A stretch of DNA of 64,000 bases from Magnetococcales bacterium. Its GTDB lineage: Bacteria > Pseudomonadota > Magnetococcia > Magnetococcales > JADFYX01. Made by a program: the position numbers and the translations under genes. The stretch is from contig JADFZU010000001.1 of the NCBI GenBank assembly GCA_015232365.1, positions 42,640 to 106,639 on the forward strand, written 5' to 3'. The notes below the pieces were generated by a model. It ran no database searches, had not been told where the DNA came from, and was given only the letters and a program-made list of their open reading frames with translations. Of the stretch, positions 1 through 64,000 are shown one piece after another (position 1 is the first letter of the stretch; each line of letters starts with the position of its first letter).

Positions 1-129
1 ATGGAGCAGACTCTATTGGGTGAGTATCATGCTCTGATTGTCTCACATGTTAAAGAGCAGTGTAAGGTTCGGCCCATCTGTTCTGGTTGTCCAATAATTT
101 TTTGTCCACGTTATCATAATAGCAGGTAG
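1..129 (+). CDS. 3' end of a probable HhH-GPD/endonuclease III-like DNA glycosylase (C-terminal Cys cluster), truncated by the window edge
   Basis: Frame +1 is open from base 1 to TAG at 127-129: MEQTLLGEYHALIVSHVKEQCKVRPICSGCPIIFCPRYHNSR. The EYHALIV...C-x5-C-x2-C-x4-C pattern resembles the FeS-cluster tail of EndoIII-family proteins. Confidence 0.45.
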   Translation: MEQTLLGEYHALIVSHVKEQCKVRPICSGCPIIFCPRYHNSR

Positions 130-133
130 ATAA

Positions 134-2041
134 ATGACTAAACACCAGGAGTCATCTATAGCTGAATTGCCGGTAATTCGAGTGTTGCCAGAGGTGTTGG
201 CCAACCAGATTGCCGCTGGTGAGGTTGTGGAGAGGCCTGCCTCTGTGGTTAAGGAGTTGGTTGAAAACAGTCTTGATGCCGGAGCGACACAAATTGAGGT
301 TAAAATTGAGCAGGGTGGTAAAAAGCTGATTCGGGTCGCCGATAATGGTTGCGGCATGTCTGCTGCTCAAGCTCGTCTATCCCTGGCTCGGCACGCTACC
401 TCAAAAATTGCCAATGTTGATGATCTGTTTCAGATCCAAACCATGGGGTTTCGTGGTGAAGCTCTGCCATCTATAGCTTCAGTATCCCATCTTACCATTG
501 CCAGCCGGATAGGCAGTGAAGTTGATGGGGTAGAGTTGGAGGTGCGAGGCGGTAAAAACCTGGAAGAGAACCGGGTTGTCATGGCTTGCGGCACATCTAT
601 CACGGTAAAAAATCTTTTTTTCAATACTCCAGCCCGTCTTAAATTCATGCGTGCCGACAAGACTGAGAGCAATCATGTCTCTGAGTTTATGCAGCGTCTT
701 GCTCTAGCCAATCCAGAGGTCGGCTTTCGGCTCTCCATAGATGGTAAAGATAGTCTCAACATAAAGTCTGGTAGTGATGAAGTGGAGATGGAGCGGCGGC
801 TGACGACTATTTTGGGTAAAGATTTTGCCGGAAACTGTCTGACCCTGGATAGTGAGCAAGAGCAGGTCCGGATCTCCGGCTGGCTTGGTCTGCCGACTCT
901 CCATCGTGGAAGTGGTTCCGGTATGTATCTGTTTGTAAATGGCCGTTGGGTTCGTGATCAGGTTATCAACCATGGTGTGCGGGAGGCGTATCGGGATTTA
1001 ATGCCCAGAGACCGCTATCCGGTTGTCGCTCTTTTTGTCGACCTGCCTCCAGATCAGGTAGATGTTAATGTCCACCCTGCCAAACAGGAGGTCCGTTTTC
1101 ATCACCGTAATTTTATCCACTCTTTGGTTAAAAGGGCACTGCAAGAGGCTTTAGCTGCCATGGGTTGTCGCACCTATCACCCTATGGTTGATAGAGATGA
1201 GGTTGCAACTTCTGCTCTTGGCTCTCCATCCAGTTCTATGTCGGCAGAGCTTCCGGCAGCAGTCTCCAAGCCGGTGCATTGGGATAGACCAGCGTCCCAG
1301 CAGAGTAACAGGGCAGCTTATTCACCTAAATTCAATAGTGGTGGTTCTGCATTGGGGGTTGGGGAGAGTTTGAATAGTGGTCACACTACGCAGCACTCCA
1401 TGAATCTGTCAGATTCGCCGCCAGCCAATCAAGATGTAGGTCGGGCACTTTTTCAGTCCCACGGCCCTATGGGGCGGGCCTTGGCCCAGTTCCACGGAAC
1501 CTATATTCTTGCCCAAACCAGTGATGGAATTATTTTAGTCGACCAACATGCGGCCCATGAACGCATTGTTTATGAAAAACTAAAAAAGAGTTTTTCCGAC
1601 TCCGGCCCTGAGAGGCAGATGTTGTTGATTCCTGAGGTATTGGAGCTATCTGCTGCTGAGGCTGGACGGGTGGGGCGGCATCTTCCAACTCTGGCTAAGT
1701 TGGGCCTGGTAGTGGAGCCGTTTGGCGAAAAGGCTTTTACAGTTAGAGAGCTGCCAGCTCTGTTGGGAACCTCAAGCGTTGCAAATTTAGTTCTGGATCT
1801 GGTGGTAGATCTGGAAAAGTATGGAGATAGTGAAGTTTTATCCAGCAGGTTGGATGATCTATTGATCACCATGGCTTGTCACGGCTCGGTGAGGGCCAAC
1901 CGTTCCATGACCCTGGATGAGATGAACGCTCTTTTAAAGCAGATAGAGGAGACCCACTATTCAGGGCAGTGTAGCCATGGCAGGCCAACTTATGTAACCA
2001 TAACGCTGCCAGAGCTTGAAAAAATGTTTGGGCGTAGGTAG
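134..2041 (+). CDS. mutL: DNA mismatch repair protein MutL
   Basis: IRVLPEVLANQIAAGEVVERPASVVKELVENSLDAGA, DNGCGM, FRGEALPSIASV and VDQHAAHERI are all MutL motifs. Confidence 0.97.
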   Translation: MTKHQESSIAELPVIRVLPEVLANQIAAGEVVERPASVVKELVENSLDAGATQIEVKIEQGGKKLIRVADNGCGMSAAQARLSLARHATSKIANVDDLFQIQTMGFRGEALPSIASVSHLTIASRIGSEVDGVELEVRGGKNLEENRVVMACGTSITVKNLFFNTPARLKFMRADKTESNHVSEFMQRLALANPEVGFRLSIDGKDSLNIKSGSDEVEMERRLTTILGKDFAGNCLTLDSEQEQVRISGWLGLPTLHRGSGSGMYLFVNGRWVRDQVINHGVREAYRDLMPRDRYPVVALFVDLPPDQVDVNVHPAKQEVRFHHRNFIHSLVKRALQEALAAMGCRTYHPMVDRDEVATSALGSPSSSMSAELPAAVSKPVHWDRPASQQSNRAAYSPKFNSGGSALGVGESLNSGHTTQHSMNLSDSPPANQDVGRALFQSHGPMGRALAQFHGTYILAQTSDGIILVDQHAAHERIVYEKLKKSFSDSGPERQMLLIPEVLELSAAEAGRVGRHLPTLAKLGLVVEPFGEKAFTVRELPALLGTSSVANLVLDLVVDLEKYGDSEVLSSRLDDLLITMACHGSVRANRSMTLDEMNALLKQIEETHYSGQCSHGRPTYVTITLPELEKMFGRR

Positions 2042-2062
2042 TTAGGTTGGATATTGTGTAAA

Positions 2063-2869
2063 TTATAGCAGAATATCAACGACAAATTTAACACCTAAAA
2101 AGCCCAGAGCCAGAAAAATATAACCGGATATGGTAAGCTTTGAGGCTTTATTGCCTCGCCACCCCCAGAGGTGGTTGCCAACTAGCAGAGTACCAAAAAC
2201 CAGCCAGGTCAACCAGATGAAGATAACTTTATGGCTTAGAGTGAAAAAAATTCCAGTTTGGTTGTGGGAGTAGAGTGCGCCAGTGGTAATGCTTAACGTT
2301 AACAGTGCAAAGCCCATTCTGAGCATTAGAAAAAGGGTCTCTTCCAGTGCCTCAAGAGGGGGAAGCATATTAAACATTTTGCCAAAACTTTTGGTTCGTA
2401 GGGCATGTTCTTGAAAAGTATCAAGAAGTGCGAGGATTGTCGCAATACTGAATAGACCGTAAGATAGCAGCGAGAGAACAAGGTGAGCAATCAGTAGGGG
2501 GTCGGTTAGTATTTGAAGATTGGACTCTTCCATGGGCAGGAGTATAGAAGTGCCAAGCAACAGGACCATGAATGGCAGCAGAAACAGTCCTGCTGAGCGG
2601 GCAGTATTACGCTTTATACGCCAACTGATAAGGTAGATAAGGCCCATGGCCAGTGCGGATAGGTTCAGTGAGCTGGAGAAGTTGGCCGATACGCCTTGAT
2701 CCCAGAACAGGTTTTGGGTAACAGCCCAGCAATGGGTAATCCAGCCAGAGGCTGCCAGCCACCAGCTTGTTATTGACGGCTTGAGGCGACCACGGAGATG
2801 GTTGTAGGTAATTAATATTGCTGCTCCAACATAGGCGATAGTTGCCCAAATCAAGAGGATATCCCCCAT
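2063..2869 (-). CDS. CcsA/YpjD-like inner-membrane protein (cytochrome c assembly family)
   Basis: Multi-TM protein with HLVLSLLSYGLFSIA and the C-terminal pattern SHKVIFIWLTWLVFGTLLVGNHLWGWRGNKA typical of HemX/CcsA-like proteins. Confidence 0.75.
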   Translation of the reverse strand: MGDILLIWATIAYVGAAILITYNHLRGRLKPSITSWWLAASGWITHCWAVTQNLFWDQGVSANFSSSLNLSALAMGLIYLISWRIKRNTARSAGLFLLPFMVLLLGTSILLPMEESNLQILTDPLLIAHLVLSLLSYGLFSIATILALLDTFQEHALRTKSFGKMFNMLPPLEALEETLFLMLRMGFALLTLSITTGALYSHNQTGIFFTLSHKVIFIWLTWLVFGTLLVGNHLWGWRGNKASKLTISGYIFLALGFLGVKFVVDILL

Positions 2870-2949
2870 TTTCTACTCCGTTTTAGATTTTTCATATTGA
2901 TACAATTTATGCACTGCTCTTAATATACACTCTGAAGGAAAAAAACGAC

Positions 2950-3657
2950 ATGAACAAGAGTGATTTAATCACATTCTTGGTAGTTGCTGCTGGAGTCGGT
3001 AGGAGATTTGGTGGTAAATTACCTAAACAATACCAGTCTTTGGCTGGCCATCCTGTTCTTTGGCACGTATTTAAAGTTCTTCAAGATCACCCATTGGTCG
3101 GAAATGTTGTTCCGGTTATTGCCGCAGATGGTCTCAAGCTTTGGCAGGAGATCATGGTCCGGGAGATAGGCGGATTCACAAAACTTGCTGCTCCAGTATT
3201 TGGCGGCTCTGAGCGGCAGCAGTCGGTTGCTAACGGTCTGGATTCACTCTCTCTTGATGAAAAAAGCTGGGTTGCCATCCATGATGGGGCCCGCCCATTG
3301 TTAAGCTCTACTCTGCTAGACCGTCTATTTCTGGCTAGAAAACAGGGTGATACTCTTCTTACAGCACTGCCTGCTACCGATACCATCAAACAGGTCGGTG
3401 CAGATGGTTTGGTTAAAGCTACACTAGACCGGAATGAGATTTTTTTAGCCCAAACTCCTCAGCTATTTCGTTATGGGTTGATTAAAGAGGCACATAGATT
3501 GGCTGCCAAGAGTGGTTTTACAGGAACTGACGATGTATCTATTTTTGAGTGGCTTGGCCGGCCGGTACATACTGTTTTGGGAGAGTCTGCCAATATTAAA
3601 ATTACCAATAGCAGTGATCTTGCCTTGGCAGAATTTTTGTTAAAAGGGGATGACTAG
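2950..3657 (+). CDS. ispD: 2-C-methyl-D-erythritol 4-phosphate cytidylyltransferase
   Basis: AAGVGRRFGGKLPKQYQSLAG, VAIHDGARPLL, ATDTIKQV; directly followed by ispF. Confidence 0.95.
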   Translation: MNKSDLITFLVVAAGVGRRFGGKLPKQYQSLAGHPVLWHVFKVLQDHPLVGNVVPVIAADGLKLWQEIMVREIGGFTKLAAPVFGGSERQQSVANGLDSLSLDEKSWVAIHDGARPLLSSTLLDRLFLARKQGDTLLTALPATDTIKQVGADGLVKATLDRNEIFLAQTPQLFRYGLIKEAHRLAAKSGFTGTDDVSIFEWLGRPVHTVLGESANIKITNSSDLALAEFLLKGDD

Positions 3658-4140
3658 ATGAATATTCGGGTTGGTCAGGGGTTTGATGTACACCGTTGGG
3701 TGGAGGGGCGCCCTTTACGGCTCGGCGGGGTTGATATTCCACACCACCTTGGTCTGTTGGGGCACTCAGATGCAGATGTTCTGTTGCACGCTATCATGGA
3801 TGCTCTTCTGGGTGCTGCAGGGTTGGGCGATATTGGCCGCCACTTTCCGGATAGTGATGATCAGTATAAGGGGATTGATAGTCGTGAACTGTTGAAAAGG
3901 GTTTTTATCGAGGTTGACAAGCTCTCTTGGAGGGTTGGCAATCTGGATGCAACGGTTATTTGTCAAAAACCAAAACTTGCTCCATATATTCCTGCAATGG
4001 AGAGTTGTATTGCAGAAACTCTTCAAACAACAGCCTCCTCTATAAATATAAAAGCGACAACCACGGAGAAATTGGGGTTTACAGGTCGAGGTGAAGGGGC
4101 AGCAGCACAGGCAGTTGTTTTGCTTTTTGATAATGGTTAA
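3658..4140 (+). CDS. ispF: 2-C-methyl-D-erythritol 2,4-cyclodiphosphate synthase
   Basis: [61 protein letters not shown]. Confidence 0.97.
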
Positions 4141-4151
4141 GTTACATTAAA

Positions 4152-4312
4152 CCTGGATTCGGCAGTTGTTCATACATAACTGGCACAACCTCTTGATTCA
4201 TCTGGCAAATCAGAAAAAAGTCTCATCACCAACAAGGTGACTTTTATTTTTCCTGATTCACCAGGTAAACCAATTAGTTATCCCATTAATGCACGACCAA
4301 CTACCAAATCTA
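4152..4312. repeat. Dispersed ~160-bp full-length imperfect palindrome, copy 1
   Basis: The 5' arm GGATTCGGCAGTTGTTCATACAT...CTGGCAAATCAGAAAAA aligns along its length to the reverse complement of the 3' arm (AGATTTGGTAGTTGGTCGTGCAT...CTGGTGAATCAGGAAAAA). Apex is TCACCAACAAGGTGA. Similar to copies at 6954 and 47291. Confidence 0.85.
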
Positions 4313-4358
4313 TGTTAAACGGTTGTAGCTAAAAAAATGATTTTTTTTGAGGTGAGTT

Positions 4359-6080
4359 GTGCGGCGGATTATTGAAAATTTAGTAGCAGGTATTATCGAA
4401 AAACTACAGAGCGACGCTCTTCTGCCAGCAGGAGAGCTGCCGGAGTACAAAGTTGAGCGGCCTCGTGATGAGTCCCATGGTGATTTTTCCACCAATGCGG
4501 CGTTGGTACTCTCCCGTTTTGCAAAGATGAAACCACGGGATCTAGCGGAAAAAATGTTGGCAGCACTACCTTCTGAGCAGAAAGAGGTTGATAGTTGGGA
4601 GGTGGCCGGTCCAGGTTTTATCAATTTTCGGATCACTCCTCAGCGTATTCGCCAGCTTATTCCAGATATTTTAGAAGCCAACAGTGATTATGGTAGATCT
4701 ACCATTGGAAACGGACAGCGGATATTGGTTGAGTTTGTCTCCGCCAACCCAACCGGCCCTATGCATGTTGGGCATGGCCGTGGGGCGGTAATGGGTGATG
4801 CTATTGCCACAATTTTGCAGGTGACTGGCCATGCTGTAGAGCGGGAGTATTATATAAATGATGCCGGAACCCAAATTGGGGTGTTGGGCTGGTCGGTCAT
4901 GCTCCGCTATCGAGAGCTTTTTGGTTATGAAATCTCCATGCCGGATGGGAGTTACCCTGCACAGTATGTTATTGATATAGCACAGTCTTTAAAAGATAAA
5001 GATGGCGAACGCTGGTTGGAGATAACGACTGACCTGTCGGCTGCTCCCCCTCTTGAGGTGGTGAATTTTGCCATGGAGCGGATTATGGGCTGGATACGCC
5101 ATGATCTGGAAAAAATCAATATTCATTTTGATAACTGGTTTTCGGAACGAACCCTCCATGCCAAGGGGAAAATTGATGAGACAATTGAGCAGCTAACCAA
5201 AAAAGATCTGATTTATGAAGGGGTATTGGAGCCGCCAAAAGGTAAATTGTTAGATGATTGGGAGGCCCGGCCCCAACTGCTGTTCAAGGCAACTCAATTT
5301 GGTGATTCAGTAGATAGAGCTTTGAAAAAATCTGACAATTCAGCCACCTATTTTGCCGCTGATATAGCCTACCATTTTGACAAAGCTGAACGTGGTTTTG
5401 ATCTGCTTATCGATGTTTGGGGTGCTGATCATGGTGGTTATGTAAAGCGGGTCCAGGCAGCTTTGACTGCTCTAACCGGCAAGAAAAAACTCCTGGATGT
5501 AGAGCTTGTGCAGATGGTTAACCTGGTTCGGGGCGGAGAGCCGGTAAAAATGTCGAAACGGGACGGCACTTTTGTCACTCTGGCAGAGGTGGTGGATGAG
5601 GTTGGTAGTGATGCGGTACGTTTTCTGTTTTTAACCCGTTCCGGTGGAGCTGCCTTGGATTTTGATCTGGAATTGGCAGTGAGCAAAAGTAATGATAATC
5701 CGGTCTTTTATGTCCAGTATGCCCACGCCAGGATTAATGCCGTCTACCGGCAATTGGCTGAAAAAGGGCTAGAGGCAGGGTTGGGTGATGGTAGTGGTGA
5801 TCTGTCCGGCCTGACTCAGGATTCCGAATTGAGTCTGATCCGGCTTTTAGGGGCGTACCCTGAAATGTTGGAAGGAGCGGCACTGAATCGGGAGCCGCAT
5901 AGAGTTCCGTACTATTTAATAGATTTAGCATCGGCATTTCACACCTATTACAATAGCACAAGAATTTTGGATGATGATGTTGTTCTGATGGCAGCAAGGC
6001 TCTCTTTAATATCTGCTGTGCGTCAGGTGTTGGCAAATGGTTTGGGGCTGTTGGGCGTTTCTGCCCCAGAAAAAATGTGA
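4359..6080 (+). CDS. argS: Arginyl-tRNA synthetase (non-ATG start)
   Basis: VEFVSANPTGPMHVGHGRGAVMGDAIA, DVWGADHGGYVKR, KMSKRDGTFVTL. Confidence 0.97.
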   Translation: MRRIIENLVAGIIEKLQSDALLPAGELPEYKVERPRDESHGDFSTNAALVLSRFAKMKPRDLAEKMLAALPSEQKEVDSWEVAGPGFINFRITPQRIRQLIPDILEANSDYGRSTIGNGQRILVEFVSANPTGPMHVGHGRGAVMGDAIATILQVTGHAVEREYYINDAGTQIGVLGWSVMLRYRELFGYEISMPDGSYPAQYVIDIAQSLKDKDGERWLEITTDLSAAPPLEVVNFAMERIMGWIRHDLEKINIHFDNWFSERTLHAKGKIDETIEQLTKKDLIYEGVLEPPKGKLLDDWEARPQLLFKATQFGDSVDRALKKSDNSATYFAADIAYHFDKAERGFDLLIDVWGADHGGYVKRVQAALTALTGKKKLLDVELVQMVNLVRGGEPVKMSKRDGTFVTLAEVVDEVGSDAVRFLFLTRSGGAALDFDLELAVSKSNDNPVFYVQYAHARINAVYRQLAEKGLEAGLGDGSGDLSGLTQDSELSLIRLLGAYPEMLEGAALNREPHRVPYYLIDLASAFHTYYNSTRILDDDVVLMAARLSLISAVRQVLANGLGLLGVSAPEKM

Positions 6081-6952
6081 TAAATCCACGCTATCCAACA
6101 TCTGCCAAATATCGACGCCATCGCTCCAAATCGTACCTTCTGCCCGCTGTATTGGGATTGGTGTTTGGTGGTGCGGTATTTTTAGTTGTGCAAAAGTTTT
6201 CAGGTGATGGTAAAAAAACAGCCACTGTAGTTGAAAAAAGAGTGTTGGCTGGGAAAACTTCAGAAAAGCCGGAAATTCTTGAAGATGTTATGCCGGTAGT
6301 CATGGAGTCTGAAGATAACAGCAGGTTTGTACCTATTAAGTTGGAACCAGAGTTTCAGCCAAGGTTGGAGCCGGAACCAAAGAGTATGAAGCCTCTGTTA
6401 AAACCATCAAAAAAGCCGGAAGAAACAGTTAAAAGCTCCGCAAAGTTTTTACCAGCGGAAAAAGATGTGTTTAGTAAAAAAGATCAAGCTAAAAACAGAA
6501 AAAAACCACAAGTAGATGTTGCTATGCCTAGCGGCCTTCTGCCAAAAATACGAGATCCAGATGTTGAGATCACCTTCTATAGGGAGCTGTCACGGCGCAA
6601 GGTGGTTGTTCCTAAAGAGGACAGCGGTCTCTCATTGACTGCCGCCACAGGTTTGGTGCAGACATCTAACTTAAATGTGCCTCGTCCTTTGCCGCCAGAG
6701 AAAAAGATTGGCTTATTAAGTGTTTATCAGGTGCAGTTGGTTATTTTTTCTAATTTGGACCGGGCTAGAGCTGTGGTTAGGGAGTTGAAAAAAAGGCGAG
6801 CACCAGCCTATCTGGTTAAGGTAAAAGGTGATAAAAATATTTTTTACCGTGTCCGATTGGGGCCTTTTTCCTCACAAGAAGAGGCTAAATGGGCTATGGA
6901 CAGGTGGCGAATCAAGGGTAGTTCCCCACTTATTTTACGGCAGCGTCCCTGA
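6077..6952 (+). CDS. Membrane-anchored SPOR-domain protein
   Basis: N-terminal TM (YLLPAVLGLVFGGAVFLVV), long charged/proline linker, C-terminal SPOR-like VYQVQLVIFSNLDRARAVVRELKKRRAPAYLVKV...YRVRLGPFSSQEEA. Overlaps the argS stop by 4 nt. Confidence 0.8.
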   Translation: MINPRYPTSAKYRRHRSKSYLLPAVLGLVFGGAVFLVVQKFSGDGKKTATVVEKRVLAGKTSEKPEILEDVMPVVMESEDNSRFVPIKLEPEFQPRLEPEPKSMKPLLKPSKKPEETVKSSAKFLPAEKDVFSKKDQAKNRKKPQVDVAMPSGLLPKIRDPDVEITFYRELSRRKVVVPKEDSGLSLTAATGLVQTSNLNVPRPLPPEKKIGLLSVYQVQLVIFSNLDRARAVVRELKKRRAPAYLVKVKGDKNIFYRVRLGPFSSQEEAKWAMDRWRIKGSSPLILRQRP

Positions 6953-6953
6953 T

Positions 6954-7113
6954 CCTGGATTCGGTAGTTGTTCGTACATCGCTTGCACAGTCTCTTGATT
7001 CAACTGGCAGACCAGAAAAAAATCATATCGCCAACAAGGGGGTTTACATTATTTCTGGTTCAGCAGAGAAGTTATATGTTGTGCCATTTATGCTTGTCCA
7101 ACTGCCTAATCTA
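6954..7113. repeat. Dispersed ~160-bp imperfect palindrome, copy 2
   Basis: CCTGGATTCGGTAGTTGTTCGTACAT...TCGCCAACAAGGGGG...GTCCAACTGCCTAATCTATA; same architecture as copy 1; begins right after the SPOR gene stop. Confidence 0.82.
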
Positions 7114-7299
7114 TATTGAATTGATCCAGCTATAGCTCATTATTACTTTGATTGGCAAAGTTCTTACTTAATTCAACGGCCCATAAGGAACTCTTCTTGA
7201 CTGGCCTTATTATTAAGTATGACATGGTAGTGAAAAATTCTTTTATGAACCATAATGTTAAACGATATTGTCGCCTATTCATGAATTATCCGGGCTAGG

Positions 7300-7330
7300 T
7301 TGACATAATACCCCTATTGTTTGATATACT
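7300..7330 (+). promoter_or_regulatory. Putative sigma70-type promoter upstream of gltB
   Basis: TTGACA at 7300-7305 and TATACT at 7325-7330 (19-nt spacer), or GATATA with a 17-nt spacer. Confidence 0.45.
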
Positions 7331-7395
7331 GGTGGTCGCGATTCATGTTCTGACTTTAGATCTGAATGGGTATTTTAATTTATTAACAGCAGGGT

Positions 7396-10300
7396 ATGTG
7401 TTATATGGGTTTTCCAAAGAAAACAGGGATGTACGATCCACAATTTGAGCATGACGCTTGTGGTGTTGGATTTGTTGCCAATGTAGATGGTAAAAAATCT
7501 CATGAAATTATCGAAATGGGGCTGACTGTTCTCAACAACCTCACCCATCGAGGTGCTGTTGGTGCTGACCCTTTAACCGGTGACGGAGCAGGTATTCTCA
7601 TCCAGATGCCTGATGCTTTTTTACAGGCTGAATCAAAAAAAATAAACATCAAACTGCCGGCTGCTGGAGATTATGGTGTCGGCATGATCTTCTTTCCCAA
7701 AGATAAAGGCCTTATGGGGTCATGTATCCGCCTGGTAGAGCAGATGATTGCCGAAGAGGGGCAGATACTTATTGGTTGGCGAGATGTGCCAGTAAGTGTC
7801 GATGCCAGGATTGGTTATACTGCCAAAGCATCTGAGCCGGTAATCAAGCAGGTATTTGTCGGAGTCAGAAACCCCCCGGAAGATGCCGATGATCTATGGC
7901 TTGAGCGCAAGCTGTTTATCATCAGGCGACGGATTGAAAATGCAGTATTGGGTTATGGTGCTGATGATACAGCAGCTTTTCATATCTCTAGCTTCTCCAC
8001 CCGGACTTTGCTCTACAAAGGTATGTTTCTAGCTGAACAGGTCGGGCAGTATTACCCAGACCTTAGCGATCCGCTCATGGTGAGTGCTTTCTCCATGGTC
8101 CATCAACGCTATTCAACCAATACATTTCCAACCTGGGGTCTGGCCCAGCCGTTTCGGATGATCAGCCATAACGGAGAGATCAACACCCTGCGTGGTAATA
8201 TCAACTGGATGCGAGCCAGAGAAGCTGCTTTATCATCACCTATGTTTGGTGATGATATTAAAAAGCTTTTTCCAATTGTCCCCGAAGGTCTATCTGATTC
8301 AGCATCCTTTGACCGGGCTGTGGAATTTCTAGTTGTTAGTGGTCGTTCACTGCCTCAAGCCATGATGATGATGATTCCTGAAGCCTGGGAAAATCATCAG
8401 CAGATGGATGAAGAGCGTAAGGGCTTTTACGAGTATAACGCCTCCATTATGGAGCCTTGGGATGGTCCGGCAGCAGTAGCTTTTACTGATGGCAGATATA
8501 TCGGAGCAACTCTGGATCGTAACGGTCTGCGTCCTGCGCGTTATCAGGTTACCAAAGGGGGGCTGTGCGTTATGGCCTCTGAAGCTGGTACATTGACCTT
8601 TCCACCAGAAGAGACGCTGTACAACGGTCGCCTTCAACCTGGACGTATGTTTGTTATTGATCTTAAAGATGGGCGAATTATTGATGATGAGGAGATCAAA
8701 TCCGGTATCATCAGCAAGAGACCATACAGACAGTGGGTTGCAGATGGCTTGATGTCTATTGACTCGCTACCGGATGGTCAACCCATTCCAGAGGATAGCG
8801 AGCCGCTTTTAGCCAGGCAGAAAACCTTTGGTTACACTGATGAGGATCAAAATGTAATTCTTGCTCCAATGGCTGTTAACGGTCAGGAGCCGACCGGTTC
8901 TATGGGTAATGATGCCGCCCTACCAGTTTTGTCAGAGCGGCCGGTATTGGTGTTCAACTATTTTAAACAGCTATTTGCCCAGGTGACCAATCCGCCAATC
9001 GACCCGATTCGTGAAGAGTTGGTTATGAGTCTGCGTATGCAGTTGGGTCCGGTTGGCAACCTTCTAGAGGAGTCGGCAAACCATGTTGAGCGGATCTCTC
9101 TAAAACAGCCAATATTAAACAATGCTGAGTTGGCAAAAATTCGTGCGGTAGATAAAAAAGGTCTGAAGGCACAAACTTTCTCAACTCTTTTCCCTATTGC
9201 TGATGGTGAGAATGGACTCAAAAAGGCTCTAACTTTGTTGTTTGAGCAGGTCTCTCAGGCATTAAGCCAGGGTGTCAACCTGGTTATTCTTAGTGACCGG
9301 GGTACTGGTCCTGACTCGGCATCAATTCCTATCTTGCTGGCAGTATCGGCTATTCACCATAATATGATTCGTGCTGGAGTACGGAATAAAGCCAGTATTA
9401 TTGCTGAAACAGGTGAGGCCCGTGAGGTCAACCATTTTGCTCTCTTAGCCGGTTATGGTGCTGGAGCTGTTAACCCTTATTTGGCTTTTGACTCCATCTC
9501 TGCACTGGTAAAATCTGCTAGCCTGCCAAAGGATCTTAGCGAAGAGAAGGCCCATGAAAATTATGTGAAAGCTGTAAACAAAGGAATGTTGAAGGTTTTC
9601 TCAAAAATGGGTATCTCCACACTATTTAGTTATTGTGGTGCACAAATCTTTGAGGTGGTTGGTCTTAACAAGCAGGTTGTGGAACGCTATTTTTCCGGGA
9701 CTGTCTCCAGGATTGAAGGTGTCGACCTTTGCGGCATTGCCCGTGAAGTTTTGGAGCGACATAAAAATGCCTATCAACACAGACTGGATAATCTGTATGC
9801 CCTTGAGGTTGGTGGCGAGTATAAGGTTCGCAGTGGTGGTGAGACCCATATGTGGACGGCAGAGACCGTATCTAAACTACAGCATTCTGCCAGGCAGAAT
9901 GATTATGGTCTCTATCAGCAGTTTGCCAATCTAATCAATAATCGTTCCCGTGATCTCTGTACTCTTCGTGGTCTTTTTGATCTTAAAAAGTCCCGTAATC
10001 CGATACCTATAGATGATGTGGAACCAGCATCAGAGATTGTTAAACGTTTTGTTACCGGAGCCATGTCCTACGGCTCAATATCTAAAGAGGCCCATGAGAC
10101 ATTGGCTATAGCCATGAACCGTCTTGGCGGCAAGTCAAACACTGGCGAGGGCGGGGAAGATCCAGAGCGGTTTAAACCCCTACCTAACGGTGATTTGGCA
10201 CGTAGTGCCATTAAACAGGTCGCCTCTGGTCGGTTTGGGGTTTCCAGCCACTATCTGGTCAACTCCAACGAAATGCAAATTAAGATTGCCCAGGGAGCTA

Positions 10301-11931
10301 AACCAGGTGAGGGTGGTCAGCTACCTGGACATAAAGTTAATGATGTTATAGCCAAAACCAGAAACACCACCCCTGGAGTAACGCTTATTTCACCACCCCC
10401 TCATCACGATATTTACTCCATTGAGGATTTGGCCCAGCTTATTTTTGATCTGAAAAATGTCAATCCAACTGGACGGGTCTCGGTTAAGCTGGTATCGGAA
10501 GTTGGTGTCGGCACTGTTGCTGCTGGTGTCTCCAAAGGTCACGCCGATATGATTCTTATAGCAGGTGGTGATGGTGGAACAGGTGCTAGCCCGGTTAGTT
10601 CTATTAAACATGCTGGTGGACCATGGGAGTTGGGTCTGGCTGAAACACAGCAGACTTTGGTTCTCAACGATCTTCGTGGCCGGGTACGCCTTCAGGCCGA
10701 TGGCCAGTTGCGTACTGGGCGGGATGTGGTTATAGCTGCTCTTTTAGGCGCGGAAGAGTATGGTTTTGCTACGGCTCCTTTGATAGTTGAAGGTTGTGTT
10801 CTAATGCGTAAGTGCCACTTGGGAACCTGTCCGGTCGGGGTTGCTACACAGGATGTTGGTCTGAGAAAAAGGTTTACCGGTAAGGCACAGCACGTGGTCA
10901 ACTATTTCTATTTTGTTGCCAATGAAGTTCGGCAGATAATGTCGGAGATGGGCTTTCGGAATATCGATGACATGATCGGTCGGGTTGACTGTATAAATAC
11001 CAATAATGCTATCGGTCACTGGAAAACCAAAGGGCTGGACTTTTCTAGTATCCTTGAAAAGCCTGATGTTCCTTCAAATATTGCTGTGCGGAAGGTGCAA
11101 GACCAAAACCACGCTATTGATAAAGTTCTTGACCATAAATTAATGGAGCTGGCTGATCTGGCTTTTGAGACTCTGCAACCAATTGAGATTCGTCTACCAA
11201 TTCTCAACACCAACCGGAGTGTTGGTGCTATGTTGGGTGGGGCCATCTCAAAACAGTTTGGTGCAAATGGTCTTCCCGATAATACCATCAAAATTCACTT
11301 TGATGGTGTAGCTGGGCAGAGCTTTGGTGCTTTTAACGTTGGTGGAGTCTCTCTACACATTGAGGGAAGTGCCAACGACTATGTTGGTAAGGGTATGTCT
11401 GGTGGCCGGATTGTGGTTAATCCAAGTCCTGCCAGCGATATTGTTGCCAAAGATAATATTATTGTCGGCAATACCCTCCTTTATGGAGCTACTGGCGGTG
11501 AGGCCTATTTCAATGGTTTGGCTGGTGAGCGGTTTGCAGTCCGTAACTCCGGTGCTGTTGCCATTGTTGAAGGGGTTGGTGATCACGGTTGTGAATATAT
11601 GACCGGTGGCGTGGTGGTGGTGCTTGGCCCTACCGGGCGTAATTTTGGTGCTGGAATGAGCGGAGGCATCGCTTATGTTCTAGATGCTGACGGCAAATTC
11701 AAATCATTATGTAACCCGGCTATGATTGATCTGCAGAAAGTTGAGGCTGATGTAGACAAAGCTGAGTTGAAAGAGCTGATTGAGAAACATCTTAAATATA
11801 CAGGAAGTCCAGTTGCCAAGGACCTTCTGGATAGTTGGGATAGTTCCATCTCCAAATTTATTAAAGTCATGCCTTATGAGTACCAGAGGGTTTTAGCAGA
11901 GATGAAAGCGCGGGAGTCGGTCAATGGGTAA
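7396..11931 (+). CDS. gltB: Glutamate synthase large subunit
   Basis: 1511 aa; MYDPQFEHDACGVGFVAN (N-terminal nucleophile Cys after a propeptide), GDGAGILIQMP, GGKSNTGEGGEDPERF, CPVGVATQD. Confidence 0.97.
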   Translation: MCYMGFPKKTGMYDPQFEHDACGVGFVANVDGKKSHEIIEMGLTVLNNLTHRGAVGADPLTGDGAGILIQMPDAFLQAESKKINIKLPAAGDYGVGMIFFPKDKGLMGSCIRLVEQMIAEEGQILIGWRDVPVSVDARIGYTAKASEPVIKQVFVGVRNPPEDADDLWLERKLFIIRRRIENAVLGYGADDTAAFHISSFSTRTLLYKGMFLAEQVGQYYPDLSDPLMVSAFSMVHQRYSTNTFPTWGLAQPFRMISHNGEINTLRGNINWMRAREAALSSPMFGDDIKKLFPIVPEGLSDSASFDRAVEFLVVSGRSLPQAMMMMIPEAWENHQQMDEERKGFYEYNASIMEPWDGPAAVAFTDGRYIGATLDRNGLRPARYQVTKGGLCVMASEAGTLTFPPEETLYNGRLQPGRMFVIDLKDGRIIDDEEIKSGIISKRPYRQWVADGLMSIDSLPDGQPIPEDSEPLLARQKTFGYTDEDQNVILAPMAVNGQEPTGSMGNDAALPVLSERPVLVFNYFKQLFAQVTNPPIDPIREELVMSLRMQLGPVGNLLEESANHVERISLKQPILNNAELAKIRAVDKKGLKAQTFSTLFPIADGENGLKKALTLLFEQVSQALSQGVNLVILSDRGTGPDSASIPILLAVSAIHHNMIRAGVRNKASIIAETGEAREVNHFALLAGYGAGAVNPYLAFDSISALVKSASLPKDLSEEKAHENYVKAVNKGMLKVFSKMGISTLFSYCGAQIFEVVGLNKQVVERYFSGTVSRIEGVDLCGIAREVLERHKNAYQHRLDNLYALEVGGEYKVRSGGETHMWTAETVSKLQHSARQNDYGLYQQFANLINNRSRDLCTLRGLFDLKKSRNPIPIDDVEPASEIVKRFVTGAMSYGSISKEAHETLAIAMNRLGGKSNTGEGGEDPERFKPLPNGDLARSAIKQVASGRFGVSSHYLVNSNEMQIKIAQGAKPGEGGQLPGHKVNDVIAKTRNTTPGVTLISPPPHHDIYSIEDLAQLIFDLKNVNPTGRVSVKLVSEVGVGTVAAGVSKGHADMILIAGGDGGTGASPVSSIKHAGGPWELGLAETQQTLVLNDLRGRVRLQADGQLRTGRDVVIAALLGAEEYGFATAPLIVEGCVLMRKCHLGTCPVGVATQDVGLRKRFTGKAQHVVNYFYFVANEVRQIMSEMGFRNIDDMIGRVDCINTNNAIGHWKTKGLDFSSILEKPDVPSNIAVRKVQDQNHAIDKVLDHKLMELADLAFETLQPIEIRLPILNTNRSVGAMLGGAISKQFGANGLPDNTIKIHFDGVAGQSFGAFNVGGVSLHIEGSANDYVGKGMSGGRIVVNPSPASDIVAKDNIIVGNTLLYGATGGEAYFNGLAGERFAVRNSGAVAIVEGVGDHGCEYMTGGVVVVLGPTGRNFGAGMSGGIAYVLDADGKFKSLCNPAMIDLQKVEADVDKAELKELIEKHLKYTGSPVAKDLLDSWDSSISKFIKVMPYEYQRVLAEMKARESVNG

Positions 11932-13363
11932 AGCTACGGGATTTATGGACATTGATCGGGAGAATCCACGTACCCGCTCTGTTGCAAGTAGAATAACCGA
12001 TTGGAATGAACTATATCACGAGTTTCCAATTGAAAAACTCCAAGACCAAGCTTCTCGCTGTATGGATTGCGGTATTCCTTTCTGCCACAGCGGTTGCACT
12101 TTAAACAATATTATTCCCCACTGGAATGATATGGTTTACAAGGGGCGTTGGGAAGAGGCGGTGGAAATTTTACACCGTACCAATAACTTTCCTGAGTTTA
12201 CCGGCAGGATATGTCCGGCACTTTGTGAAGCCTCATGTGTCGTAGGTCTGAATAGTGAGCCGGTCTCAATTCGTGAGGTTGAGAAGCGGATAGCAGAGGA
12301 GGGGTGGAGTCGTGGGTTTGTCAAGCCACAACCAGCGGTCAAAAAAACCGGGAAACTGATAGCTGTTGTTGGTTCCGGCCCGGCAGGGATGGCTGCAGCT
12401 CAGCAGCTTACCAGAGCTGGACATGATGTGACCCTATTTGAAAAAAATCCCAGGGCTGGTGGTCTGTTACGTTTTGGCATCCCCGATTTTAAATTGGATA
12501 AAAAGGTGTTAGACCGTCGTTTAGAGCAGATGGTGGCAGAGGGGTTAACGATTAAAACCGGGGTAAATATCGGTGTTGATATACCGGTAGCAAAACTGCA
12601 AGAAGATTTCGACGCCATAGTGTTGACTGGCGGCTCAGAAAAGCCTCGGGATCTACCTATTCCTGGCCGTGATTTTATCGGTGTCCATTTTGCTATGGAT
12701 TTTCTAGCTCAACAGAATCAACGGGTGTTTGGTGCTGATATTCAAGCAGCAGACGAGATATTTGCCAAAGGGAAAAATGTTGTTGTTATCGGTGGTGGCG
12801 ATACCGGTTCGGACTGTGTTGGCACTTCTATACGTCATGGAGCTAAACGAGTAACTCAGATAGAGCTTCTACCCAAACCGCCAAAAGAGCGCTCTATAGA
12901 GACTCCTTGGCCGCTATGGCCCCAACAGCTACGGACATCGACCTCGCATCAGGAGGGGTGTGAGCGGATGTGGAATATTTTGAGCAAATCTTTCGGGGGC
13001 GAGAACGGTAAGGTAACCGTACTCAACTGTGTCCGTTTACGTTGGAGCGAACAAGAGACTGGCAGACCGCAAATGGAAGAGATTGCTGGCAGCGAATTTA
13101 GCATCAAAGCTGATTTGGTTCTTTTGGCTATGGGGTTTCTTCATCCAGAAAAAAATGGCCTTCTTGATGAGCTTGGTGTTGAGTTGGACCCGAGAGGAAA
13201 CGTGCAGGTCAACCAGCTAAACATGACAAGTATAGAAGGGGTTTTTGCCGCGGGAGATATGGCAACAGGTCAGTCACTGGTTCTTAAAGCAATCGCTGAC
13301 GGTAGGCAAGCGGCAAAAAATGTTGATAAGTGGTTGCAGGGAGCAGACGCAGTACTGATCTAG
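11924..13363 (+). CDS. gltD: Glutamate synthase small subunit
   Basis: CMDCGIPFCHSGCTLNNIIPHWND, VVGSGPAGMAAAQQLTRAGHDVTLFE, GGGDTGSDCVGTSIRHGA; overlaps the gltB stop. Confidence 0.96.
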   Translation: MGKATGFMDIDRENPRTRSVASRITDWNELYHEFPIEKLQDQASRCMDCGIPFCHSGCTLNNIIPHWNDMVYKGRWEEAVEILHRTNNFPEFTGRICPALCEASCVVGLNSEPVSIREVEKRIAEEGWSRGFVKPQPAVKKTGKLIAVVGSGPAGMAAAQQLTRAGHDVTLFEKNPRAGGLLRFGIPDFKLDKKVLDRRLEQMVAEGLTIKTGVNIGVDIPVAKLQEDFDAIVLTGGSEKPRDLPIPGRDFIGVHFAMDFLAQQNQRVFGADIQAADEIFAKGKNVVVIGGGDTGSDCVGTSIRHGAKRVTQIELLPKPPKERSIETPWPLWPQQLRTSTSHQEGCERMWNILSKSFGGENGKVTVLNCVRLRWSEQETGRPQMEEIAGSEFSIKADLVLLAMGFLHPEKNGLLDELGVELDPRGNVQVNQLNMTSIEGVFAAGDMATGQSLVLKAIADGRQAAKNVDKWLQGADAVLI

Positions 13364-13435
13364 TTGGCTTGGAAAAGATGTGTTGTTAGGATCACGACAG
13401 ATTTTACTTCGTCAAAAGTATGTAATTAACTGACT

Positions 13436-13732
13436 TTGGTGTTATCCTTAATAGGGGATGTTGGATTGGAAAAGAGTGGCCTGGAGACTAGTGAGGCTCT
13501 TCTAGTTCAATTAGAGGAGAGGATGGATTCTCTGACCGGTTTGGTGGTAGGTCTTAGAGACGATAAGGGGAAATTGGAGCAAAATTTGGCAGATTGTACT
13601 GCCAGACAAAGAGGCTTGGAGCAGGAAAATAGCAGTTTAAAGGCTGAAAATATGGCTTTACAGGCAGAAAAAGAGAAAATTGTATTAAAACTTGAAACTT
13701 TACTTGCTCGTTTTGACGGTTATGGGCAATAA
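13436..13732 (+). CDS. Short coiled-coil protein, ZapB-like, next to zapA
   Basis: LVQLEERMDSLTGLVVGLRDDKGKLEQNLADCTARQRGLEQENSSLKAENMALQAEKEKIVLKLETLLARFD; coiled-coil pattern and position immediately before zapA. Confidence 0.5.
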   Translation: MVLSLIGDVGLEKSGLETSEALLVQLEERMDSLTGLVVGLRDDKGKLEQNLADCTARQRGLEQENSSLKAENMALQAEKEKIVLKLETLLARFDGYGQ

Positions 13733-13800
13733 TAGAGTGGAGTTAACGTACACCTTGGACGTTTTTAGAAAAATGTCTGGGTTAATTTTGAGTTTTTTGT

Positions 13801-14091
13801 ATGTCTGAGTTTATTGAAGTTCTCATTCATGGGCAGCTACTAAAATTACGATCTGGCTCTGGTGCGGAGTCGGAGTACATTCGAGAAGTTGCCAGCTATG
13901 TTGATGAGGTAATGAAAGAGATTAGCAGAAACTCAAGCGGTGTTTCCCGTGACCGGATTGCGGTTATGGCTGCTGTACGAATTGCTGATAGCCTTTTTCA
14001 ACAAAGACAAAGTGTAGCAGATGGTGTAAAGTCTTTTGAGGAAAATGTAGGAAGACTGATTGAATCAAGTGATCAGTTTATGAGAGGGTGA
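13801..14091 (+). CDS. zapA: Cell division protein ZapA
   Basis: YIREVASYVDEVMKEISRNSSGVSRDRIAVMAAVRIADSLFQQRQ is ZapA-like; followed by 6S RNA and 5-FCL as in many proteobacteria. Confidence 0.85.
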   Translation: MSEFIEVLIHGQLLKLRSGSGAESEYIREVASYVDEVMKEISRNSSGVSRDRIAVMAAVRIADSLFQQRQSVADGVKSFEENVGRLIESSDQFMRG

Positions 14092-14094
14092 TAC

Positions 14095-14283
14095 AGATTC
14101 CCCTGCGGTGCATGTGAGGCGTGGCATTCTCCTGAGCCGATACTCATGAACCTAGGAAACCTGCTCTGATTGTGGAGTGCATGCTCTCTTTATTGGGAGA
14201 TCCACAGAAGCGATTATTCGGGTGTCCGCTCTTAACGAAGGGTTCAGAGAAAGCACTCCAACGGTACAGGCGGGGGATTTTTC
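14095..14283 (+). ncRNA. ssrS: 6S RNA
   Basis: Contains TCCTGAGCCGATACTCATGAACC (E. coli 6S has CCCTGAGCCGATATTTCATACC), GAGTGCATGCTC, and AACGAAGGGTTCAGAG. Closing stem ATTCCCCTGC / GCGGGGGAT. Lies between zapA and the 5-FCL gene, the conserved ssrS location. Confidence 0.88.
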
Positions 14284-14284
14284 T

Positions 14285-14314
14285 AGAACAGTGCCTGAAT
14301 TCAGGCACTATTCT
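14285..14314. terminator. 30-bp near-perfect palindrome just downstream of 6S RNA (possible terminator or operator)
   Basis: AGAACAGTGCCTGAATTCAGGCACTATTCT; the central 18 bp GTGCCTGAATTCAGGCAC is a perfect palindrome, with one C/A mismatch in the outer arms. Confidence 0.5.
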
Positions 14315-14361
14315 GGTTTTATAGATAGTTTAGGCAAACAGCTAAAAGTTGTGTTTCTAGA

Positions 14362-14934
14362 ATGGGTTCCAAGAAAGATATTCGGGACACAATACGTAAA
14401 CAGAGGTTAAGTTTGACCTCTGACCAGGTTAGCTGTTTTAGTGAATCTATAATTAAGCATGTCATTGGGTTTAAGCCATTTTTATTGGCTCAGACCGTGG
14501 CAATTTATCTCCCCGTCGGTAATGAAGTCGACACCTCATCTCTTATTTCTCACCTTGACTCATTAAATAAAACCATTTGTCTACCTGTTGTACTACCGGA
14601 GCATCGACTTGGGTTTTGCCGTTTTAGAACGGGAGATTCATTACAACCTGGTAGCTTTGGAATTTTAGAGCCACAGATAAGGGAGTGGCTTGATATAAAA
14701 GATATAGACCTTTTTTTTATGCCTCTGGTCGGGTTTGATGCCAACGGAGCAAGGTTGGGATATGGTGGGGGGTATTATGACCGGGCACTGTCAGTTTTAT
14801 CTGGAAACAAGCTTAAACCGGTTTTAGTTGGTTTGGCTTTTAATTTTCAGGAAGTTGCACTGCTACCATATGCAGCACATGATGTACCGTTGCACTATAT
14901 TGTGACGGAAAATGGTATTCGTTGTTTTGTTTAG
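14362..14934 (+). CDS. 5-formyltetrahydrofolate cyclo-ligase family protein
   Basis: RDTIRKQRLSLT, VAIYLPVGNEVDTSSLI, MPLVGFDANGARLGYGGGYYDRAL, PYAAHDVPLHYIVTENG; downstream of 6S RNA as for ygfA/fau. Confidence 0.93.
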   Translation: MGSKKDIRDTIRKQRLSLTSDQVSCFSESIIKHVIGFKPFLLAQTVAIYLPVGNEVDTSSLISHLDSLNKTICLPVVLPEHRLGFCRFRTGDSLQPGSFGILEPQIREWLDIKDIDLFFMPLVGFDANGARLGYGGGYYDRALSVLSGNKLKPVLVGLAFNFQEVALLPYAAHDVPLHYIVTENGIRCFV

Positions 14935-15031
14935 GGACTGGCTAAAACACCACTCCTTCAGGATACCTCTTATTAACCTATTTTTCTATTTAAATGGTTA
15001 GTTTTACCGTTTTAAATAGGGCAGGAGATTG

Positions 15032-16597
15032 ATGGCCATGGATATTGTAACTATCCTCATTGGTGCAATTCTTGGAATAGCCGTCTCCCTAGCATATTTC
15101 TATCTGCAACGTGGTCGACAACAGCAAGAGTTGGCGGTTCAAGAAGAGAGATTGCAGCAGAAACAGGCGGCGCTTGAAGAGAAGTCGGCTACAATGATTC
15201 GGGAGATGGAGATTAGCTCTAAAGCGCATAAGCTGCGTATTGAAGAGGAGTTGGATGCAAAATACCGCAATAAAGGTAAAGAGTTAGACCAATTAAAGTT
15301 AAGGTTTGACAAACGTGAGGAGCAGCTTGACCGTAAATTTGATCAGCTTGATATCCGGGAGCGGGAGATTGATAAACGTCGTGAAAACTTGGATAGAGAC
15401 CGCTCTAATGTTGAAGGCCAGAAGCAGAAATATGAAAGCCTGCTAATAGATGCTGAAAAGAGACTCGAAGAGATATCAGGCTTGAGTACAGAGCGGGCTA
15501 AAGAGCTTATTATGTCATCTTTGGCTGATAAAGCCCGTCATGATTCTGCTTTACTGTTTAAGCAGTTGGAGGCAGAAGCTGTAGAGAAAGCAGACCAAAA
15601 AGCCAGAGAAACAATCGCAACTGCTGTGCAGCGGTTGGCGGGAGAGTTTGTCTCAGAGCGTACAGTCTCCGTTGTTGCTCTTCCATCTGAAGAGATGAAG
15701 GGACGTATTATTGGTCGTGAAGGTCGCAATATAAGAGCATTAGAGACTGCAACTGGTTGTGATCTTATTATTGATGACACACCTGAAGCGGTAGTTATCT
15801 CCTGTTTCAACCCGGTTCGGCGACAGGTGGCAAAACGTTCATTGGAAGAGTTGATAACTGATGGGCGTATTCATCCAGCTCGTATTGAATCGGTAGTTAA
15901 AAAAGCAACAAAAACCATTGATAATGAGATTCGTGAGAAGGGTGAACAGGCGGTATTTGAGGTCGGTTTAAGTGATGTTCACCCCGAGATTATAAAACTA
16001 TTGGGTACACTACAGTTTCGGACATCATATACACAGAATGTTCTTTCCCACTCTGTTGAGGTGGCATATTTTGCTGGAATTATGGCTGAAGAGTTGGGAC
16101 TGGATGGTAATATAGCCAGGCGTTGTGGTCTTTTACACGATATTGGAAAAGCGGTAGACCATGAGGTTCAAGGCTCCCATGCGGTGATTGGTGGAGAGTT
16201 GGCGAAAAAGTATCGTGAACATCCTCTGGTTACCAACGCTATCTGGTCGCATCATTTTGATATAGAGCCTATCTCTGTTTATGGTCCTTTAGCAAATGCT
16301 GCTGATGCGTTATCTGCTGCTCGTCCTGGAGCACGCCGGGAAAATGTTGAGACCTATGTAAAGCGGTTGGAGCAGTTAGAGCATATTGCGACCAATTTTA
16401 AAGGTGTAGAGAAGGCTTTTGCTATACAGGCTGGTCGTGAAGTGCGGGTGATTGTAGCTTACGACCGGGTTAATGATGAGGGGGCAATGATGATTGCTCG
16501 TGAGGTTGCCGACCAGATAGAGAATGAAATGACCTACCCTGGCCAGATTAAAGTTACTGTAATTCGTGAAATGCGTGCTCAAGAGATAGCTAACTAG
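15032..16597 (+). CDS. rny: Ribonuclease Y
   Basis: N-terminal TM and coiled coil; KH domain [48 protein letters not shown] domain [23 protein letters not shown]. Confidence 0.95.
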
Positions 16598-16601
16598 TTG
16601 A

Positions 16602-16646
16602 AGTAGGTGGGGCTTTGGGAGTCAGAAACGGCTCTCAAAGTGCTAC
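16602..16646 (+). terminator. Stem-loop directly after the rny stop (weak terminator candidate)
   Basis: AGTAG..GCTTTGGGAG-loop-CTCTCAAAGTGCTACT; no strong T-tract, so termination is uncertain. Confidence 0.35.
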
Positions 16647-16736
16647 TACTAATTTTCTGAATTGTAAAACTAGCCACATATCTTTGCTCAAACCAACAAT
16701 GAGGTATCCGCTCATTGTATCAAAGTTTGAAGATTC

Positions 16737-16949
16737 TTAGCTACATATTCTCAACTCTTTTGCATTTATATCAACCACTTCCATTCCGAAAAGAGTGGTA
16801 AGCATCTCGCCGTTATCAAATCCATAAAATAGAAGCAGTTCAAGGCGTAGGTCAGAAGCTTGGTCTTTGGTAAGGTGGACCTCCATAGCTACTGAGCCAT
16901 TACTATCCTCAAAGGATTCTTTTAAATTTAAAATCTCATCAAGAGTCAT
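16737..16949 (-). CDS. Hypothetical 70-aa protein
   Basis: ORF in a gap between other genes, upstream of the convergent rny end; no recognised family. Confidence 0.4.
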   Translation of the reverse strand: MTLDEILNLKESFEDSNGSVAMEVHLTKDQASDLRLELLLFYGFDNGEMLTTLFGMEVVDINAKELRICS

Positions 16950-16988
16950 TTCTATAAGTCCAGCAATTTTTATGGGAATTTGCCTATT

Positions 16989-17558
16989 TTAAAAGATATC
17001 AAGCTCATCAAACTGTTGAATGTTTTCCAGTAGTTTGATCGTAGCATTTGATGTAGCCGTTTCGCTGTCTGCATCACGAATATTGCGACTGTCTTCTAGA
17101 AGTACTCCCCACATTTCTAAATGCATGTGGTCAACTTGGGCGGCAATAACTGTGAGAGTCTCCATTGACGGGATGCTTTTTTCTGCTATCTGTTGGATTT
17201 TTGTTGCAGTTTGTTCTTTCAGACCGTTAGCTCGTAGCTTTTCCATACCTTCTAAGAATAGTTGTTGAGATTGGAGAAATCCAGCTTCCGTATGGCTAGA
17301 ATCCAAACATGGGTCGACAAAATTAGAGAGAAAAGTTCTTAGTGCAAACTTATGGTTGCGCTTACTATTTAGGCTTGAGCGTTTTTCATAGATTGAGAAA
17401 ACCACTACCAGAAATGTTCCTTGTAGGCAGAAACCGATAAGTTGTGGTAGCAGGCTCAGGCTAAGATCTGTCTCTGCATAGAGCATAAGGGTTAAAAATG
17501 GTGCCATTGCAAAAAAGATTGCAAGAAAAACTAGATAGAATGTTAGAATTCCCTTCAT
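16989..17558 (-). CDS. Hypothetical membrane protein, two N-terminal TM segments
   Basis: MKGILTFYLVFLAIFFAMAPFLTLML...LLPQLIGFCLQGTFLVVVFSIYEKR followed by a soluble helical tail. Confidence 0.6.
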   Translation of the reverse strand: MKGILTFYLVFLAIFFAMAPFLTLMLYAETDLSLSLLPQLIGFCLQGTFLVVVFSIYEKRSSLNSKRNHKFALRTFLSNFVDPCLDSSHTEAGFLQSQQLFLEGMEKLRANGLKEQTATKIQQIAEKSIPSMETLTVIAAQVDHMHLEMWGVLLEDSRNIRDADSETATSNATIKLLENIQQFDELDIF

Positions 17559-17677
17559 TAACTACCCCTGCCTCTGTTTGGTAATTATATTTTGCTAATA
17601 CTATGTGTCAAATAGAATTTAATTAATTCCCAACACCCATAATAACATACAAATTTTAATTATCGTTAATTTTTTCT

Positions 17678-17971
17678 TTATTTACTATCAAGAAGTACGG
17701 ATTCCTGTTTTTTACCTAACAAAATAAGGGTTCCATGGTGGATATCGTTCTGGTTGTCCAGATAGCGGAACGAGTAGATTCTTCTGATTTGTAATCTTCC
17801 CTGGTCATCCCTTTTTACTCTCAAATGCGAGAGAACAATAGCGTCATCTAGGAGTTTTGTCCCCATATCCGAACAGAGCTGTTTGGTAATTACAAGTCCA
17901 ATCTCTCTGGCCTGCATAGTTGAATGCCAGAAGATAGCAATTGCTATAAGAATTATGAGGGTTATTTCCAC
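17678..17971 (-). CDS. DUF3301-like single-TM protein
   Basis: N-terminal TM, then AREIGLVITKQLCSDMGTKLLDDAIVLSHLRVKRDDQGRLQIRRIYSFRYLDNQNDIHHGTLILLGKK, a DUF3301 pattern. Confidence 0.75.
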   Translation of the reverse strand: MEITLIILIAIAIFWHSTMQAREIGLVITKQLCSDMGTKLLDDAIVLSHLRVKRDDQGRLQIRRIYSFRYLDNQNDIHHGTLILLGKKQESVLLDSK

Positions 17972-17978
17972 GGAGACA

Positions 17979-18605
17979 CTATTTTTTTATCTCCCACTCT
18001 CTGAGGGCAAGCCTGGTCTCTATCATAGTTATAATCTGGGTGACACACTCTTCAGCTGTCTTAGTTCCTGTATCTAGTGTTAATTCAGGATCTGTTGGAA
18101 TTTCGTATGGTGATGAGATTCCGGTGAACTCTCGAATCTCTCCCATACGAGCCTTTTTGTACAGCCCTTTAACGTCTCGCTCTTCACATTTTTCCAAAGA
18201 GCTATTACAATAAATTTCTATAAAATCTCCAGGTTCCAACAGGTTTCTAACTTTTAACCGGTCGCTGGCAAAAGGTGATATAAATGCAGCCAAGGTGATA
18301 ATTCCAGCATCAACCATAAGCTTGGAAACCTCACCTATCCGGCGAATATTCTCAACCCGGTCTTGGTCAGAAAAGCCCAAATCTCCACAAAGACCATGCC
18401 GGACGTTATCTCCATCTAGTGCATAAGTGTGCATTCCTCTTTTATGCAACTCCTCCTCAACTCCATGGATCAGTGTGGATTTTCCCGACCCTGACAGGCC
18501 AGTAAACCAGAGGAGAAAACTGCGATGGTTATTAAGCTTTGCCCGGTCATGACGGCGGACTGTAACATCGTGCCATGTAGTGTTGCTGCTTTTTCTTGCA
18601 TTCAT
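17979..18605 (-). CDS. cysC: Adenylylsulfate (APS) kinase
   Basis: [67 protein letters not shown]. Confidence 0.96.
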
Positions 18606-18629
18606 GGTCTATCCAGCTCTTTCTATTAT

Positions 18630-21600
18630 TTATACCTGAGGATTAAGTATCAGATCGTGAAGTTTGCGAACTAATACTGAGAGAGGTAAATGGTCTGGTT
18701 TTTCAGTTGCTTTTATTTTGTTCAGCATCTCTTGGTAGTGACTGTTTGTTGAGGAGACCTCTTGAAGATAGCTTTGAAATGCCTCAGCTACCGACTCATT
18801 ATGCCGTTTGAAAGAGATTACACCTTCCACCAAAAATGTTCGAGTCTCCAGCAACTCTTTTCTAAGGTTTTCAATATTCATTTTGCCCCAGTTATCTCTG
18901 GGTTGAATTTTTTTAAGATTATTGTCGATCCATGATATGCCAAAAAAATCATCAATCTGTATATAGAGGTGGGCAACCGGTTCAAACTGACTGTGTAAGG
19001 ACTCTTTAATATGCAAAATTGCCATTACATCCCTGAGAAAAGGCAGAAGAACTATATTGGTAGATAACTGTTCTGGAACCCCTTTTTCTATTAACTCCCG
19101 CTTCTGTTTTTCCAATGATTTCAACTGCTCTTTAGATACTAAATCAGGTAGGGATTCCCATAAATTATTGTGAAAGGAGCGGATGATTTTTGAGTATAGA
19201 TTGATAACATCAATTGAGATACGATCTTCATCAAGGTTGGTAAGCATCCATTTTGCGAGGTGTATCGTTACCTGCTCCATCTCATCAAGAATGTTATATT
19301 TAACCTGGGCTGAAATAGCCTTACCGAGTTTGTGCACCTTACTTCTAAAGCTAGGTGCATCGATGAGGTTGTCAATTATGAGATAGGCTTTGGTCAGTAG
19401 TGCCAGAGGGTTGTTAATTCTACTTGAATGCTGAATTTTACTATACACTGAGAAGAGGTTGCCAACTCCAGTCTGGTTGATAACCTGGTTGGTAATTCGG
19501 CTGGCAATAATCTCCCGTTTCAAAAAGTGGTTTGGCAGATGGGAACCAAACCCCCGTCCTATACTTATTGGAAAATAGTCAGCTAGATGATGTTCAAAAA
19601 ATGGCAGATCTACAACATCTGATGCAAGCAGGGTTTTTTGTAAAAATAGTTTGGCATATCCCAACATAATTGCCAGCAGTGGTCTAGGCAGCCCCTTATC
19701 ATCCTTCAGCCATTCAGCCAATATTTTTGGATGGGGAATATCCTCAGCAGAGAAGTCAAGCCCGGCTTTGTTCTTTAGAATATCCAGGGCGTCAAGGTAG
19801 GTATCTCCATGTTTAATAGAGTTCAGCATATCCCGGCTAACTGCCTGGTGCTGCATATAACTATCCTCTAAGACACTATTGGCAACCTCATCGCTCAGGC
19901 TTGCGAGCATGGCGTTCCGGTCATCTTGACTCTTGATCTCACCATTTAGCATTAGGAGGTCTAAAAGGATTTTTAAATTTACCTCATGATCACTTAGATC
20001 TACACCGCCAGAGTTGTCTAGAGCATCAGTGTTGATTCGTCCAGCACCTTTTCTAGAGGCAGAGCGACTGATCTCCAACCGGCCTTTCTGGGTGATCCCA
20101 AGATTGCCACCCTCACCAATGATCAATGCTCTTACGTCAGAGCCATTAATACGCACAGAGTCGTTACTTTTATCTGATACATCCTGATGGCTTTCGTCGC
20201 TGGCTTTGATGTAGGTTCCAATACCGCCGTTATAGAGGAGGTCAACCTTTGCTTCAAGGAGGTGTTTTATAACCTCTTCTCCAGATAATGATTCAGCTTT
20301 GGTGTCCAGGAGTTTACGCAGTGTAGGGTTGAGATAAATGGATTTTGCCGTACGTTCAAAAATACCACCGCCTGAGGATATAATCTCACTGTTGTAATCA
20401 CTCCATGAGGAGCGGGGAAGGTTGAAAAGACGTTGTCGCTCAGCAAAACTGCTAGCAGTGTCTGGGGTTGGATCAAGAAAAATATGTTTATGGTTGAAAG
20501 CACCAACAAGCTTAATCTGTTTTGAGGCTAACATACCGTTGCCAAACACATCCCCTGCCATGTCACCAATTGCAACGACGCTAAATGGATCGGAGTGGAT
20601 ATCCCGGCCCAACTCAGTAAAGTGGAGAGCGATACACTCCCAGGCACCGCGGGCTGTTATACCAACTTTTTTGTGGTCGTAACCGTTGGAGCCACCAGAG
20701 GCAAAAGCATCGCCGAGCCAGAATTTGTATTCATCCTCGGCAATGTTGTTTGCAAGGTCAGAAAATGAAGCGGTCCCTTTGTCAGCGGCAACTACCAGGT
20801 ATGGGTCTTCCTTGTCGTATATTACAATATTTTCAGGGTGGACTACTCTCTCTTCAACACGGTTATCTGTAATATCCAGCAAGGCACGGATGAAAATTTT
20901 GTACTGTGTGGCAATCCAATCTTTCTGTTGATTTTTTGCTATCTCTTCCAAGCGTGGAATGACAAACCCACCTTTAGCACCAAGGGGTACAATGATGGCA
21001 TTTTTAACCATCTGGGTTTTCATGAGGCCAAGAACTTCGGTTCGGTAATCTTCCAAGCGGTCAGAAAAACGTAGACCGCCCCTTGCAACTTTACCGCCTC
21101 TAAGATGGATACCTTCGACATGTGGAGCAAAGACAAAAATTTCCCGCCATGGTCTTGGAGTTGGCATTTTATCAATTTTTGCACAATCAATCTTAAATGC
21201 AATAGCGGTTGGTGTAGGGGTCTGGAAATAGTTGGTACGCAATGCTGAGTTGACAATGTTTGCCAAACCACGAAGTACCTGGTCATCTTGCAGGTTGACA
21301 ACTTCTGCTAAAGCGGACTCTATTAACCCTGTCAGGTTGTCAAATGCCTTGTTACGATTTTTGATCTCAGGGTCAAAGCGAGTGAGGAATAGATTGAGAA
21401 TAAGTCCGGCTAAATGGTGGTGCTGGAGTAGCACACGGTTGATTTTAATTGCTGATAGCTCAGGGTTGATCTGGAGTTGATACTGCCGGAGGCTCTGAAT
21501 AAGGGACATCTCCCGATGGTCCAACCCCTCTAACAGAACCAACTGATTGAGTTCATCGTCAAGGAGAGTGTCGCAACGTAATGCATTGAGAGCTTCACGA

Positions 21601-23480
21601 AACCGTTCAGCCTGATCGTAGAGTTTAGCCCGGTCTCTGCTGTTGCCGCCAACCTCAAAGCGTTGAATAATGGTTGGACGATTTTCACTGTTGGTTATTG
21701 TTGATGATAACTCGTGGAGGCAGGTAATACCGAAATTGTCGAAAGTTTGAATCATTTTTGTTAACTCCACCGCTTTGGTGGAGAAAAGTTTTACATAGGT
21801 TCTGCCAGATTTGTGACGAATCAGCCTTGATGCAAATGGTTTTTTTCCCTGCATGGACTCAATAATTTGAATATCTTTTGCCGCTTGCTTTGGCAAAGTT
21901 GCCTCTTTATATATCGGCTCAAAGAGTTTTCTATATTTATTGTAGTAATCTAGAGCCTGCTTTTGGTGATGGTTTGCCAAGAGGGTTTTTCTTAATCCAT
22001 CATCCCAAGTCATCACCAGTTCATCAATCTCATCCCGTACTTGTGCCGGATCAAAGTTTTGTGGTTTTTTTGGGTTATGGTTGGCGTAACAGACTATAAA
22101 AAATAGAGTACCACTCTCTGATACATTTATTGAGGTGATAGGGCTGTTCAGATGTTTTGATAGAGTTGCTGCCACCTGCTCCTCAAGATGGGCAGTATAG
22201 CGGTTTCTGGAGATGGTGGTTAAAATTGAGATATAGTTGCCTTTTTGACCCAGCCTGGCACTTATGCAGATATCTATATCACTCTGCATTTTTACAATGT
22301 TGCTAATTTGCTCAGTTAATATCTCTGGCTCAGAATAGAAAAGTTCTCGCAGGGGCATTCTATCAAAGAGACTGCGAAACTCATGGCGGAGATAGGAGCC
22401 TTTTGTATAGCCTGATAACTCCAGGGTTTTATTAAGTCTCTCTGATAGAATTGGAACTATGGATGCACGGCTACCATGGGCCGTGCGTGAGAAGCGACCC
22501 AATACCAGTAACACTTCATAGGTTCCAGGTATTTCACCTTTATGACGAATGGTGAAAAAATCCACACCTTCCGAATCATAGATAATAGATTGGCCGTGTT
22601 GACAATACTCCATCGCTACCCCCTCGCTTTGTGCCGAGGTGGGGTTGGAGATGATTTTTTCAATCTCTTGACGTAGACACGGGGTTATCTGGTCTAACAT
22701 GGCGTTTGTGTCGGTGCCACGGAAAATACCAAGAGCGTTCTGGGTTTTGTTGTGGCTCAGGATGCTCTTGGTTTGGCTATAGCTCTGTAGACCCATGAAG
22801 ACAAAATTATTATCCAGTGTCCAGCGGAGAAAGTTGCTATCCATCATTCGGCCAGCTTTTGCTAATTCTTCAGCCTCATTTTGAATTATAGTGGTCATCT
22901 TTGTGAAGTCGTCCACCGATTTTTTAACCGAGGTCATGGTGGCTGACAGATCTGCACACATTTTTTTAAGGTTTTTTTTGTCCTGCATGGTTTCAATAAG
23001 GATGAATAGAATCATCTCTTGTTGAAAATCTGCTGGAGCTTTACTGCTGCTCGACTCTCTCTCTCCAAGTAGCTCAAGGATTTTCCCAGACTTATCACGT
23101 TTTACAGAAAATGTGGTGTGGGTTTGGGCGTAGACGGTGTTACCACTTTTTTTTATATAGTTACGTAATGTTGCAAGTATAAATGGGGTGTCTGTAAGGT
23201 GGATCAGGGTTTGGGTCTCTTCTGTCTCGGGAACCAATGTAACCTGAACCTTGACCTCTTCAGTCTGGCTGCTTGGAGGCTTTTGAAAAAATTTAAATAG
23301 ATTTGCCAATACAGTTTTAGTCTGCCAGTCACGGGTTTCATCTACTGGCGAACAGAGCATATCTGTTAAAATAAGTTTTAAAAACCGGTTGAGTATGGGC
23401 CAGTCTGTTTTAGGAACTAGAGTTTCTGTCTCCTTGATTAGATTCTCAATAACAGAACTTGACTCAATAGAAGCACTCAT
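18630..23480 (-). CDS. Large (~180 kDa) NAD-dependent glutamate dehydrogenase
   Basis: 1616 aa; RGGLRFSDRLEDYRTEVLGLMKTQMVKNAIIVPLGAKGGFVIP, GDMAGDVFGNGMLAS, YNGGIGTYIKAS, GEGGNLGITQKGRLE. Confidence 0.95.
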   Translation of the reverse strand: MSASIESSSVIENLIKETETLVPKTDWPILNRFLKLILTDMLCSPVDETRDWQTKTVLANLFKFFQKPPSSQTEEVKVQVTLVPETEETQTLIHLTDTPFILATLRNYIKKSGNTVYAQTHTTFSVKRDKSGKILELLGERESSSSKAPADFQQEMILFILIETMQDKKNLKKMCADLSATMTSVKKSVDDFTKMTTIIQNEAEELAKAGRMMDSNFLRWTLDNNFVFMGLQSYSQTKSILSHNKTQNALGIFRGTDTNAMLDQITPCLRQEIEKIISNPTSAQSEGVAMEYCQHGQSIIYDSEGVDFFTIRHKGEIPGTYEVLLVLGRFSRTAHGSRASIVPILSERLNKTLELSGYTKGSYLRHEFRSLFDRMPLRELFYSEPEILTEQISNIVKMQSDIDICISARLGQKGNYISILTTISRNRYTAHLEEQVAATLSKHLNSPITSINVSESGTLFFIVCYANHNPKKPQNFDPAQVRDEIDELVMTWDDGLRKTLLANHHQKQALDYYNKYRKLFEPIYKEATLPKQAAKDIQIIESMQGKKPFASRLIRHKSGRTYVKLFSTKAVELTKMIQTFDNFGITCLHELSSTITNSENRPTIIQRFEVGGNSRDRAKLYDQAERFREALNALRCDTLLDDELNQLVLLEGLDHREMSLIQSLRQYQLQINPELSAIKINRVLLQHHHLAGLILNLFLTRFDPEIKNRNKAFDNLTGLIESALAEVVNLQDDQVLRGLANIVNSALRTNYFQTPTPTAIAFKIDCAKIDKMPTPRPWREIFVFAPHVEGIHLRGGKVARGGLRFSDRLEDYRTEVLGLMKTQMVKNAIIVPLGAKGGFVIPRLEEIAKNQQKDWIATQYKIFIRALLDITDNRVEERVVHPENIVIYDKEDPYLVVAADKGTASFSDLANNIAEDEYKFWLGDAFASGGSNGYDHKKVGITARGAWECIALHFTELGRDIHSDPFSVVAIGDMAGDVFGNGMLASKQIKLVGAFNHKHIFLDPTPDTASSFAERQRLFNLPRSSWSDYNSEIISSGGGIFERTAKSIYLNPTLRKLLDTKAESLSGEEVIKHLLEAKVDLLYNGGIGTYIKASDESHQDVSDKSNDSVRINGSDVRALIIGEGGNLGITQKGRLEISRSASRKGAGRINTDALDNSGGVDLSDHEVNLKILLDLLMLNGEIKSQDDRNAMLASLSDEVANSVLEDSYMQHQAVSRDMLNSIKHGDTYLDALDILKNKAGLDFSAEDIPHPKILAEWLKDDKGLPRPLLAIMLGYAKLFLQKTLLASDVVDLPFFEHHLADYFPISIGRGFGSHLPNHFLKREIIASRITNQVINQTGVGNLFSVYSKIQHSSRINNPLALLTKAYLIIDNLIDAPSFRSKVHKLGKAISAQVKYNILDEMEQVTIHLAKWMLTNLDEDRISIDVINLYSKIIRSFHNNLWESLPDLVSKEQLKSLEKQKRELIEKGVPEQLSTNIVLLPFLRDVMAILHIKESLHSQFEPVAHLYIQIDDFFGISWIDNNLKKIQPRDNWGKMNIENLRKELLETRTFLVEGVISFKRHNESVAEAFQSYLQEVSSTNSHYQEMLNKIKATEKPDHLPLSVLVRKLHDLILNPQV

Positions 23481-23520
23481 AACAAGCTATAAACCTTTAT
23501 GATTTTGCGAGGAAGAGAGT

Positions 23521-23550
23521 AAAAAGCCGGGCCGGATGACCGGCCCGGTT
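23521..23550 (-). terminator. Intrinsic terminator (minus strand) downstream of the DUF465-like gene
   Basis: On the minus strand: AACCGGGCCGGTCATCCGGCCCGGCTTTTT; GC-rich perfect stem plus T-tract. Confidence 0.85.
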
Positions 23551-23573
23551 GGTTGTTTGATTCTTGGCAGGGT

Positions 23574-23795
23574 TTACCCTGTATGTATGGACAAAATGCC
23601 AGCCATTTTGTCTTTTAATAAAAGTTTCTCTTTTTTAAGTTTATCCAGTTTGAATTTGTCCATGGTCCTGCCATCATTATCAACTTTACTCTTTATAGAT
23701 TGATATTGGTCGTGCAGGTTACGGAACTGTTCATCTGTCTCCAGAAGCTCTTGAACCGCTTGTAGCTGATCCTCGAACATAAAATACTCCTCCAT
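23574..23795 (-). CDS. YdcH/DUF465-like small protein
   Basis: ELLETDEQFRNLHDQYQSIKSKVDNDGRTMDKFKLDKLKKEKLLLKDKMAGIL. Confidence 0.75.
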   Translation of the reverse strand: MEEYFMFEDQLQAVQELLETDEQFRNLHDQYQSIKSKVDNDGRTMDKFKLDKLKKEKLLLKDKMAGILSIHTG

Positions 23796-23905
23796 AAAAT
23801 TAAGAACAAGAATATTGTTAACTAGTATATGAATGACACATTTAGAGCATAATACTATGTAATTCGTTAAATATCTGGGTGAATTAAGTTAAAAACCAAT
23901 TTTTT

Positions 23906-24409
23906 TTATTCAATAAGCTCCTCTCCAGCGGGATCTATAGGCATGTTTCCGTCTCTACCCAGTTTAACAGCCTCTTGGGCCAGCAGGTCAACAGTTTCAT
24001 TTTCTGGCTGTCCAGAGTGGCCTTTTACCCACCTCCACTCTACATCATGTTGCTTGCAAACCGTATCTAATCTTTTCCAAAGGTCGGCATTTTTTACAGA
24101 TTTTTTGTCGGCTTTACGCCAACCACGTTTTTTCCAGTTATGAATCCATTTGGTAATACCATCTTTGACATAGATTGAATCTGTTGTCAGAATGGCCTTG
24201 CATGGTCTTTTTAATGTCTCTAAGGCATGGATGGCAGCTAACATCTCCATCCTGTTGTTGGTGGTGTGCGGGGCATACCCAGAAAGTTGCTTTTCTGCCT
24301 CTCCAAAGCGGAGCAGTACACCCCAACCGCCTGGACCAGGATTGCCGGAGCAGGCTCCATCGGTATATATTATGACAGACTGTTTTGTTGTTTTTTTTGA
24401 GTCGTCCAA
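23906..24409 (-). CDS. rnhA: Ribonuclease HI
   Basis: [73 protein letters not shown]. Confidence 0.96.
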
Positions 24410-24529
24410 GTTTTTCTGTCCCCTCTGGTATCTTTCTTAACCATGGATATTATAGATTACGGAGTTGGTTCACAAAGAAAATTTTTTATTAATCATTATG
24501 ATGTTGAAGTTGCAATAAAAGGAGTTTAA

Positions 24530-25540
24530 ATGGCCAAGGTATTAGTTACAGGTGCGGCTGGATTTATTGGATCTAACCTTTCAGGGCGTTTGTTGGATAG
24601 AGGAGATACGGTTGTCGGTCTTGATAATTTAAACTCCTATTATGATGTAAACCTTAAAAAAGCTCGTTTATCCAGGCTGGAGGGGCGTGATGGTTTTCTT
24701 CATGTAAATATGGATCTGGAAGATAGAAATGGAATTGCGGAACTTTTTGCCAAGGAAAAATTTGATATGGCAGTTAATTTAGCCGCCCAGGCTGGGGTAA
24801 GATACTCCATTGATAACCCTCTGGCCTATGTTGACTCCAATATGGTTGGTTTTGCCCATCTGTTAGAGGGGTGCCGTCACAGCAAGGTAAAACACTTTGT
24901 CTTTGCCTCCTCATCTTCGGTCTATGGTGCTAATACCAATATGCCTTTTTCGGTCCATAATAATGTTGACCACCCTCTATCTTTATACGCTGCATCTAAA
25001 AAGGCCAACGAATTAATGGCCCACACCTATGCTCACTTATTTAGGATTCCGGTTACCGGATTACGTTTTTTTACCGTTTATGGACCTTGGGGACGGCCCG
25101 ATATGGCTCTCTATCTTTTTACCAAGGCGATGTTGGCTGGGGAAAAGATAAATGTCTTTAATAATGGCAAGATGCGTCGTGATTTTACCTACATTGATGA
25201 TATTGTTGAAGGGGTGATCAGGGTGTTGGACAAGATTCCTGCCCCGAACCCAAACTGGGACAGTGATAAGCCAGATCCGGCAACGAGCAAAGCACCTTAT
25301 AGAATCTACAATATTGGTAACAATAAGCAGGTAGATTTGATGAGTTATATCAGAGCGTTAGAAGAGTCTCTAGGGATTGAGGCCAAGATGAATATGATGG
25401 AGATGCAGCCTGGCGATGTTCCGGCTACCTGGGCCAACGTTGATGATCTTGTTGCAGATGTAGGTTTTAAACCGCAAACCACAGTTAAAGAAGGCATCAA
25501 CCGTTTTGTTGAGTGGTATCGGGAGTATCACAAAATATAA
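24530..25540 (+). CDS. NAD-dependent epimerase, UDP-glucuronate 4-epimerase type
   Basis: VLVTGAAGFIGSNLSGRLLDRGDTVVGLDNLNSYYDVNLKKARL, SSSSVYGANTNMPFS, SLYAASKKANELMAHTY, RFFTVYGPWGRPDMAL. Confidence 0.9.
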   Translation: MAKVLVTGAAGFIGSNLSGRLLDRGDTVVGLDNLNSYYDVNLKKARLSRLEGRDGFLHVNMDLEDRNGIAELFAKEKFDMAVNLAAQAGVRYSIDNPLAYVDSNMVGFAHLLEGCRHSKVKHFVFASSSSVYGANTNMPFSVHNNVDHPLSLYAASKKANELMAHTYAHLFRIPVTGLRFFTVYGPWGRPDMALYLFTKAMLAGEKINVFNNGKMRRDFTYIDDIVEGVIRVLDKIPAPNPNWDSDKPDPATSKAPYRIYNIGNNKQVDLMSYIRALEESLGIEAKMNMMEMQPGDVPATWANVDDLVADVGFKPQTTVKEGINRFVEWYREYHKI

Positions 25541-25562
25541 AAGCCTGCAAAGGAGCATTTAG

Positions 25563-26726
25563 GTGAGCAAGAAGGGAAGAGTCAAGGCTGCTGTAGGTAA
25601 AAAAAACCAAGAAAACAGCAAATCCTGGCAGTTTGAAAATGCCCCTGATGTACTGTTTACAGTAAATAGAAAGCATCGAATTATATTGATGAACCGGGAG
25701 ATGTCTGGCTATAGCCCTAAACAGGCATTAGGGCTGGACTCTGCACTTCTTTTTCCTAAACGGATAAGTAGCTGGTACCAGAGAAAGCTCAAAAGGGCTT
25801 TTGCCAAGCGTGATGTGGTAAGTTTCCAATTCTCAACTGAGGATTCAGTCTGGTGGGAGATCAGAATTGTTCCGGTACGTCATGATAATATAGTGGTTGA
25901 AGCCTTGGTAATCTGTTCAGATGTGACAGAAAGAAGGATTAGACACGCTCAAGCCATTCGTCACGCCAGACTGGCTACTATTGGAGTTCTCTCTGCTGGT
26001 GTTGCCCATGAAATCAACAACCCTAATGGAGCCAATCTATTTAATGCCTCGCTACTTTCTAAAGCTTGGGCTGACTTGCTACCAATTTTGGAGAGTTACC
26101 ATCAAGAGCATGGTGAGTTTTCTATAGCCAATTTGCAATATTCAGAAGCCAGGGAGATGCTCCCTACAGTTATTTCTGAAATATCCGGTAACACTGAACG
26201 GATTCGTAATATTGTTGACAGCTTAAAACACCTGGCTGGTCAGGATGATGAAAAGCTTGATGAGCAGGTCAGTATAAATAAAACCATGCGCTCTGCTATG
26301 ATGATCCTCAACCATAAGGTGAAAAAACATACAGACAGCTTTACACTCTCTCTTGGTAAATCAATACCTAAGATAACTGGTAACTCCCGGCAGTTGGAAC
26401 AAGTTTTTATCAACATAGTTTTAAATGCTTTACAATCTCTTCCTGGCCGGAAAAGTGAGGTTGTGGTTAAAACCAGTTACGACAAAAAAAAACAGCAGGT
26501 GGTCTTGGTGGTTGAGGATGAAGGTTGTGGGGTTGCTTTAGAGAATAAAGGCCGTTTAACTGAACCATTCTTTACTACAAAAATAAATACTGGTGGAACC
26601 GGGTTGGGGTTGTCAATCTCCAACTTGATTATCTTGAAACATGGTGGAAAAATCCATTTTGAAGCCAGGAAAATTGTAGGAACAGAGGTTACAGTCTCTT
26701 TTCCTGTCCATGGTACTGGAGAGTAA
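25563..26726 (+). CDS. PAS-domain sensor histidine kinase (soluble)
   Basis: PAS-like N-terminus, H-box VLSAGVAHEINNPNGANLFN, ATPase domain VFINIVLNALQSLP, EDEGCGV, GGTGLGLSIS; no TM segment. Confidence 0.9.
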   Translation: MSKKGRVKAAVGKKNQENSKSWQFENAPDVLFTVNRKHRIILMNREMSGYSPKQALGLDSALLFPKRISSWYQRKLKRAFAKRDVVSFQFSTEDSVWWEIRIVPVRHDNIVVEALVICSDVTERRIRHAQAIRHARLATIGVLSAGVAHEINNPNGANLFNASLLSKAWADLLPILESYHQEHGEFSIANLQYSEAREMLPTVISEISGNTERIRNIVDSLKHLAGQDDEKLDEQVSINKTMRSAMMILNHKVKKHTDSFTLSLGKSIPKITGNSRQLEQVFINIVLNALQSLPGRKSEVVVKTSYDKKKQQVVLVVEDEGCGVALENKGRLTEPFFTTKINTGGTGLGLSISNLIILKHGGKIHFEARKIVGTEVTVSFPVHGTGE

Positions 26727-28155
26727 ATTGGCTGGCGAAATTCCCCAAGGAACCCCACGGATATTATTGGTAGATGATGATAAATCGGTGATTTTTAGCA
26801 CCTCTACAATATTGCGTGTTTCTGGGTTTGCTCAGGTTGAATATCTAACTGATAGCCGGGATGTTATGGGGTTTCTGGGGGCCAACAATGTAGACATCTT
26901 GATCTTAGATCTGTTTATGCCCCACCTCTCAGGGGAGCAGCTTCTGCCAGAAATCCGACGACACCATCCTAACCTGCCAATAGTTGTCATGACCGCATCT
27001 GATGAGGTAGAGATAGCTGTTTTCTGTATGAAAAACGGTGCGTTTGATTTTTTGGTGAAACCTGTAGATGAAAACCGCTTTATTACCACGGTCAATAAAG
27101 CTTTGGAGGTGAGAAATCTGCGACGGCAGGTAGATGAACTAAAACGGTCCCTGCTCACAGGGTATCTTGAAAATGAGTCGGCATTTGCTGACATTGTGAC
27201 CGGTAGCCAAAAAATGCGTGCTATATTTCAATATATGACCTCCGTAGCTTCGTCATCAGAGCCGGTCATGATCACTGGTGAAACAGGTGTAGGTAAAGAG
27301 TTGATTGCCAAATCCATGCATTTGGCAAGTGGCCGTCTTGGTGAGATGGTATCTCTGAATATAGCTGGTCTGGATGATGCCCTGTTCTCTGATACTCTGT
27401 TTGGTCATCGTAAAGGGGCTTTTTCTGGTGCTACAAAAAATCGTCAGGGAATGATTCGTCGTGCCCAAGGAGGGACACTGTTCTTGGATGAGGTTGGTGA
27501 CCTTGACCCCCAGTCTCAGGTTAAGCTGTTACGGCTGCTGCAAGAACGTATCTACTATCCACTTGGGGCAGATGTGCCATTGGTTTCTGATGCTCATATT
27601 CTCTGTGCAACCAATCAAAACCTGCGGAAGTTGATGGAAGATGGGCGGTTTAGAGCTGATCTATATTTTCGTCTTAGTGTTCACGAGATAGTTGTGCCGC
27701 CACTGCGAGAACGATCAGAAGATATTCCTCTATTAACCAACCATTTTTTGGAGTTAGCCGCAAACTCCCTGAACAAACCGCAGCCAACACCGCCACCAGA
27801 GCTATACACGCTTCTTGCATCTTACCATTTTCCAGGCAATATTAGAGAGTTGCGTTCTATGATTTTTGATGGGGTAGCCCGACACAAATCAGGTGTACTC
27901 TCCATGGAGCGGTTTCGGCATTTGATTCACGAGCGTAGAGGTGCCGGTTCTCCCAACAGCCATAGTGCTGTGGTAGCTGAAGGAGAAGAGAGTGGTTATA
28001 TTTTTCCTGGCGTACTGCCTACCTTTAAAGAGGTTGAAGGGATTTTACTTAAAGAGGCTCTTCTGCGAGCCAAAGGCAATCAAGGTATAGCTGCTGGTTT
28101 CTTGGGAATATCCCGTCAAGCACTTAACCAGCGGTTACGGAAAAAAAAGTTATAA
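26710..28155 (+). CDS. Sigma54-dependent response regulator (receiver, AAA+, Fis HTH)
   Basis: ILLVDDDKS, ILDLFMPHLSG, GETGVGKELIAKSMH, HRKGAFSGATKNRQGMIRRAQGGTLFLDEV, C-terminal GNQGIAAGFLGISRQALNQRLRKK. Confidence 0.95.
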   Translation: MVLESKLAGEIPQGTPRILLVDDDKSVIFSTSTILRVSGFAQVEYLTDSRDVMGFLGANNVDILILDLFMPHLSGEQLLPEIRRHHPNLPIVVMTASDEVEIAVFCMKNGAFDFLVKPVDENRFITTVNKALEVRNLRRQVDELKRSLLTGYLENESAFADIVTGSQKMRAIFQYMTSVASSSEPVMITGETGVGKELIAKSMHLASGRLGEMVSLNIAGLDDALFSDTLFGHRKGAFSGATKNRQGMIRRAQGGTLFLDEVGDLDPQSQVKLLRLLQERIYYPLGADVPLVSDAHILCATNQNLRKLMEDGRFRADLYFRLSVHEIVVPPLRERSEDIPLLTNHFLELAANSLNKPQPTPPPELYTLLASYHFPGNIRELRSMIFDGVARHKSGVLSMERFRHLIHERRGAGSPNSHSAVVAEGEESGYIFPGVLPTFKEVEGILLKEALLRAKGNQGIAAGFLGISRQALNQRLRKKKL

Positions 28156-28527
28156 TAAATCAGCTCTATCTCCTGAAATTTTCTGTTTGTTATTAACTCC
28201 TCAGCAAAAATATCAACCTATAAACATAACTTTTATTATTTTGTTTTTTTTGAAAGGGTGCAATTTTGGTTGCAGGTGTTAATACTTAGGCATTAACCAT
28301 ACCTATATGTTTTAAAAGCAATAAATACTGAACACCTTCTTTTACCTGAAAGCATTCAAGCACCCTTTTGATTTAAGGGTCTGTTTTGTATTAACTAAAC
28401 ATCATCCTGTTTTTAAATATAAACATAAGTAAAATTTAGAGTGGTATCTATTTTGCTATGTATATTAAGTGAGAACGGTATTGGCACTTCTTAATATTGA
28501 CTTTTTTTAAGAGGAGTTTCTTGAAAA

Positions 28528-28944
28528 ATGTTACAAACATATAAAATAGCTGAGGGAGCTGAACCCAATGTTGTCAGGTTGGTATCCTATGGGGCTTTTA
28601 CCGAGGAAGGTTTGCTTTTTTTAGACGAATTTGAACAGACACTATTCTCTCTATCAAAAAATTTCAGTGGTGATGAAGAAGAGGTGTGGCAGTGGCTTTC
28701 TAATTCAATGGCACAGTTTAGAGATGATGCCGCTCAACTCAAACTCGATGATGTAGTTTATTTAGCATCAGAGTTAGCAAGAGTGTGTGATATCAGGCAA
28801 GGAGGTTGTGAACAGTTGGGGGTGCATACGCTATACCTGGTCCATGCCGCATTAAGCCAATTACGATTTTTGTTATCCCCATCCAAGGATGGAGCCTGTG
28901 AAAACTCTTTGCGGATAATATCAACTCTTATGCATGATTTGTAA
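28528..28944 (+). CDS. Hypothetical helical protein upstream of the CheX-like gene
   Basis: 138 aa ORF; stop codon directly abuts the ATG of the next gene (TAAATG); helical, HPt-like composition but no diagnostic motif. Confidence 0.65.
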   Translation: MLQTYKIAEGAEPNVVRLVSYGAFTEEGLLFLDEFEQTLFSLSKNFSGDEEEVWQWLSNSMAQFRDDAAQLKLDDVVYLASELARVCDIRQGGCEQLGVHTLYLVHAALSQLRFLLSPSKDGACENSLRIISTLMHDL

Positions 28945-29487
28945 ATGTCACGATCAAGACCATTAGCATCTGTCTGTCTGCAGGAAGATAGTAAAGTCAG
29001 TTTTCCTGCAAGGGTAGTTATGAAAAATGATCTGCCAGCGATTTTAATCGCATCCGTACACGATGTGTTTCTCTCTTTTTTAGCTATTGAACTATTTCCA
29101 GGGCCGTTTCTTCATACAGTAAATATTGAACAAACTAAAAAACAAACCGAGGATGTTGTTACCGCAGTTGTCGGCTTTTCAGGGGCTATTAATGGTAGAA
29201 TAAGTTTTAGTTGCTCGTTAACTCTTGCTCTGCAGCTCTCTAGCAGTGTTACAGGGAAAACATTTTCAACCCTATCTACTGAGGCTAGTGATGTTTTTGC
29301 TGATTTGGTTAATCTAGTTGCTAGTTGGTTCCGGGTTAATGCTGCAGACCATGGGAAGATCTCTACCGTCCCAGCAATTGTATTTTCAGAAAGTTGGAGT
29401 GATAGGGTAGAGCAAGATTTTTCATCTGGGTTTAGACAAACTTTTCAGATTAATGATGAGGTCATTATTATTGACTGTTTTTATTAA
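28945..29487 (+). CDS. CheX-like protein (CheC/CheX phosphatase superfamily fold)
   Basis: VVTAVVGFSGAINGRISFSCSLTLALQLSSSVTGKTFSTLSTEASDVFADLVNLVASWFRVNAADHGKIST resembles the CheX core G.v.l.....A..la..m.g......e..D...El.N...G. Confidence 0.6.
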   Translation: MSRSRPLASVCLQEDSKVSFPARVVMKNDLPAILIASVHDVFLSFLAIELFPGPFLHTVNIEQTKKQTEDVVTAVVGFSGAINGRISFSCSLTLALQLSSSVTGKTFSTLSTEASDVFADLVNLVASWFRVNAADHGKISTVPAIVFSESWSDRVEQDFSSGFRQTFQINDEVIIIDCFY

Positions 29488-29610
29488 TCACCTTAATCCG
29501 TTACTACATTCGCCAAGCACTGGATTAAAATCTCCGCCAAGCCTAGAGAACTATTCTCGCCTCAACAGTAAAATTTGACAAAATTCCCAAAAAACAAATA
29601 AGATAGTTGA

Positions 29611-30804
29611 ATGATTTTTTATCTACGGCCATTAGGTCGGCAGCTTTTCTATGGGAGGGAAACAGCCATTAATAACAGTGAATCAGAGATAGATATAGAG
29701 ATTGCCAAAGCAATTAAGTCCCATGATGCAGTTGCACCGGCACTAAATTTCTTTGCTTATATGGCCCCAGCCGGTATTCCCCTCTGTTATTTTACTCCCT
29801 GCAAGGAGTTTTTCCCTGAGCCGCTTGCCTCACTTAGTTCCACTGAGTGGCAACGCCTAGTTGACGTTATGGTTGAGCATGGTTTAGTGATCAAGAGTAG
29901 ATCTGATATATCTCTTTTGCCTGAAATTCAGAAAGCAACCAGGAAAAAACTTGATGATAAGATGAGCAGCAACTCCATAAAAGATGTGGTTGGGTTTCTT
30001 GCATCTATTTCTGATAACAGTCGTGGTGGGCGGTTAGATGAGGTTCACCGTTTGGGGTGGCACCTTGCAGCAGTTGCTAGGTTTGCTATCTATGCCGATT
30101 TGAAAGATCAACTAGCTGTTCTGTTGAAGTTGTTGGATATCTCTGGGCGGGTTTCAATTAATGCCTGGCCGGATCGAGCTATAATTAGTCATAAACAGGG
30201 TATAGAAATTTGTGAAATCCTCAATGGTAGTAACCACCATGGGGTTGCTATTCGGATTAACAATCTAGGTCAGGCATGGCATAGGATAGGTGGGTATAGT
30301 CGTGCTGAAGCCTGCTTTAAGCAGGCGTTGGATGTCTTAAATAGAAACCCTGAAAGTCAAGATAAGTTGGTTGCCAGCCTACTTGGAAACTTTGCTCTTT
30401 TACGTCGTGACCAAAGACAGATAGATGGGGCGGCTAAATATTTTAGAGAGGCACTGGATCTTGTCGAAAATGAGTGTGGTTTGGAAAATCAGTTAGTTAA
30501 TATCTGTGTCAACGGTTTAGGGCGGATTATAAAAATTAGAGATGGGGCTGAGAAGGCAATTGAGTTTTTAGGCGAAGCTTTGACCAAGAGCGTAGCTGCT
30601 AGTGGAGTAAAGGATCACCCTAATCTTGCTGTAGTATTTTGTAATTTAGGTTTGATGCAGTTAGAGATTGGTAAAAAAGAACTGGGGAAAAGGAGTCTGG
30701 TTATAGCTATGCAGATTGCCAAAAAGAGCCTTCCAAAGCAGCACCCTATGCATAAACAGATTTTAGCACATCTTCAACCATTTGCTACTGCTGCCTCCAA
30801 ATAG
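29611..30804 (+). CDS. STAND-type winged-helix/TPR protein lacking an NB-ARC ATPase
   Basis: ALNFFAYMAPAGIPLCYF...FPEPLASLSSTEWQRLVDVMVEHGLVIKSRSDISLLPEIQKATRKKL resembles the linker after NB-ARC in TPR-STAND proteins; then TPRs (AIRINNLGQAWHRIGGYSRAEACFKQALDVL, AKYFREALDLVE, AVVFCNLGLMQLEIG). No P-loop in the ORF. Confidence 0.6.
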   Translation: MIFYLRPLGRQLFYGRETAINNSESEIDIEIAKAIKSHDAVAPALNFFAYMAPAGIPLCYFTPCKEFFPEPLASLSSTEWQRLVDVMVEHGLVIKSRSDISLLPEIQKATRKKLDDKMSSNSIKDVVGFLASISDNSRGGRLDEVHRLGWHLAAVARFAIYADLKDQLAVLLKLLDISGRVSINAWPDRAIISHKQGIEICEILNGSNHHGVAIRINNLGQAWHRIGGYSRAEACFKQALDVLNRNPESQDKLVASLLGNFALLRRDQRQIDGAAKYFREALDLVENECGLENQLVNICVNGLGRIIKIRDGAEKAIEFLGEALTKSVAASGVKDHPNLAVVFCNLGLMQLEIGKKELGKRSLVIAMQIAKKSLPKQHPMHKQILAHLQPFATAASK

Positions 30805-30845
30805 GAGTAGCAACAGTAAACTTAATAGATTTTAAGGTTGGTTTT

Positions 30846-31580
30846 TTACCAAGGCATAAAACGGTTGATCTGGCTCATGGGCCGAATGGCTCCATTAAGA
30901 TCGTAACTCATGGATGTTACAGCGCTGGTCATAACGTTAACCGCCTTGCTCATGTTGGCTACATTAGTACTAATCGGATGTAAAGAGTCAAGTTTGACTG
31001 ATATATCTTCCATGGTTTTATTCATGGTAAATACATTTTTGCCCATTGAGACAACGCTAGATGCCATAACATTTACATTTTTATCCAAACCGGTAATAGA
31101 GTCGGTCATATGCTCCATATTCTCTGCCATACTCTGCATATCTACCGACATGGTCTCCATGTTATCACTGATATACTCAAGGTGGGTAGACATCAAAGCA
31201 ACATTTCCAGATAGATTTGATATGCTAACCGATAGATTTCCCATGTTCAGCCCCATTTGAGGGTCAATGGATGAGGCCATGGTGCGAATGTCCTGGGTGA
31301 GGCTATAGATAAGAAAAAAACCGTACATTGCCAAAATAATGAAGGCAAACAGGGATGGATAGACTATTAGTTCCCAACGTCTGGCACTTTTATCAAAGCT
31401 TTTAGCGAAATCTGAGATGATAGAACTTGAACAAGTTGCACATTCAGGTCCAGATCCTGCTGTTGCAAAAGGGTTTCCATCTCGTGGAGAAAATTTGAGA
31501 GTACTTTTTTGCCCTTGTGTCAGGTTGTCAGTATCGTTTTTGCTCTCTGACTCTTCCGTGCTGTTTTTCTCATTTGTCAT
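30846..31580 (-). CDS. Single-TM protein with a long Met-rich heptad-like C-terminal domain
   Basis: Cytoplasmic N-terminus with CATC, TM WELIVYPSLFAFIILAMYGFFLIYSL, then METMSVDMQSMAENMEHMTDSITGLDKNVNVMASSVVSMGKNVFTMNKTMEDISVKL. ATG at 31580 preceded by AGGAG. Confidence 0.75.
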   Translation of the reverse strand: MTNEKNSTEESESKNDTDNLTQGQKSTLKFSPRDGNPFATAGSGPECATCSSSIISDFAKSFDKSARRWELIVYPSLFAFIILAMYGFFLIYSLTQDIRTMASSIDPQMGLNMGNLSVSISNLSGNVALMSTHLEYISDNMETMSVDMQSMAENMEHMTDSITGLDKNVNVMASSVVSMGKNVFTMNKTMEDISVKLDSLHPISTNVANMSKAVNVMTSAVTSMSYDLNGAIRPMSQINRFMPW

Positions 31581-31694
31581 GAGATGCAAACTCCTGAATA
31601 TATTTTAAAAACTGACTAAAGTAACCCACAAAAGCAAATTGATGTTGTATAATCTATGTGAGCGGTCAATTTTGTCCATTAAGCCGGCACGTTA

Positions 31695-32339
31695 TTAATT
31701 AAAATCTACATCCGGGTGGAGTATGTTGGCTAATTCTAAAAATTCGACTGCAGCCTTACTGGTTTTAGACTGTTCAAACACTGCTCTCCCTTCACTGAAC
31801 GAGCGACGGTAGGCGGCACGCAAATGGATACGATTCTCTAAGACCCTAACTCCAGAAAGTGTCTGTAAAGCCTCCAGTGTTTCACTGGATTCACGCATTC
31901 CAGGATGAGTATCTGCCCGGTTGATAAACATAACAATTTCCGGACGTTTCTCTTTTCCAGCTACCGTCTCTTCAACTATATCTCTAAATCTAGAGGTTGA
32001 CCATACATCTGCCTGACTCGGTGGGACTGGAATCAGAACCCGGTCAGCCATGGCTATAGCCTGACGCATGGCCCATAAATTTGCAGCACCTACGTCTATA
32101 ATCATCTCGCCCTGACGGTTCTTCATCATTTTACCAGGGTTGCTCTCCGGGCGAAATACCTTGATCTCTGGAGATATCTCCTCTTCAGATCTTACCTCTG
32201 CCACATCACTCAATGTGGCTTGTGGGTCAAGGTCAAACGCTGCTACTTCTACACCAGCTGTGGCTAGCCATACTGCCAGATTAAAGGAGATGGTGCTTTT
32301 ACCACATCCACCCTTCAAATTTCCAACTACAGTGATCAT
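31695..32339 (-). CDS. Orphan ParA/MinD-superfamily ATPase
   Basis: MITVVGNLKGGCGKSTISFNLAVWLATAGVEVAAFDLDPQATLSD (deviant Walker A KGGCGKST); no ParB-like gene nearby. Confidence 0.9.
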   Translation of the reverse strand: MITVVGNLKGGCGKSTISFNLAVWLATAGVEVAAFDLDPQATLSDVAEVRSEEEISPEIKVFRPESNPGKMMKNRQGEMIIDVGAANLWAMRQAIAMADRVLIPVPPSQADVWSTSRFRDIVEETVAGKEKRPEIVMFINRADTHPGMRESSETLEALQTLSGVRVLENRIHLRAAYRRSFSEGRAVFEQSKTSKAAVEFLELANILHPDVDFN

Positions 32340-32452
32340 ATCACGTTTCTCTGTATAGTTGCAGGTTGGCTATTCAAATCCAATGTTCATCATGGTGTAA
32401 ATTCTTACGCAAAATGCACGCAAATGCAAGTGTTCATGAAAAAGTTTAGCTG

Positions 32453-32490
32453 CAAAAAAAAGGGCGACGGAATTACACTCCGCCGCCCTT
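32453..32490 (-). terminator. Intrinsic terminator (minus strand) after the Asn/Trp-rich gene
   Basis: On the minus strand: AAGGGCGGCGGA-gtgtaat-TCCGTCGCCCTTTTTTTTTGC. Confidence 0.85.
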
Positions 32491-32515
32491 AAATTTGCTA
32501 GTTCTTATGAAGAAC

Positions 32516-33022
32516 CTACTGGGCTTCAGGAGCAGCTGCTGCTGGTGCAGGAGCAGCTGGTGCTACTGGTGGTGGACCGTAAGGGCCAGGACCGTATCCG
32601 TAAGGACCGCCGTAGCCATTGTTCCAGCCGTTGTTGTTCCGCCAGTTGTTGTTGTTGTTCCAGTTGTTATTGTTACGCCAGTCGTTGTTGTTCCGCCAGT
32701 CGTTGCTGTTGCTCCAGTCGTTGTTTCCAGATCCAGAACCGTCAGCGTCGCCACTCATGTTGAAACCAAAGTTACCTTTAGCACGGCCGTTTCCTCTGCC
32801 GTTGTTCTTCCAGTTGTTGGAATTGTTCCAGTTATTGTTATTGGCATTGTTCCAACCATTGTTCCAGTTGTTACCATTGTTCCAGTTGTTGCCATTGTTG
32901 CCCCAACCGTTGTTCCAAGGGTTCCAATTGTTACCACCCCATGCAGATGCGTCGCCAGCAGAAATCATAGCGGCACCGCCGATAAGAGCAGCAATTGCCA
33001 ATACGCGGATTGTTTTTTTCAT
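32516..33022 (-). CDS. Secreted Asn/Trp/Gly-repeat protein, sulfur-globule-protein-like
   Basis: Signal peptide MKKTIRVLAIAALIGGAAMISAGDASA; repeats WNNGNNWNNGWNNANNNNWNN; GRGNGRAKGNFGFNMSGDADGSGSG; C-terminal GYGGPYGYGPGPYGPPPVAPAAPAPAAA. Alternative start at 33028. Confidence 0.7.
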   Translation of the reverse strand: MKKTIRVLAIAALIGGAAMISAGDASAWGGNNWNPWNNGWGNNGNNWNNGNNWNNGWNNANNNNWNNSNNWKNNGRGNGRAKGNFGFNMSGDADGSGSGNNDWSNSNDWRNNNDWRNNNNWNNNNNWRNNNGWNNGYGGPYGYGPGPYGPPPVAPAAPAPAAAAPEAQ

Positions 33023-33077
33023 GATCATTTCACTCCATTGTAAAAAAGATGAATACACTAGTTAATTTAATAAACTA

Positions 33078-33527
33078 CTACCACCCCCACGGGCCAGGAC
33101 CTCCCCGACCACCAGGGCCTCCCCAACCGCCGGGACCTCCCCAACCGTTGTTTGAGCCATTATTGAAGAAGTTCGAGGAGCGGTTGTTGTTGTAGTTTGT
33201 CCAACCGTTGTCCCAAAAGTTACCCCAATTACCATCTGTTACTGCATCAACATCTACTTCAGCATGTACTTCAAAATCGAAACGTCCATCACCACGAGCA
33301 AAACCTTCAGCTAAGTTGCTCCAGTTGTTGCCGTTGTTCCAACCATTGTTCCAGTTGTTGCCGTTGTTCCAAGAGTTGTTATGGTTGTTGCCGTTGTTCC
33401 AACCATTATTCCCGTTATTCCAGCCTCCAGGCCATCCACCCCAGGCATGAGCTTTTGAAGAGTTTATGATTGCAAAGCCACCGCAAAGCAGTGCTACAAT
33501 TAACAGTTGAATGGTTCTGTTACGCAT
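33078..33527 (-). CDS. Second secreted Asn/Trp/Gly-repeat protein, sulfur-globule-protein-like (paralogue of the previous gene)
   Basis: Signal peptide IQLLIVALLCGGFAIINSSKAHA; GWPGGWNNGNNGWNNGNNHNNSWNNGNNWNNGWNNGNNW; GDGRFDFEVHAEVDVDA; C-terminal GGPGGWGGPGGRGGPGPWGW. Confidence 0.7.
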   Translation of the reverse strand: MRNRTIQLLIVALLCGGFAIINSSKAHAWGGWPGGWNNGNNGWNNGNNHNNSWNNGNNWNNGWNNGNNWSNLAEGFARGDGRFDFEVHAEVDVDAVTDGNWGNFWDNGWTNYNNNRSSNFFNNGSNNGWGGPGGWGGPGGRGGPGPWGW

Positions 33528-33588
33528 CCAATATTATCTCCTGCTCTTTTGTTGCAAACTCTTCAATTGAAATGATCAGCATAGAATA

Positions 33589-34185
33589 TTACCAATTCAA
33601 TTTTGATCTGTTGTACTCTTCTGCACCATACAAGTCGTTATAGGGTGCACTACGCCAATTATGTTGATAACCGCGATTCCATCTGCGGTAGTCGCTGTTA
33701 TATTGTTGGCTTAAGCTATTGTTATCTTGTCCGTACCATGATTCCAGCCCGGCTCCATAATAATGCCGCTGTGTGTTCCAATCCTCGTCGGCAAACCTTG
33801 TTAAGCTTCTGCTGTTTCCAGTTGCTCCCCAAGGGTCATAACTATAAGCACTATGTCTTTCTGGTACGGCTCGCCATGGATCATATGAACCGGGACGACT
33901 ATTTGTCAGCCTGTTATTTCTAGAACTTTTTCCTGATAGCTGCGAATTATCTTTATAGCCTTTCTGATTACTTTCCTGGCTGTCCAGCCCTTCCAGGAAA
34001 GAGCTCATAAACCTACCCATGTGCTTACCAACTCTTCTGGTGCCGTCTTCATCTGTTTTGGATGAGTCGGCTCTTGCTTCAGCAACTTCAACGATCATAG
34101 CACCAGTAAGAGAAATCATGATTAAAATTGCAATTAAAATGCTTGGCTTTCCTATTTGCAGCCAATACCCTTTTTGCCTTTTCAT
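33589..34185 (-). CDS. Secreted low-complexity protein rich in Tyr/Arg/Ser/Trp with YDPW motifs
   Basis: N-terminal signal/anchor IGKPSILIAILIMISLTGAMIVEVAEA; GSYDPWRAVPE, YSYDPWGATG, YRRWNRGYQHNW. Confidence 0.65.
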   Translation of the reverse strand: MKRQKGYWLQIGKPSILIAILIMISLTGAMIVEVAEARADSSKTDEDGTRRVGKHMGRFMSSFLEGLDSQESNQKGYKDNSQLSGKSSRNNRLTNSRPGSYDPWRAVPERHSAYSYDPWGATGNSRSLTRFADEDWNTQRHYYGAGLESWYGQDNNSLSQQYNSDYRRWNRGYQHNWRSAPYNDLYGAEEYNRSKLNW

Positions 34186-34512
34186 GACTCTTTATGTGAT
34201 TAGTTCACACCCCTTAAAATATGACCTGCTTTTTTTAAACCAAGTCCTCATTATGGCTCTTAACGCAAACGAATGCTAGGAGTAAATTGTTTTAAGCCAC
34301 ATTTCAAGCTAAATTTTCTTTATTTTTCAAACTATCGAACCATGTTTTTTTTAATGGCACACAGTTAATTCGAATATTATTAAATGCTAATATGCGACTC
34401 TTATTTTTAAATTGCAACAAAAAAATATCGAACATTGACCGTTACAAAAAAGAGTTTCATTAAAACAGTATGTTACACTATTAAAAAAGGAGGTTTTTTT
34501 GAAAAACAATTT

Positions 34513-35355
34513 TTATCCGCCTTTATGATTCCGTTCTTCTATTACCCGGTTCATGGTTTCGGCCAAAAGAGGAAAGCGAAGTTCAAACATTTTATATGCA
34601 CTTTCAGCAAATTGCCGAATCTCATGTTGGGCATCATGCTTGCGACGCAGAGCAAAAAAGTTCATGAGCGACCGGAAATTTATAGTCCAATAGAGATCTG
34701 AGTAGGTGGAGACCGGCATAGCGTTACGCAGCAGCTCTCTTGCCCTTGCCCGATAGGGGTTTCGTCCTCCAGAGACCTTTTTGATTTCGCCGTTGGCTTC
34801 AGCATCATCCAGACGTTGGCACACCTCAGCATATTCGGTATGGTAAAATTGATGCAGTGAGTTCATCAACTCTTCGTAACGTTTAGTCTGCTCATCGGTT
34901 AAAACTTCAAAGCCATCAACACTTCTCGCTTCGGCATCAGGAATAAAAAATGCACTTATAGGCATACGATAACGTTGGGAAAACTCATTAAAAGAGCAGA
35001 TTCTATGGCGCATCCACTGTCGCAAGACAAAAATTGGGGCAATTATCCGCCAACGGAAATGGACTGTCTCAAAAGGGGTTCCATGGTTGTGGGAAAGCAG
35101 ATGGTAGAGCAGGTTACGGTCTCTATCTGAAAACTCACCTAAATTTTCCAGGCGGTGGTTGGTGGTAGATATTCTAGCAGTATTTATAATAGTTGCCTCA
35201 TCTCCCCAGCTATCCTCCAGTTCTAGAAAGCCAAAATTACCTATCCGTTGTGCAAAGTCAGGGTTCAAACTACAACGTGTCGTTATCTCTTCCATAAGCT
35301 CCTTGGTAGCATCTGACTGGAACTCTGGTTCTGATTTGTTTGTAGTAGGTGACAT
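34513..35355 (-). CDS. thyX: FAD-dependent thymidylate synthase
   Basis: ThyX motif RHRICSFNEFSQRY; ARELLRNAMPVSTYSDLYWTINFRSLMNFFALRRKHDAQHEIRQFA. Confidence 0.95.
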   Translation of the reverse strand: MSPTTNKSEPEFQSDATKELMEEITTRCSLNPDFAQRIGNFGFLELEDSWGDEATIINTARISTTNHRLENLGEFSDRDRNLLYHLLSHNHGTPFETVHFRWRIIAPIFVLRQWMRHRICSFNEFSQRYRMPISAFFIPDAEARSVDGFEVLTDEQTKRYEELMNSLHQFYHTEYAEVCQRLDDAEANGEIKKVSGGRNPYRARARELLRNAMPVSTYSDLYWTINFRSLMNFFALRRKHDAQHEIRQFAESAYKMFELRFPLLAETMNRVIEERNHKGG

Positions 35356-35505
35356 AAATTATCTCACTTTAAATCTGGTTTTAGAGCCTGGATATTTCTC
35401 GCCTTCAATATCTGGCAGGATGGTATAGCTTAAAGCTGTTTTACACAAAGAAACTTTTTGTTAAATACCCTGTACTGTAATGGTAAATATATAAAAACTA
35501 TTATA

Positions 35506-37074
35506 TTAACAAGATGTTAGAGTATTGCGAAGTTTTATGATTTGTGGCAGCAGGTCTTGAGCCAATACTCCTGCCTCCCCATATCCATCTGCAACCACTG
35601 CGTCAGCAGCGGCTCCGTGGAGCCAGACCCCGCTACGAATAGCCGTCTCTACGGGCCAGCCCTGGGTAAGTAGTCCAGCGATAATTCCGGTAAGCAGGTC
35701 GCCACTGCCGCCAGAAGCCAGCCCAGAGTTACCGTTATCATTGATCCATGCTCGACTGTCCGGGGCGGCAATTATGGTGTCAGCACCTTTTAAAACCAAC
35801 CAGATCTGCCATTCAGCTGCTGTTCTGCGTGCAGATTCAAGGCGGCTATTTTGAATATCTTCGACTGTAACACCTAATAGACGAGCCATCTCTCCTGGAT
35901 GGGGGGTTAAAATTAGCGGTGCTTTTCGATCCTTGGTAATAAACGGTATCTCACCGCTATTTTTAGCTAGCAGATTGATAGCATCAGCATCAAGAAGCAG
36001 GGGAGTATCTCCCCACTGCCTTGCTACCCCTTGGACCATAGTAGTGAGGTTTTTCGCAGTACCTAGCCCTGGCCCCATTGCAATGGCAGATGGTCTTATT
36101 TTGCTATTTGTGATTGTATTCAACCAGTTGCTTGTATGTTCGTCTTGGTTTTCTGTTGTGGGAAGGGGGATGGTCATGGCTTCAGTAAGTTTTGTTCCTA
36201 TAACTCGTTGGGCTTTTTCTGGTGTGGCCACTGTTACCAGTCCAGGTCCAGTTCTTAAAGCTCCAAGAGCTGTTAGGGTCGCTGCTCCCTCTTTGCCTAC
36301 GCTGCCGGCAATAACAAGAAGGTGGCCAAAGCTACCCTTGTGGCCATCAATTTGGCGTCTAGGGAAGGTTAAATCGTTCAAAAGATTTCTGGCAACCTGA
36401 TGGCTATCTATTTCAATAAAATCTTGTGGAATCCCTATGGGAATAGTAGTTATCTCCCCAGATAGTCCAGCTCCTGGATAGAGGCGGTGGCCAATTTTTT
36501 CAGTGGCGAAGGTTACGGTCCAGTCGGCTTTTACACCACAACCGAGAATTTTACCGCTATCAGCACAGACTCCCGATGGGAGGTCAACGGCAAGAACCGG
36601 TACATCCAACAGGTTGAGCATCTCAAAAGCCTGGGCTATAAATCCCTTTACCGGACGGATTAGGCCAGTACCAAAAACAGCATCAACGACAACTCCAGCG
36701 TGGATTACTGATGATGAGAAATTTGTAAGGTCGTCGGATTTTGTTATCTCTTTAACTGTGCCGCCAACTCTAGTAAAAACTTTATAGTGGAGTAGGGCAT
36801 CACCATGTAGTTTGCTGGCGGAGGTAAATAAAAACACTCTCACTCTGGCTCCGCTTTGCAGCAGTCTTCTGGCAATGACAAAACCATCACCACCATTGTT
36901 GCCTGCACCTGCCAAGATCAAAACTGGTTTTTTTCTCCAGCCTGGAGAGCGGTTTTTTAAAATTCTTTCGACACCAGCACCGGCATTTTCCATAAGCACT
37001 GCACCGGGCAGACCTATCTCTTCTATGGTTCTTCTGTCGGCCTCTTGCATCTGATCGCTGCGAAGTAATTTCAT
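35506..37074 (-). CDS. nnr: Bifunctional NAD(P)H-hydrate epimerase/dehydratase
   Basis: N-terminal YjeF epimerase (LILAGAGNNGGDGFVIARRLLQSG) and C-terminal dehydratase (KGSFGHLLVIAGSVGKEGAATLTALGALRTGPGLVTVAT, GSGDLLTGIIAGLL). Confidence 0.95.
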   Translation of the reverse strand: MKLLRSDQMQEADRRTIEEIGLPGAVLMENAGAGVERILKNRSPGWRKKPVLILAGAGNNGGDGFVIARRLLQSGARVRVFLFTSASKLHGDALLHYKVFTRVGGTVKEITKSDDLTNFSSSVIHAGVVVDAVFGTGLIRPVKGFIAQAFEMLNLLDVPVLAVDLPSGVCADSGKILGCGVKADWTVTFATEKIGHRLYPGAGLSGEITTIPIGIPQDFIEIDSHQVARNLLNDLTFPRRQIDGHKGSFGHLLVIAGSVGKEGAATLTALGALRTGPGLVTVATPEKAQRVIGTKLTEAMTIPLPTTENQDEHTSNWLNTITNSKIRPSAIAMGPGLGTAKNLTTMVQGVARQWGDTPLLLDADAINLLAKNSGEIPFITKDRKAPLILTPHPGEMARLLGVTVEDIQNSRLESARRTAAEWQIWLVLKGADTIIAAPDSRAWINDNGNSGLASGGSGDLLTGIIAGLLTQGWPVETAIRSGVWLHGAAADAVVADGYGEAGVLAQDLLPQIIKLRNTLTSC

Positions 37075-37195
37075 TGTCTACCGCCTGGTTGAAGAATAAA
37101 TTCTATTATACAGTTGGTTGATAATTCATCCAACTCGTAACAAGATACCTAAGATATTTTTCAGGGACAAACCTTATTTTATAATTGGTGGTGGC

Positions 37196-38107
37196 ATGGC
37201 AGATGTGGTATTTGCAACCGGATTGATCAGAGAGTACCCTGGACACAAAGCGGTGAACAGCATTGACTTTGTTGTTAAATCCGGGGAGTGTTTTGGTATT
37301 TTAGGCCCAAATGGGGCTGGAAAATCTACAACTCTTAAAATGGTGATTGGTCTGACGGCTCTGGATGGAGGTGGTTTAGAGCTGTTTGGTCAGCCGATGT
37401 ACCCTGAGCACCCAACCATATCACAACGTATTGGTGTTGTTCCTCAAGAGGATAATCTTGATCCTGATCTATCGGTTGTTGAAAACCTTTTGGTTTATGG
37501 GCGTTATTTTGCTATCCCAAACCATGAACTTAAGCTCAAAATTGCTGAGTTGCTGGTCTTTGCCCAGTTGGAAGAGCGGCAAGATGCCATGGCTCGTGAG
37601 CTGTCTGGGGGAATGTTGCGGCGGTTGGTAATTGCCCGCTCCTTGATAGGTAACCCTGATTTAGTGGTCTTGGATGAGCCAACCACCGGTCTGGATCCCC
37701 AGGCCCGGCACATGATATGGCAGAGGCTGCGTACTCTGCGAGAGAAGGGGGTAACACTTTTATTGACCACTCACTACATGGAGGAGGCGGCCCAGTTGTG
37801 TGACCGACTGATGGTTATGAACCATGGTAAAATTCTTGATCAAGGCTCTCCAGCAGAGTTGATAAGCCGTCATGTTGAGCCTGAGGTGGTTGAGGTTCGT
37901 GGTAACGGAGGGAGTTCCGAGATAGAGGAGTATTCCAATCTGCCGGGCCGGGTGGAGCATGTTGGTGATACCATGTTTTTCTACTCAGACGATGCCCACA
38001 CAATTCTTGATTATTTTCGTGATCGTCACGACCTTACCTGCCTCATGCGTCCCGCAAACTTGGAGGATGTGTTTTTAAAACTAACCGGGCGTGAGCTACG
38101 AGATTGA
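37196..38107 (+). CDS. ABC transporter ATP-binding protein, NodI-like
   Basis: FGILGPNGAGKSTTLKMVIGL, LSGGMLRRLVIARSLIGNPDLVVLDEPTTGLDPQARHMIW; the ATG at 37196 is preferred over the longer ORF start. Confidence 0.93.
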   Translation: MADVVFATGLIREYPGHKAVNSIDFVVKSGECFGILGPNGAGKSTTLKMVIGLTALDGGGLELFGQPMYPEHPTISQRIGVVPQEDNLDPDLSVVENLLVYGRYFAIPNHELKLKIAELLVFAQLEERQDAMARELSGGMLRRLVIARSLIGNPDLVVLDEPTTGLDPQARHMIWQRLRTLREKGVTLLLTTHYMEEAAQLCDRLMVMNHGKILDQGSPAELISRHVEPEVVEVRGNGGSSEIEEYSNLPGRVEHVGDTMFFYSDDAHTILDYFRDRHDLTCLMRPANLEDVFLKLTGRELRD

Positions 38108-38133
38108 CAAAATGCAAATAGGTCTAGATAAAA

Positions 38134-38907
38134 ATGAATTTTAAGTTTATCCCTGCAAAAGGCTTTGTTCAGGTCTGGCGTAGACATTTTATGGTCTGGA
38201 AAAAAAGTGCTGTCACCTCATTGATGGGTACGCTGGGTGAGCCGTTTCTCTATCTGCTGGGTATGGGCTACGGCTTGGGGCGGTTTGTTGGTGAGCTTGA
38301 TGGGGTTACTTATCTTGTCTATCTTACGGCGGGAATATTAGCAGCTAGCAGCATGAACACTGCTACCTTTGAGGCTCTATATGGTGGTTTTACAAGAATG
38401 ACCCGGCAAAACACCTTTCAGGCAATGTTGGCTACCCCTCTGCGAGTAATAGACATTGTTGCTGGAGAGGTGGCTTGGGGGGCGACAAAGTCTCTCATAT
38501 CCGGAGTGGCAATTTTCTTGGTTGGTAACCTTTTAGGTTCCATACCTTCAGATACTGCTTTTTTGGTCCTTCCTGTAGTTTTTTTGTCGGGGATGGTTTT
38601 TACTTCCATGGCACTGGTTGTGGTTGCTATCGCGCCAAATTACGATTTTTTTCTCTACTATTTTACTCTGGTTACTACCCCTATGTTTTTGTTTTGCGGG
38701 GTGTTTTATCCGGTAGATTCTCTACCGGAAACAGTGCAGATGGTGGTCAATATGTTGCCGTTGGCCCATGTTGTCGCCCTGATTCGCCCTTTGGCAATAG
38801 GTCTGTCTGTTGATGACCCGGTTTTTCACATTACCTCTCTGCTGATTTATGCCGTGGGAACTTTTTTTATTGCGGTCCAACTATTAAAAAAACGGCTTAT
38901 TGTCTAG
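38134..38907 (+). CDS. ABC transporter permease, NodJ-like (ABC-2 family)
   Basis: WRRHFMVWKKSAVTSLMGTLGEPFLYLLGMGYGLG, six TMs, PMFLFCGVFYPVDSLPETVQMVVNMLPLAHVVALIRPL. Confidence 0.92.
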   Translation: MNFKFIPAKGFVQVWRRHFMVWKKSAVTSLMGTLGEPFLYLLGMGYGLGRFVGELDGVTYLVYLTAGILAASSMNTATFEALYGGFTRMTRQNTFQAMLATPLRVIDIVAGEVAWGATKSLISGVAIFLVGNLLGSIPSDTAFLVLPVVFLSGMVFTSMALVVVAIAPNYDFFLYYFTLVTTPMFLFCGVFYPVDSLPETVQMVVNMLPLAHVVALIRPLAIGLSVDDPVFHITSLLIYAVGTFFIAVQLLKKRLIV

Positions 38908-39104
38908 AGGTTCCTTCAGTTTAAAATTTTTATGGGAAAAAAATCGTGACACAGACTTTGCCTTTAGAGTGTGATTGTATTAGTGTGTGTAAGATTTGAT
39001 TTGGTATTAAAGCTTTGAAATAGATTCATGGAAACTTGGGTATAGTTACGGGTTAAACGTGACGGAACTTAACAATATAATTGACTAGAAAAAGGAATAA
39101 AATC

Positions 39105-39500
39105 ATGGCTGATCTCTTCTCAGAAGAGTGGATGACTCGTTTTCAAAATGAGTGGAATAATGAGCCTGAATTGGCTGACGCTCTTGCTAAAATTGAGTTC
39201 TCTTCAACCATTGGGTACGGAATTGATGGTGAAGATCAACCTCGTGGTGTTTTAGTTGTGGAAATGGGCCAAGTGGTCAAGGCTGGTGCATATGCTGGAG
39301 AGGAGCTGAGTTGGGATCTGCGTGCTTCTCAAGCAAATTGGGAAAAATGGATTGCAAAAGGTCTGGGCATGATGGGCTTGGGAATGGCTTACACTTCTCG
39401 TAAGTTAAAGTTCCAAGTTGGTGATTATGGTGCAATGATTAAAGACCCAAGAATGGCAAAGCCGTTCATTAAATCCTTCTCAATTATGGGAAGAGTATAA
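39105..39500 (+). CDS. SCP2 sterol-transfer-like small protein
   Basis: MADLFSEEWMTRFQNEWNNEPELADALAKIEFSSTIGYGI...GAMIKDPRMAKPFIKSFSIMGRV; ATG at 39105 preceded by AAGGAA. Confidence 0.6.
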   Translation: MADLFSEEWMTRFQNEWNNEPELADALAKIEFSSTIGYGIDGEDQPRGVLVVEMGQVVKAGAYAGEELSWDLRASQANWEKWIAKGLGMMGLGMAYTSRKLKFQVGDYGAMIKDPRMAKPFIKSFSIMGRV

Positions 39501-39531
39501 TCTATTACTTGAATTTGAAGGATACAGGTCT

Positions 39532-40674
39532 ATGAGGAATAAGATATTTTCCCCTGCCCTGATGGCTCTGATAGTTGGCTGGGCTGTTGTTGGTGGACAT
39601 TATGCCATGGCTGCTGATGATCAACAGATCATAACTGTTAAATCATCGCCAGTTGGAGCATCGACTACATTGGGTGGCACTGTTGTACCTTTCCGTGAGG
39701 TGGCTTTTTCTGCCCAAATGCCGGGAAGAGTAGCCCATATTGCTGGGGTTGAGGGGGACTGGTTTCGTAAGGGAACCATCCTTGTTGCCCTGGATATGGA
39801 AAATTTACTAGCTAAGCGGCAGTCGGCAAAAGCAGCACTTTCCAAAGCGAGAGCGGCATACCGTAATGCTAAGGTTCAGTACACCAGACAGGTCTACTCT
39901 GGCTCGCAAATGGCTTCCGATAATATGGGTATGGATATTCCCCGTCTTTTTGACCGGGTTTTGACTCGCCCTGTAGCTGATATGGCAGGTGTTGACAATC
40001 CAGAGCTAACCCGTCGGGCACAGATCTATGCTCAGGGAACCCAGATTGATCAAGCACGTTACGGTATGATTCAGGCTCAAGCTCAACTGCGTGAGTTGGA
40101 TGTTTCTGTGCGTGATACCCGCTCTATAGCACCGTTCTCCGGTGTGGTGGTTGCTAAACATGTTGAAGTTGGTGATACAGTGCAGCCAGGAATGCCTCTG
40201 GTTAGCTTTGCCGATACCAGACATTTGCAGATCAAGGTGGATATTCCAGCCCGATTGATGCCTGGAGTAAGAAAAGGTCAGATTTTGTCGGCTAAACTGG
40301 ATGTTGGCAAGTCTCGGGTTGATACTCGTGTTGCACAAATCTTTCCAATGGCAGATCCCCAACGCCACACTGTGACGGTTAAGCTTGATCTGCCTAAAAA
40401 CTCTCCAGGTGGACCGGGCATGTATGCTGAGGTTATGATTCCAGACATCACCTCTCCAGAGAAAAATATACCAACTATTCCAAAGACATCAGTTGTTTGG
40501 CGTGGCAGTTTACCTGCTGTATCCATTGTTGCTGAAGATGGAAAAATCGAACAACGTATGGTTCGTCTCGGCGGGTTGGTTGGTGAAGACATGGTTGGGA
40601 TTCTCTCCGGCTTGAGTGTTGGCGAGCGTATTTTGCTAGTTGGTAATGCTGGTGAATCCACCTCTGGTTTGTGA
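39532..40674 (+). CDS. RND efflux periplasmic adaptor (membrane fusion protein)
   Basis: Signal peptide; LGGTVVPFREVAFSAQMPGRVAHIAGVEGDWFRKGTILVALD; SIAPFSGVVVAKHVEVGDTVQPGMPL. Confidence 0.93.
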   Translation: MRNKIFSPALMALIVGWAVVGGHYAMAADDQQIITVKSSPVGASTTLGGTVVPFREVAFSAQMPGRVAHIAGVEGDWFRKGTILVALDMENLLAKRQSAKAALSKARAAYRNAKVQYTRQVYSGSQMASDNMGMDIPRLFDRVLTRPVADMAGVDNPELTRRAQIYAQGTQIDQARYGMIQAQAQLRELDVSVRDTRSIAPFSGVVVAKHVEVGDTVQPGMPLVSFADTRHLQIKVDIPARLMPGVRKGQILSAKLDVGKSRVDTRVAQIFPMADPQRHTVTVKLDLPKNSPGGPGMYAEVMIPDITSPEKNIPTIPKTSVVWRGSLPAVSIVAEDGKIEQRMVRLGGLVGEDMVGILSGLSVGERILLVGNAGESTSGL

Positions 40675-40695
40675 TCCTCCAAGACCACTTGAAAA

Positions 40696-40736
40696 CGGTT
40701 CAGCAATTAGGTCTATACCTGCTTTTTGCTGAGCCG
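40696..40736 (+). promoter_or_regulatory. Intercistronic stem-loop between adaptor and RND pump genes
   Basis: CGGTTCAGCAA (40696-40706) pairs with TTGCTGAGCCG (40726-40736); inner AGGTctatACCT. Confidence 0.6.
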
Positions 40737-40767
40737 TCTCCTGCTTGATAAGTTTGGGAAAAGCGAT

Positions 40768-43700
40768 ATGAGCACATCATCTAACCTACCGCCGCCACCA
40801 GAACCAAATCTGGAGCACCCGGACGAACAGAGTCTTGGTGTTGCCGGAATGATGGCAAAGGCGTTTATTCACTCTCCACTCTCCCCACTGTTTCTATTTG
40901 CCTGTCTGGCTATGGGACTTATGGGGTTGGTGATGACCCCTCGGCAGGAAGATCCGCAGATTTCCGTACCAATGGTGGATATTTTTGTCCAGTATGGTGG
41001 GGCATCCTCTGAGCAGGTTACATCACTGGTTACCGCTCCTCTTGAGCGGATTATGAGTGAAATTCCAGGTGTAAAACATGTCTACTCGGCCTCGATGCGT
41101 GGTCAGGGTATGATTACTGTTGAGTTTGACGTAGGCGAAGATATGAACGCTTCTCTAGTCAAGCTCTACGATAAACTACAGTCGAATATGGATCGGATAC
41201 CTCCAGGTGTAAAGCCGCCCCTGGTAAAACCAAAATCTGTTGATGATGTGCCTATTGTTACTCTTACCTTGTGGTCAAACGAGGTAGATGACAGCGTTTT
41301 ACGTATATTATCTCTGGATGTATTGCAAAAACTTAATGAAGTTAAAAATAGTAGTCAGGGCTTTATTGTTGGCGGTCGCTCCCAGCAGATCCGGGTCGAG
41401 GTATTTCCAGAAAGGCTATCAGGTTTTGGAATCAGCCTGGACCAGATTGCCCAGACCATTAAAACAGCCAACAGTGAAAAAGATATTGGTAGCGTTGAGT
41501 CTGGTGATACCGGCTACCGGGTAATTACCGGAAATTATATCCGTACCGCTCAGGATCTGTCTCAGCTTATGGTTGGTACCAGATTTGGTTCACCAATTTA
41601 TGTTCGTGACGTTGCCCAGGTGTTTTCAGGGCCAGAAGAGACAAAACAGTTGGTCACCTACACCACAGGCCCCGCTTATAATGGTGATGCTCTTCCTGCA
41701 TCTGCTGCTGCGGCAGTTACTATTGCTGTTGCAAAAAAAATGGGCTCCAACGGCGTTACAGTTGCCAATGATATTTTGAGTCGTGTTGAAGAGCTGAAAG
41801 GGACGTTGATTCCCAAAAATGTTAATGTAGCTGTTACTCGCAACTATGGTGAAACTGCTGACGAGAAGGTTAATGAGCTTCTCTTCAAGCTGGTTGTTGC
41901 CACCTCTGCTGTTACACTGTTGGTCTGGTACTTCCTTGGCTTTAAGCCTGCCGTTGTTACCTTGATTGTTATTCCCGTCGTTATTCTCATGACTGTGTTT
42001 TCAGCTTGGATTCTTGGCCTAACTATCGACCGCGTCAGTCTTTTTGCCCTTATTTTTTCAATTGGCATTTTGGTTGACGATGCTATTGTTGTGGTGGAAA
42101 ATATCTATCGACGCTGGCTTCTAGAGGATAACTGCTGCCACTTAATCTCTATCGATGCGGTGCGTGAAGTTGGTAATCCAACAATTTTGGCAACATTTAC
42201 TGTTATTGCCGCTTTGATGCCTATGGCTGCTGTTTCTGGAATGATGGGGCCATATATGATGCCAATTGCCGTATTGGGATCTGTGGCAATGTTATTTTCT
42301 CTTTTTGCCGCTTTTGTCTTTACCCCTTGGCTGGCCCAGCTTATCAAGCCAAGTATGCGCTCCTTGCACCACCATTCAGAAAAAGAGCATGAATCAGCAG
42401 AAAGACTGGAAAAAATGTACCGTAAAGTTATCCCTGCTCTTCTGGATAGCCCAATAAAAGGTTACGGTTTTCTTGTAGCTTTGATAGCTGGTTTTGCCGT
42501 CTCTTGCCTGCTCTTTTATACTACGGATGTTACAGTGAAGATCATGCCTCTGGATAACAAACCAGAGTTTAATGTGGTCATCAATATGACTGAGGGAACA
42601 GCTCTTCCCAAAACAGCAAATCTGGCACAACAGATGACCAATGTGATTAGGGATCAGGTTCCTGAAGTGACCGCCCTGCAATCTTATGTAGGAACAGCAT
42701 CACCATTCAACTTTAACGGTATGGTGCGCCATTACTATCTACGTCAAAACTCTTGGGAGGCAGATATTCAGGTTCAACTTCTTCACAAGAGCAAACGGGA
42801 TAGAACCAGTCATGATATTGCTGAAGCGGTTAGAGAGATTTTAACTCCGATTGCTCAAGCTGCCGGTGCAAATATTCAGGTAGTTGAGATGCCTCCTGGC
42901 CCTCCAGTACTACAATCTGTTGTCGCTGAAGTTACCGGCCCTACAGCAAAGATACGCCGTGAAGTATCTGCTCACGTTACCAAGGTATTTGAAGAGGTAG
43001 CAGGCATTGTCGATGTAGATAACTATATGCAGCAAGATTATGAGCTGTGGCGCTTTGAGGTTGATTCTGAAAAAGCAGTCAGACGGGGAATTTCAGTAGA
43101 TACCATAAACCGTAACCTTGGTATGGCTATGGGGGGTGCTCGGTTGGGTGATGTGAAGCGGGGTAATGTTCTGGAACCTACCTATATTGTTCTTCAGGTT
43201 CCTATGGAGATCCGTTCTAAAATCACCAACCTTTCTGACCTGCCTATCTCATCACCATCAGGAACCAGCGTACCGTTGGGTGAGTTGGGCCGCTTTATAA
43301 AAGGCAAGCAAGATCCTATCATATACCATAAAGATCTCCGCCCTGTAGAGTATATAACAGGTGAGGTGACCGGAATCCTTGATGCACCCATCTATAGCAT
43401 GATGGAGGTTGATGAAAAACTGAAATCCTATACAACTCCAGATGGAGTGGTGATGTCAGGTGAGTTCTTGGGGGCACCGGATACCTACGCCAAGAGTGGC
43501 TTTGAGTGGACTGGTGAGTGGACTGTTACCTTTGAGACCTTCAGAGATATGGGTATGGCCTTTGGTGTTGCCTTGATCCTGATATATATGTTGGTGGTAT
43601 GGGAGTTTGGTAATTTTACCCTGCCAGCTATTATCATGGCACCAATTCCTTTGACTCTCCTGGGAATTGTTCCTGGTCATATGATTATGGATGCAAAGTT

Positions 43701-44379
43701 TACCGCTACCTCCATGATTGGTTTTATCGCCTTGGCTGGTATTATTGTCCGAAACTCAATTCTTCTGGTTGATTTTGCTCAGCAAGAGATTTTAAACGGA
43801 ACTAGTGTGCGTGATGCGGTTATTCTCTCCTGTAAATCCAGGACCCGGCCTATTATAATCACTGCCCTTGCTCTGGTGGCTGGTTCAAGTGTGATTCTAA
43901 GTGACTTTATCTTCCGGGGTATGGCAGTCTCATTGCTGTTTGGTTCACTGGTTTCAACAGTATTGACCCTCCTGGTTATTCCCCTTGGCTGTGTAACTTT
44001 TTCCAAGGCGTTTAAACAGCCAGATTTTACTCCTGAGCCAGAATTTAGTAGCCAGCCGAAAGATAGTCCGGCAGTTGCGGCCCGGAGTACAGTTCCTGCT
44101 ATAGGAGAAGTGGCCCCTGCGACTCCGAGTAAAAGCAAGCCGGTAGAGAAAAAAACTGTATCCAGCAAAAAAGTGGTAGAGAAAAAGGCTGTATCCAGCA
44201 GAGTCGTAGCAGATAAAAAGCCTACATCAATAAAAAAAGATTTGGTTAAAACAGCTAAGGAGCCAACTACAGCAGCCAAGCCGCCTGTAAAGAAAGCTGT
44301 GGAGAGGAAAACCAAGGCTAGTGCTCCACGGCGAGGGATTAGGATGAAACCTAAACCAAAAACCGATAAAGAGGAGTAA
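40768..44379 (+). CDS. RND efflux permease with a C-terminal Lys/Ala/Pro-rich extension
   Basis: SIGILVDDAIVVVENIYRRW, DPQISVPMVDIFVQYGGASSEQV, IALAGIIVRNSILLVDFAQ; ATG at 40768 preferred because the listed start lies in the hairpin. Confidence 0.95.
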   Translation: MSTSSNLPPPPEPNLEHPDEQSLGVAGMMAKAFIHSPLSPLFLFACLAMGLMGLVMTPRQEDPQISVPMVDIFVQYGGASSEQVTSLVTAPLERIMSEIPGVKHVYSASMRGQGMITVEFDVGEDMNASLVKLYDKLQSNMDRIPPGVKPPLVKPKSVDDVPIVTLTLWSNEVDDSVLRILSLDVLQKLNEVKNSSQGFIVGGRSQQIRVEVFPERLSGFGISLDQIAQTIKTANSEKDIGSVESGDTGYRVITGNYIRTAQDLSQLMVGTRFGSPIYVRDVAQVFSGPEETKQLVTYTTGPAYNGDALPASAAAAVTIAVAKKMGSNGVTVANDILSRVEELKGTLIPKNVNVAVTRNYGETADEKVNELLFKLVVATSAVTLLVWYFLGFKPAVVTLIVIPVVILMTVFSAWILGLTIDRVSLFALIFSIGILVDDAIVVVENIYRRWLLEDNCCHLISIDAVREVGNPTILATFTVIAALMPMAAVSGMMGPYMMPIAVLGSVAMLFSLFAAFVFTPWLAQLIKPSMRSLHHHSEKEHESAERLEKMYRKVIPALLDSPIKGYGFLVALIAGFAVSCLLFYTTDVTVKIMPLDNKPEFNVVINMTEGTALPKTANLAQQMTNVIRDQVPEVTALQSYVGTASPFNFNGMVRHYYLRQNSWEADIQVQLLHKSKRDRTSHDIAEAVREILTPIAQAAGANIQVVEMPPGPPVLQSVVAEVTGPTAKIRREVSAHVTKVFEEVAGIVDVDNYMQQDYELWRFEVDSEKAVRRGISVDTINRNLGMAMGGARLGDVKRGNVLEPTYIVLQVPMEIRSKITNLSDLPISSPSGTSVPLGELGRFIKGKQDPIIYHKDLRPVEYITGEVTGILDAPIYSMMEVDEKLKSYTTPDGVVMSGEFLGAPDTYAKSGFEWTGEWTVTFETFRDMGMAFGVALILIYMLVVWEFGNFTLPAIIMAPIPLTLLGIVPGHMIMDAKFTATSMIGFIALAGIIVRNSILLVDFAQQEILNGTSVRDAVILSCKSRTRPIIITALALVAGSSVILSDFIFRGMAVSLLFGSLVSTVLTLLVIPLGCVTFSKAFKQPDFTPEPEFSSQPKDSPAVAARSTVPAIGEVAPATPSKSKPVEKKTVSSKKVVEKKAVSSRVVADKKPTSIKKDLVKTAKEPTTAAKPPVKKAVERKTKASAPRRGIRMKPKPKTDKEE

Positions 44380-44386
44380 CAGTTAA

Positions 44387-45148
44387 ATGCCACAGTTCAA
44401 ATCATTTTTTGGACCGTTGGTTTTAGTTGCACTCTGGCCTTTAGTAGATGGTTGGGCTGATGAGCAACAGAATAGGGCTATGGCTACCGATTTTGTTTCT
44501 GAGCAGGTCTTTATCCCTCTTTCCAACAGAAATCCAAATCAGTTGCAGTCTGATGCATTTCAGCAATCTGGTAGCAGTTCAACATGGTCGCAACCGGCTT
44601 ATAATGTTCAGAAGCCACAATCTGTGGTTGCTCCTCCAGTAGGGGTAACAGGTGGCAGTGCAGCAACTGCAAATAACCGTTTTTGGGCACCACCAGCAAA
44701 TTTCCAGGATGGTGAGGAGCCGATCAGTAATGGATCTAGCTGGTCTTCAACTCCACCTTCTGATTCTGTTTGGGGTGGTGTTAAAAGAAAAAAGCCACGT
44801 ATGGCATCAGAATATGACCCCAGGTTTGACTATTCTGATGTAGATGAGCCATTAGAAACTACAGATAGTTATATCGACCCTGATGAGTATAGAAAGCTAA
44901 GGTCAGGCCGTGCAATGGGAGTTGGTAGTAGTGACCTGTGGCGGGATGATTATTCTCGGCAGCCTTCTACAAGAGATTCGGTCTGGGATGATAAAACTCC
45001 TGATTATAGGAATAAGCCAAAGGGATATGATCCGTTTGATTACAGTGAGGATGATGGTGAAATGCCAGCAGGTAACCTCTCTTATGACTCACTCTATAAT
45101 GATTTAGGGGCTCCACCACAAGGTACTTACGGTAATCAATGGCGGTAG
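44387..45148 (+). CDS. Secreted low-complexity Asp/Tyr/Ser-rich hypothetical protein
   Basis: Signal-like FKSFFGPLVLVALWPLVDGWA; repeated YDPRFDYSDVD, YDPFDYSEDDGE, SYIDPDEYRK. Confidence 0.6.
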   Translation: MPQFKSFFGPLVLVALWPLVDGWADEQQNRAMATDFVSEQVFIPLSNRNPNQLQSDAFQQSGSSSTWSQPAYNVQKPQSVVAPPVGVTGGSAATANNRFWAPPANFQDGEEPISNGSSWSSTPPSDSVWGGVKRKKPRMASEYDPRFDYSDVDEPLETTDSYIDPDEYRKLRSGRAMGVGSSDLWRDDYSRQPSTRDSVWDDKTPDYRNKPKGYDPFDYSEDDGEMPAGNLSYDSLYNDLGAPPQGTYGNQWR

Positions 45149-45180
45149 CATTTTTTTTGGCAAGGTAATTTTTATTAAAG

Positions 45181-45831
45181 ATGAATATATTTGGATTTGG
45201 TCTGTTTTTAGTGGTTTCACTACTATCATTTTTACCTTCATCAATTTTGATGGCGGATGGTAGAGCATCTTGGAGCTATGGTTCAGGCAGGAATGTTGAT
45301 GCTGGACCTGATTCCAAGCCAGCTTTTAATCCATGGACTGGTGAGATGAGTGGTCCCAAGGCCAAAAGCCAGGCTGAACAGTTTCAATATGGTGAAGAGC
45401 GGGAGAGGGTAGAGCCAATAACTTTAGATGAGTTATATCCAAAGCAAGGTGACGCGGTAAAGGGTCAGCGGCCATGGGGCAAAGTTCCCAAACAGTTTCA
45501 AAATCAAGATAGTGATTCTTACGGTTATAGCCAGCGTAAAACCAAGAGCAGGTATCCAAGTGATACCAAGCAGTGGCCCGATTCTAACCATGATGAGAGT
45601 GACCTCAAGGATAACTCCTCTATTGACCGTTTTCCACCTACCTATCAGCAGTACCGCCAAGGGTCTGCTGAGAAATATTTCGCCCCGCAACGCCGAAACT
45701 ATCGTCGAGGTTACGGCGATGAGTATCCACCATCATCTGGGCCGCGTTTTAACGATCATGAGTTAGACTCTGATGGTTGGAATGGGGTTCCATCTTCATA
45801 CCGGAACTATAATTATCTACCGAGATACTGA
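45181..45831 (+). CDS. Secreted low-complexity Tyr/Arg/Ser-rich hypothetical protein
   Basis: Signal peptide MNIFGFGLFLVVSLLSFLPSSILMADG; AFNPWTGEM; RRNYRRGYGDEYPPSSGPRF. Confidence 0.6.
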   Translation: MNIFGFGLFLVVSLLSFLPSSILMADGRASWSYGSGRNVDAGPDSKPAFNPWTGEMSGPKAKSQAEQFQYGEERERVEPITLDELYPKQGDAVKGQRPWGKVPKQFQNQDSDSYGYSQRKTKSRYPSDTKQWPDSNHDESDLKDNSSIDRFPPTYQQYRQGSAEKYFAPQRRNYRRGYGDEYPPSSGPRFNDHELDSDGWNGVPSSYRNYNYLPRY

Positions 45832-45842
45832 AAAATAGTTCA

Positions 45843-46457
45843 ATGGGAAAAATTTCGACCCTCATAATTATTTTTTTTATTGTTATTCCGGCAGAAATTT
45901 TTGCTGGCAAGCACAAAACAGTTGTCGAATTTTCTGCTGATGTTGTAAGAACAGTCCCTGGTAAAGCCGAGCCAATCTCAAAAGGGCGGATGGTTGTTAG
46001 TCGCTATGGAATTCGCACAGAAGGCAAAAAAGGGGGGGAGAGTGTCGTCTTTATTTTTCGGCCTAAAAAAAAGCTTGTCTGGACACTTTTTCCTGAAAAA
46101 AAAAACTATGAAGAGCGTCTCGGTTTAGTAATCGACCGTCCGCCTCTACCTATGGATGCCAATAGCCCTTGCCAAAAGGATAGAGCTGTCGTCTGTCAGT
46201 TGTTGGGCAATACTGTATTACATAATAGAAGTGTTGAGCACTGGCTTCTCTCTAGAAGAACAAAGAAAAAGCTTAAACCTGTTGTCCAGCTTTGGATTGA
46301 TACCAATCTAAAGGTTGCCATCAGGGAGACCTTTTTGGATGGTATGACTATAGAGTTGCAAAATTTACAAGAGAAGCCTCAAAATATCAAATCATTCATT
46401 ATTCCTGATGGTTATACAAAAAAAGCGTTGCCTGAAAAATTACCAGCAAAAAAATAG
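45843..46457 (+). CDS. Secreted hypothetical protein (DUF4412/LolA-like beta-rich pattern)
   Basis: Signal peptide STLIIIFFIVIPAEIFA; KTVVEFSADVVRTVPGKAEPISKGRMVVSRYGIRTEGKKGGESVVFIFRPKKKLVWTLFPEKKNY. Confidence 0.6.
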   Translation: MGKISTLIIIFFIVIPAEIFAGKHKTVVEFSADVVRTVPGKAEPISKGRMVVSRYGIRTEGKKGGESVVFIFRPKKKLVWTLFPEKKNYEERLGLVIDRPPLPMDANSPCQKDRAVVCQLLGNTVLHNRSVEHWLLSRRTKKKLKPVVQLWIDTNLKVAIRETFLDGMTIELQNLQEKPQNIKSFIIPDGYTKKALPEKLPAKK

Positions 46458-46517
46458 TAAACCCAAGCCTGAAATTTCATATAGCTTCCGGGCTGAAGGA
46501 TTGTTTGGAGAGATGTT

Positions 46518-47225
46518 GTGTCTATAAAACTGACCGCCGATGAACGGCGGCGTTATAAAACCCATGGCCGAAAAAGAGGTTTTTTAAAGGATAAAGATGC
46601 CGTACATCTTAAAGAGACCATGCCTGGTTTATCCCTGGTAGATGGGGATGGCCGGGATGAGCTACTGGCAAGGTTTAAGCAAAAAAATCTAAGTTCAGCT
46701 AAACTATGGTTGGAGATTGGTTTTGGTAATGGGGAGTTTTTGGCCCATTTGGCTGCACTTCATCCAGAAGACTGTTTTATTGGAGTGGATGTTTTTTTAG
46801 AGGGAGTTTCAGCCCTTTTAAGAAGGCTTGAGCGTCAAGGCAGCGATAATGTCCGGGTGGCGGTAGATAACGCCAATATTGTATTGCTTGAGAAGATCCC
46901 TCTTGACTCTTTAGATCGGGTCATAATTAATTTCCCGGATCCTTGGCCGAAAAAAAGGCATAATAAACGTCGTTTGATTCAAAAGGCATTTCTAGATTTG
47001 CTTGCACCACGTATGCGCAGGGGCGGGCTTATCTCATTAGCTACTGATTGGGCGGAGTATTCTGAGTGGATGTTGGACCATCTAGATGCACATAAATATT
47101 TTGCCAATACGGTCGAAGGTGGTGGTTTCGCCCCCCAACCCCAAGAGTGGCTGACAACCAGGTTTCAAAATAAAGGCCAAAAAGCTGGGCGTCCAGCACG
47201 GCACCTTCTATTTAAAAAGATTTAA
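46518..47225 (+). CDS. trmB: tRNA (guanine-N7-)-methyltransferase
   Basis: WLEIGFGNGEFLAHLAALHPEDCFIGVDVFLEGVSALLRRL, RVIINFPDPWPKKRHNKRRLIQ. Confidence 0.95.
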   Translation: MSIKLTADERRRYKTHGRKRGFLKDKDAVHLKETMPGLSLVDGDGRDELLARFKQKNLSSAKLWLEIGFGNGEFLAHLAALHPEDCFIGVDVFLEGVSALLRRLERQGSDNVRVAVDNANIVLLEKIPLDSLDRVIINFPDPWPKKRHNKRRLIQKAFLDLLAPRMRRGGLISLATDWAEYSEWMLDHLDAHKYFANTVEGGGFAPQPQEWLTTRFQNKGQKAGRPARHLLFKKI

Positions 47226-47290
47226 GAAATATTCTATTTTATCGGTTAAACAGTTATGTAAATGTTTTTTTTTGATAATCTGCTATTATG

Positions 47291-47450
47291 CTGATTCAGC
47301 AGTTGTAAGCTCGCAGCAGTCACAACCCTTGATTCACCTGGTAAATCAGAAAAAGGTCTTGTCACCAACAAGGTGACTTCGATTTTTTCTAATTTACCAG
47401 ATAAACCAATATGTTGCACATTCTACACACTTCCAGCTGCCGAATTTGGA
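47291..47450. repeat. Dispersed ~160-bp imperfect palindrome, copy 3
   Basis: CTGATTCAGCAGTTGTAAG...CCTGGTAAATCAGAAAAAGG...TCACCAACAAGGTGA...TTTTTCTAATTTACCAG...CTTCCAGCTGCCGAATTTGG. Confidence 0.85.
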
Positions 47451-47497
47451 TTATACACCAGGTAATTTTTTGAACCCGTTAAATGAGGTGTTGCTCA

Positions 47498-47959
47498 ATG
47501 ACAACAGTAGAAGATATAAGGCAGATTGATCTATTTGATAGTTTGGATGATGGAGCACTGGAATCAATAGCTGCATTTTCCACAATAAAAGAGTTTGCTG
47601 ATGGTGATGTCATTTTAGCTGAAAACGATGGTAAGGGGTTGGTTATTCGAGACCTCTATCTGTTGATGGATGGTTCAGTTCGTATCCAGAAGCACCCCCA
47701 AGGTTTTTTTCCTTTAAAAGCAATAGATATCCAAGCTATTGACAATGAAGTCTATGGGGAGATTGGTTGGCTGTTGGGGTCAAAACCATCAGCAGAGGTC
47801 ACTAGCAGTGGCAGTAGCCGTATGCTTGTTGTTAATGGTATAAAATTGTTTGATTTATGTGATCGTGATACCAATGTTGGATATAATATTCTCTTTCGTT
47901 TATCGGCTATTCTTGCTATGCGTCTAGTAAATCAAACCAGTGCCAATTTTGCTTCATAA
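47498..47959 (+). CDS. Cyclic nucleotide-binding (CRP-like cNMP) domain protein without HTH
   Basis: LFDSLDDGALESIAAFSTIKEFADGDVILAENDGKGLVIRDLYLLMDGSVRIQ...EVYGEIGWLLGSKPSAEVTS; ATG at 47498 with GAGGTG upstream. Confidence 0.75.
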   Translation: MTTVEDIRQIDLFDSLDDGALESIAAFSTIKEFADGDVILAENDGKGLVIRDLYLLMDGSVRIQKHPQGFFPLKAIDIQAIDNEVYGEIGWLLGSKPSAEVTSSGSSRMLVVNGIKLFDLCDRDTNVGYNILFRLSAILAMRLVNQTSANFAS

Positions 47960-47961
47960 CC

Positions 47962-48036
47962 GATTTAACTTTATTGGATAAATCAAATCCGCAATATTTT
48001 GCTTCATATAAAAATTGCCAACTGTCGAATTCAGGC
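47962..48036. repeat. Degenerate solo right arm of the ~160-bp palindrome family
   Basis: CAACTGTCGAATTCAG (48019-48034) matches CAACTGCCGAATCCAG, the reverse complement of the left terminus, at 14/16; upstream GGATAAATCAA resembles AGATAAACCAA of copy 3. Confidence 0.5.
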
Positions 48037-48282
48037 TATTGTGAGTGGCTGTTTGATTTGTTACGATTAACGTTTGAATATGTTTTTTCAGCAAAGTTCA
48101 TTAATCAGAATGATTCTTGATTTACAATAATCTTTTTTTGTTAAATAACCTTAACAAACGCCTGTGATCATCTTTGCATTTTTATCTGAATAGCTTTACA
48201 ATGCAGCTTTTGCCATGCTTATAGATTCACATGATATTGTGTTATGTGTTTGATTATAGTTTTTTTTTAGAGGAGTGGTTCC

Positions 48283-49737
48283 TTGAACAGAATTCTGACA
48301 ATATTGCTTGCAACTTTTTCTGTTGCGATGGTCTGGCCGGAATTTGCTTTGGCCTCTGGTGGTGGAGGTGAGAGGCTCCCTCTCACTGATAGTGCCGTTG
48401 GTTATATGGCTATCTTGATTTTTGTTGTCTCTTATGCCTTTGTTATGGCCGAAGAGGTGACACACCTGCGTAAATCTAAACCGGTTCTTATTGCTGCCGG
48501 TCTGATTTGGGTTATGGTGGCAGCAGTGTACGCTAGCCATGGTATGCCTCATGCTGCTGAGGTTGCAGCACGGCATAACATTCTAGAGTATGCAGAGCTG
48601 TTCTTATTCTTGTTGGTTGCGATGACCTACATTAACGCTTTGGATGAACGCAATGTTTTTGAAGCACTGCGAGCCTGGTTGGTTCGTGCCGGTTATGGTT
48701 ATCGTAAGCTGTTCTGGATGACAGGTGTTCTAGCCTTCTTCATATCTCCTATAGCTGACAATCTAACCACAGCTCTTTTGATGTGTGCGGTTATTCTAGC
48801 TGTAGGCAGAGATAACACCAAGTTTGTCTCTCTTGCCTGTATCAATGTTGTTGTAGGTGCTAACGCTGGTGGAGCTTTTAGCCCATTTGGCGATATCACC
48901 ACTTTGATGGTTTGGCAGAAAGGTATTATACCGTTCCAAGACTTTTTTGTTCTGTTTGTACCTTCAGCCATCAACTGGTTGGTTCCTGCGTCAATCATGA
49001 ACTTTGCTGTTCCTGATGAAAAACCTGCCCCAAGTAACGAGGTCATTGACATCAAACGTGGCGGCAAGCGGATCATAGTTCTGTTTTTATTGACAATTGC
49101 TACTGCTGTTAGTTTCCATAACTTCCTTCACCTGCCGCCTATGATGGGTATGATGTTGGGATTGGGTTATCTATCATTGATGGCGTTCTACCTCAAGAAA
49201 ACCCATGGTAATGCGGAAGGTAAACAGGGCGATAGACGGAAAAAATATCTTGTTGAGAGGGAAGGTAATAGCAACCCTGTCGATATCTTCAGCAGTGTAG
49301 GTCGTGCTGAGTGGGATACCCTGCTGTTTTTCTATGGTGTTATCCTAGCTGTTGGTGGATTGGGTTTTATCGGTTATCTAGAGTTGGTATCTGGTGTAAT
49401 GTATGGCGACTGGGGGGCAACGAGTGCAAATATTGCTGTCGGATTCCTCTCTGCTATCGTTGACAACATTCCTGTTATGTTTGCTGTTTTGACTATGGGG
49501 CCAGATATGTCAGAAGGCCAATGGCTACTTGTTACACTAACTGCCGGTGTTGGTGGTAGCATGCTATCCATCGGTTCTGCTGCTGGTGTGGCTCTTATGG
49601 GGCAAGCTCGTGGTCAGTACACATTTGGAGCTCACCTTAAATGGGCTTGGGCTATTGCTCTCGGCTATGCGGCAAGTATCTATGCTCATTTCTTGATCAA
49701 CGCTCATAGCTTTGAGGGGATAATAAAAATCCCGTAA
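48283..49737 (+). CDS. nhaD: NhaD-type Na+/H+ antiporter
   Basis: Multi-TM; SPIADNLTTALLMCAVILAV, CINVVVGANAGGAFSPFGDITTLMVW, DNIPVMFAVLTMGP; TTG start. Confidence 0.92.
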   Translation: MNRILTILLATFSVAMVWPEFALASGGGGERLPLTDSAVGYMAILIFVVSYAFVMAEEVTHLRKSKPVLIAAGLIWVMVAAVYASHGMPHAAEVAARHNILEYAELFLFLLVAMTYINALDERNVFEALRAWLVRAGYGYRKLFWMTGVLAFFISPIADNLTTALLMCAVILAVGRDNTKFVSLACINVVVGANAGGAFSPFGDITTLMVWQKGIIPFQDFFVLFVPSAINWLVPASIMNFAVPDEKPAPSNEVIDIKRGGKRIIVLFLLTIATAVSFHNFLHLPPMMGMMLGLGYLSLMAFYLKKTHGNAEGKQGDRRKKYLVEREGNSNPVDIFSSVGRAEWDTLLFFYGVILAVGGLGFIGYLELVSGVMYGDWGATSANIAVGFLSAIVDNIPVMFAVLTMGPDMSEGQWLLVTLTAGVGGSMLSIGSAAGVALMGQARGQYTFGAHLKWAWAIALGYAASIYAHFLINAHSFEGIIKIP

Positions 49738-49757
49738 GTTTGGTTTTTACAATTAAT

Positions 49758-49795
49758 AAAGGGCGGACGGTGCTGAGCTGTCTGCCCTTTTTTTA
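49758..49795 (+). terminator. Intrinsic terminator downstream of nhaD
   Basis: AAAGGGCGGACGG-tgctgagct-GTCTGCCCTTTTTTTA. Confidence 0.88.
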
Positions 49796-49812
49796 TATAT
49801 TGGTCTATACAA

Positions 49813-50079
49813 ATGAGTGAACAACGCCCATCTTTTGCTGTTTTGGCTGGCTGGTCTATCGGAATTTTGGTTGCTCTGGGAGTTTCTGGCTGGGCTCCAT
49901 GGTCAATTTTTATCCACTTTGGCCCCCACTGGGGGTTGTTATCTGGGCTTTTGTTGGTTATACCTTGGGCGTTATCGGTCAAGTATGAACCGGCAGGAAT
50001 TAAATTAGGGCCGTTTGCTACCCCGGTTATTTTTAACTTTTTTGGACTTCTAATTGCCTGGATATTGAAAATTTTATGA
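49813..50079 (+). CDS. Small membrane protein, translationally coupled to the MFS gene
   Basis: 88 aa with three hydrophobic segments; ATGA overlap with the next gene. Confidence 0.65.
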   Translation: MSEQRPSFAVLAGWSIGILVALGVSGWAPWSIFIHFGPHWGLLSGLLLVIPWALSVKYEPAGIKLGPFATPVIFNFFGLLIAWILKIL

Positions 50080-51287
50080 AGCGCAAGGCTTCCACGACGA
50101 TTATATTTTTTACGGTATTCTTGGATCTGCTCGGTTTTGGTATAGTCCTGCCCCTCATGCCACTTTACGCATCTGACCCCCGTTTTGCCGCCACACCGAC
50201 AGAAATTGGCTGGTTAATGGCGATCTACTCCATTATGCAGTTTATATTTGCTCCCTTATGGGGACGGTATTCCGACTATATTGGCCGTCGCCCAGTTTTG
50301 ATAATCGGTCTTTTCGGCTCCTCTCTCTCCTATCTGGTTTATGGCATGGCGACAACATTGACCATGCTTTTTATAGGTCGGGCAGTGGCAGGAATAATGG
50401 GAGCAAACATCTCTGTAGCCCAGGCAGCCATGGCCGATTTAACCAGCTACAAAGACCGGGCAAAGGCTATGGGTATGGTCGGTGCTGCTTTTGGTCTTGG
50501 TTTTGTGTTAGGTCCGGCTATGGGTGGGCTTCTCTCAGAATATGGTTTGGCAACCGCACCATTGGTTGCAGCAGTTATCACCGGGCTTAACGGTGTGGCT
50601 GCACTATTTTTTCTTGCTGAAACCAAGGCTCCTAGCCAGCAGAATGATAGCAAAAAAGAGAAGATTGCCTACCACCCTTTTGCCTTATCCCGCTGGCATG
50701 CGGCTTGGCAAAATGGTGGTGTCTTATTTATCTGTCTGTTGATGGGTCTATTTATTACCATGTTCTCCGCCTTTGAAGTTGTCTTGCCTATGTGGGGCCA
50801 TGATCTTTTTGGCTGGAATATGCGTGATATAGGTTGGGTATTTGTCTATGTCGGCGTGGTTGCAGTGATTGTCCAGGGAGGTATTGTCCGTCGCCTGGCT
50901 CCTAAAATTGGTGAAAAGTTGACTACAATGACCGGCCTGGTTTTTGTTGGTATTGGTTTTGCCCTTTTGGCTGGTTGGGGTAGGGAGTCGGTATGGGTGG
51001 CTTTGGCTCTTATTGCTGCCGGTTCTGGTCTGGTACACCCAGGTTTTTCCAGTCTGGTTAGCATCAATACCGATGCTGATAAACAGGGAATGATGCTGGG
51101 GCTGTTTCAGTCTATGAGTTCGTTGGGTCGTGGGGTTGGTCCGGTTGTTGGCGGGATTTTTTACGGCAGCCAAAAGAGTGGTGTGCTGTTTATCACATCA
51201 ATTGGTGTAGTGGTGGTATTACTGCTCTTTATTATTATCAGTAAGCAGGTTAAGAACGCCTGCCAAATCGAGATGAAAGCCGCATAA
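50076..51287 (+). CDS. MFS transporter, TetA-like
   Basis: IIFFTVFLDLLGFGIVLPLMPLYA, FAPLWGRYSDYIGRRPVLIIGLFGSSLSYLVYG, GRAVAGIMGANISVAQAAMADLT. Confidence 0.93.
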   Translation: MKRKASTTIIFFTVFLDLLGFGIVLPLMPLYASDPRFAATPTEIGWLMAIYSIMQFIFAPLWGRYSDYIGRRPVLIIGLFGSSLSYLVYGMATTLTMLFIGRAVAGIMGANISVAQAAMADLTSYKDRAKAMGMVGAAFGLGFVLGPAMGGLLSEYGLATAPLVAAVITGLNGVAALFFLAETKAPSQQNDSKKEKIAYHPFALSRWHAAWQNGGVLFICLLMGLFITMFSAFEVVLPMWGHDLFGWNMRDIGWVFVYVGVVAVIVQGGIVRRLAPKIGEKLTTMTGLVFVGIGFALLAGWGRESVWVALALIAAGSGLVHPGFSSLVSINTDADKQGMMLGLFQSMSSLGRGVGPVVGGIFYGSQKSGVLFITSIGVVVVLLLFIIISKQVKNACQIEMKAA

Positions 51288-52272
51288 TCAGTCCGCCCAT
51301 AACTCTAGAAGGAGAGCCGCCACCGCTCTTCAGGGCTTTGTCTGCCTCCAGACAGTCGAGTAGCCCGTTGGCTAGAGCGGCTGTTTTAACTGTTCGGCAT
51401 TGAACCAGAAATTCACCCTCTTCTTTCCAGAATATTTGCAGTTTCCGGCTAATTGATTTGGGGTTTTCCCCATCGTTAAGCAGAGCTTGGCCTTGAATAA
51501 TCCGTCGCATACGCAGAGTAATAACGCCTATCATTGCCAGCGGCTCTTCACCACCATCCAAGAGTCTATCCAAAATATGTAGGGCTTTTTTTGTCTCACC
51601 TCTGTAAAGGGCTGCTGACAAACCAAAAACACTGTGCTGAACAGTCTCACCAACAACAGCAAATACCTCTTTTAGAGTGATATGCCGACTCTCTCCTACA
51701 AATAGTTGCAGCTTTTCCAGCTCACTAGTCGCAGCAGAAGTGTCGCCGTCCAACCGCTGTGATAGGTATTGTATGGCATCACGGTCTGCTTTATAGCCTT
51801 TTTTCTGCAGATATTGCTGAATCCAACTCCCAAGCTTGCCAGCTTCAAGAGGGTAGTAAGGGATGGCCCAGGCGGTTTTGCTGGTTTCAAAGCCCTTACG
51901 CAGAGTGTTTTTTGCCTCTAGATTGGATGATTGTACAACCAACAGTGTAGAGGCTGAGGGGGTTTCTAGATATTTTAATAGGGTTTTTTTAGCTTCATTA
52001 TCTATTTTATCTGCCTCTTTGAGGAGGACGAATTTTGTCTTACTTAAAAATGGAAACCCCTGGCAGGCATTTATAAAACGCTCTTCATCAAGGTTTTCAG
52101 CAAAAAAGGTCTCCGCATCAAAATCAGCGGCACTCTCATCTTTGATGATAAGTTTTCGTAGTTGCTCAACCTGTTTGACAATCAATCCTTGCTCTTGACC
52201 ATAAAGCAGAATAGCTGGGGGAAGAGGGGACTTTTTAAGGCTGCTACTTATTTCAGTTGCTTTCATTTTCAT
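51250..52272 (-). CDS. holA: DNA polymerase III subunit delta
   Basis: PPAILLYGQEQGLIVKQVEQL, FPFLSKTKFVLLKEADKIDNEAKKTLLKYLETPSASTLLVVQS, ISQ/QYLSQRLDGDTSAATSELEKL. Confidence 0.92.
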   Translation of the reverse strand: MKMKATEISSSLKKSPLPPAILLYGQEQGLIVKQVEQLRKLIIKDESAADFDAETFFAENLDEERFINACQGFPFLSKTKFVLLKEADKIDNEAKKTLLKYLETPSASTLLVVQSSNLEAKNTLRKGFETSKTAWAIPYYPLEAGKLGSWIQQYLQKKGYKADRDAIQYLSQRLDGDTSAATSELEKLQLFVGESRHITLKEVFAVVGETVQHSVFGLSAALYRGETKKALHILDRLLDGGEEPLAMIGVITLRMRRIIQGQALLNDGENPKSISRKLQIFWKEEGEFLVQCRTVKTAALANGLLDCLEADKALKSGGGSPSRVMGGLIMRLSSRFGRRS

Positions 52273-52303
52273 AAGATCTATAGTGCCACTTTTTTCCTTA
52301 AAA

Positions 52304-53113
52304 CTACAGCCAGATTCTAAGCAGTCCGTCCCATACCGCTATATAGAAAAACTTTCCCCCATCTAAAACCAACTCCCCGGCAGGGTATTTATGCTCACAC
52401 TCTATACCTATAATATTTGTCGCCTCAATATTTAATTGATTTTCAAAGGGAAATATTATCCCTGTATATCCATACTGCCTGTGCAACTCTAAAATTTCAT
52501 TGATCCCCATCTGCCAATTAACAGTTCTTGCTTCATCTGGGCAGCAAGGCCAGTATATACCGCTCTGTTGTTGTTGAGCTGTGTTAAGAATCTCTGGGTA
52601 GCACTCCAAAAATTTCCCCACCAGCTTAGGAGCTTCTATAAACATTTTCATGGCGAGAGTATCAAAGCTATCTTTGTCATCTATTGGGATTGGGCTTTGC
52701 AGAATAATCGGTCCAGCATCTAGTTTCTGGGTCATGGTGTGGATGGTAAGGCCGGATGCTTGAGGTGAGTCTGTGATAAGTTTTGGAAGAGGGTTTGGCC
52801 CTCGGCCAATTGGTAGCAGGCTGGGGTGAAGGTTGATAAAGTGTTTGCAGTTTAACTGTCCAACCGGGACCATGAATGGGTAGGCGGCCGAGATGAAAAG
52901 ATCTGCGGATAGATAGTTGATGGTTGTAATCAACTCACTGCTCCAGGCTCCTTTATGGATAGGGATACGGTTTATTTTAGATAGCAGGCTTATATGGCGG
53001 CCGCTAGATTTTTCTTCATCTGTCAGGCAGTATAGTACTTCATGCTCAGGATTGGATAAAATTTCATCCAAAACTGAGGCAAAAAAATTACAACCTGCAT
53101 AGACTATTCGCAT
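52304..53113 (-). CDS. Formyltransferase (Fmt-like N-terminal fold), substrate unknown
   Basis: INLHPSLLPIGRGPNPLPKLITDSPQASGLTIHTMTQKLDAGPIILQSPIPI. Confidence 0.8.
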   Translation of the reverse strand: MRIVYAGCNFFASVLDEILSNPEHEVLYCLTDEEKSSGRHISLLSKINRIPIHKGAWSSELITTINYLSADLFISAAYPFMVPVGQLNCKHFINLHPSLLPIGRGPNPLPKLITDSPQASGLTIHTMTQKLDAGPIILQSPIPIDDKDSFDTLAMKMFIEAPKLVGKFLECYPEILNTAQQQQSGIYWPCCPDEARTVNWQMGINEILELHRQYGYTGIIFPFENQLNIEATNIIGIECEHKYPAGELVLDGGKFFYIAVWDGLLRIWL

Positions 53114-53120
53114 ATAGAAA

Positions 53121-54659
53121 TCATGCCTCTAAAAACGCCGATATTCTAGCAGCAAACTTTGCAGCAAGTCCCTGCTCCTGTTTTTTTCGGCTTGCCGCTC
53201 CCTCCTGATCTTCTGCCATTTTAGATGAAGTTTCAAGACTGCGTTTTGCTAATAGCTCACTGATATTTGTCACCGCTTCAGGGCGTTTTTGAATGATGGA
53301 CTTAAAAGCATCTTTGGTGATTTCAAAAACTGTGACATCTGTAAGAGCGCGGATGGTTGCCCCTCTTTTTTCTCCAGTTAATAGTGCCATCTCGCCAATA
53401 ATGGAGCCTTTTGGTAGTTCGGCAACTTTTAAATCTCCGCCTTCAGCTCCTGCCACCAACACCTCAACCTCACCTTTGCCAATAATAAACATTGAGGCTC
53501 CATCAGCATCACGGACTATTATCCGTTGCGGTGGGCCAAAGTGGAGTTGGTTGGTACGCCGGGCTAGCTCCGATACGTCGTCAGAGGTTAGAGATGAGAA
53601 CAGTGGCACAGACCTTATACTCTTCTCAACATCACCATTGCTGAACGGTACAATTTCTGACTCAACCTCTTGATGTAAAAAAATATCCTGGCGATTTGGG
53701 AACATTTGGATCTTCTCTTGTTGGAAAAGATACCAAATTGCTGCATTTACAGGAGATTTTGCTGCAGGGTCTGAAGAGTGTTTAGTGAAAAAAATCAGGG
53801 TAAACATCATCCCCCGGTCAACCATCTCTCTAACCCAAACTGCTGGTGGTGGGTCGTCAACAGTATGGACAGACTCTTTAGCAGCTTTTAGAAGGGCTGC
53901 TTCAACTCTTGCCGGAGTAGCCTCCGGGTTAACGATTACATCCAATAATATTCGCCTTACCGGAGATGGGCGGGTAATGTTGACAACTTCGGCTTTGGTT
54001 AGAACCTGATTGGGAAATATGACATGGTTGCGGTCATGGTTTTTTAGGATTACCGAACGCCAGTTCATGTCGACAACCTCTCCCAGTCTGCCATCAAACT
54101 CAATCCAGTCACCAATTGTAAACTGTCGGTCTAGGTTTATGGATATACCAGCAAACAGATCGCCAAAAGTATTTTGTGCCGAATACCCAAGAATTATTGC
54201 CATAACCCCAGAGGTAGCCAAAAGGCCAGTTACCGGTTTTTGAAAAACAAAATGCAAAATTGCTAGAAAAGAGACAAAGTAGATAATTACCGAGAGCATA
54301 TCGGTGAGAATGCTAGGAATTAGCGGCTCGCCGTTATCTCTGACAAAAACTCCCCGCCAGATGAAAAAGTCCAAAAACTGGTTTACCACCATGGATAAAG
54401 TTAACCACCATGCGGTATGGAGAATTTTGATGAACCATAAATCAAGAAGTAGATCAAGCTCATCTGTGGGGATCAAAAGCCATAAAACCAAATCGATAAT
54501 CGATATAGCCAGGAACACCCCTATCACTGCTTGGAATTTTTTATTTTTTTTCTTGAAGGGAAAAAAATTGATAAACATGAGTATTAAAACTGGAATACTA
54601 AAAACTATAAAATAGACATGAAAACCGGAAAAATAATTAAAAATATTATCTAAATCCAT
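53121..54659 (-). CDS. MscS-family channel with C-terminal cyclic nucleotide-binding domain
   Basis: MscS core ATSGVMAIILGYSAQNTFGDLFAGISINLDRQFTIGDWIEFDGRLGEVVDMNWRSVILKN; cNMP domain GSIIGEMALLTGEKRGATIRALTDVTVFEI. Confidence 0.92.
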   Translation of the reverse strand: MDLDNIFNYFSGFHVYFIVFSIPVLILMFINFFPFKKKNKKFQAVIGVFLAISIIDLVLWLLIPTDELDLLLDLWFIKILHTAWWLTLSMVVNQFLDFFIWRGVFVRDNGEPLIPSILTDMLSVIIYFVSFLAILHFVFQKPVTGLLATSGVMAIILGYSAQNTFGDLFAGISINLDRQFTIGDWIEFDGRLGEVVDMNWRSVILKNHDRNHVIFPNQVLTKAEVVNITRPSPVRRILLDVIVNPEATPARVEAALLKAAKESVHTVDDPPPAVWVREMVDRGMMFTLIFFTKHSSDPAAKSPVNAAIWYLFQQEKIQMFPNRQDIFLHQEVESEIVPFSNGDVEKSIRSVPLFSSLTSDDVSELARRTNQLHFGPPQRIIVRDADGASMFIIGKGEVEVLVAGAEGGDLKVAELPKGSIIGEMALLTGEKRGATIRALTDVTVFEITKDAFKSIIQKRPEAVTNISELLAKRSLETSSKMAEDQEGAASRKKQEQGLAAKFAARISAFLEA

Positions 54660-54892
54660 AACCTCAGCCTTGTTGAATTTTTGCTTTTGCCTGATTTGCC
54701 AACCGCAATAAAAAATGATTATTGCTTAACTTGGGGGTTGCTGTCTATATACCTGAAAAAATTAACTAAAACTATTGGCAAAAGTTGTCTGATTGTTTGG
54801 TTTAGGTTAAGATTATGGATTAGTGAACAGTAGTTTAATGCTTTGGCTTGATAGAGCCAAAAACGTCCACATTTTTTTTTGGTTATAACCAA

Positions 54893-57631
54893 ATGCACCT
54901 ACCTTTTCTTAAATATATCAGTTATTTTGTGCCAGACCGCTCAGAGAGATCTCGTCTGATGATGGTTTCAGAGAAAGGTCTGCTTTTTTATAGCTGGCTA
55001 GGAGGCCGCTTTGAGCTTCTCGGCCACTTTCCCCAGAATAATGGTGGTTGGAAATCTTTTGCTGAAGAGCTTGCAAAACAGAGCAAGGATGAGTCGCCGG
55101 TTTTTGTCTTGGTTGATGTTGTTGAAGAGGAGTTGCGTACCGAGCATATCCCACCTATATATGGTGAGGATCGTCGTATGGTTCTCAATAGGCGTTTGGA
55201 GCGGCTTTTTGCTGATACTCCATATCGCAGGGTAGTTCATCAAGGGCGGTCTGAAGGCAACCAAGAGCGAATTCTCTTCTCAGGATTGATAAACCCTGAG
55301 ATGGTCTCCCACTGGATGCAGTGCCTTCAAGCGGCTAAAGCTCCTGTGGCTGGTATATGGTCGTTGCAGCTATTGAGCCGACAGCTACTCCAGAAAATTT
55401 CTGTTAAATCGGTTTTCGCTCTGCTGGTTACTATCCACCATGATGGTTTACGCCAGACATTTTTCCAGCAAGGCCGGACAATAATAAGCCGAAAAACTCC
55501 TCTTCCCAAGTGTGATGATGCTGCTTTGCATGCCCATATTCATAAAGAGATATCCCGGACCAGAAGTTATCTGTTAAGCCTGCGTCTTATCCAGCCACAG
55601 CAGAAGTTGGATATTTTTCTGGTATCATCAAAATCCATGGCAAAATATGTCTCTAATCCTGAAGTTCAAGATGGAGGACTGAGCTGTACAGTTATTGATA
55701 ATACAGATCTGGAAAAAAAAATCGGCATGATCTCTCTGGCACATGAAAGTGGTGCCGAGATGCTTTTTGCCCATATGCTACTGCTAAGGCCTCCCAATAA
55801 CCATTATGGTCGCCCGGATGAGTTACAATACTACTCTCGAAATATTTTACAGCGAGCTCTGAAGTTTTTTAAAAATTTTGAGCCTAAAAAGCTGGTGGCA
55901 AAACCGGATAAACCAAAAACTGATTCTCCAAAAGTTCGTCGTTTAGGCGATGTCCTAATTGAGAAAAAACTTCTTACCCAAGATCAACTGCAAGCAGCGC
56001 TTACCGAGCAGAAAAGCGGAGACAGCACTCTTGGTAAGGTACTTATTGATCTCGGCATGGTTGGCGAGGCCGAGGTTAGAGAGACTTTAGCCGAGCTTCT
56101 CCATCATGAGAGCGTAGACTTGACTGAAGTTCTGCCTCAGCCAGAGGCTTTGGCACGGGTGACAAAAAGTTTTGCCCAGCGTCATAGCATTCTGCCTCTA
56201 CTTTTTGATGAAGAGAAACAGGTTCTGACTGTTGCCATGTCCAATCCTATGAATGTTGCAGCACTAGACATTCTCATGGCCCAGCAGAAACCTGGTCTAC
56301 AGATTAAACCAATGTTGGCTGGTGAGGTAGCAATTACCGGGGCTATCGACCGCTTATACTCTAGCACACTATCTGTTGAAGGGGTATTGCGAGAGCTAGA
56401 GACTGGCAAGGTTGAGTTGGATAGCCTTGCAAACGTTTCCGATGAGACTTTCAGCCACCCCATGGTCCGCCTGGTAAATGCCCTGCTGCACGATGCGGTT
56501 AAACGTGGTGCATCCGATATTCATATCGGCCCCACTGCCGGGTTTTTGCGTATTCGCTACCGGATTGATGGAATTCTACATCAAATTTATAGCATCCATA
56601 AAAAGCTGTTATCTAGTATGGTCGTCAGGGTCAAGGTTATGGGCAACATTAACATTGCCGAAACCCGTCTGCCCCAGACCGGACAGATATCTTTCCCATA
56701 TCTTGGCAAAGTCGTAAATTTCCGGGTCTCTATTCAGCCGACTATTAATGGTGAGAACATAGTCTTGCGGGTGTTGGATCTAAGTCAAGAGATTCGCTCC
56801 TTGGATGAGCTAGGAGTATCGGCTCATAATCTCCAAGCCATGCGTACACTGCTAAAACGTCCTGGGGGTCTGGTGATTGTAACCGGTCCTACCGGCAGTG
56901 GTAAAACTACCAGCCTTTATTCCATGCTCAATAACCTCAATAAAGAGGGGGTCAATATCATGACCATGGAAGATCCGGTTGAGTATCCAATGTCGACAAT
57001 ACTACAGACCTCAATCAATCATGAGGCTGGCCTTGACTATGCCGTAGGTATTAAAGCTCTGTTGTGGCAAGATCCTGATATTATCTTGGTTGGCGAGGTT
57101 CATGACAAGGAGACTGCCAACATGTCTCTACAAGCTGCCATGACCGGGCATATGGTCTTTACCACCCTTCATGCCAACTCTACACTTGGAACTTTGCCAA
57201 GGTTGATGAACCTTGGAGTTTCTAGTGATTATATATCTGGCAACATAAACAGTATTCTCTCACAGCGGCTGGTTCGCAGGCTCTGTAAAGAGTGTTGTCA
57301 ACCTGAACCAATCCAAAGCCCGGAAGCCAGGATGCTTGGGGTTGAAATGGGTGAGGGTATAATGATCCATCGTCCTGTTGGTTGTGAGCACTGTTACAAT
57401 ACCGGCTATAAGGGGCGACTTCCACTGATGGAGGTATTGCTGGTTGATGAAGCTTTTGATGACCTTGTCTCCCAGAGGGCCAACCTAACCTCTTTTAAAG
57501 ATATGGCTCAATCCAAGGGTTTTCGTTCTATGGTTGATGACGGCTTTGCCTGGGTACTTGCTGGTGAGACAACTCTGGATGAGGTAGCTAGAGTTTTGGA
57601 TATTACGGCTCACTATGAATCTAGGAAGTAG
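54893..57631 (+). CDS. GspE/PilB-type assembly ATPase with an N-terminal ~350-aa extension and MshEN domain
   Basis: LGDVLIEKKLLTQDQLQAALTEQ (MshEN); ASDIHIGPTAGFLRIRYRIDG; GLVIVTGPTGSGKTTSLYSML; GEVHDKETANMSLQAAMTGHMVFTTLHAN; CCQPEP / GCEHCYNTGYKGR. ATG at 54893 preferred. Confidence 0.93.
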   Translation: MHLPFLKYISYFVPDRSERSRLMMVSEKGLLFYSWLGGRFELLGHFPQNNGGWKSFAEELAKQSKDESPVFVLVDVVEEELRTEHIPPIYGEDRRMVLNRRLERLFADTPYRRVVHQGRSEGNQERILFSGLINPEMVSHWMQCLQAAKAPVAGIWSLQLLSRQLLQKISVKSVFALLVTIHHDGLRQTFFQQGRTIISRKTPLPKCDDAALHAHIHKEISRTRSYLLSLRLIQPQQKLDIFLVSSKSMAKYVSNPEVQDGGLSCTVIDNTDLEKKIGMISLAHESGAEMLFAHMLLLRPPNNHYGRPDELQYYSRNILQRALKFFKNFEPKKLVAKPDKPKTDSPKVRRLGDVLIEKKLLTQDQLQAALTEQKSGDSTLGKVLIDLGMVGEAEVRETLAELLHHESVDLTEVLPQPEALARVTKSFAQRHSILPLLFDEEKQVLTVAMSNPMNVAALDILMAQQKPGLQIKPMLAGEVAITGAIDRLYSSTLSVEGVLRELETGKVELDSLANVSDETFSHPMVRLVNALLHDAVKRGASDIHIGPTAGFLRIRYRIDGILHQIYSIHKKLLSSMVVRVKVMGNINIAETRLPQTGQISFPYLGKVVNFRVSIQPTINGENIVLRVLDLSQEIRSLDELGVSAHNLQAMRTLLKRPGGLVIVTGPTGSGKTTSLYSMLNNLNKEGVNIMTMEDPVEYPMSTILQTSINHEAGLDYAVGIKALLWQDPDIILVGEVHDKETANMSLQAAMTGHMVFTTLHANSTLGTLPRLMNLGVSSDYISGNINSILSQRLVRRLCKECCQPEPIQSPEARMLGVEMGEGIMIHRPVGCEHCYNTGYKGRLPLMEVLLVDEAFDDLVSQRANLTSFKDMAQSKGFRSMVDDGFAWVLAGETTLDEVARVLDITAHYESRK

Positions 57632-57640
57632 GAGTTAACA

Positions 57641-58858
57641 ATGGCCCAATACTACTATAAAGCAGCCACTCCAAAAGGCTCTATTCGTCAAGGTTGGCTG
57701 AAAGCTGATAATGAGCGTGACCTTGAACTGCGTCTTTCAAAAATAGATTTACTGCTTATCAGTCATAACTCAAAAAAAAATAGCTCATTCTCAATGTTGA
57801 ATTTGTTTCCAAAAAAGGGGGTTGACCGAAAAGTATTGATTCTTTTCTGTGCCTACATGGAACAGATGCTGGCTGCAGGCAACTCAATCCTCGTGGCTCT
57901 AGAGGGGGTGCAGGATAGCACAGAATCTGATCAACTCCGTGAAGTGGTAGCCTCAATGATGTCTGATATCAACAATGGGGCAAGTTTTTCAGATGCTTTG
58001 GGGTCATACTCTGAAGTTTTCCCTGTAGCTATACCCAATATGGTTCGAGTTGGTGAGCGGACCGGGCGGATGGTGGAGATATTTAAAGGGTTGGGGGATA
58101 ACCTGAAATGGGAAGATGATCTACAGAACAAAGCAATCCAGGCTATACGCTACCCTGCTATTACCGGTTTGATCATCATGGGGGTTGGTTTTTTCATGAT
58201 GTCCTATATCGTTCCACAACTAATGGGCTTTCTTACCCAGATGGGTGAAGATGTCCCAACGCTAACCAAAGCCCTGATAAATTTCTCAGATTTTTTGATT
58301 AATTGGTGGTGGAGCCTGTTTTTGGTTCCTTTTTTAGCTTGGGTATCCATCCGTATCATCTGCAGGAAAAGCCAATCGTTTTATATTAAATTTGACCGTT
58401 TCAAGTTAAATATTTGGTTTTTTGGTCCACTGTTATATAAAATTTTTCTTATCCGTTTTACCAGCAATTTTGCCTTGATGTATAGCTCTGGGGTACCAAT
58501 TTTAGAGGCTATTGAGTTAAATGGCCGTTTGAGTGAAAACCGTGAGATAGTCAGGCGGATACAGAGCGTTGTAACCCAGGTATCCAATGGGCATCCCCTT
58601 AGTTCTGCATTTAAAGATGCCGAGGTGTTCCCACCTCCGCTACCCAAGCTGATGGAGGCTGGGGAGGAGGGGGGGCAGTTGGGGGCAGCAATGATGAATG
58701 CAAGTTACTTTCTTGACCGGGAGGTTCGAGATAGCGTAAGTAAAATTCAAGGTATGATTGAGCCAATGCTGACCTTGGTCATGGGATCAATGCTGGTTTG
58801 GATTATTCTTTCGGTGTTTCTACCCATATATCAGGTTATTGGCAAGGCTGGTTTATAG
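57641..58858 (+). CDS. GspF/PilC-type inner-membrane assembly protein
   Basis: ILFCAYMEQMLAAGNSILVALEGVQ, AIPNMVRVGERTGRMVEIFKGLGDNLKWEDDLQNKAIQAIRYPAITGL, LPKLMEAGEEGGQLGAAMMNASYFLDREVRD. Confidence 0.93.
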   Translation: MAQYYYKAATPKGSIRQGWLKADNERDLELRLSKIDLLLISHNSKKNSSFSMLNLFPKKGVDRKVLILFCAYMEQMLAAGNSILVALEGVQDSTESDQLREVVASMMSDINNGASFSDALGSYSEVFPVAIPNMVRVGERTGRMVEIFKGLGDNLKWEDDLQNKAIQAIRYPAITGLIIMGVGFFMMSYIVPQLMGFLTQMGEDVPTLTKALINFSDFLINWWWSLFLVPFLAWVSIRIICRKSQSFYIKFDRFKLNIWFFGPLLYKIFLIRFTSNFALMYSSGVPILEAIELNGRLSENREIVRRIQSVVTQVSNGHPLSSAFKDAEVFPPPLPKLMEAGEEGGQLGAAMMNASYFLDREVRDSVSKIQGMIEPMLTLVMGSMLVWIILSVFLPIYQVIGKAGL

Positions 58859-58859
58859 G

Positions 58860-60719
58860 TTAAATTACAGACTTTGCCCCATGTTGTTTGGGGGCTGTAA
58901 CCGGAAATGTGATTTTAAAATTCACTCCTGCCCCAAGTTCGCTTTTACATTCTATTGTTCCGTTTAGAGCCTGGGTCACAAGGTTAAAGACTATATGCAT
59001 ACCCAAGCCACTACCGCCACGGTCTCTAGCTGTAGTAAAGAATGGTTCAAAAACCTTGTTTATTCCATGTTTTGTCATACCACAGCCGTTATCAGAGTAG
59101 TTTAAGATAACCATATCCCCTTCTTTGGTAATGTCGATATGCATCTTGCCTTCACTCTTTTCAGGAAAGGCGTGGAGTAGTGAGTTGACAACAAGGTTGG
59201 AAATAATTTGTGAAATAGCTCCAGGGAAACTATTGACTATCAAATCATCAGGAGAAGTTAGATGGATGGAGTGGGAGGTACGCTTCCATTTTGGGCGTAA
59301 ATTGACCAAGATCTCCTCTATGTACTCTTTTATGTTAAATGTACGTTGATCATTACGGCCTTGATCAACAGCCACCATCTTGAAACTGCTGACCAGGTTG
59401 CTGGCACGGGCAAGATTTTTTTCAATTAGTTCAGTTGATTCTGTAGCCAACTCCATATAGCTTTCTAAATCCGAACGGGTAAGCTCCTGATCTTTCCACG
59501 CGGTATGGATCTTCTTGGTATTTCCGTTTAAAAATGTTGCAGAGGTATAGCTGATTCCAAGTGGAGTGTTGATTTCATGGGCAACTCCAGCTACAAGGTC
59601 GCCTAGAGCCGCCATCATCTCAGATTTTGCAAGTTGAATCTGGGTTAGCCTCTCCCTCTCTCTTGCTTGCAAAATAGCTACTGATAACAGGTTGAACTGA
59701 TTTTGCAGTCGTTCTAGTGGGCCGCCGGGGGCAGCCGTTGGGGCCGTGATCCCTAAATTATTTTTGGAAACTGTGACCATCTTCTGGGTAAAACGGTTGA
59801 GGTGGAGTATAAACCAGAGAAAAACCAAAATAAATGTGATGATGAATGTGGTGCTGATCATCACCACCTGCCTTTTCGACTCCTGATCAACCTGATTTAG
59901 CAGGTTTTCCAACTCTATGCGAGGTACAAGAACAACCAGCTTAATAATTACATCTGAGTTGCCATAATCAAAAAACGACTCTGACCCTATAAGATAGTTT
60001 TTTTGCAAACTCTCTATTTTGCTCTCAACTGGGATCAGTTCAATATCACTACTAACCATAACGGTTTGTGTCTCGTTATCTATCAGGGCAAATAGATCAT
60101 CTGTAGCCAAAAGCCCCTGAGATGCAAAGATGAACTCATCATCAACCTCTGTTACCAGCAATAACCGGTTCCAGAACGGGTTTCCAGCTTTTTTCAAAGA
60201 TTGGCTGGTGATCAAAAATAGCCCGGTATCAAGTTTGGCAAACCAACTTTCAGTAGGCATCAGTATGGTGTTATGATGTTTTATTCTTTCGTTTAGCTGT
60301 TCAGGAATACTTTTACCTCTTCTGCTATACTTTTCTCTTATCAATCCGGCTGAATCCAGCAGGAGAAAATGGTGGGATTTAATGTATGTACGTTGTATAG
60401 AGCGGTCTGGAAACCATGGTGGAGTACTGTTATGGTTAAGCAAATTGCCTGGACTTTGTGATGGGTCGGTTTTGTTAAGATAGTTGACAAACCTTTTTTG
60501 GGTGACAAAAAGTTCTGCCGAATAGTGGTGCAGCTTTACATAATTGTCGAGTCGAATCCTGCTGGCACGAGCACGCACATTCATCTCTTTGATAAACCGC
60601 TTTTGCAGAGCTTCCTGATCATCTTTCACATAGATGGTGCCCCAGAAAATGGTTAAACCACTTCCCAGCAAAAGGGTTATCAGTAAAATCCTCCAGATAA
60701 ATGGCAGATGAGTAAACAA
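58860..60719 (-). CDS. Membrane sensor histidine kinase
   Basis: N-terminal TM, extracytoplasmic region, second TM VVMISTTFIITFILVFLWFILHL, H-box LGDLVAGVAHEINTPLGISYTSATFL, NYSDNGCGM, GGSGLGMHIVFNLV. Confidence 0.92.
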   Translation of the reverse strand: MFTHLPFIWRILLITLLLGSGLTIFWGTIYVKDDQEALQKRFIKEMNVRARASRIRLDNYVKLHHYSAELFVTQKRFVNYLNKTDPSQSPGNLLNHNSTPPWFPDRSIQRTYIKSHHFLLLDSAGLIREKYSRRGKSIPEQLNERIKHHNTILMPTESWFAKLDTGLFLITSQSLKKAGNPFWNRLLLVTEVDDEFIFASQGLLATDDLFALIDNETQTVMVSSDIELIPVESKIESLQKNYLIGSESFFDYGNSDVIIKLVVLVPRIELENLLNQVDQESKRQVVMISTTFIITFILVFLWFILHLNRFTQKMVTVSKNNLGITAPTAAPGGPLERLQNQFNLLSVAILQARERERLTQIQLAKSEMMAALGDLVAGVAHEINTPLGISYTSATFLNGNTKKIHTAWKDQELTRSDLESYMELATESTELIEKNLARASNLVSSFKMVAVDQGRNDQRTFNIKEYIEEILVNLRPKWKRTSHSIHLTSPDDLIVNSFPGAISQIISNLVVNSLLHAFPEKSEGKMHIDITKEGDMVILNYSDNGCGMTKHGINKVFEPFFTTARDRGGSGLGMHIVFNLVTQALNGTIECKSELGAGVNFKITFPVTAPKQHGAKSVI

Positions 60720-60734
60720 AATATCTACTTTTAG

Positions 60735-61730
60735 TTATTTATTTTTCTGTTTTGGGCCGGTCAACTCATAACCATCAAAATGCCACCCGGCATTGCGAAG
60801 TTTAGAGTGGGAGGCAAACAGATATTTGTCGTCTAGTTTATCCACCTGCTGTAGTAAGAACTTTTTAAGATCTTTGGCGTGGCTGTTTTCCACGCTGCTA
60901 CCACCCCATGTCGTAATGGAGAATGTTTTGTAAAATGGATAGCGACCATCGATTAATGCTTGCAGGTCTGTTGGGCTTGTACCATTGATCTTTAGAGATT
61001 TTACTCTCTTTTTATCCTTGTTGTGCTCCTCAGCCAGCCAAGATGAAATATGACCAATAGAGCGGGGGTTGGTTGCAGCAGTACTCAGCATGTCGGGAAT
61101 TGTCCCGACCTCCTTTAGGTTGACGCTGAAGAGATCTTCATTATCCAAGATCAGCCGCCAGTGGCCTGGCCTGGGTTTACAGTGGAGTCTGGCAACCTGT
61201 TGAATCGGCTTGTTTGGGCCTGGGCTGCCATCGGGCTTGTTTAGTTCTGACCAACGATTTATAGAGCCTGAAAATATATCACGAATTTGATCTGTAGTAA
61301 CATCGGTTATTTGATTATCTGGGTGGGTAATTATGGCAATAGGGCTTATGCCCAATGTATAAAACTGCAAACCGGGTAGACGGTCGGCATTTCTTGGTGG
61401 GCAGCAAAAAGCACCAATATCAGCCTGCTTTTTTAATAGGGAGCCGGCAGAGTTGCCACATGTTCCATCACTTAATGAAATTTTAATGTGCCGTTTTTTG
61501 GCATATTCTTGAATAATAGGGGCCAGCACACTATGCATCTGCTGGTCCATCATCACTTTTAAATCTACTTCTCCTCTTTCAATAGGCTGTTCTATCCATG
61601 AGTCTGGCATTGGAACTGTTTTGGATGGGTCGGAAAATGAGTTGCCAGCAACCAAGTGGCCTGCCTCTGCCGGTGCAAAGCTGTAAATAGCCCCAAAAAT
61701 AGATAATATAATAAAAAAAATTTTGCCCAT
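60735..61730 (-). CDS. PstS-like periplasmic substrate-binding protein
   Basis: Signal peptide; LAPIIQEYAKKRHIKISLSDGTCGNSAGSLLKKQADIGAFCCPPRNADRL; LGISPIAIITHPDNQITDVTTDQIRDIFSGSINRWSELN. Confidence 0.82.
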   Translation of the reverse strand: MGKIFFIILSIFGAIYSFAPAEAGHLVAGNSFSDPSKTVPMPDSWIEQPIERGEVDLKVMMDQQMHSVLAPIIQEYAKKRHIKISLSDGTCGNSAGSLLKKQADIGAFCCPPRNADRLPGLQFYTLGISPIAIITHPDNQITDVTTDQIRDIFSGSINRWSELNKPDGSPGPNKPIQQVARLHCKPRPGHWRLILDNEDLFSVNLKEVGTIPDMLSTAATNPRSIGHISSWLAEEHNKDKKRVKSLKINGTSPTDLQALIDGRYPFYKTFSITTWGGSSVENSHAKDLKKFLLQQVDKLDDKYLFASHSKLRNAGWHFDGYELTGPKQKNK

Positions 61731-61825
61731 CGTCCCCTCCCAGCTTCAAAACCTCAAATTTCAGACCCTCCAATTATAGCAAAATTTACAGTTAATATCT
61801 ATCACCAAGTAGAACCGCTTCAGGA

Positions 61826-62782
61826 TTATGGGGACTCACCCTGTTTAACTGGTAGATTAAAAGCTGCCCATTGGTGCATGGAACCGTCAAAAAGTTTGGT
61901 CTTTTTATTGCCAAGCAGTTCGTGGAGGATAAACCAGCCAACACTTCCATAGTTGCCTGTATCGCAGTAGAGAATAGTTGGCTTGGTTAGATCCAGATCT
62001 GACATGTCGGCCATCTCAAGGATATCTTCAAGGTTTTGTAGGTGAAAAATGGAATTTAAGTTTGTGGTTAGCTGGCTAATTGGCAGGCTGTATGCCCCTG
62101 GAATATGGCCTCTACCTTGTGCTGGAACCACATTTTCATTTAGTTCGTCTCCCAGATAATATTTAAGTGCCCGGTTATCCAGCAGTTGAGTTGTGCTCTG
62201 TTGTTGGGCCAACTTTACATCATCTACACCAGCTAAAATTGTTTGATTGGGTTTTTCAACAAGGTAATGACTTGGTGGAGGGCTGTTTTTTTCGGTTGTA
62301 GGCAGTTTTTCCAACAGCCAATGTGCTGTACCGCCATCAAGAATAGCAACCGATGCATGGTTGAAAAATTTCAGGCTCCAGTAAAGGCGTAGCATATAGG
62401 TAAGCTCCAGGATGCTTTTGCCAGGGTTGGTGAGAATAATTGTATCACTATTTTTTACCCCGGATTTTGCCATCAACTTTGCAAATGAAGATGGGGCTAA
62501 TGTCATCCCCTTGAGTTTCTTTCCCTGTTGAACTGTGCTGCCAACTACCTGGCTGAACGGTACTAGGACTCCACCAGGAATAAAGTTTTTCTCAACTTGG
62601 CCAGGATTTAGTTTAGAGTTGGCTAACCTTCTTACGTCAAGCACACGGACTTGATCCAGATGTTTTGATAGCCAGTGAGGAGAGACAACTGGACCCGGTA
62701 TGGGAATTTCTGCAAAAGCTGGCCTGAAATGTATGGTCAGTATGGATAAAAGAACTGTTAAAAAAATTGCCAGCTTTTGCAT
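61826..62782 (-). CDS. Periplasmic rhodanese-family sulfurtransferase (two rhodanese domains)
   Basis: Signal peptide FLTVLLSILTIHFRPAFA; VSPHWLSKHLDQVRVLDVRR; second domain with active-site-like ILYCDTGNYGSVGWFILHELLG. Confidence 0.85.
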   Translation of the reverse strand: MQKLAIFLTVLLSILTIHFRPAFAEIPIPGPVVSPHWLSKHLDQVRVLDVRRLANSKLNPGQVEKNFIPGGVLVPFSQVVGSTVQQGKKLKGMTLAPSSFAKLMAKSGVKNSDTIILTNPGKSILELTYMLRLYWSLKFFNHASVAILDGGTAHWLLEKLPTTEKNSPPPSHYLVEKPNQTILAGVDDVKLAQQQSTTQLLDNRALKYYLGDELNENVVPAQGRGHIPGAYSLPISQLTTNLNSIFHLQNLEDILEMADMSDLDLTKPTILYCDTGNYGSVGWFILHELLGNKKTKLFDGSMHQWAAFNLPVKQGESP

Positions 62783-62845
62783 TTTTTAGCCTGCATTAAA
62801 GTGGGGTTGTTAGTGCTAGCAACATAACGGTATAAAGTTTGTACA

Positions 62846-64000
62846 TCAATCAGAGCCTTTTTGTCTTTGCAGATTATCTCGTCCATCTAACCTGGCCCGT
62901 TTCCAGATCAGGAATGTTGATGGAATAACTACCAAGGTTAATATGGTTGCACTGATCATTCCTCCTACCATTGGAGCTGCTATACGACGCATAACCTCTG
63001 ACCCGGTTCCAGTATCATCAAACATGATCGGTAGCAGCCCGACAATGATAGCCGCAACAGTCATCATAATTGGCCGGACCCGTAACAGGGAGCCTGCAAC
63101 TACAGCCTCTTGCAGATCACTCAAAGTGAGGTTACGGTTTTCTTTCTCTGCTTTGAGCATATTTAGCTCTAACGATTGGTTAAGATAGACCAACATTACC
63201 ACACCAATCTCTACTGATACTCCAGCCAAAGCAATAAAACCGACACCAACAGCTACCGACATATTAAAATCTAGCAGGTACATCAACCAAACTCCACCCA
63301 CCAATGCCATAGGAAGCGTACCCATGATAATCAATACTTCGGTAACGCCACGAAAGTTTAGGTAGAGCAATATAACGATTATGGCTAAAGTGATGGGGAT
63401 CACCAGTTTAAGACGCTCCTCAGCACGCTGCATATATTCATACTGCCCAGACCAGGTGATGGAGTAACCTGGTGGTAGTGTTACCTCCCTGTTTACGGTA
63501 TTTTGTGCATCTATAACGTATGAACCAAGGTCACGGCCCTCAATATCAACATAGATCCAGCCGTTCAGCCGGGCATTTTCACTTTTTATCATTGGCGGGC
63601 CATCAGTAACTTTTACCGATGCTACGTCTTGCAGGGTTATATGTGACCCTTCCGGGGTGACTATGGAGAGATTCTTTAACTGCTCAACAGAGTCACGAAC
63701 ATCTCTGGGGTAGCGAATATTTATAGGGTAACGCTCCAAACCTTCAACTGTCTGTGCGACATTCATGCCGCCGATGGTTGTTCGTACTACATCATGGACA
63801 TCAGCAATATTCAAAGCATATCTAGCAGCAGCCAGGCGGTTGATGTCCACAGTTATATAACGGCCACCAGCCACCCGCTCCGCAAAAGCTGAGACGGTCC
63901 CCTCTACCTTTTGCAACGCCTTTTCAATCTCTTTACCTATACTCTGAATTACACTCAGGTCAGCCCCGGCAATTTTAATCCCAACCGGGGTTTTGATTCC
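62846..64000 (-). CDS. CusA/CzcA-type heavy-metal RND permease, C-terminal part (continues beyond the window)
   Basis: GIKTPVGIKIAGADLSVIQSIGKEIEKALQKVEGTVSAFAERVAGGRYITVDINR...; frame is open to the end of the window, so the listed Met is internal. Confidence 0.93.
   Translation of the reverse strand, partial: GIKTPVGIKIAGADLSVIQSIGKEIEKALQKVEGTVSAFAERVAGGRYITVDINRLAAARYALNIADVHDVVRTTIGGMNVAQTVEGLERYPINIRYPRDVRDSVEQLKNLSIVTPEGSHITLQDVASVKVTDGPPMIKSENARLNGWIYVDIEGRDLGSYVIDAQNTVNREVTLPPGYSITWSGQYEYMQRAEERLKLVIPITLAIIVILLYLNFRGVTEVLIIMGTLPMALVGGVWLMYLLDFNMSVAVGVGFIALAGVSVEIGVVMLVYLNQSLELNMLKAEKENRNLTLSDLQEAVVAGSLLRVRPIMMTVAAIIVGLLPIMFDDTGTGSEVMRRIAAPMVGGMISATILTLVVIPSTFLIWKRARLDGRDNLQRQKGSD

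Follow-up and report, generated by a model that had tools for sequence, protein, structure and literature searches.

A reading of the sequence alone had picked out three palindromes of about 160 bp in a 64,000-nucleotide stretch of a Magnetococcales genome (the window). It offered two interpretations: a mobile palindromic element of the MITE or REP type, or a structured 3' untranslated region or RNA. The palindromes raise the question of whether they move, whether their fold is kept, and at what level. All three lie where that sequence-only reading had placed them, with bounds that we refined to 160 to 163 bp. R1, a covariance model based on 32 copies, matched exactly these three in the window, with rough E-values of 2.8e-35, 8.9e-21, and 3.7e-29. 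Their features are listed below, where the sense strand is the best-folding strand.

4147-4151: left target-site duplication of copy 1, TTAAA
4152-4314, minus (sense) strand: copy 1, 163 bp; predicted fold of -83 kcal/mol on the sense strand versus -42 kcal/mol
4152-4168, plus strand: terminal inverted repeat of copy 1, CCTGGATTCGGCAGTTG
4298-4314, minus strand: terminal inverted repeat at the opposite end of copy 1, diverged
4315-4319: right target-site duplication of copy 1, TTAAA
6954-7115, minus strand: copy 2, 162 bp, decayed, without a clean target duplication
47285-47289: left target-site duplication of copy 3, ATTAT
47290-47449, minus strand: copy 3, 160 bp (covariance-model bounds 47289-47450)
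47450-47454: right target-site duplication of copy 3, ATTAT

The window also holds about 0.8 kb of imperfect short tandem repeats with GTTGTTCCA-type units (32606-33417), which are probably a low-complexity coding region.

Size and distribution of the family

The palindromes had been taken for members of a dispersed family, and the rest of the genome (a draft, 83% complete; G000) bears this out. A BLAST search of G000 with copy 1 returned at least 40 copies among the 40 candidates scored, and R1 located about 106 distinct places, of which 73 are 160 to 166 bp long and 15 are 101 to 104 bp long. This copy number is far beyond chance. Across the phylum, the element is carried by 27 of 399 sampled genomes, which belong to the Magnetococcales and to one further family (f18) that we read as Zetaproteobacteria. 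These represent two classes of aquatic bacteria. All genomes are drafts, mostly metagenome-assembled genomes (MAGs), in which copies are often cut by contig ends. Full copies are mostly 160 to 163 bp, and the 163-bp length is kept in several families and in one gammaproteobacterial MAG. Single matches occur in MAGs of Lysobacterales, Chromatiaceae, and Nitrospinota. The Nitrospinota copy (nPCRbin9) is near-identical to the Magnetococcales type and sits on a 3.6-kb contig; it may reflect transfer or a misbinned contig. Matches to the apical pattern in Bacillus, Flavobacterium, and other unrelated genomes were set aside as probably due to chance, and R1 matched none of those that were searched.

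The family has no match in Rfam. An Rfam scan of the window matched only a 6S RNA (14097-14280, 85.2 bits), and a separate search with one element copy returned two miRNA hairpin models only, both far below their cut-offs. Likewise, we found no description of the element in the literature on IS1380 with MITEs or on MITEs of Magnetococcales and Zetaproteobacteria.

Ends, target duplications, and a candidate transposase

Aligned copies have common ends, CCTAGA..CGGCAGTTG, which lie between 5-bp duplications. In G000, the 17-bp ends gave 109 matches with up to two mismatches, versus 2 for a reversed control pattern. Among 126 copies from nine genomes, the 5-bp duplication is perfect at 77 and agrees in at least four of five positions at 98; control flanks taken 40 bp farther out reached the latter level in 5 of 124 cases. 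Every one of the 77 perfect duplications has T as its second and A as its fourth base, which gives the target form xTNAx. Empty sites complete the picture. At the ispF-argS locus, where copy 1 resides, genome G003 has an empty site with a single TTAAA. Among the congeners of the window's genome, the site is empty in G002, holds a decayed copy of the element in G004, and retains a remnant of one end in G001.

Mobility of the element is thus near certain. Given its terminal inverted repeats, 5-bp duplications, and empty sites, the element is a MITE, that is, a non-autonomous DNA transposon, as one of the two original interpretations held; the roughly 100 copies and an IS1380-family partner in one zetaproteobacterium fit the same interpretation. 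REP and REPIN elements are palindromes of 20 to 40 nt that bear a GTAG- or CGTC-type tag and lack target duplications and terminal repeats. The comparison with REP sequences therefore fails for an element of 163 bp that has both.

Shorter and composite forms accompany the full-length copies. The discrete 103-bp class occupies 15 places in G000, and G004 contains 47- to 48-bp miniatures with the same ends and 5-bp duplications of their own. Several loci in G004 carry solo ends, in which one terminal repeat and a variable stretch of arm, more commonly the right arm, are followed by unrelated sequence. These are one-sided remnants or 47- to 48-bp derivatives, and they may have arisen by one-sided deletion or by another process. 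In a further G004 copy (L276, contig C277, 1022-2419), an insert of about 1.2 kb with what reads as an IS110-type transposase gene lies in the apical loop; IS110 elements may target the MITE hairpin.

What moves the element? The best candidate comes from G161, a zetaproteobacterium with many copies of a 1,670-bp insertion sequence (IS) whose protein matches the transpos_IS1380 model (NF033539; 313.6 bits against a cut-off of 180). This IS ends in CCTAAATCCTGCAAGTG and the local MITE in CCTAGATCCTGCAAGTG, so that the 17-bp ends agree at 16 of 17 positions (CCTARATCCTGCAAGTG). Both mostly use 5-bp TNNNA targets: duplications of the IS include TACCA, TATCA, TAATA, TTTTA, and TTACA, and those of MITEs with the G161-type end include TAATA, TAACA, TCTCA, TCTTA, TATGA, and TGATA. 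Several of the IS copies have mismatched flanks or duplications that depart from the T...A form (AGATA, TCACC). The IS and the MITE thus match in end, duplication length, and target within this lineage, and the CC..GAT end type and 5-bp duplications link the MITE to IS1380-family elements in general. Unlike those elements, the MITE encodes no transposase and is only 163 bp long. The end is the only part that it has in common with the G161 IS, so IS1380 transposition is not obviously hairpin dependent.

For the Magnetococcales type, whose target is xTNAx rather than TNNNA, the partner is less direct. Proteins matching NF033539 are present in the window's genus, but their elements end in CCCGGAT and were set aside as parents; G001 and G003 had no IS1380 match, and no IS with a CGGCAGTTG end was found in Magnetococcales. 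A search for paired ends in five genomes (G003, G004, G009, G015, and G032) found no autonomous partner, the sole pair, 1.4 kb apart, being the IS110-type insert in a MITE apical loop. A parent transposase, which had been suggested as something to look for, is therefore matched by the IS1380 partner in G161 and by none with CGGCAGTTG ends in Magnetococcales. Sequence agreement in G161 makes the IS1380 family a well-supported, likely mobilizer, and we infer from that genome that an IS1380 transposase would also move the Magnetococcales type.

Pairing on one strand, between lineages and within a genome

Over its full 163 nt, one strand is predicted to form a single hairpin of about 75 bp whose apical loop (CACCTTRTTGGTG) and internal loops are fixed, a regularity that suggests protein recognition. 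The choice of strand matters. The consensus of the G000 copies folds at -67 kcal/mol on the plus strand and -104 kcal/mol on the reverse strand, a difference that arises because almost every transition mismatch between the arms reads as A.C on the former and as G.U on the latter. For the same reason, RNAalifold found no structure in the plus-strand G000 alignment, which models the A.C side, and recovered the hairpin from the reverse strand. In 124 of 126 copies the more stable predicted fold is that of the sense strand, with a median difference of about 30 kcal/mol; copy 2 of the window is one of the two exceptions. The right arm also carries an IHF-like motif, WATCAANNNNTTR (sense positions 117-129), which is exact in 22 of 41 lineage representatives and has at most one mismatch in 34 of 41; its four N columns vary, and the mirror arm mostly differs from it by one mismatch. 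If the motif is real, bending by IHF would help to draw the ends together, as in some other small elements, a lead that we draw by analogy.

The arms had been described as differing between copies while staying complementary. This proved correct between lineages and wrong within G000. Using 41 lineage representatives, RNAalifold predicted 59 pairs, 47 of which show compensatory double changes. Covariation between lineages was 0.483, compared with 0.220 ± 0.007 in shuffled alignments (0 of 500 as high); slid pairings reached no more than 0.121. Within G000, covariation (0.131) did not exceed that of shuffles (0.128 ± 0.005). The representatives are related to one another, and kinship was addressed by the slid controls and by counting changes on a tree (FastTree phylogeny, Fitch reconstruction). 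That count gave 89 compensatory double changes. Re-paired columns yielded 5.4 ± 2.7, with a maximum of 15, and slid pairings never more than 14.

Departures from Watson-Crick pairing point in the same direction. When each position i was paired with its mirror position 164-i, there were 1,103 G.U and 214 A.C cells, and about 10 positions are G.U in most copies. In the founder consensus of G000, the 70 pairs of the structure include 10 G.U and no A.C; the use of the sense strand to define these pairs favors G.U, a bias from which the mirror count is free. Among decaying G000 copies, new departures from Watson-Crick pairing were evenly divided, with 114 G.U and 117 A.C (P = 0.90). The even ratio implies that mutation is symmetric and that the structure is not enforced in resident copies. 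Set against the 10:0 of the founder, it indicates that pairing is kept in spreading lineages rather than in resident copies and that one strand is favored. Because resident copies lose the fold without compensation, the importance of the fold appears to lie in propagation rather than at individual insertion sites. Strand-specific selection on the hairpin is well supported by these comparisons. The idea of a kept structure accordingly survives as a one-strand hairpin in spreading lineages, and not as a host function at each site.

A mechanism can be proposed on this basis. An IS1380-family transposase would most likely recognize the 17-bp ends, and insertion into an AT-rich site (xTNAx, or TNNNA in the zetaproteobacterial type) would duplicate 5 bp. 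Spreading lineages keep one strand foldable into the ~75-bp hairpin, with its fixed loops and about 10 fixed G.U pairs. At some step of the element's cycle that strand would fold, either as single-stranded DNA or, as we favor given the persistence of the G.U pairs, as RNA. The folded strand would in turn either promote efficient transposition or allow a new insertion to be tolerated. We assign a probability of roughly 0.78 to this explanation as a whole, namely an IS1380-moved MITE whose one-strand hairpin is kept for propagation. A stronger form, in which a DDE-type IS1380 MITE is licensed in cis by the hairpin, most likely as element RNA, with structure and not protein conserved across classes, is offered as a speculation that we think unlikely.

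Competing explanations and known elements

The folded strand could be single-stranded DNA instead of RNA, with a one-strand hairpin extruded during replication or transposition, as at attC sites or the ends of IS200/IS605 elements. Such a hairpin predicts strand-specific pairing equally well, and the fixed apical and internal loops resemble recognition features. However, about 10 G.T positions stay fixed although one transition at each would restore a Watson-Crick pair, and the 5-bp duplications and IS1380-type ends indicate a double-strand DDE reaction. The random orientation relative to genes is a weak argument against dependence on the replication strand. On balance, we consider folded DNA somewhat unlikely, though the most credible of the alternatives. 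Template switching at quasi-palindromes, a well-known process that gives matched changes in both arms, could instead rewrite one arm from the other and yield covariation without selection. The 47- to 48-bp deletion derivatives, with junctions at short repeats in the arms, do suggest that the hairpin affects replication. Arm rewriting would nevertheless erase the fixed internal loops and G.U positions, both of which persist across classes; it predicts no polarity between G.U and A.C, in conflict with the 10:0 consensus, and no such rewriting is seen among the resident copies of G000. We judge this neutral account improbable.

Two further possibilities assign the element a role where it sits. 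If the host maintained each copy as a structured 3' untranslated region, a terminator, or a regulatory RNA, this would fit the stable predicted fold and the closeness to gene ends: by simple ORF calls, 46 of 134 gene ends but 19 of 113 gene starts lie within 30 bp of copies. An AT-rich TNA target, often containing TAA, together with avoidance of gene interiors and promoters, would produce the same closeness to stop codons. Copies are oriented at random with respect to genes (++, 35; --, 34; +-, 32; -+, 19), resident copies decay uncompensated, and Rfam offers no family. These results argue against the original suggestion of a structured 3' untranslated region, and we regard a host RNA as the least probable reading of all. 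The accompanying statement, which placed every copy 3' of a stop codon, holds for the three in the window and does not generalize, as neighboring genes are tandem at 69 copies, convergent at 32, and divergent at 19, and three copies lie within genes. Those three are in a tRNA-synt_1c gene of G002 (L219), a nitrite/sulfite reductase gene of G004 (L163), and a protein kinase gene of G000 (L023), and in each the reading frame runs through the element. The remaining long "interrupted ORFs" looked by eye like spurious upstream frames.

In-frame copies recall the Rickettsia palindromic elements, which are palindromic, have one stop-free frame, and insert in frame within genes. A coding element selected for such insertion would account for a net insertion of 163 + 5 = 168 bp, or 56 codons, with one stop-free frame; for antisense frame 1 being open in about 90% of the 163-nt copies of G001, G002, and G004; and for the three in-frame copies in conserved genes. 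That frame shows, however, neither a synonymous bias nor a third-position signal (ratio, 1.01), stops are common in G003 and G047, the 160- to 162-bp zetaproteobacterial forms break the frame, and genic cases number only three among about 126. Because codon-level selection is absent, the genic copies look like tolerated insertions, and we hold a coding function to be very unlikely.

Several known repeats resemble the MITE in part. The bcr1 repeat is about 155 bp long. It reaches up to 130 copies per genome in the Bacillus cereus group, with mobile features and TTTAT motif repeats (PMC6542083); set side by side by description, it shares high copy number and mobile features with our element but is restricted to that group. 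YPAL/RU-2 of Yersinia (~168 bp) is closer in size and is likewise an intergenic stem-loop with empty sites and a contiguous reading frame (PMC2229807). It differs in having internal inverted repeats and duplications of variable length (3 to 26 bp; PMC2229807), where the MITE has terminal repeats and 5-bp duplications. The Correia/NEMIS elements of Neisseria are MITEs with a stem-loop transcript, and some variants have an IHF site (PMC2229807, PMC10969869), recalling the IHF-like motif described above; they differ in their 5'TA3' termini (PMC2229807) and host group. Rickettsia palindromic elements are also listed among elements with reading frames (PMC2229807), and the MITE departs from them in being mostly intergenic and free of codon selection.

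The usual view of bacterial MITEs is that they are remnants of insertion sequences in decay and that their ability to fold is incidental. In this case, a structural family of 160 to 163 nt, absent from Rfam, has kept its length, loops, and one-strand pairing in both Magnetococcales and Zetaproteobacteria, even as its individual copies decay neutrally. Decay within a genome, where G.U equals A.C, supplies the null against which founder lineages (10:0) can be tested, and the old question of whether the hairpins of MITEs have a function becomes directly testable.
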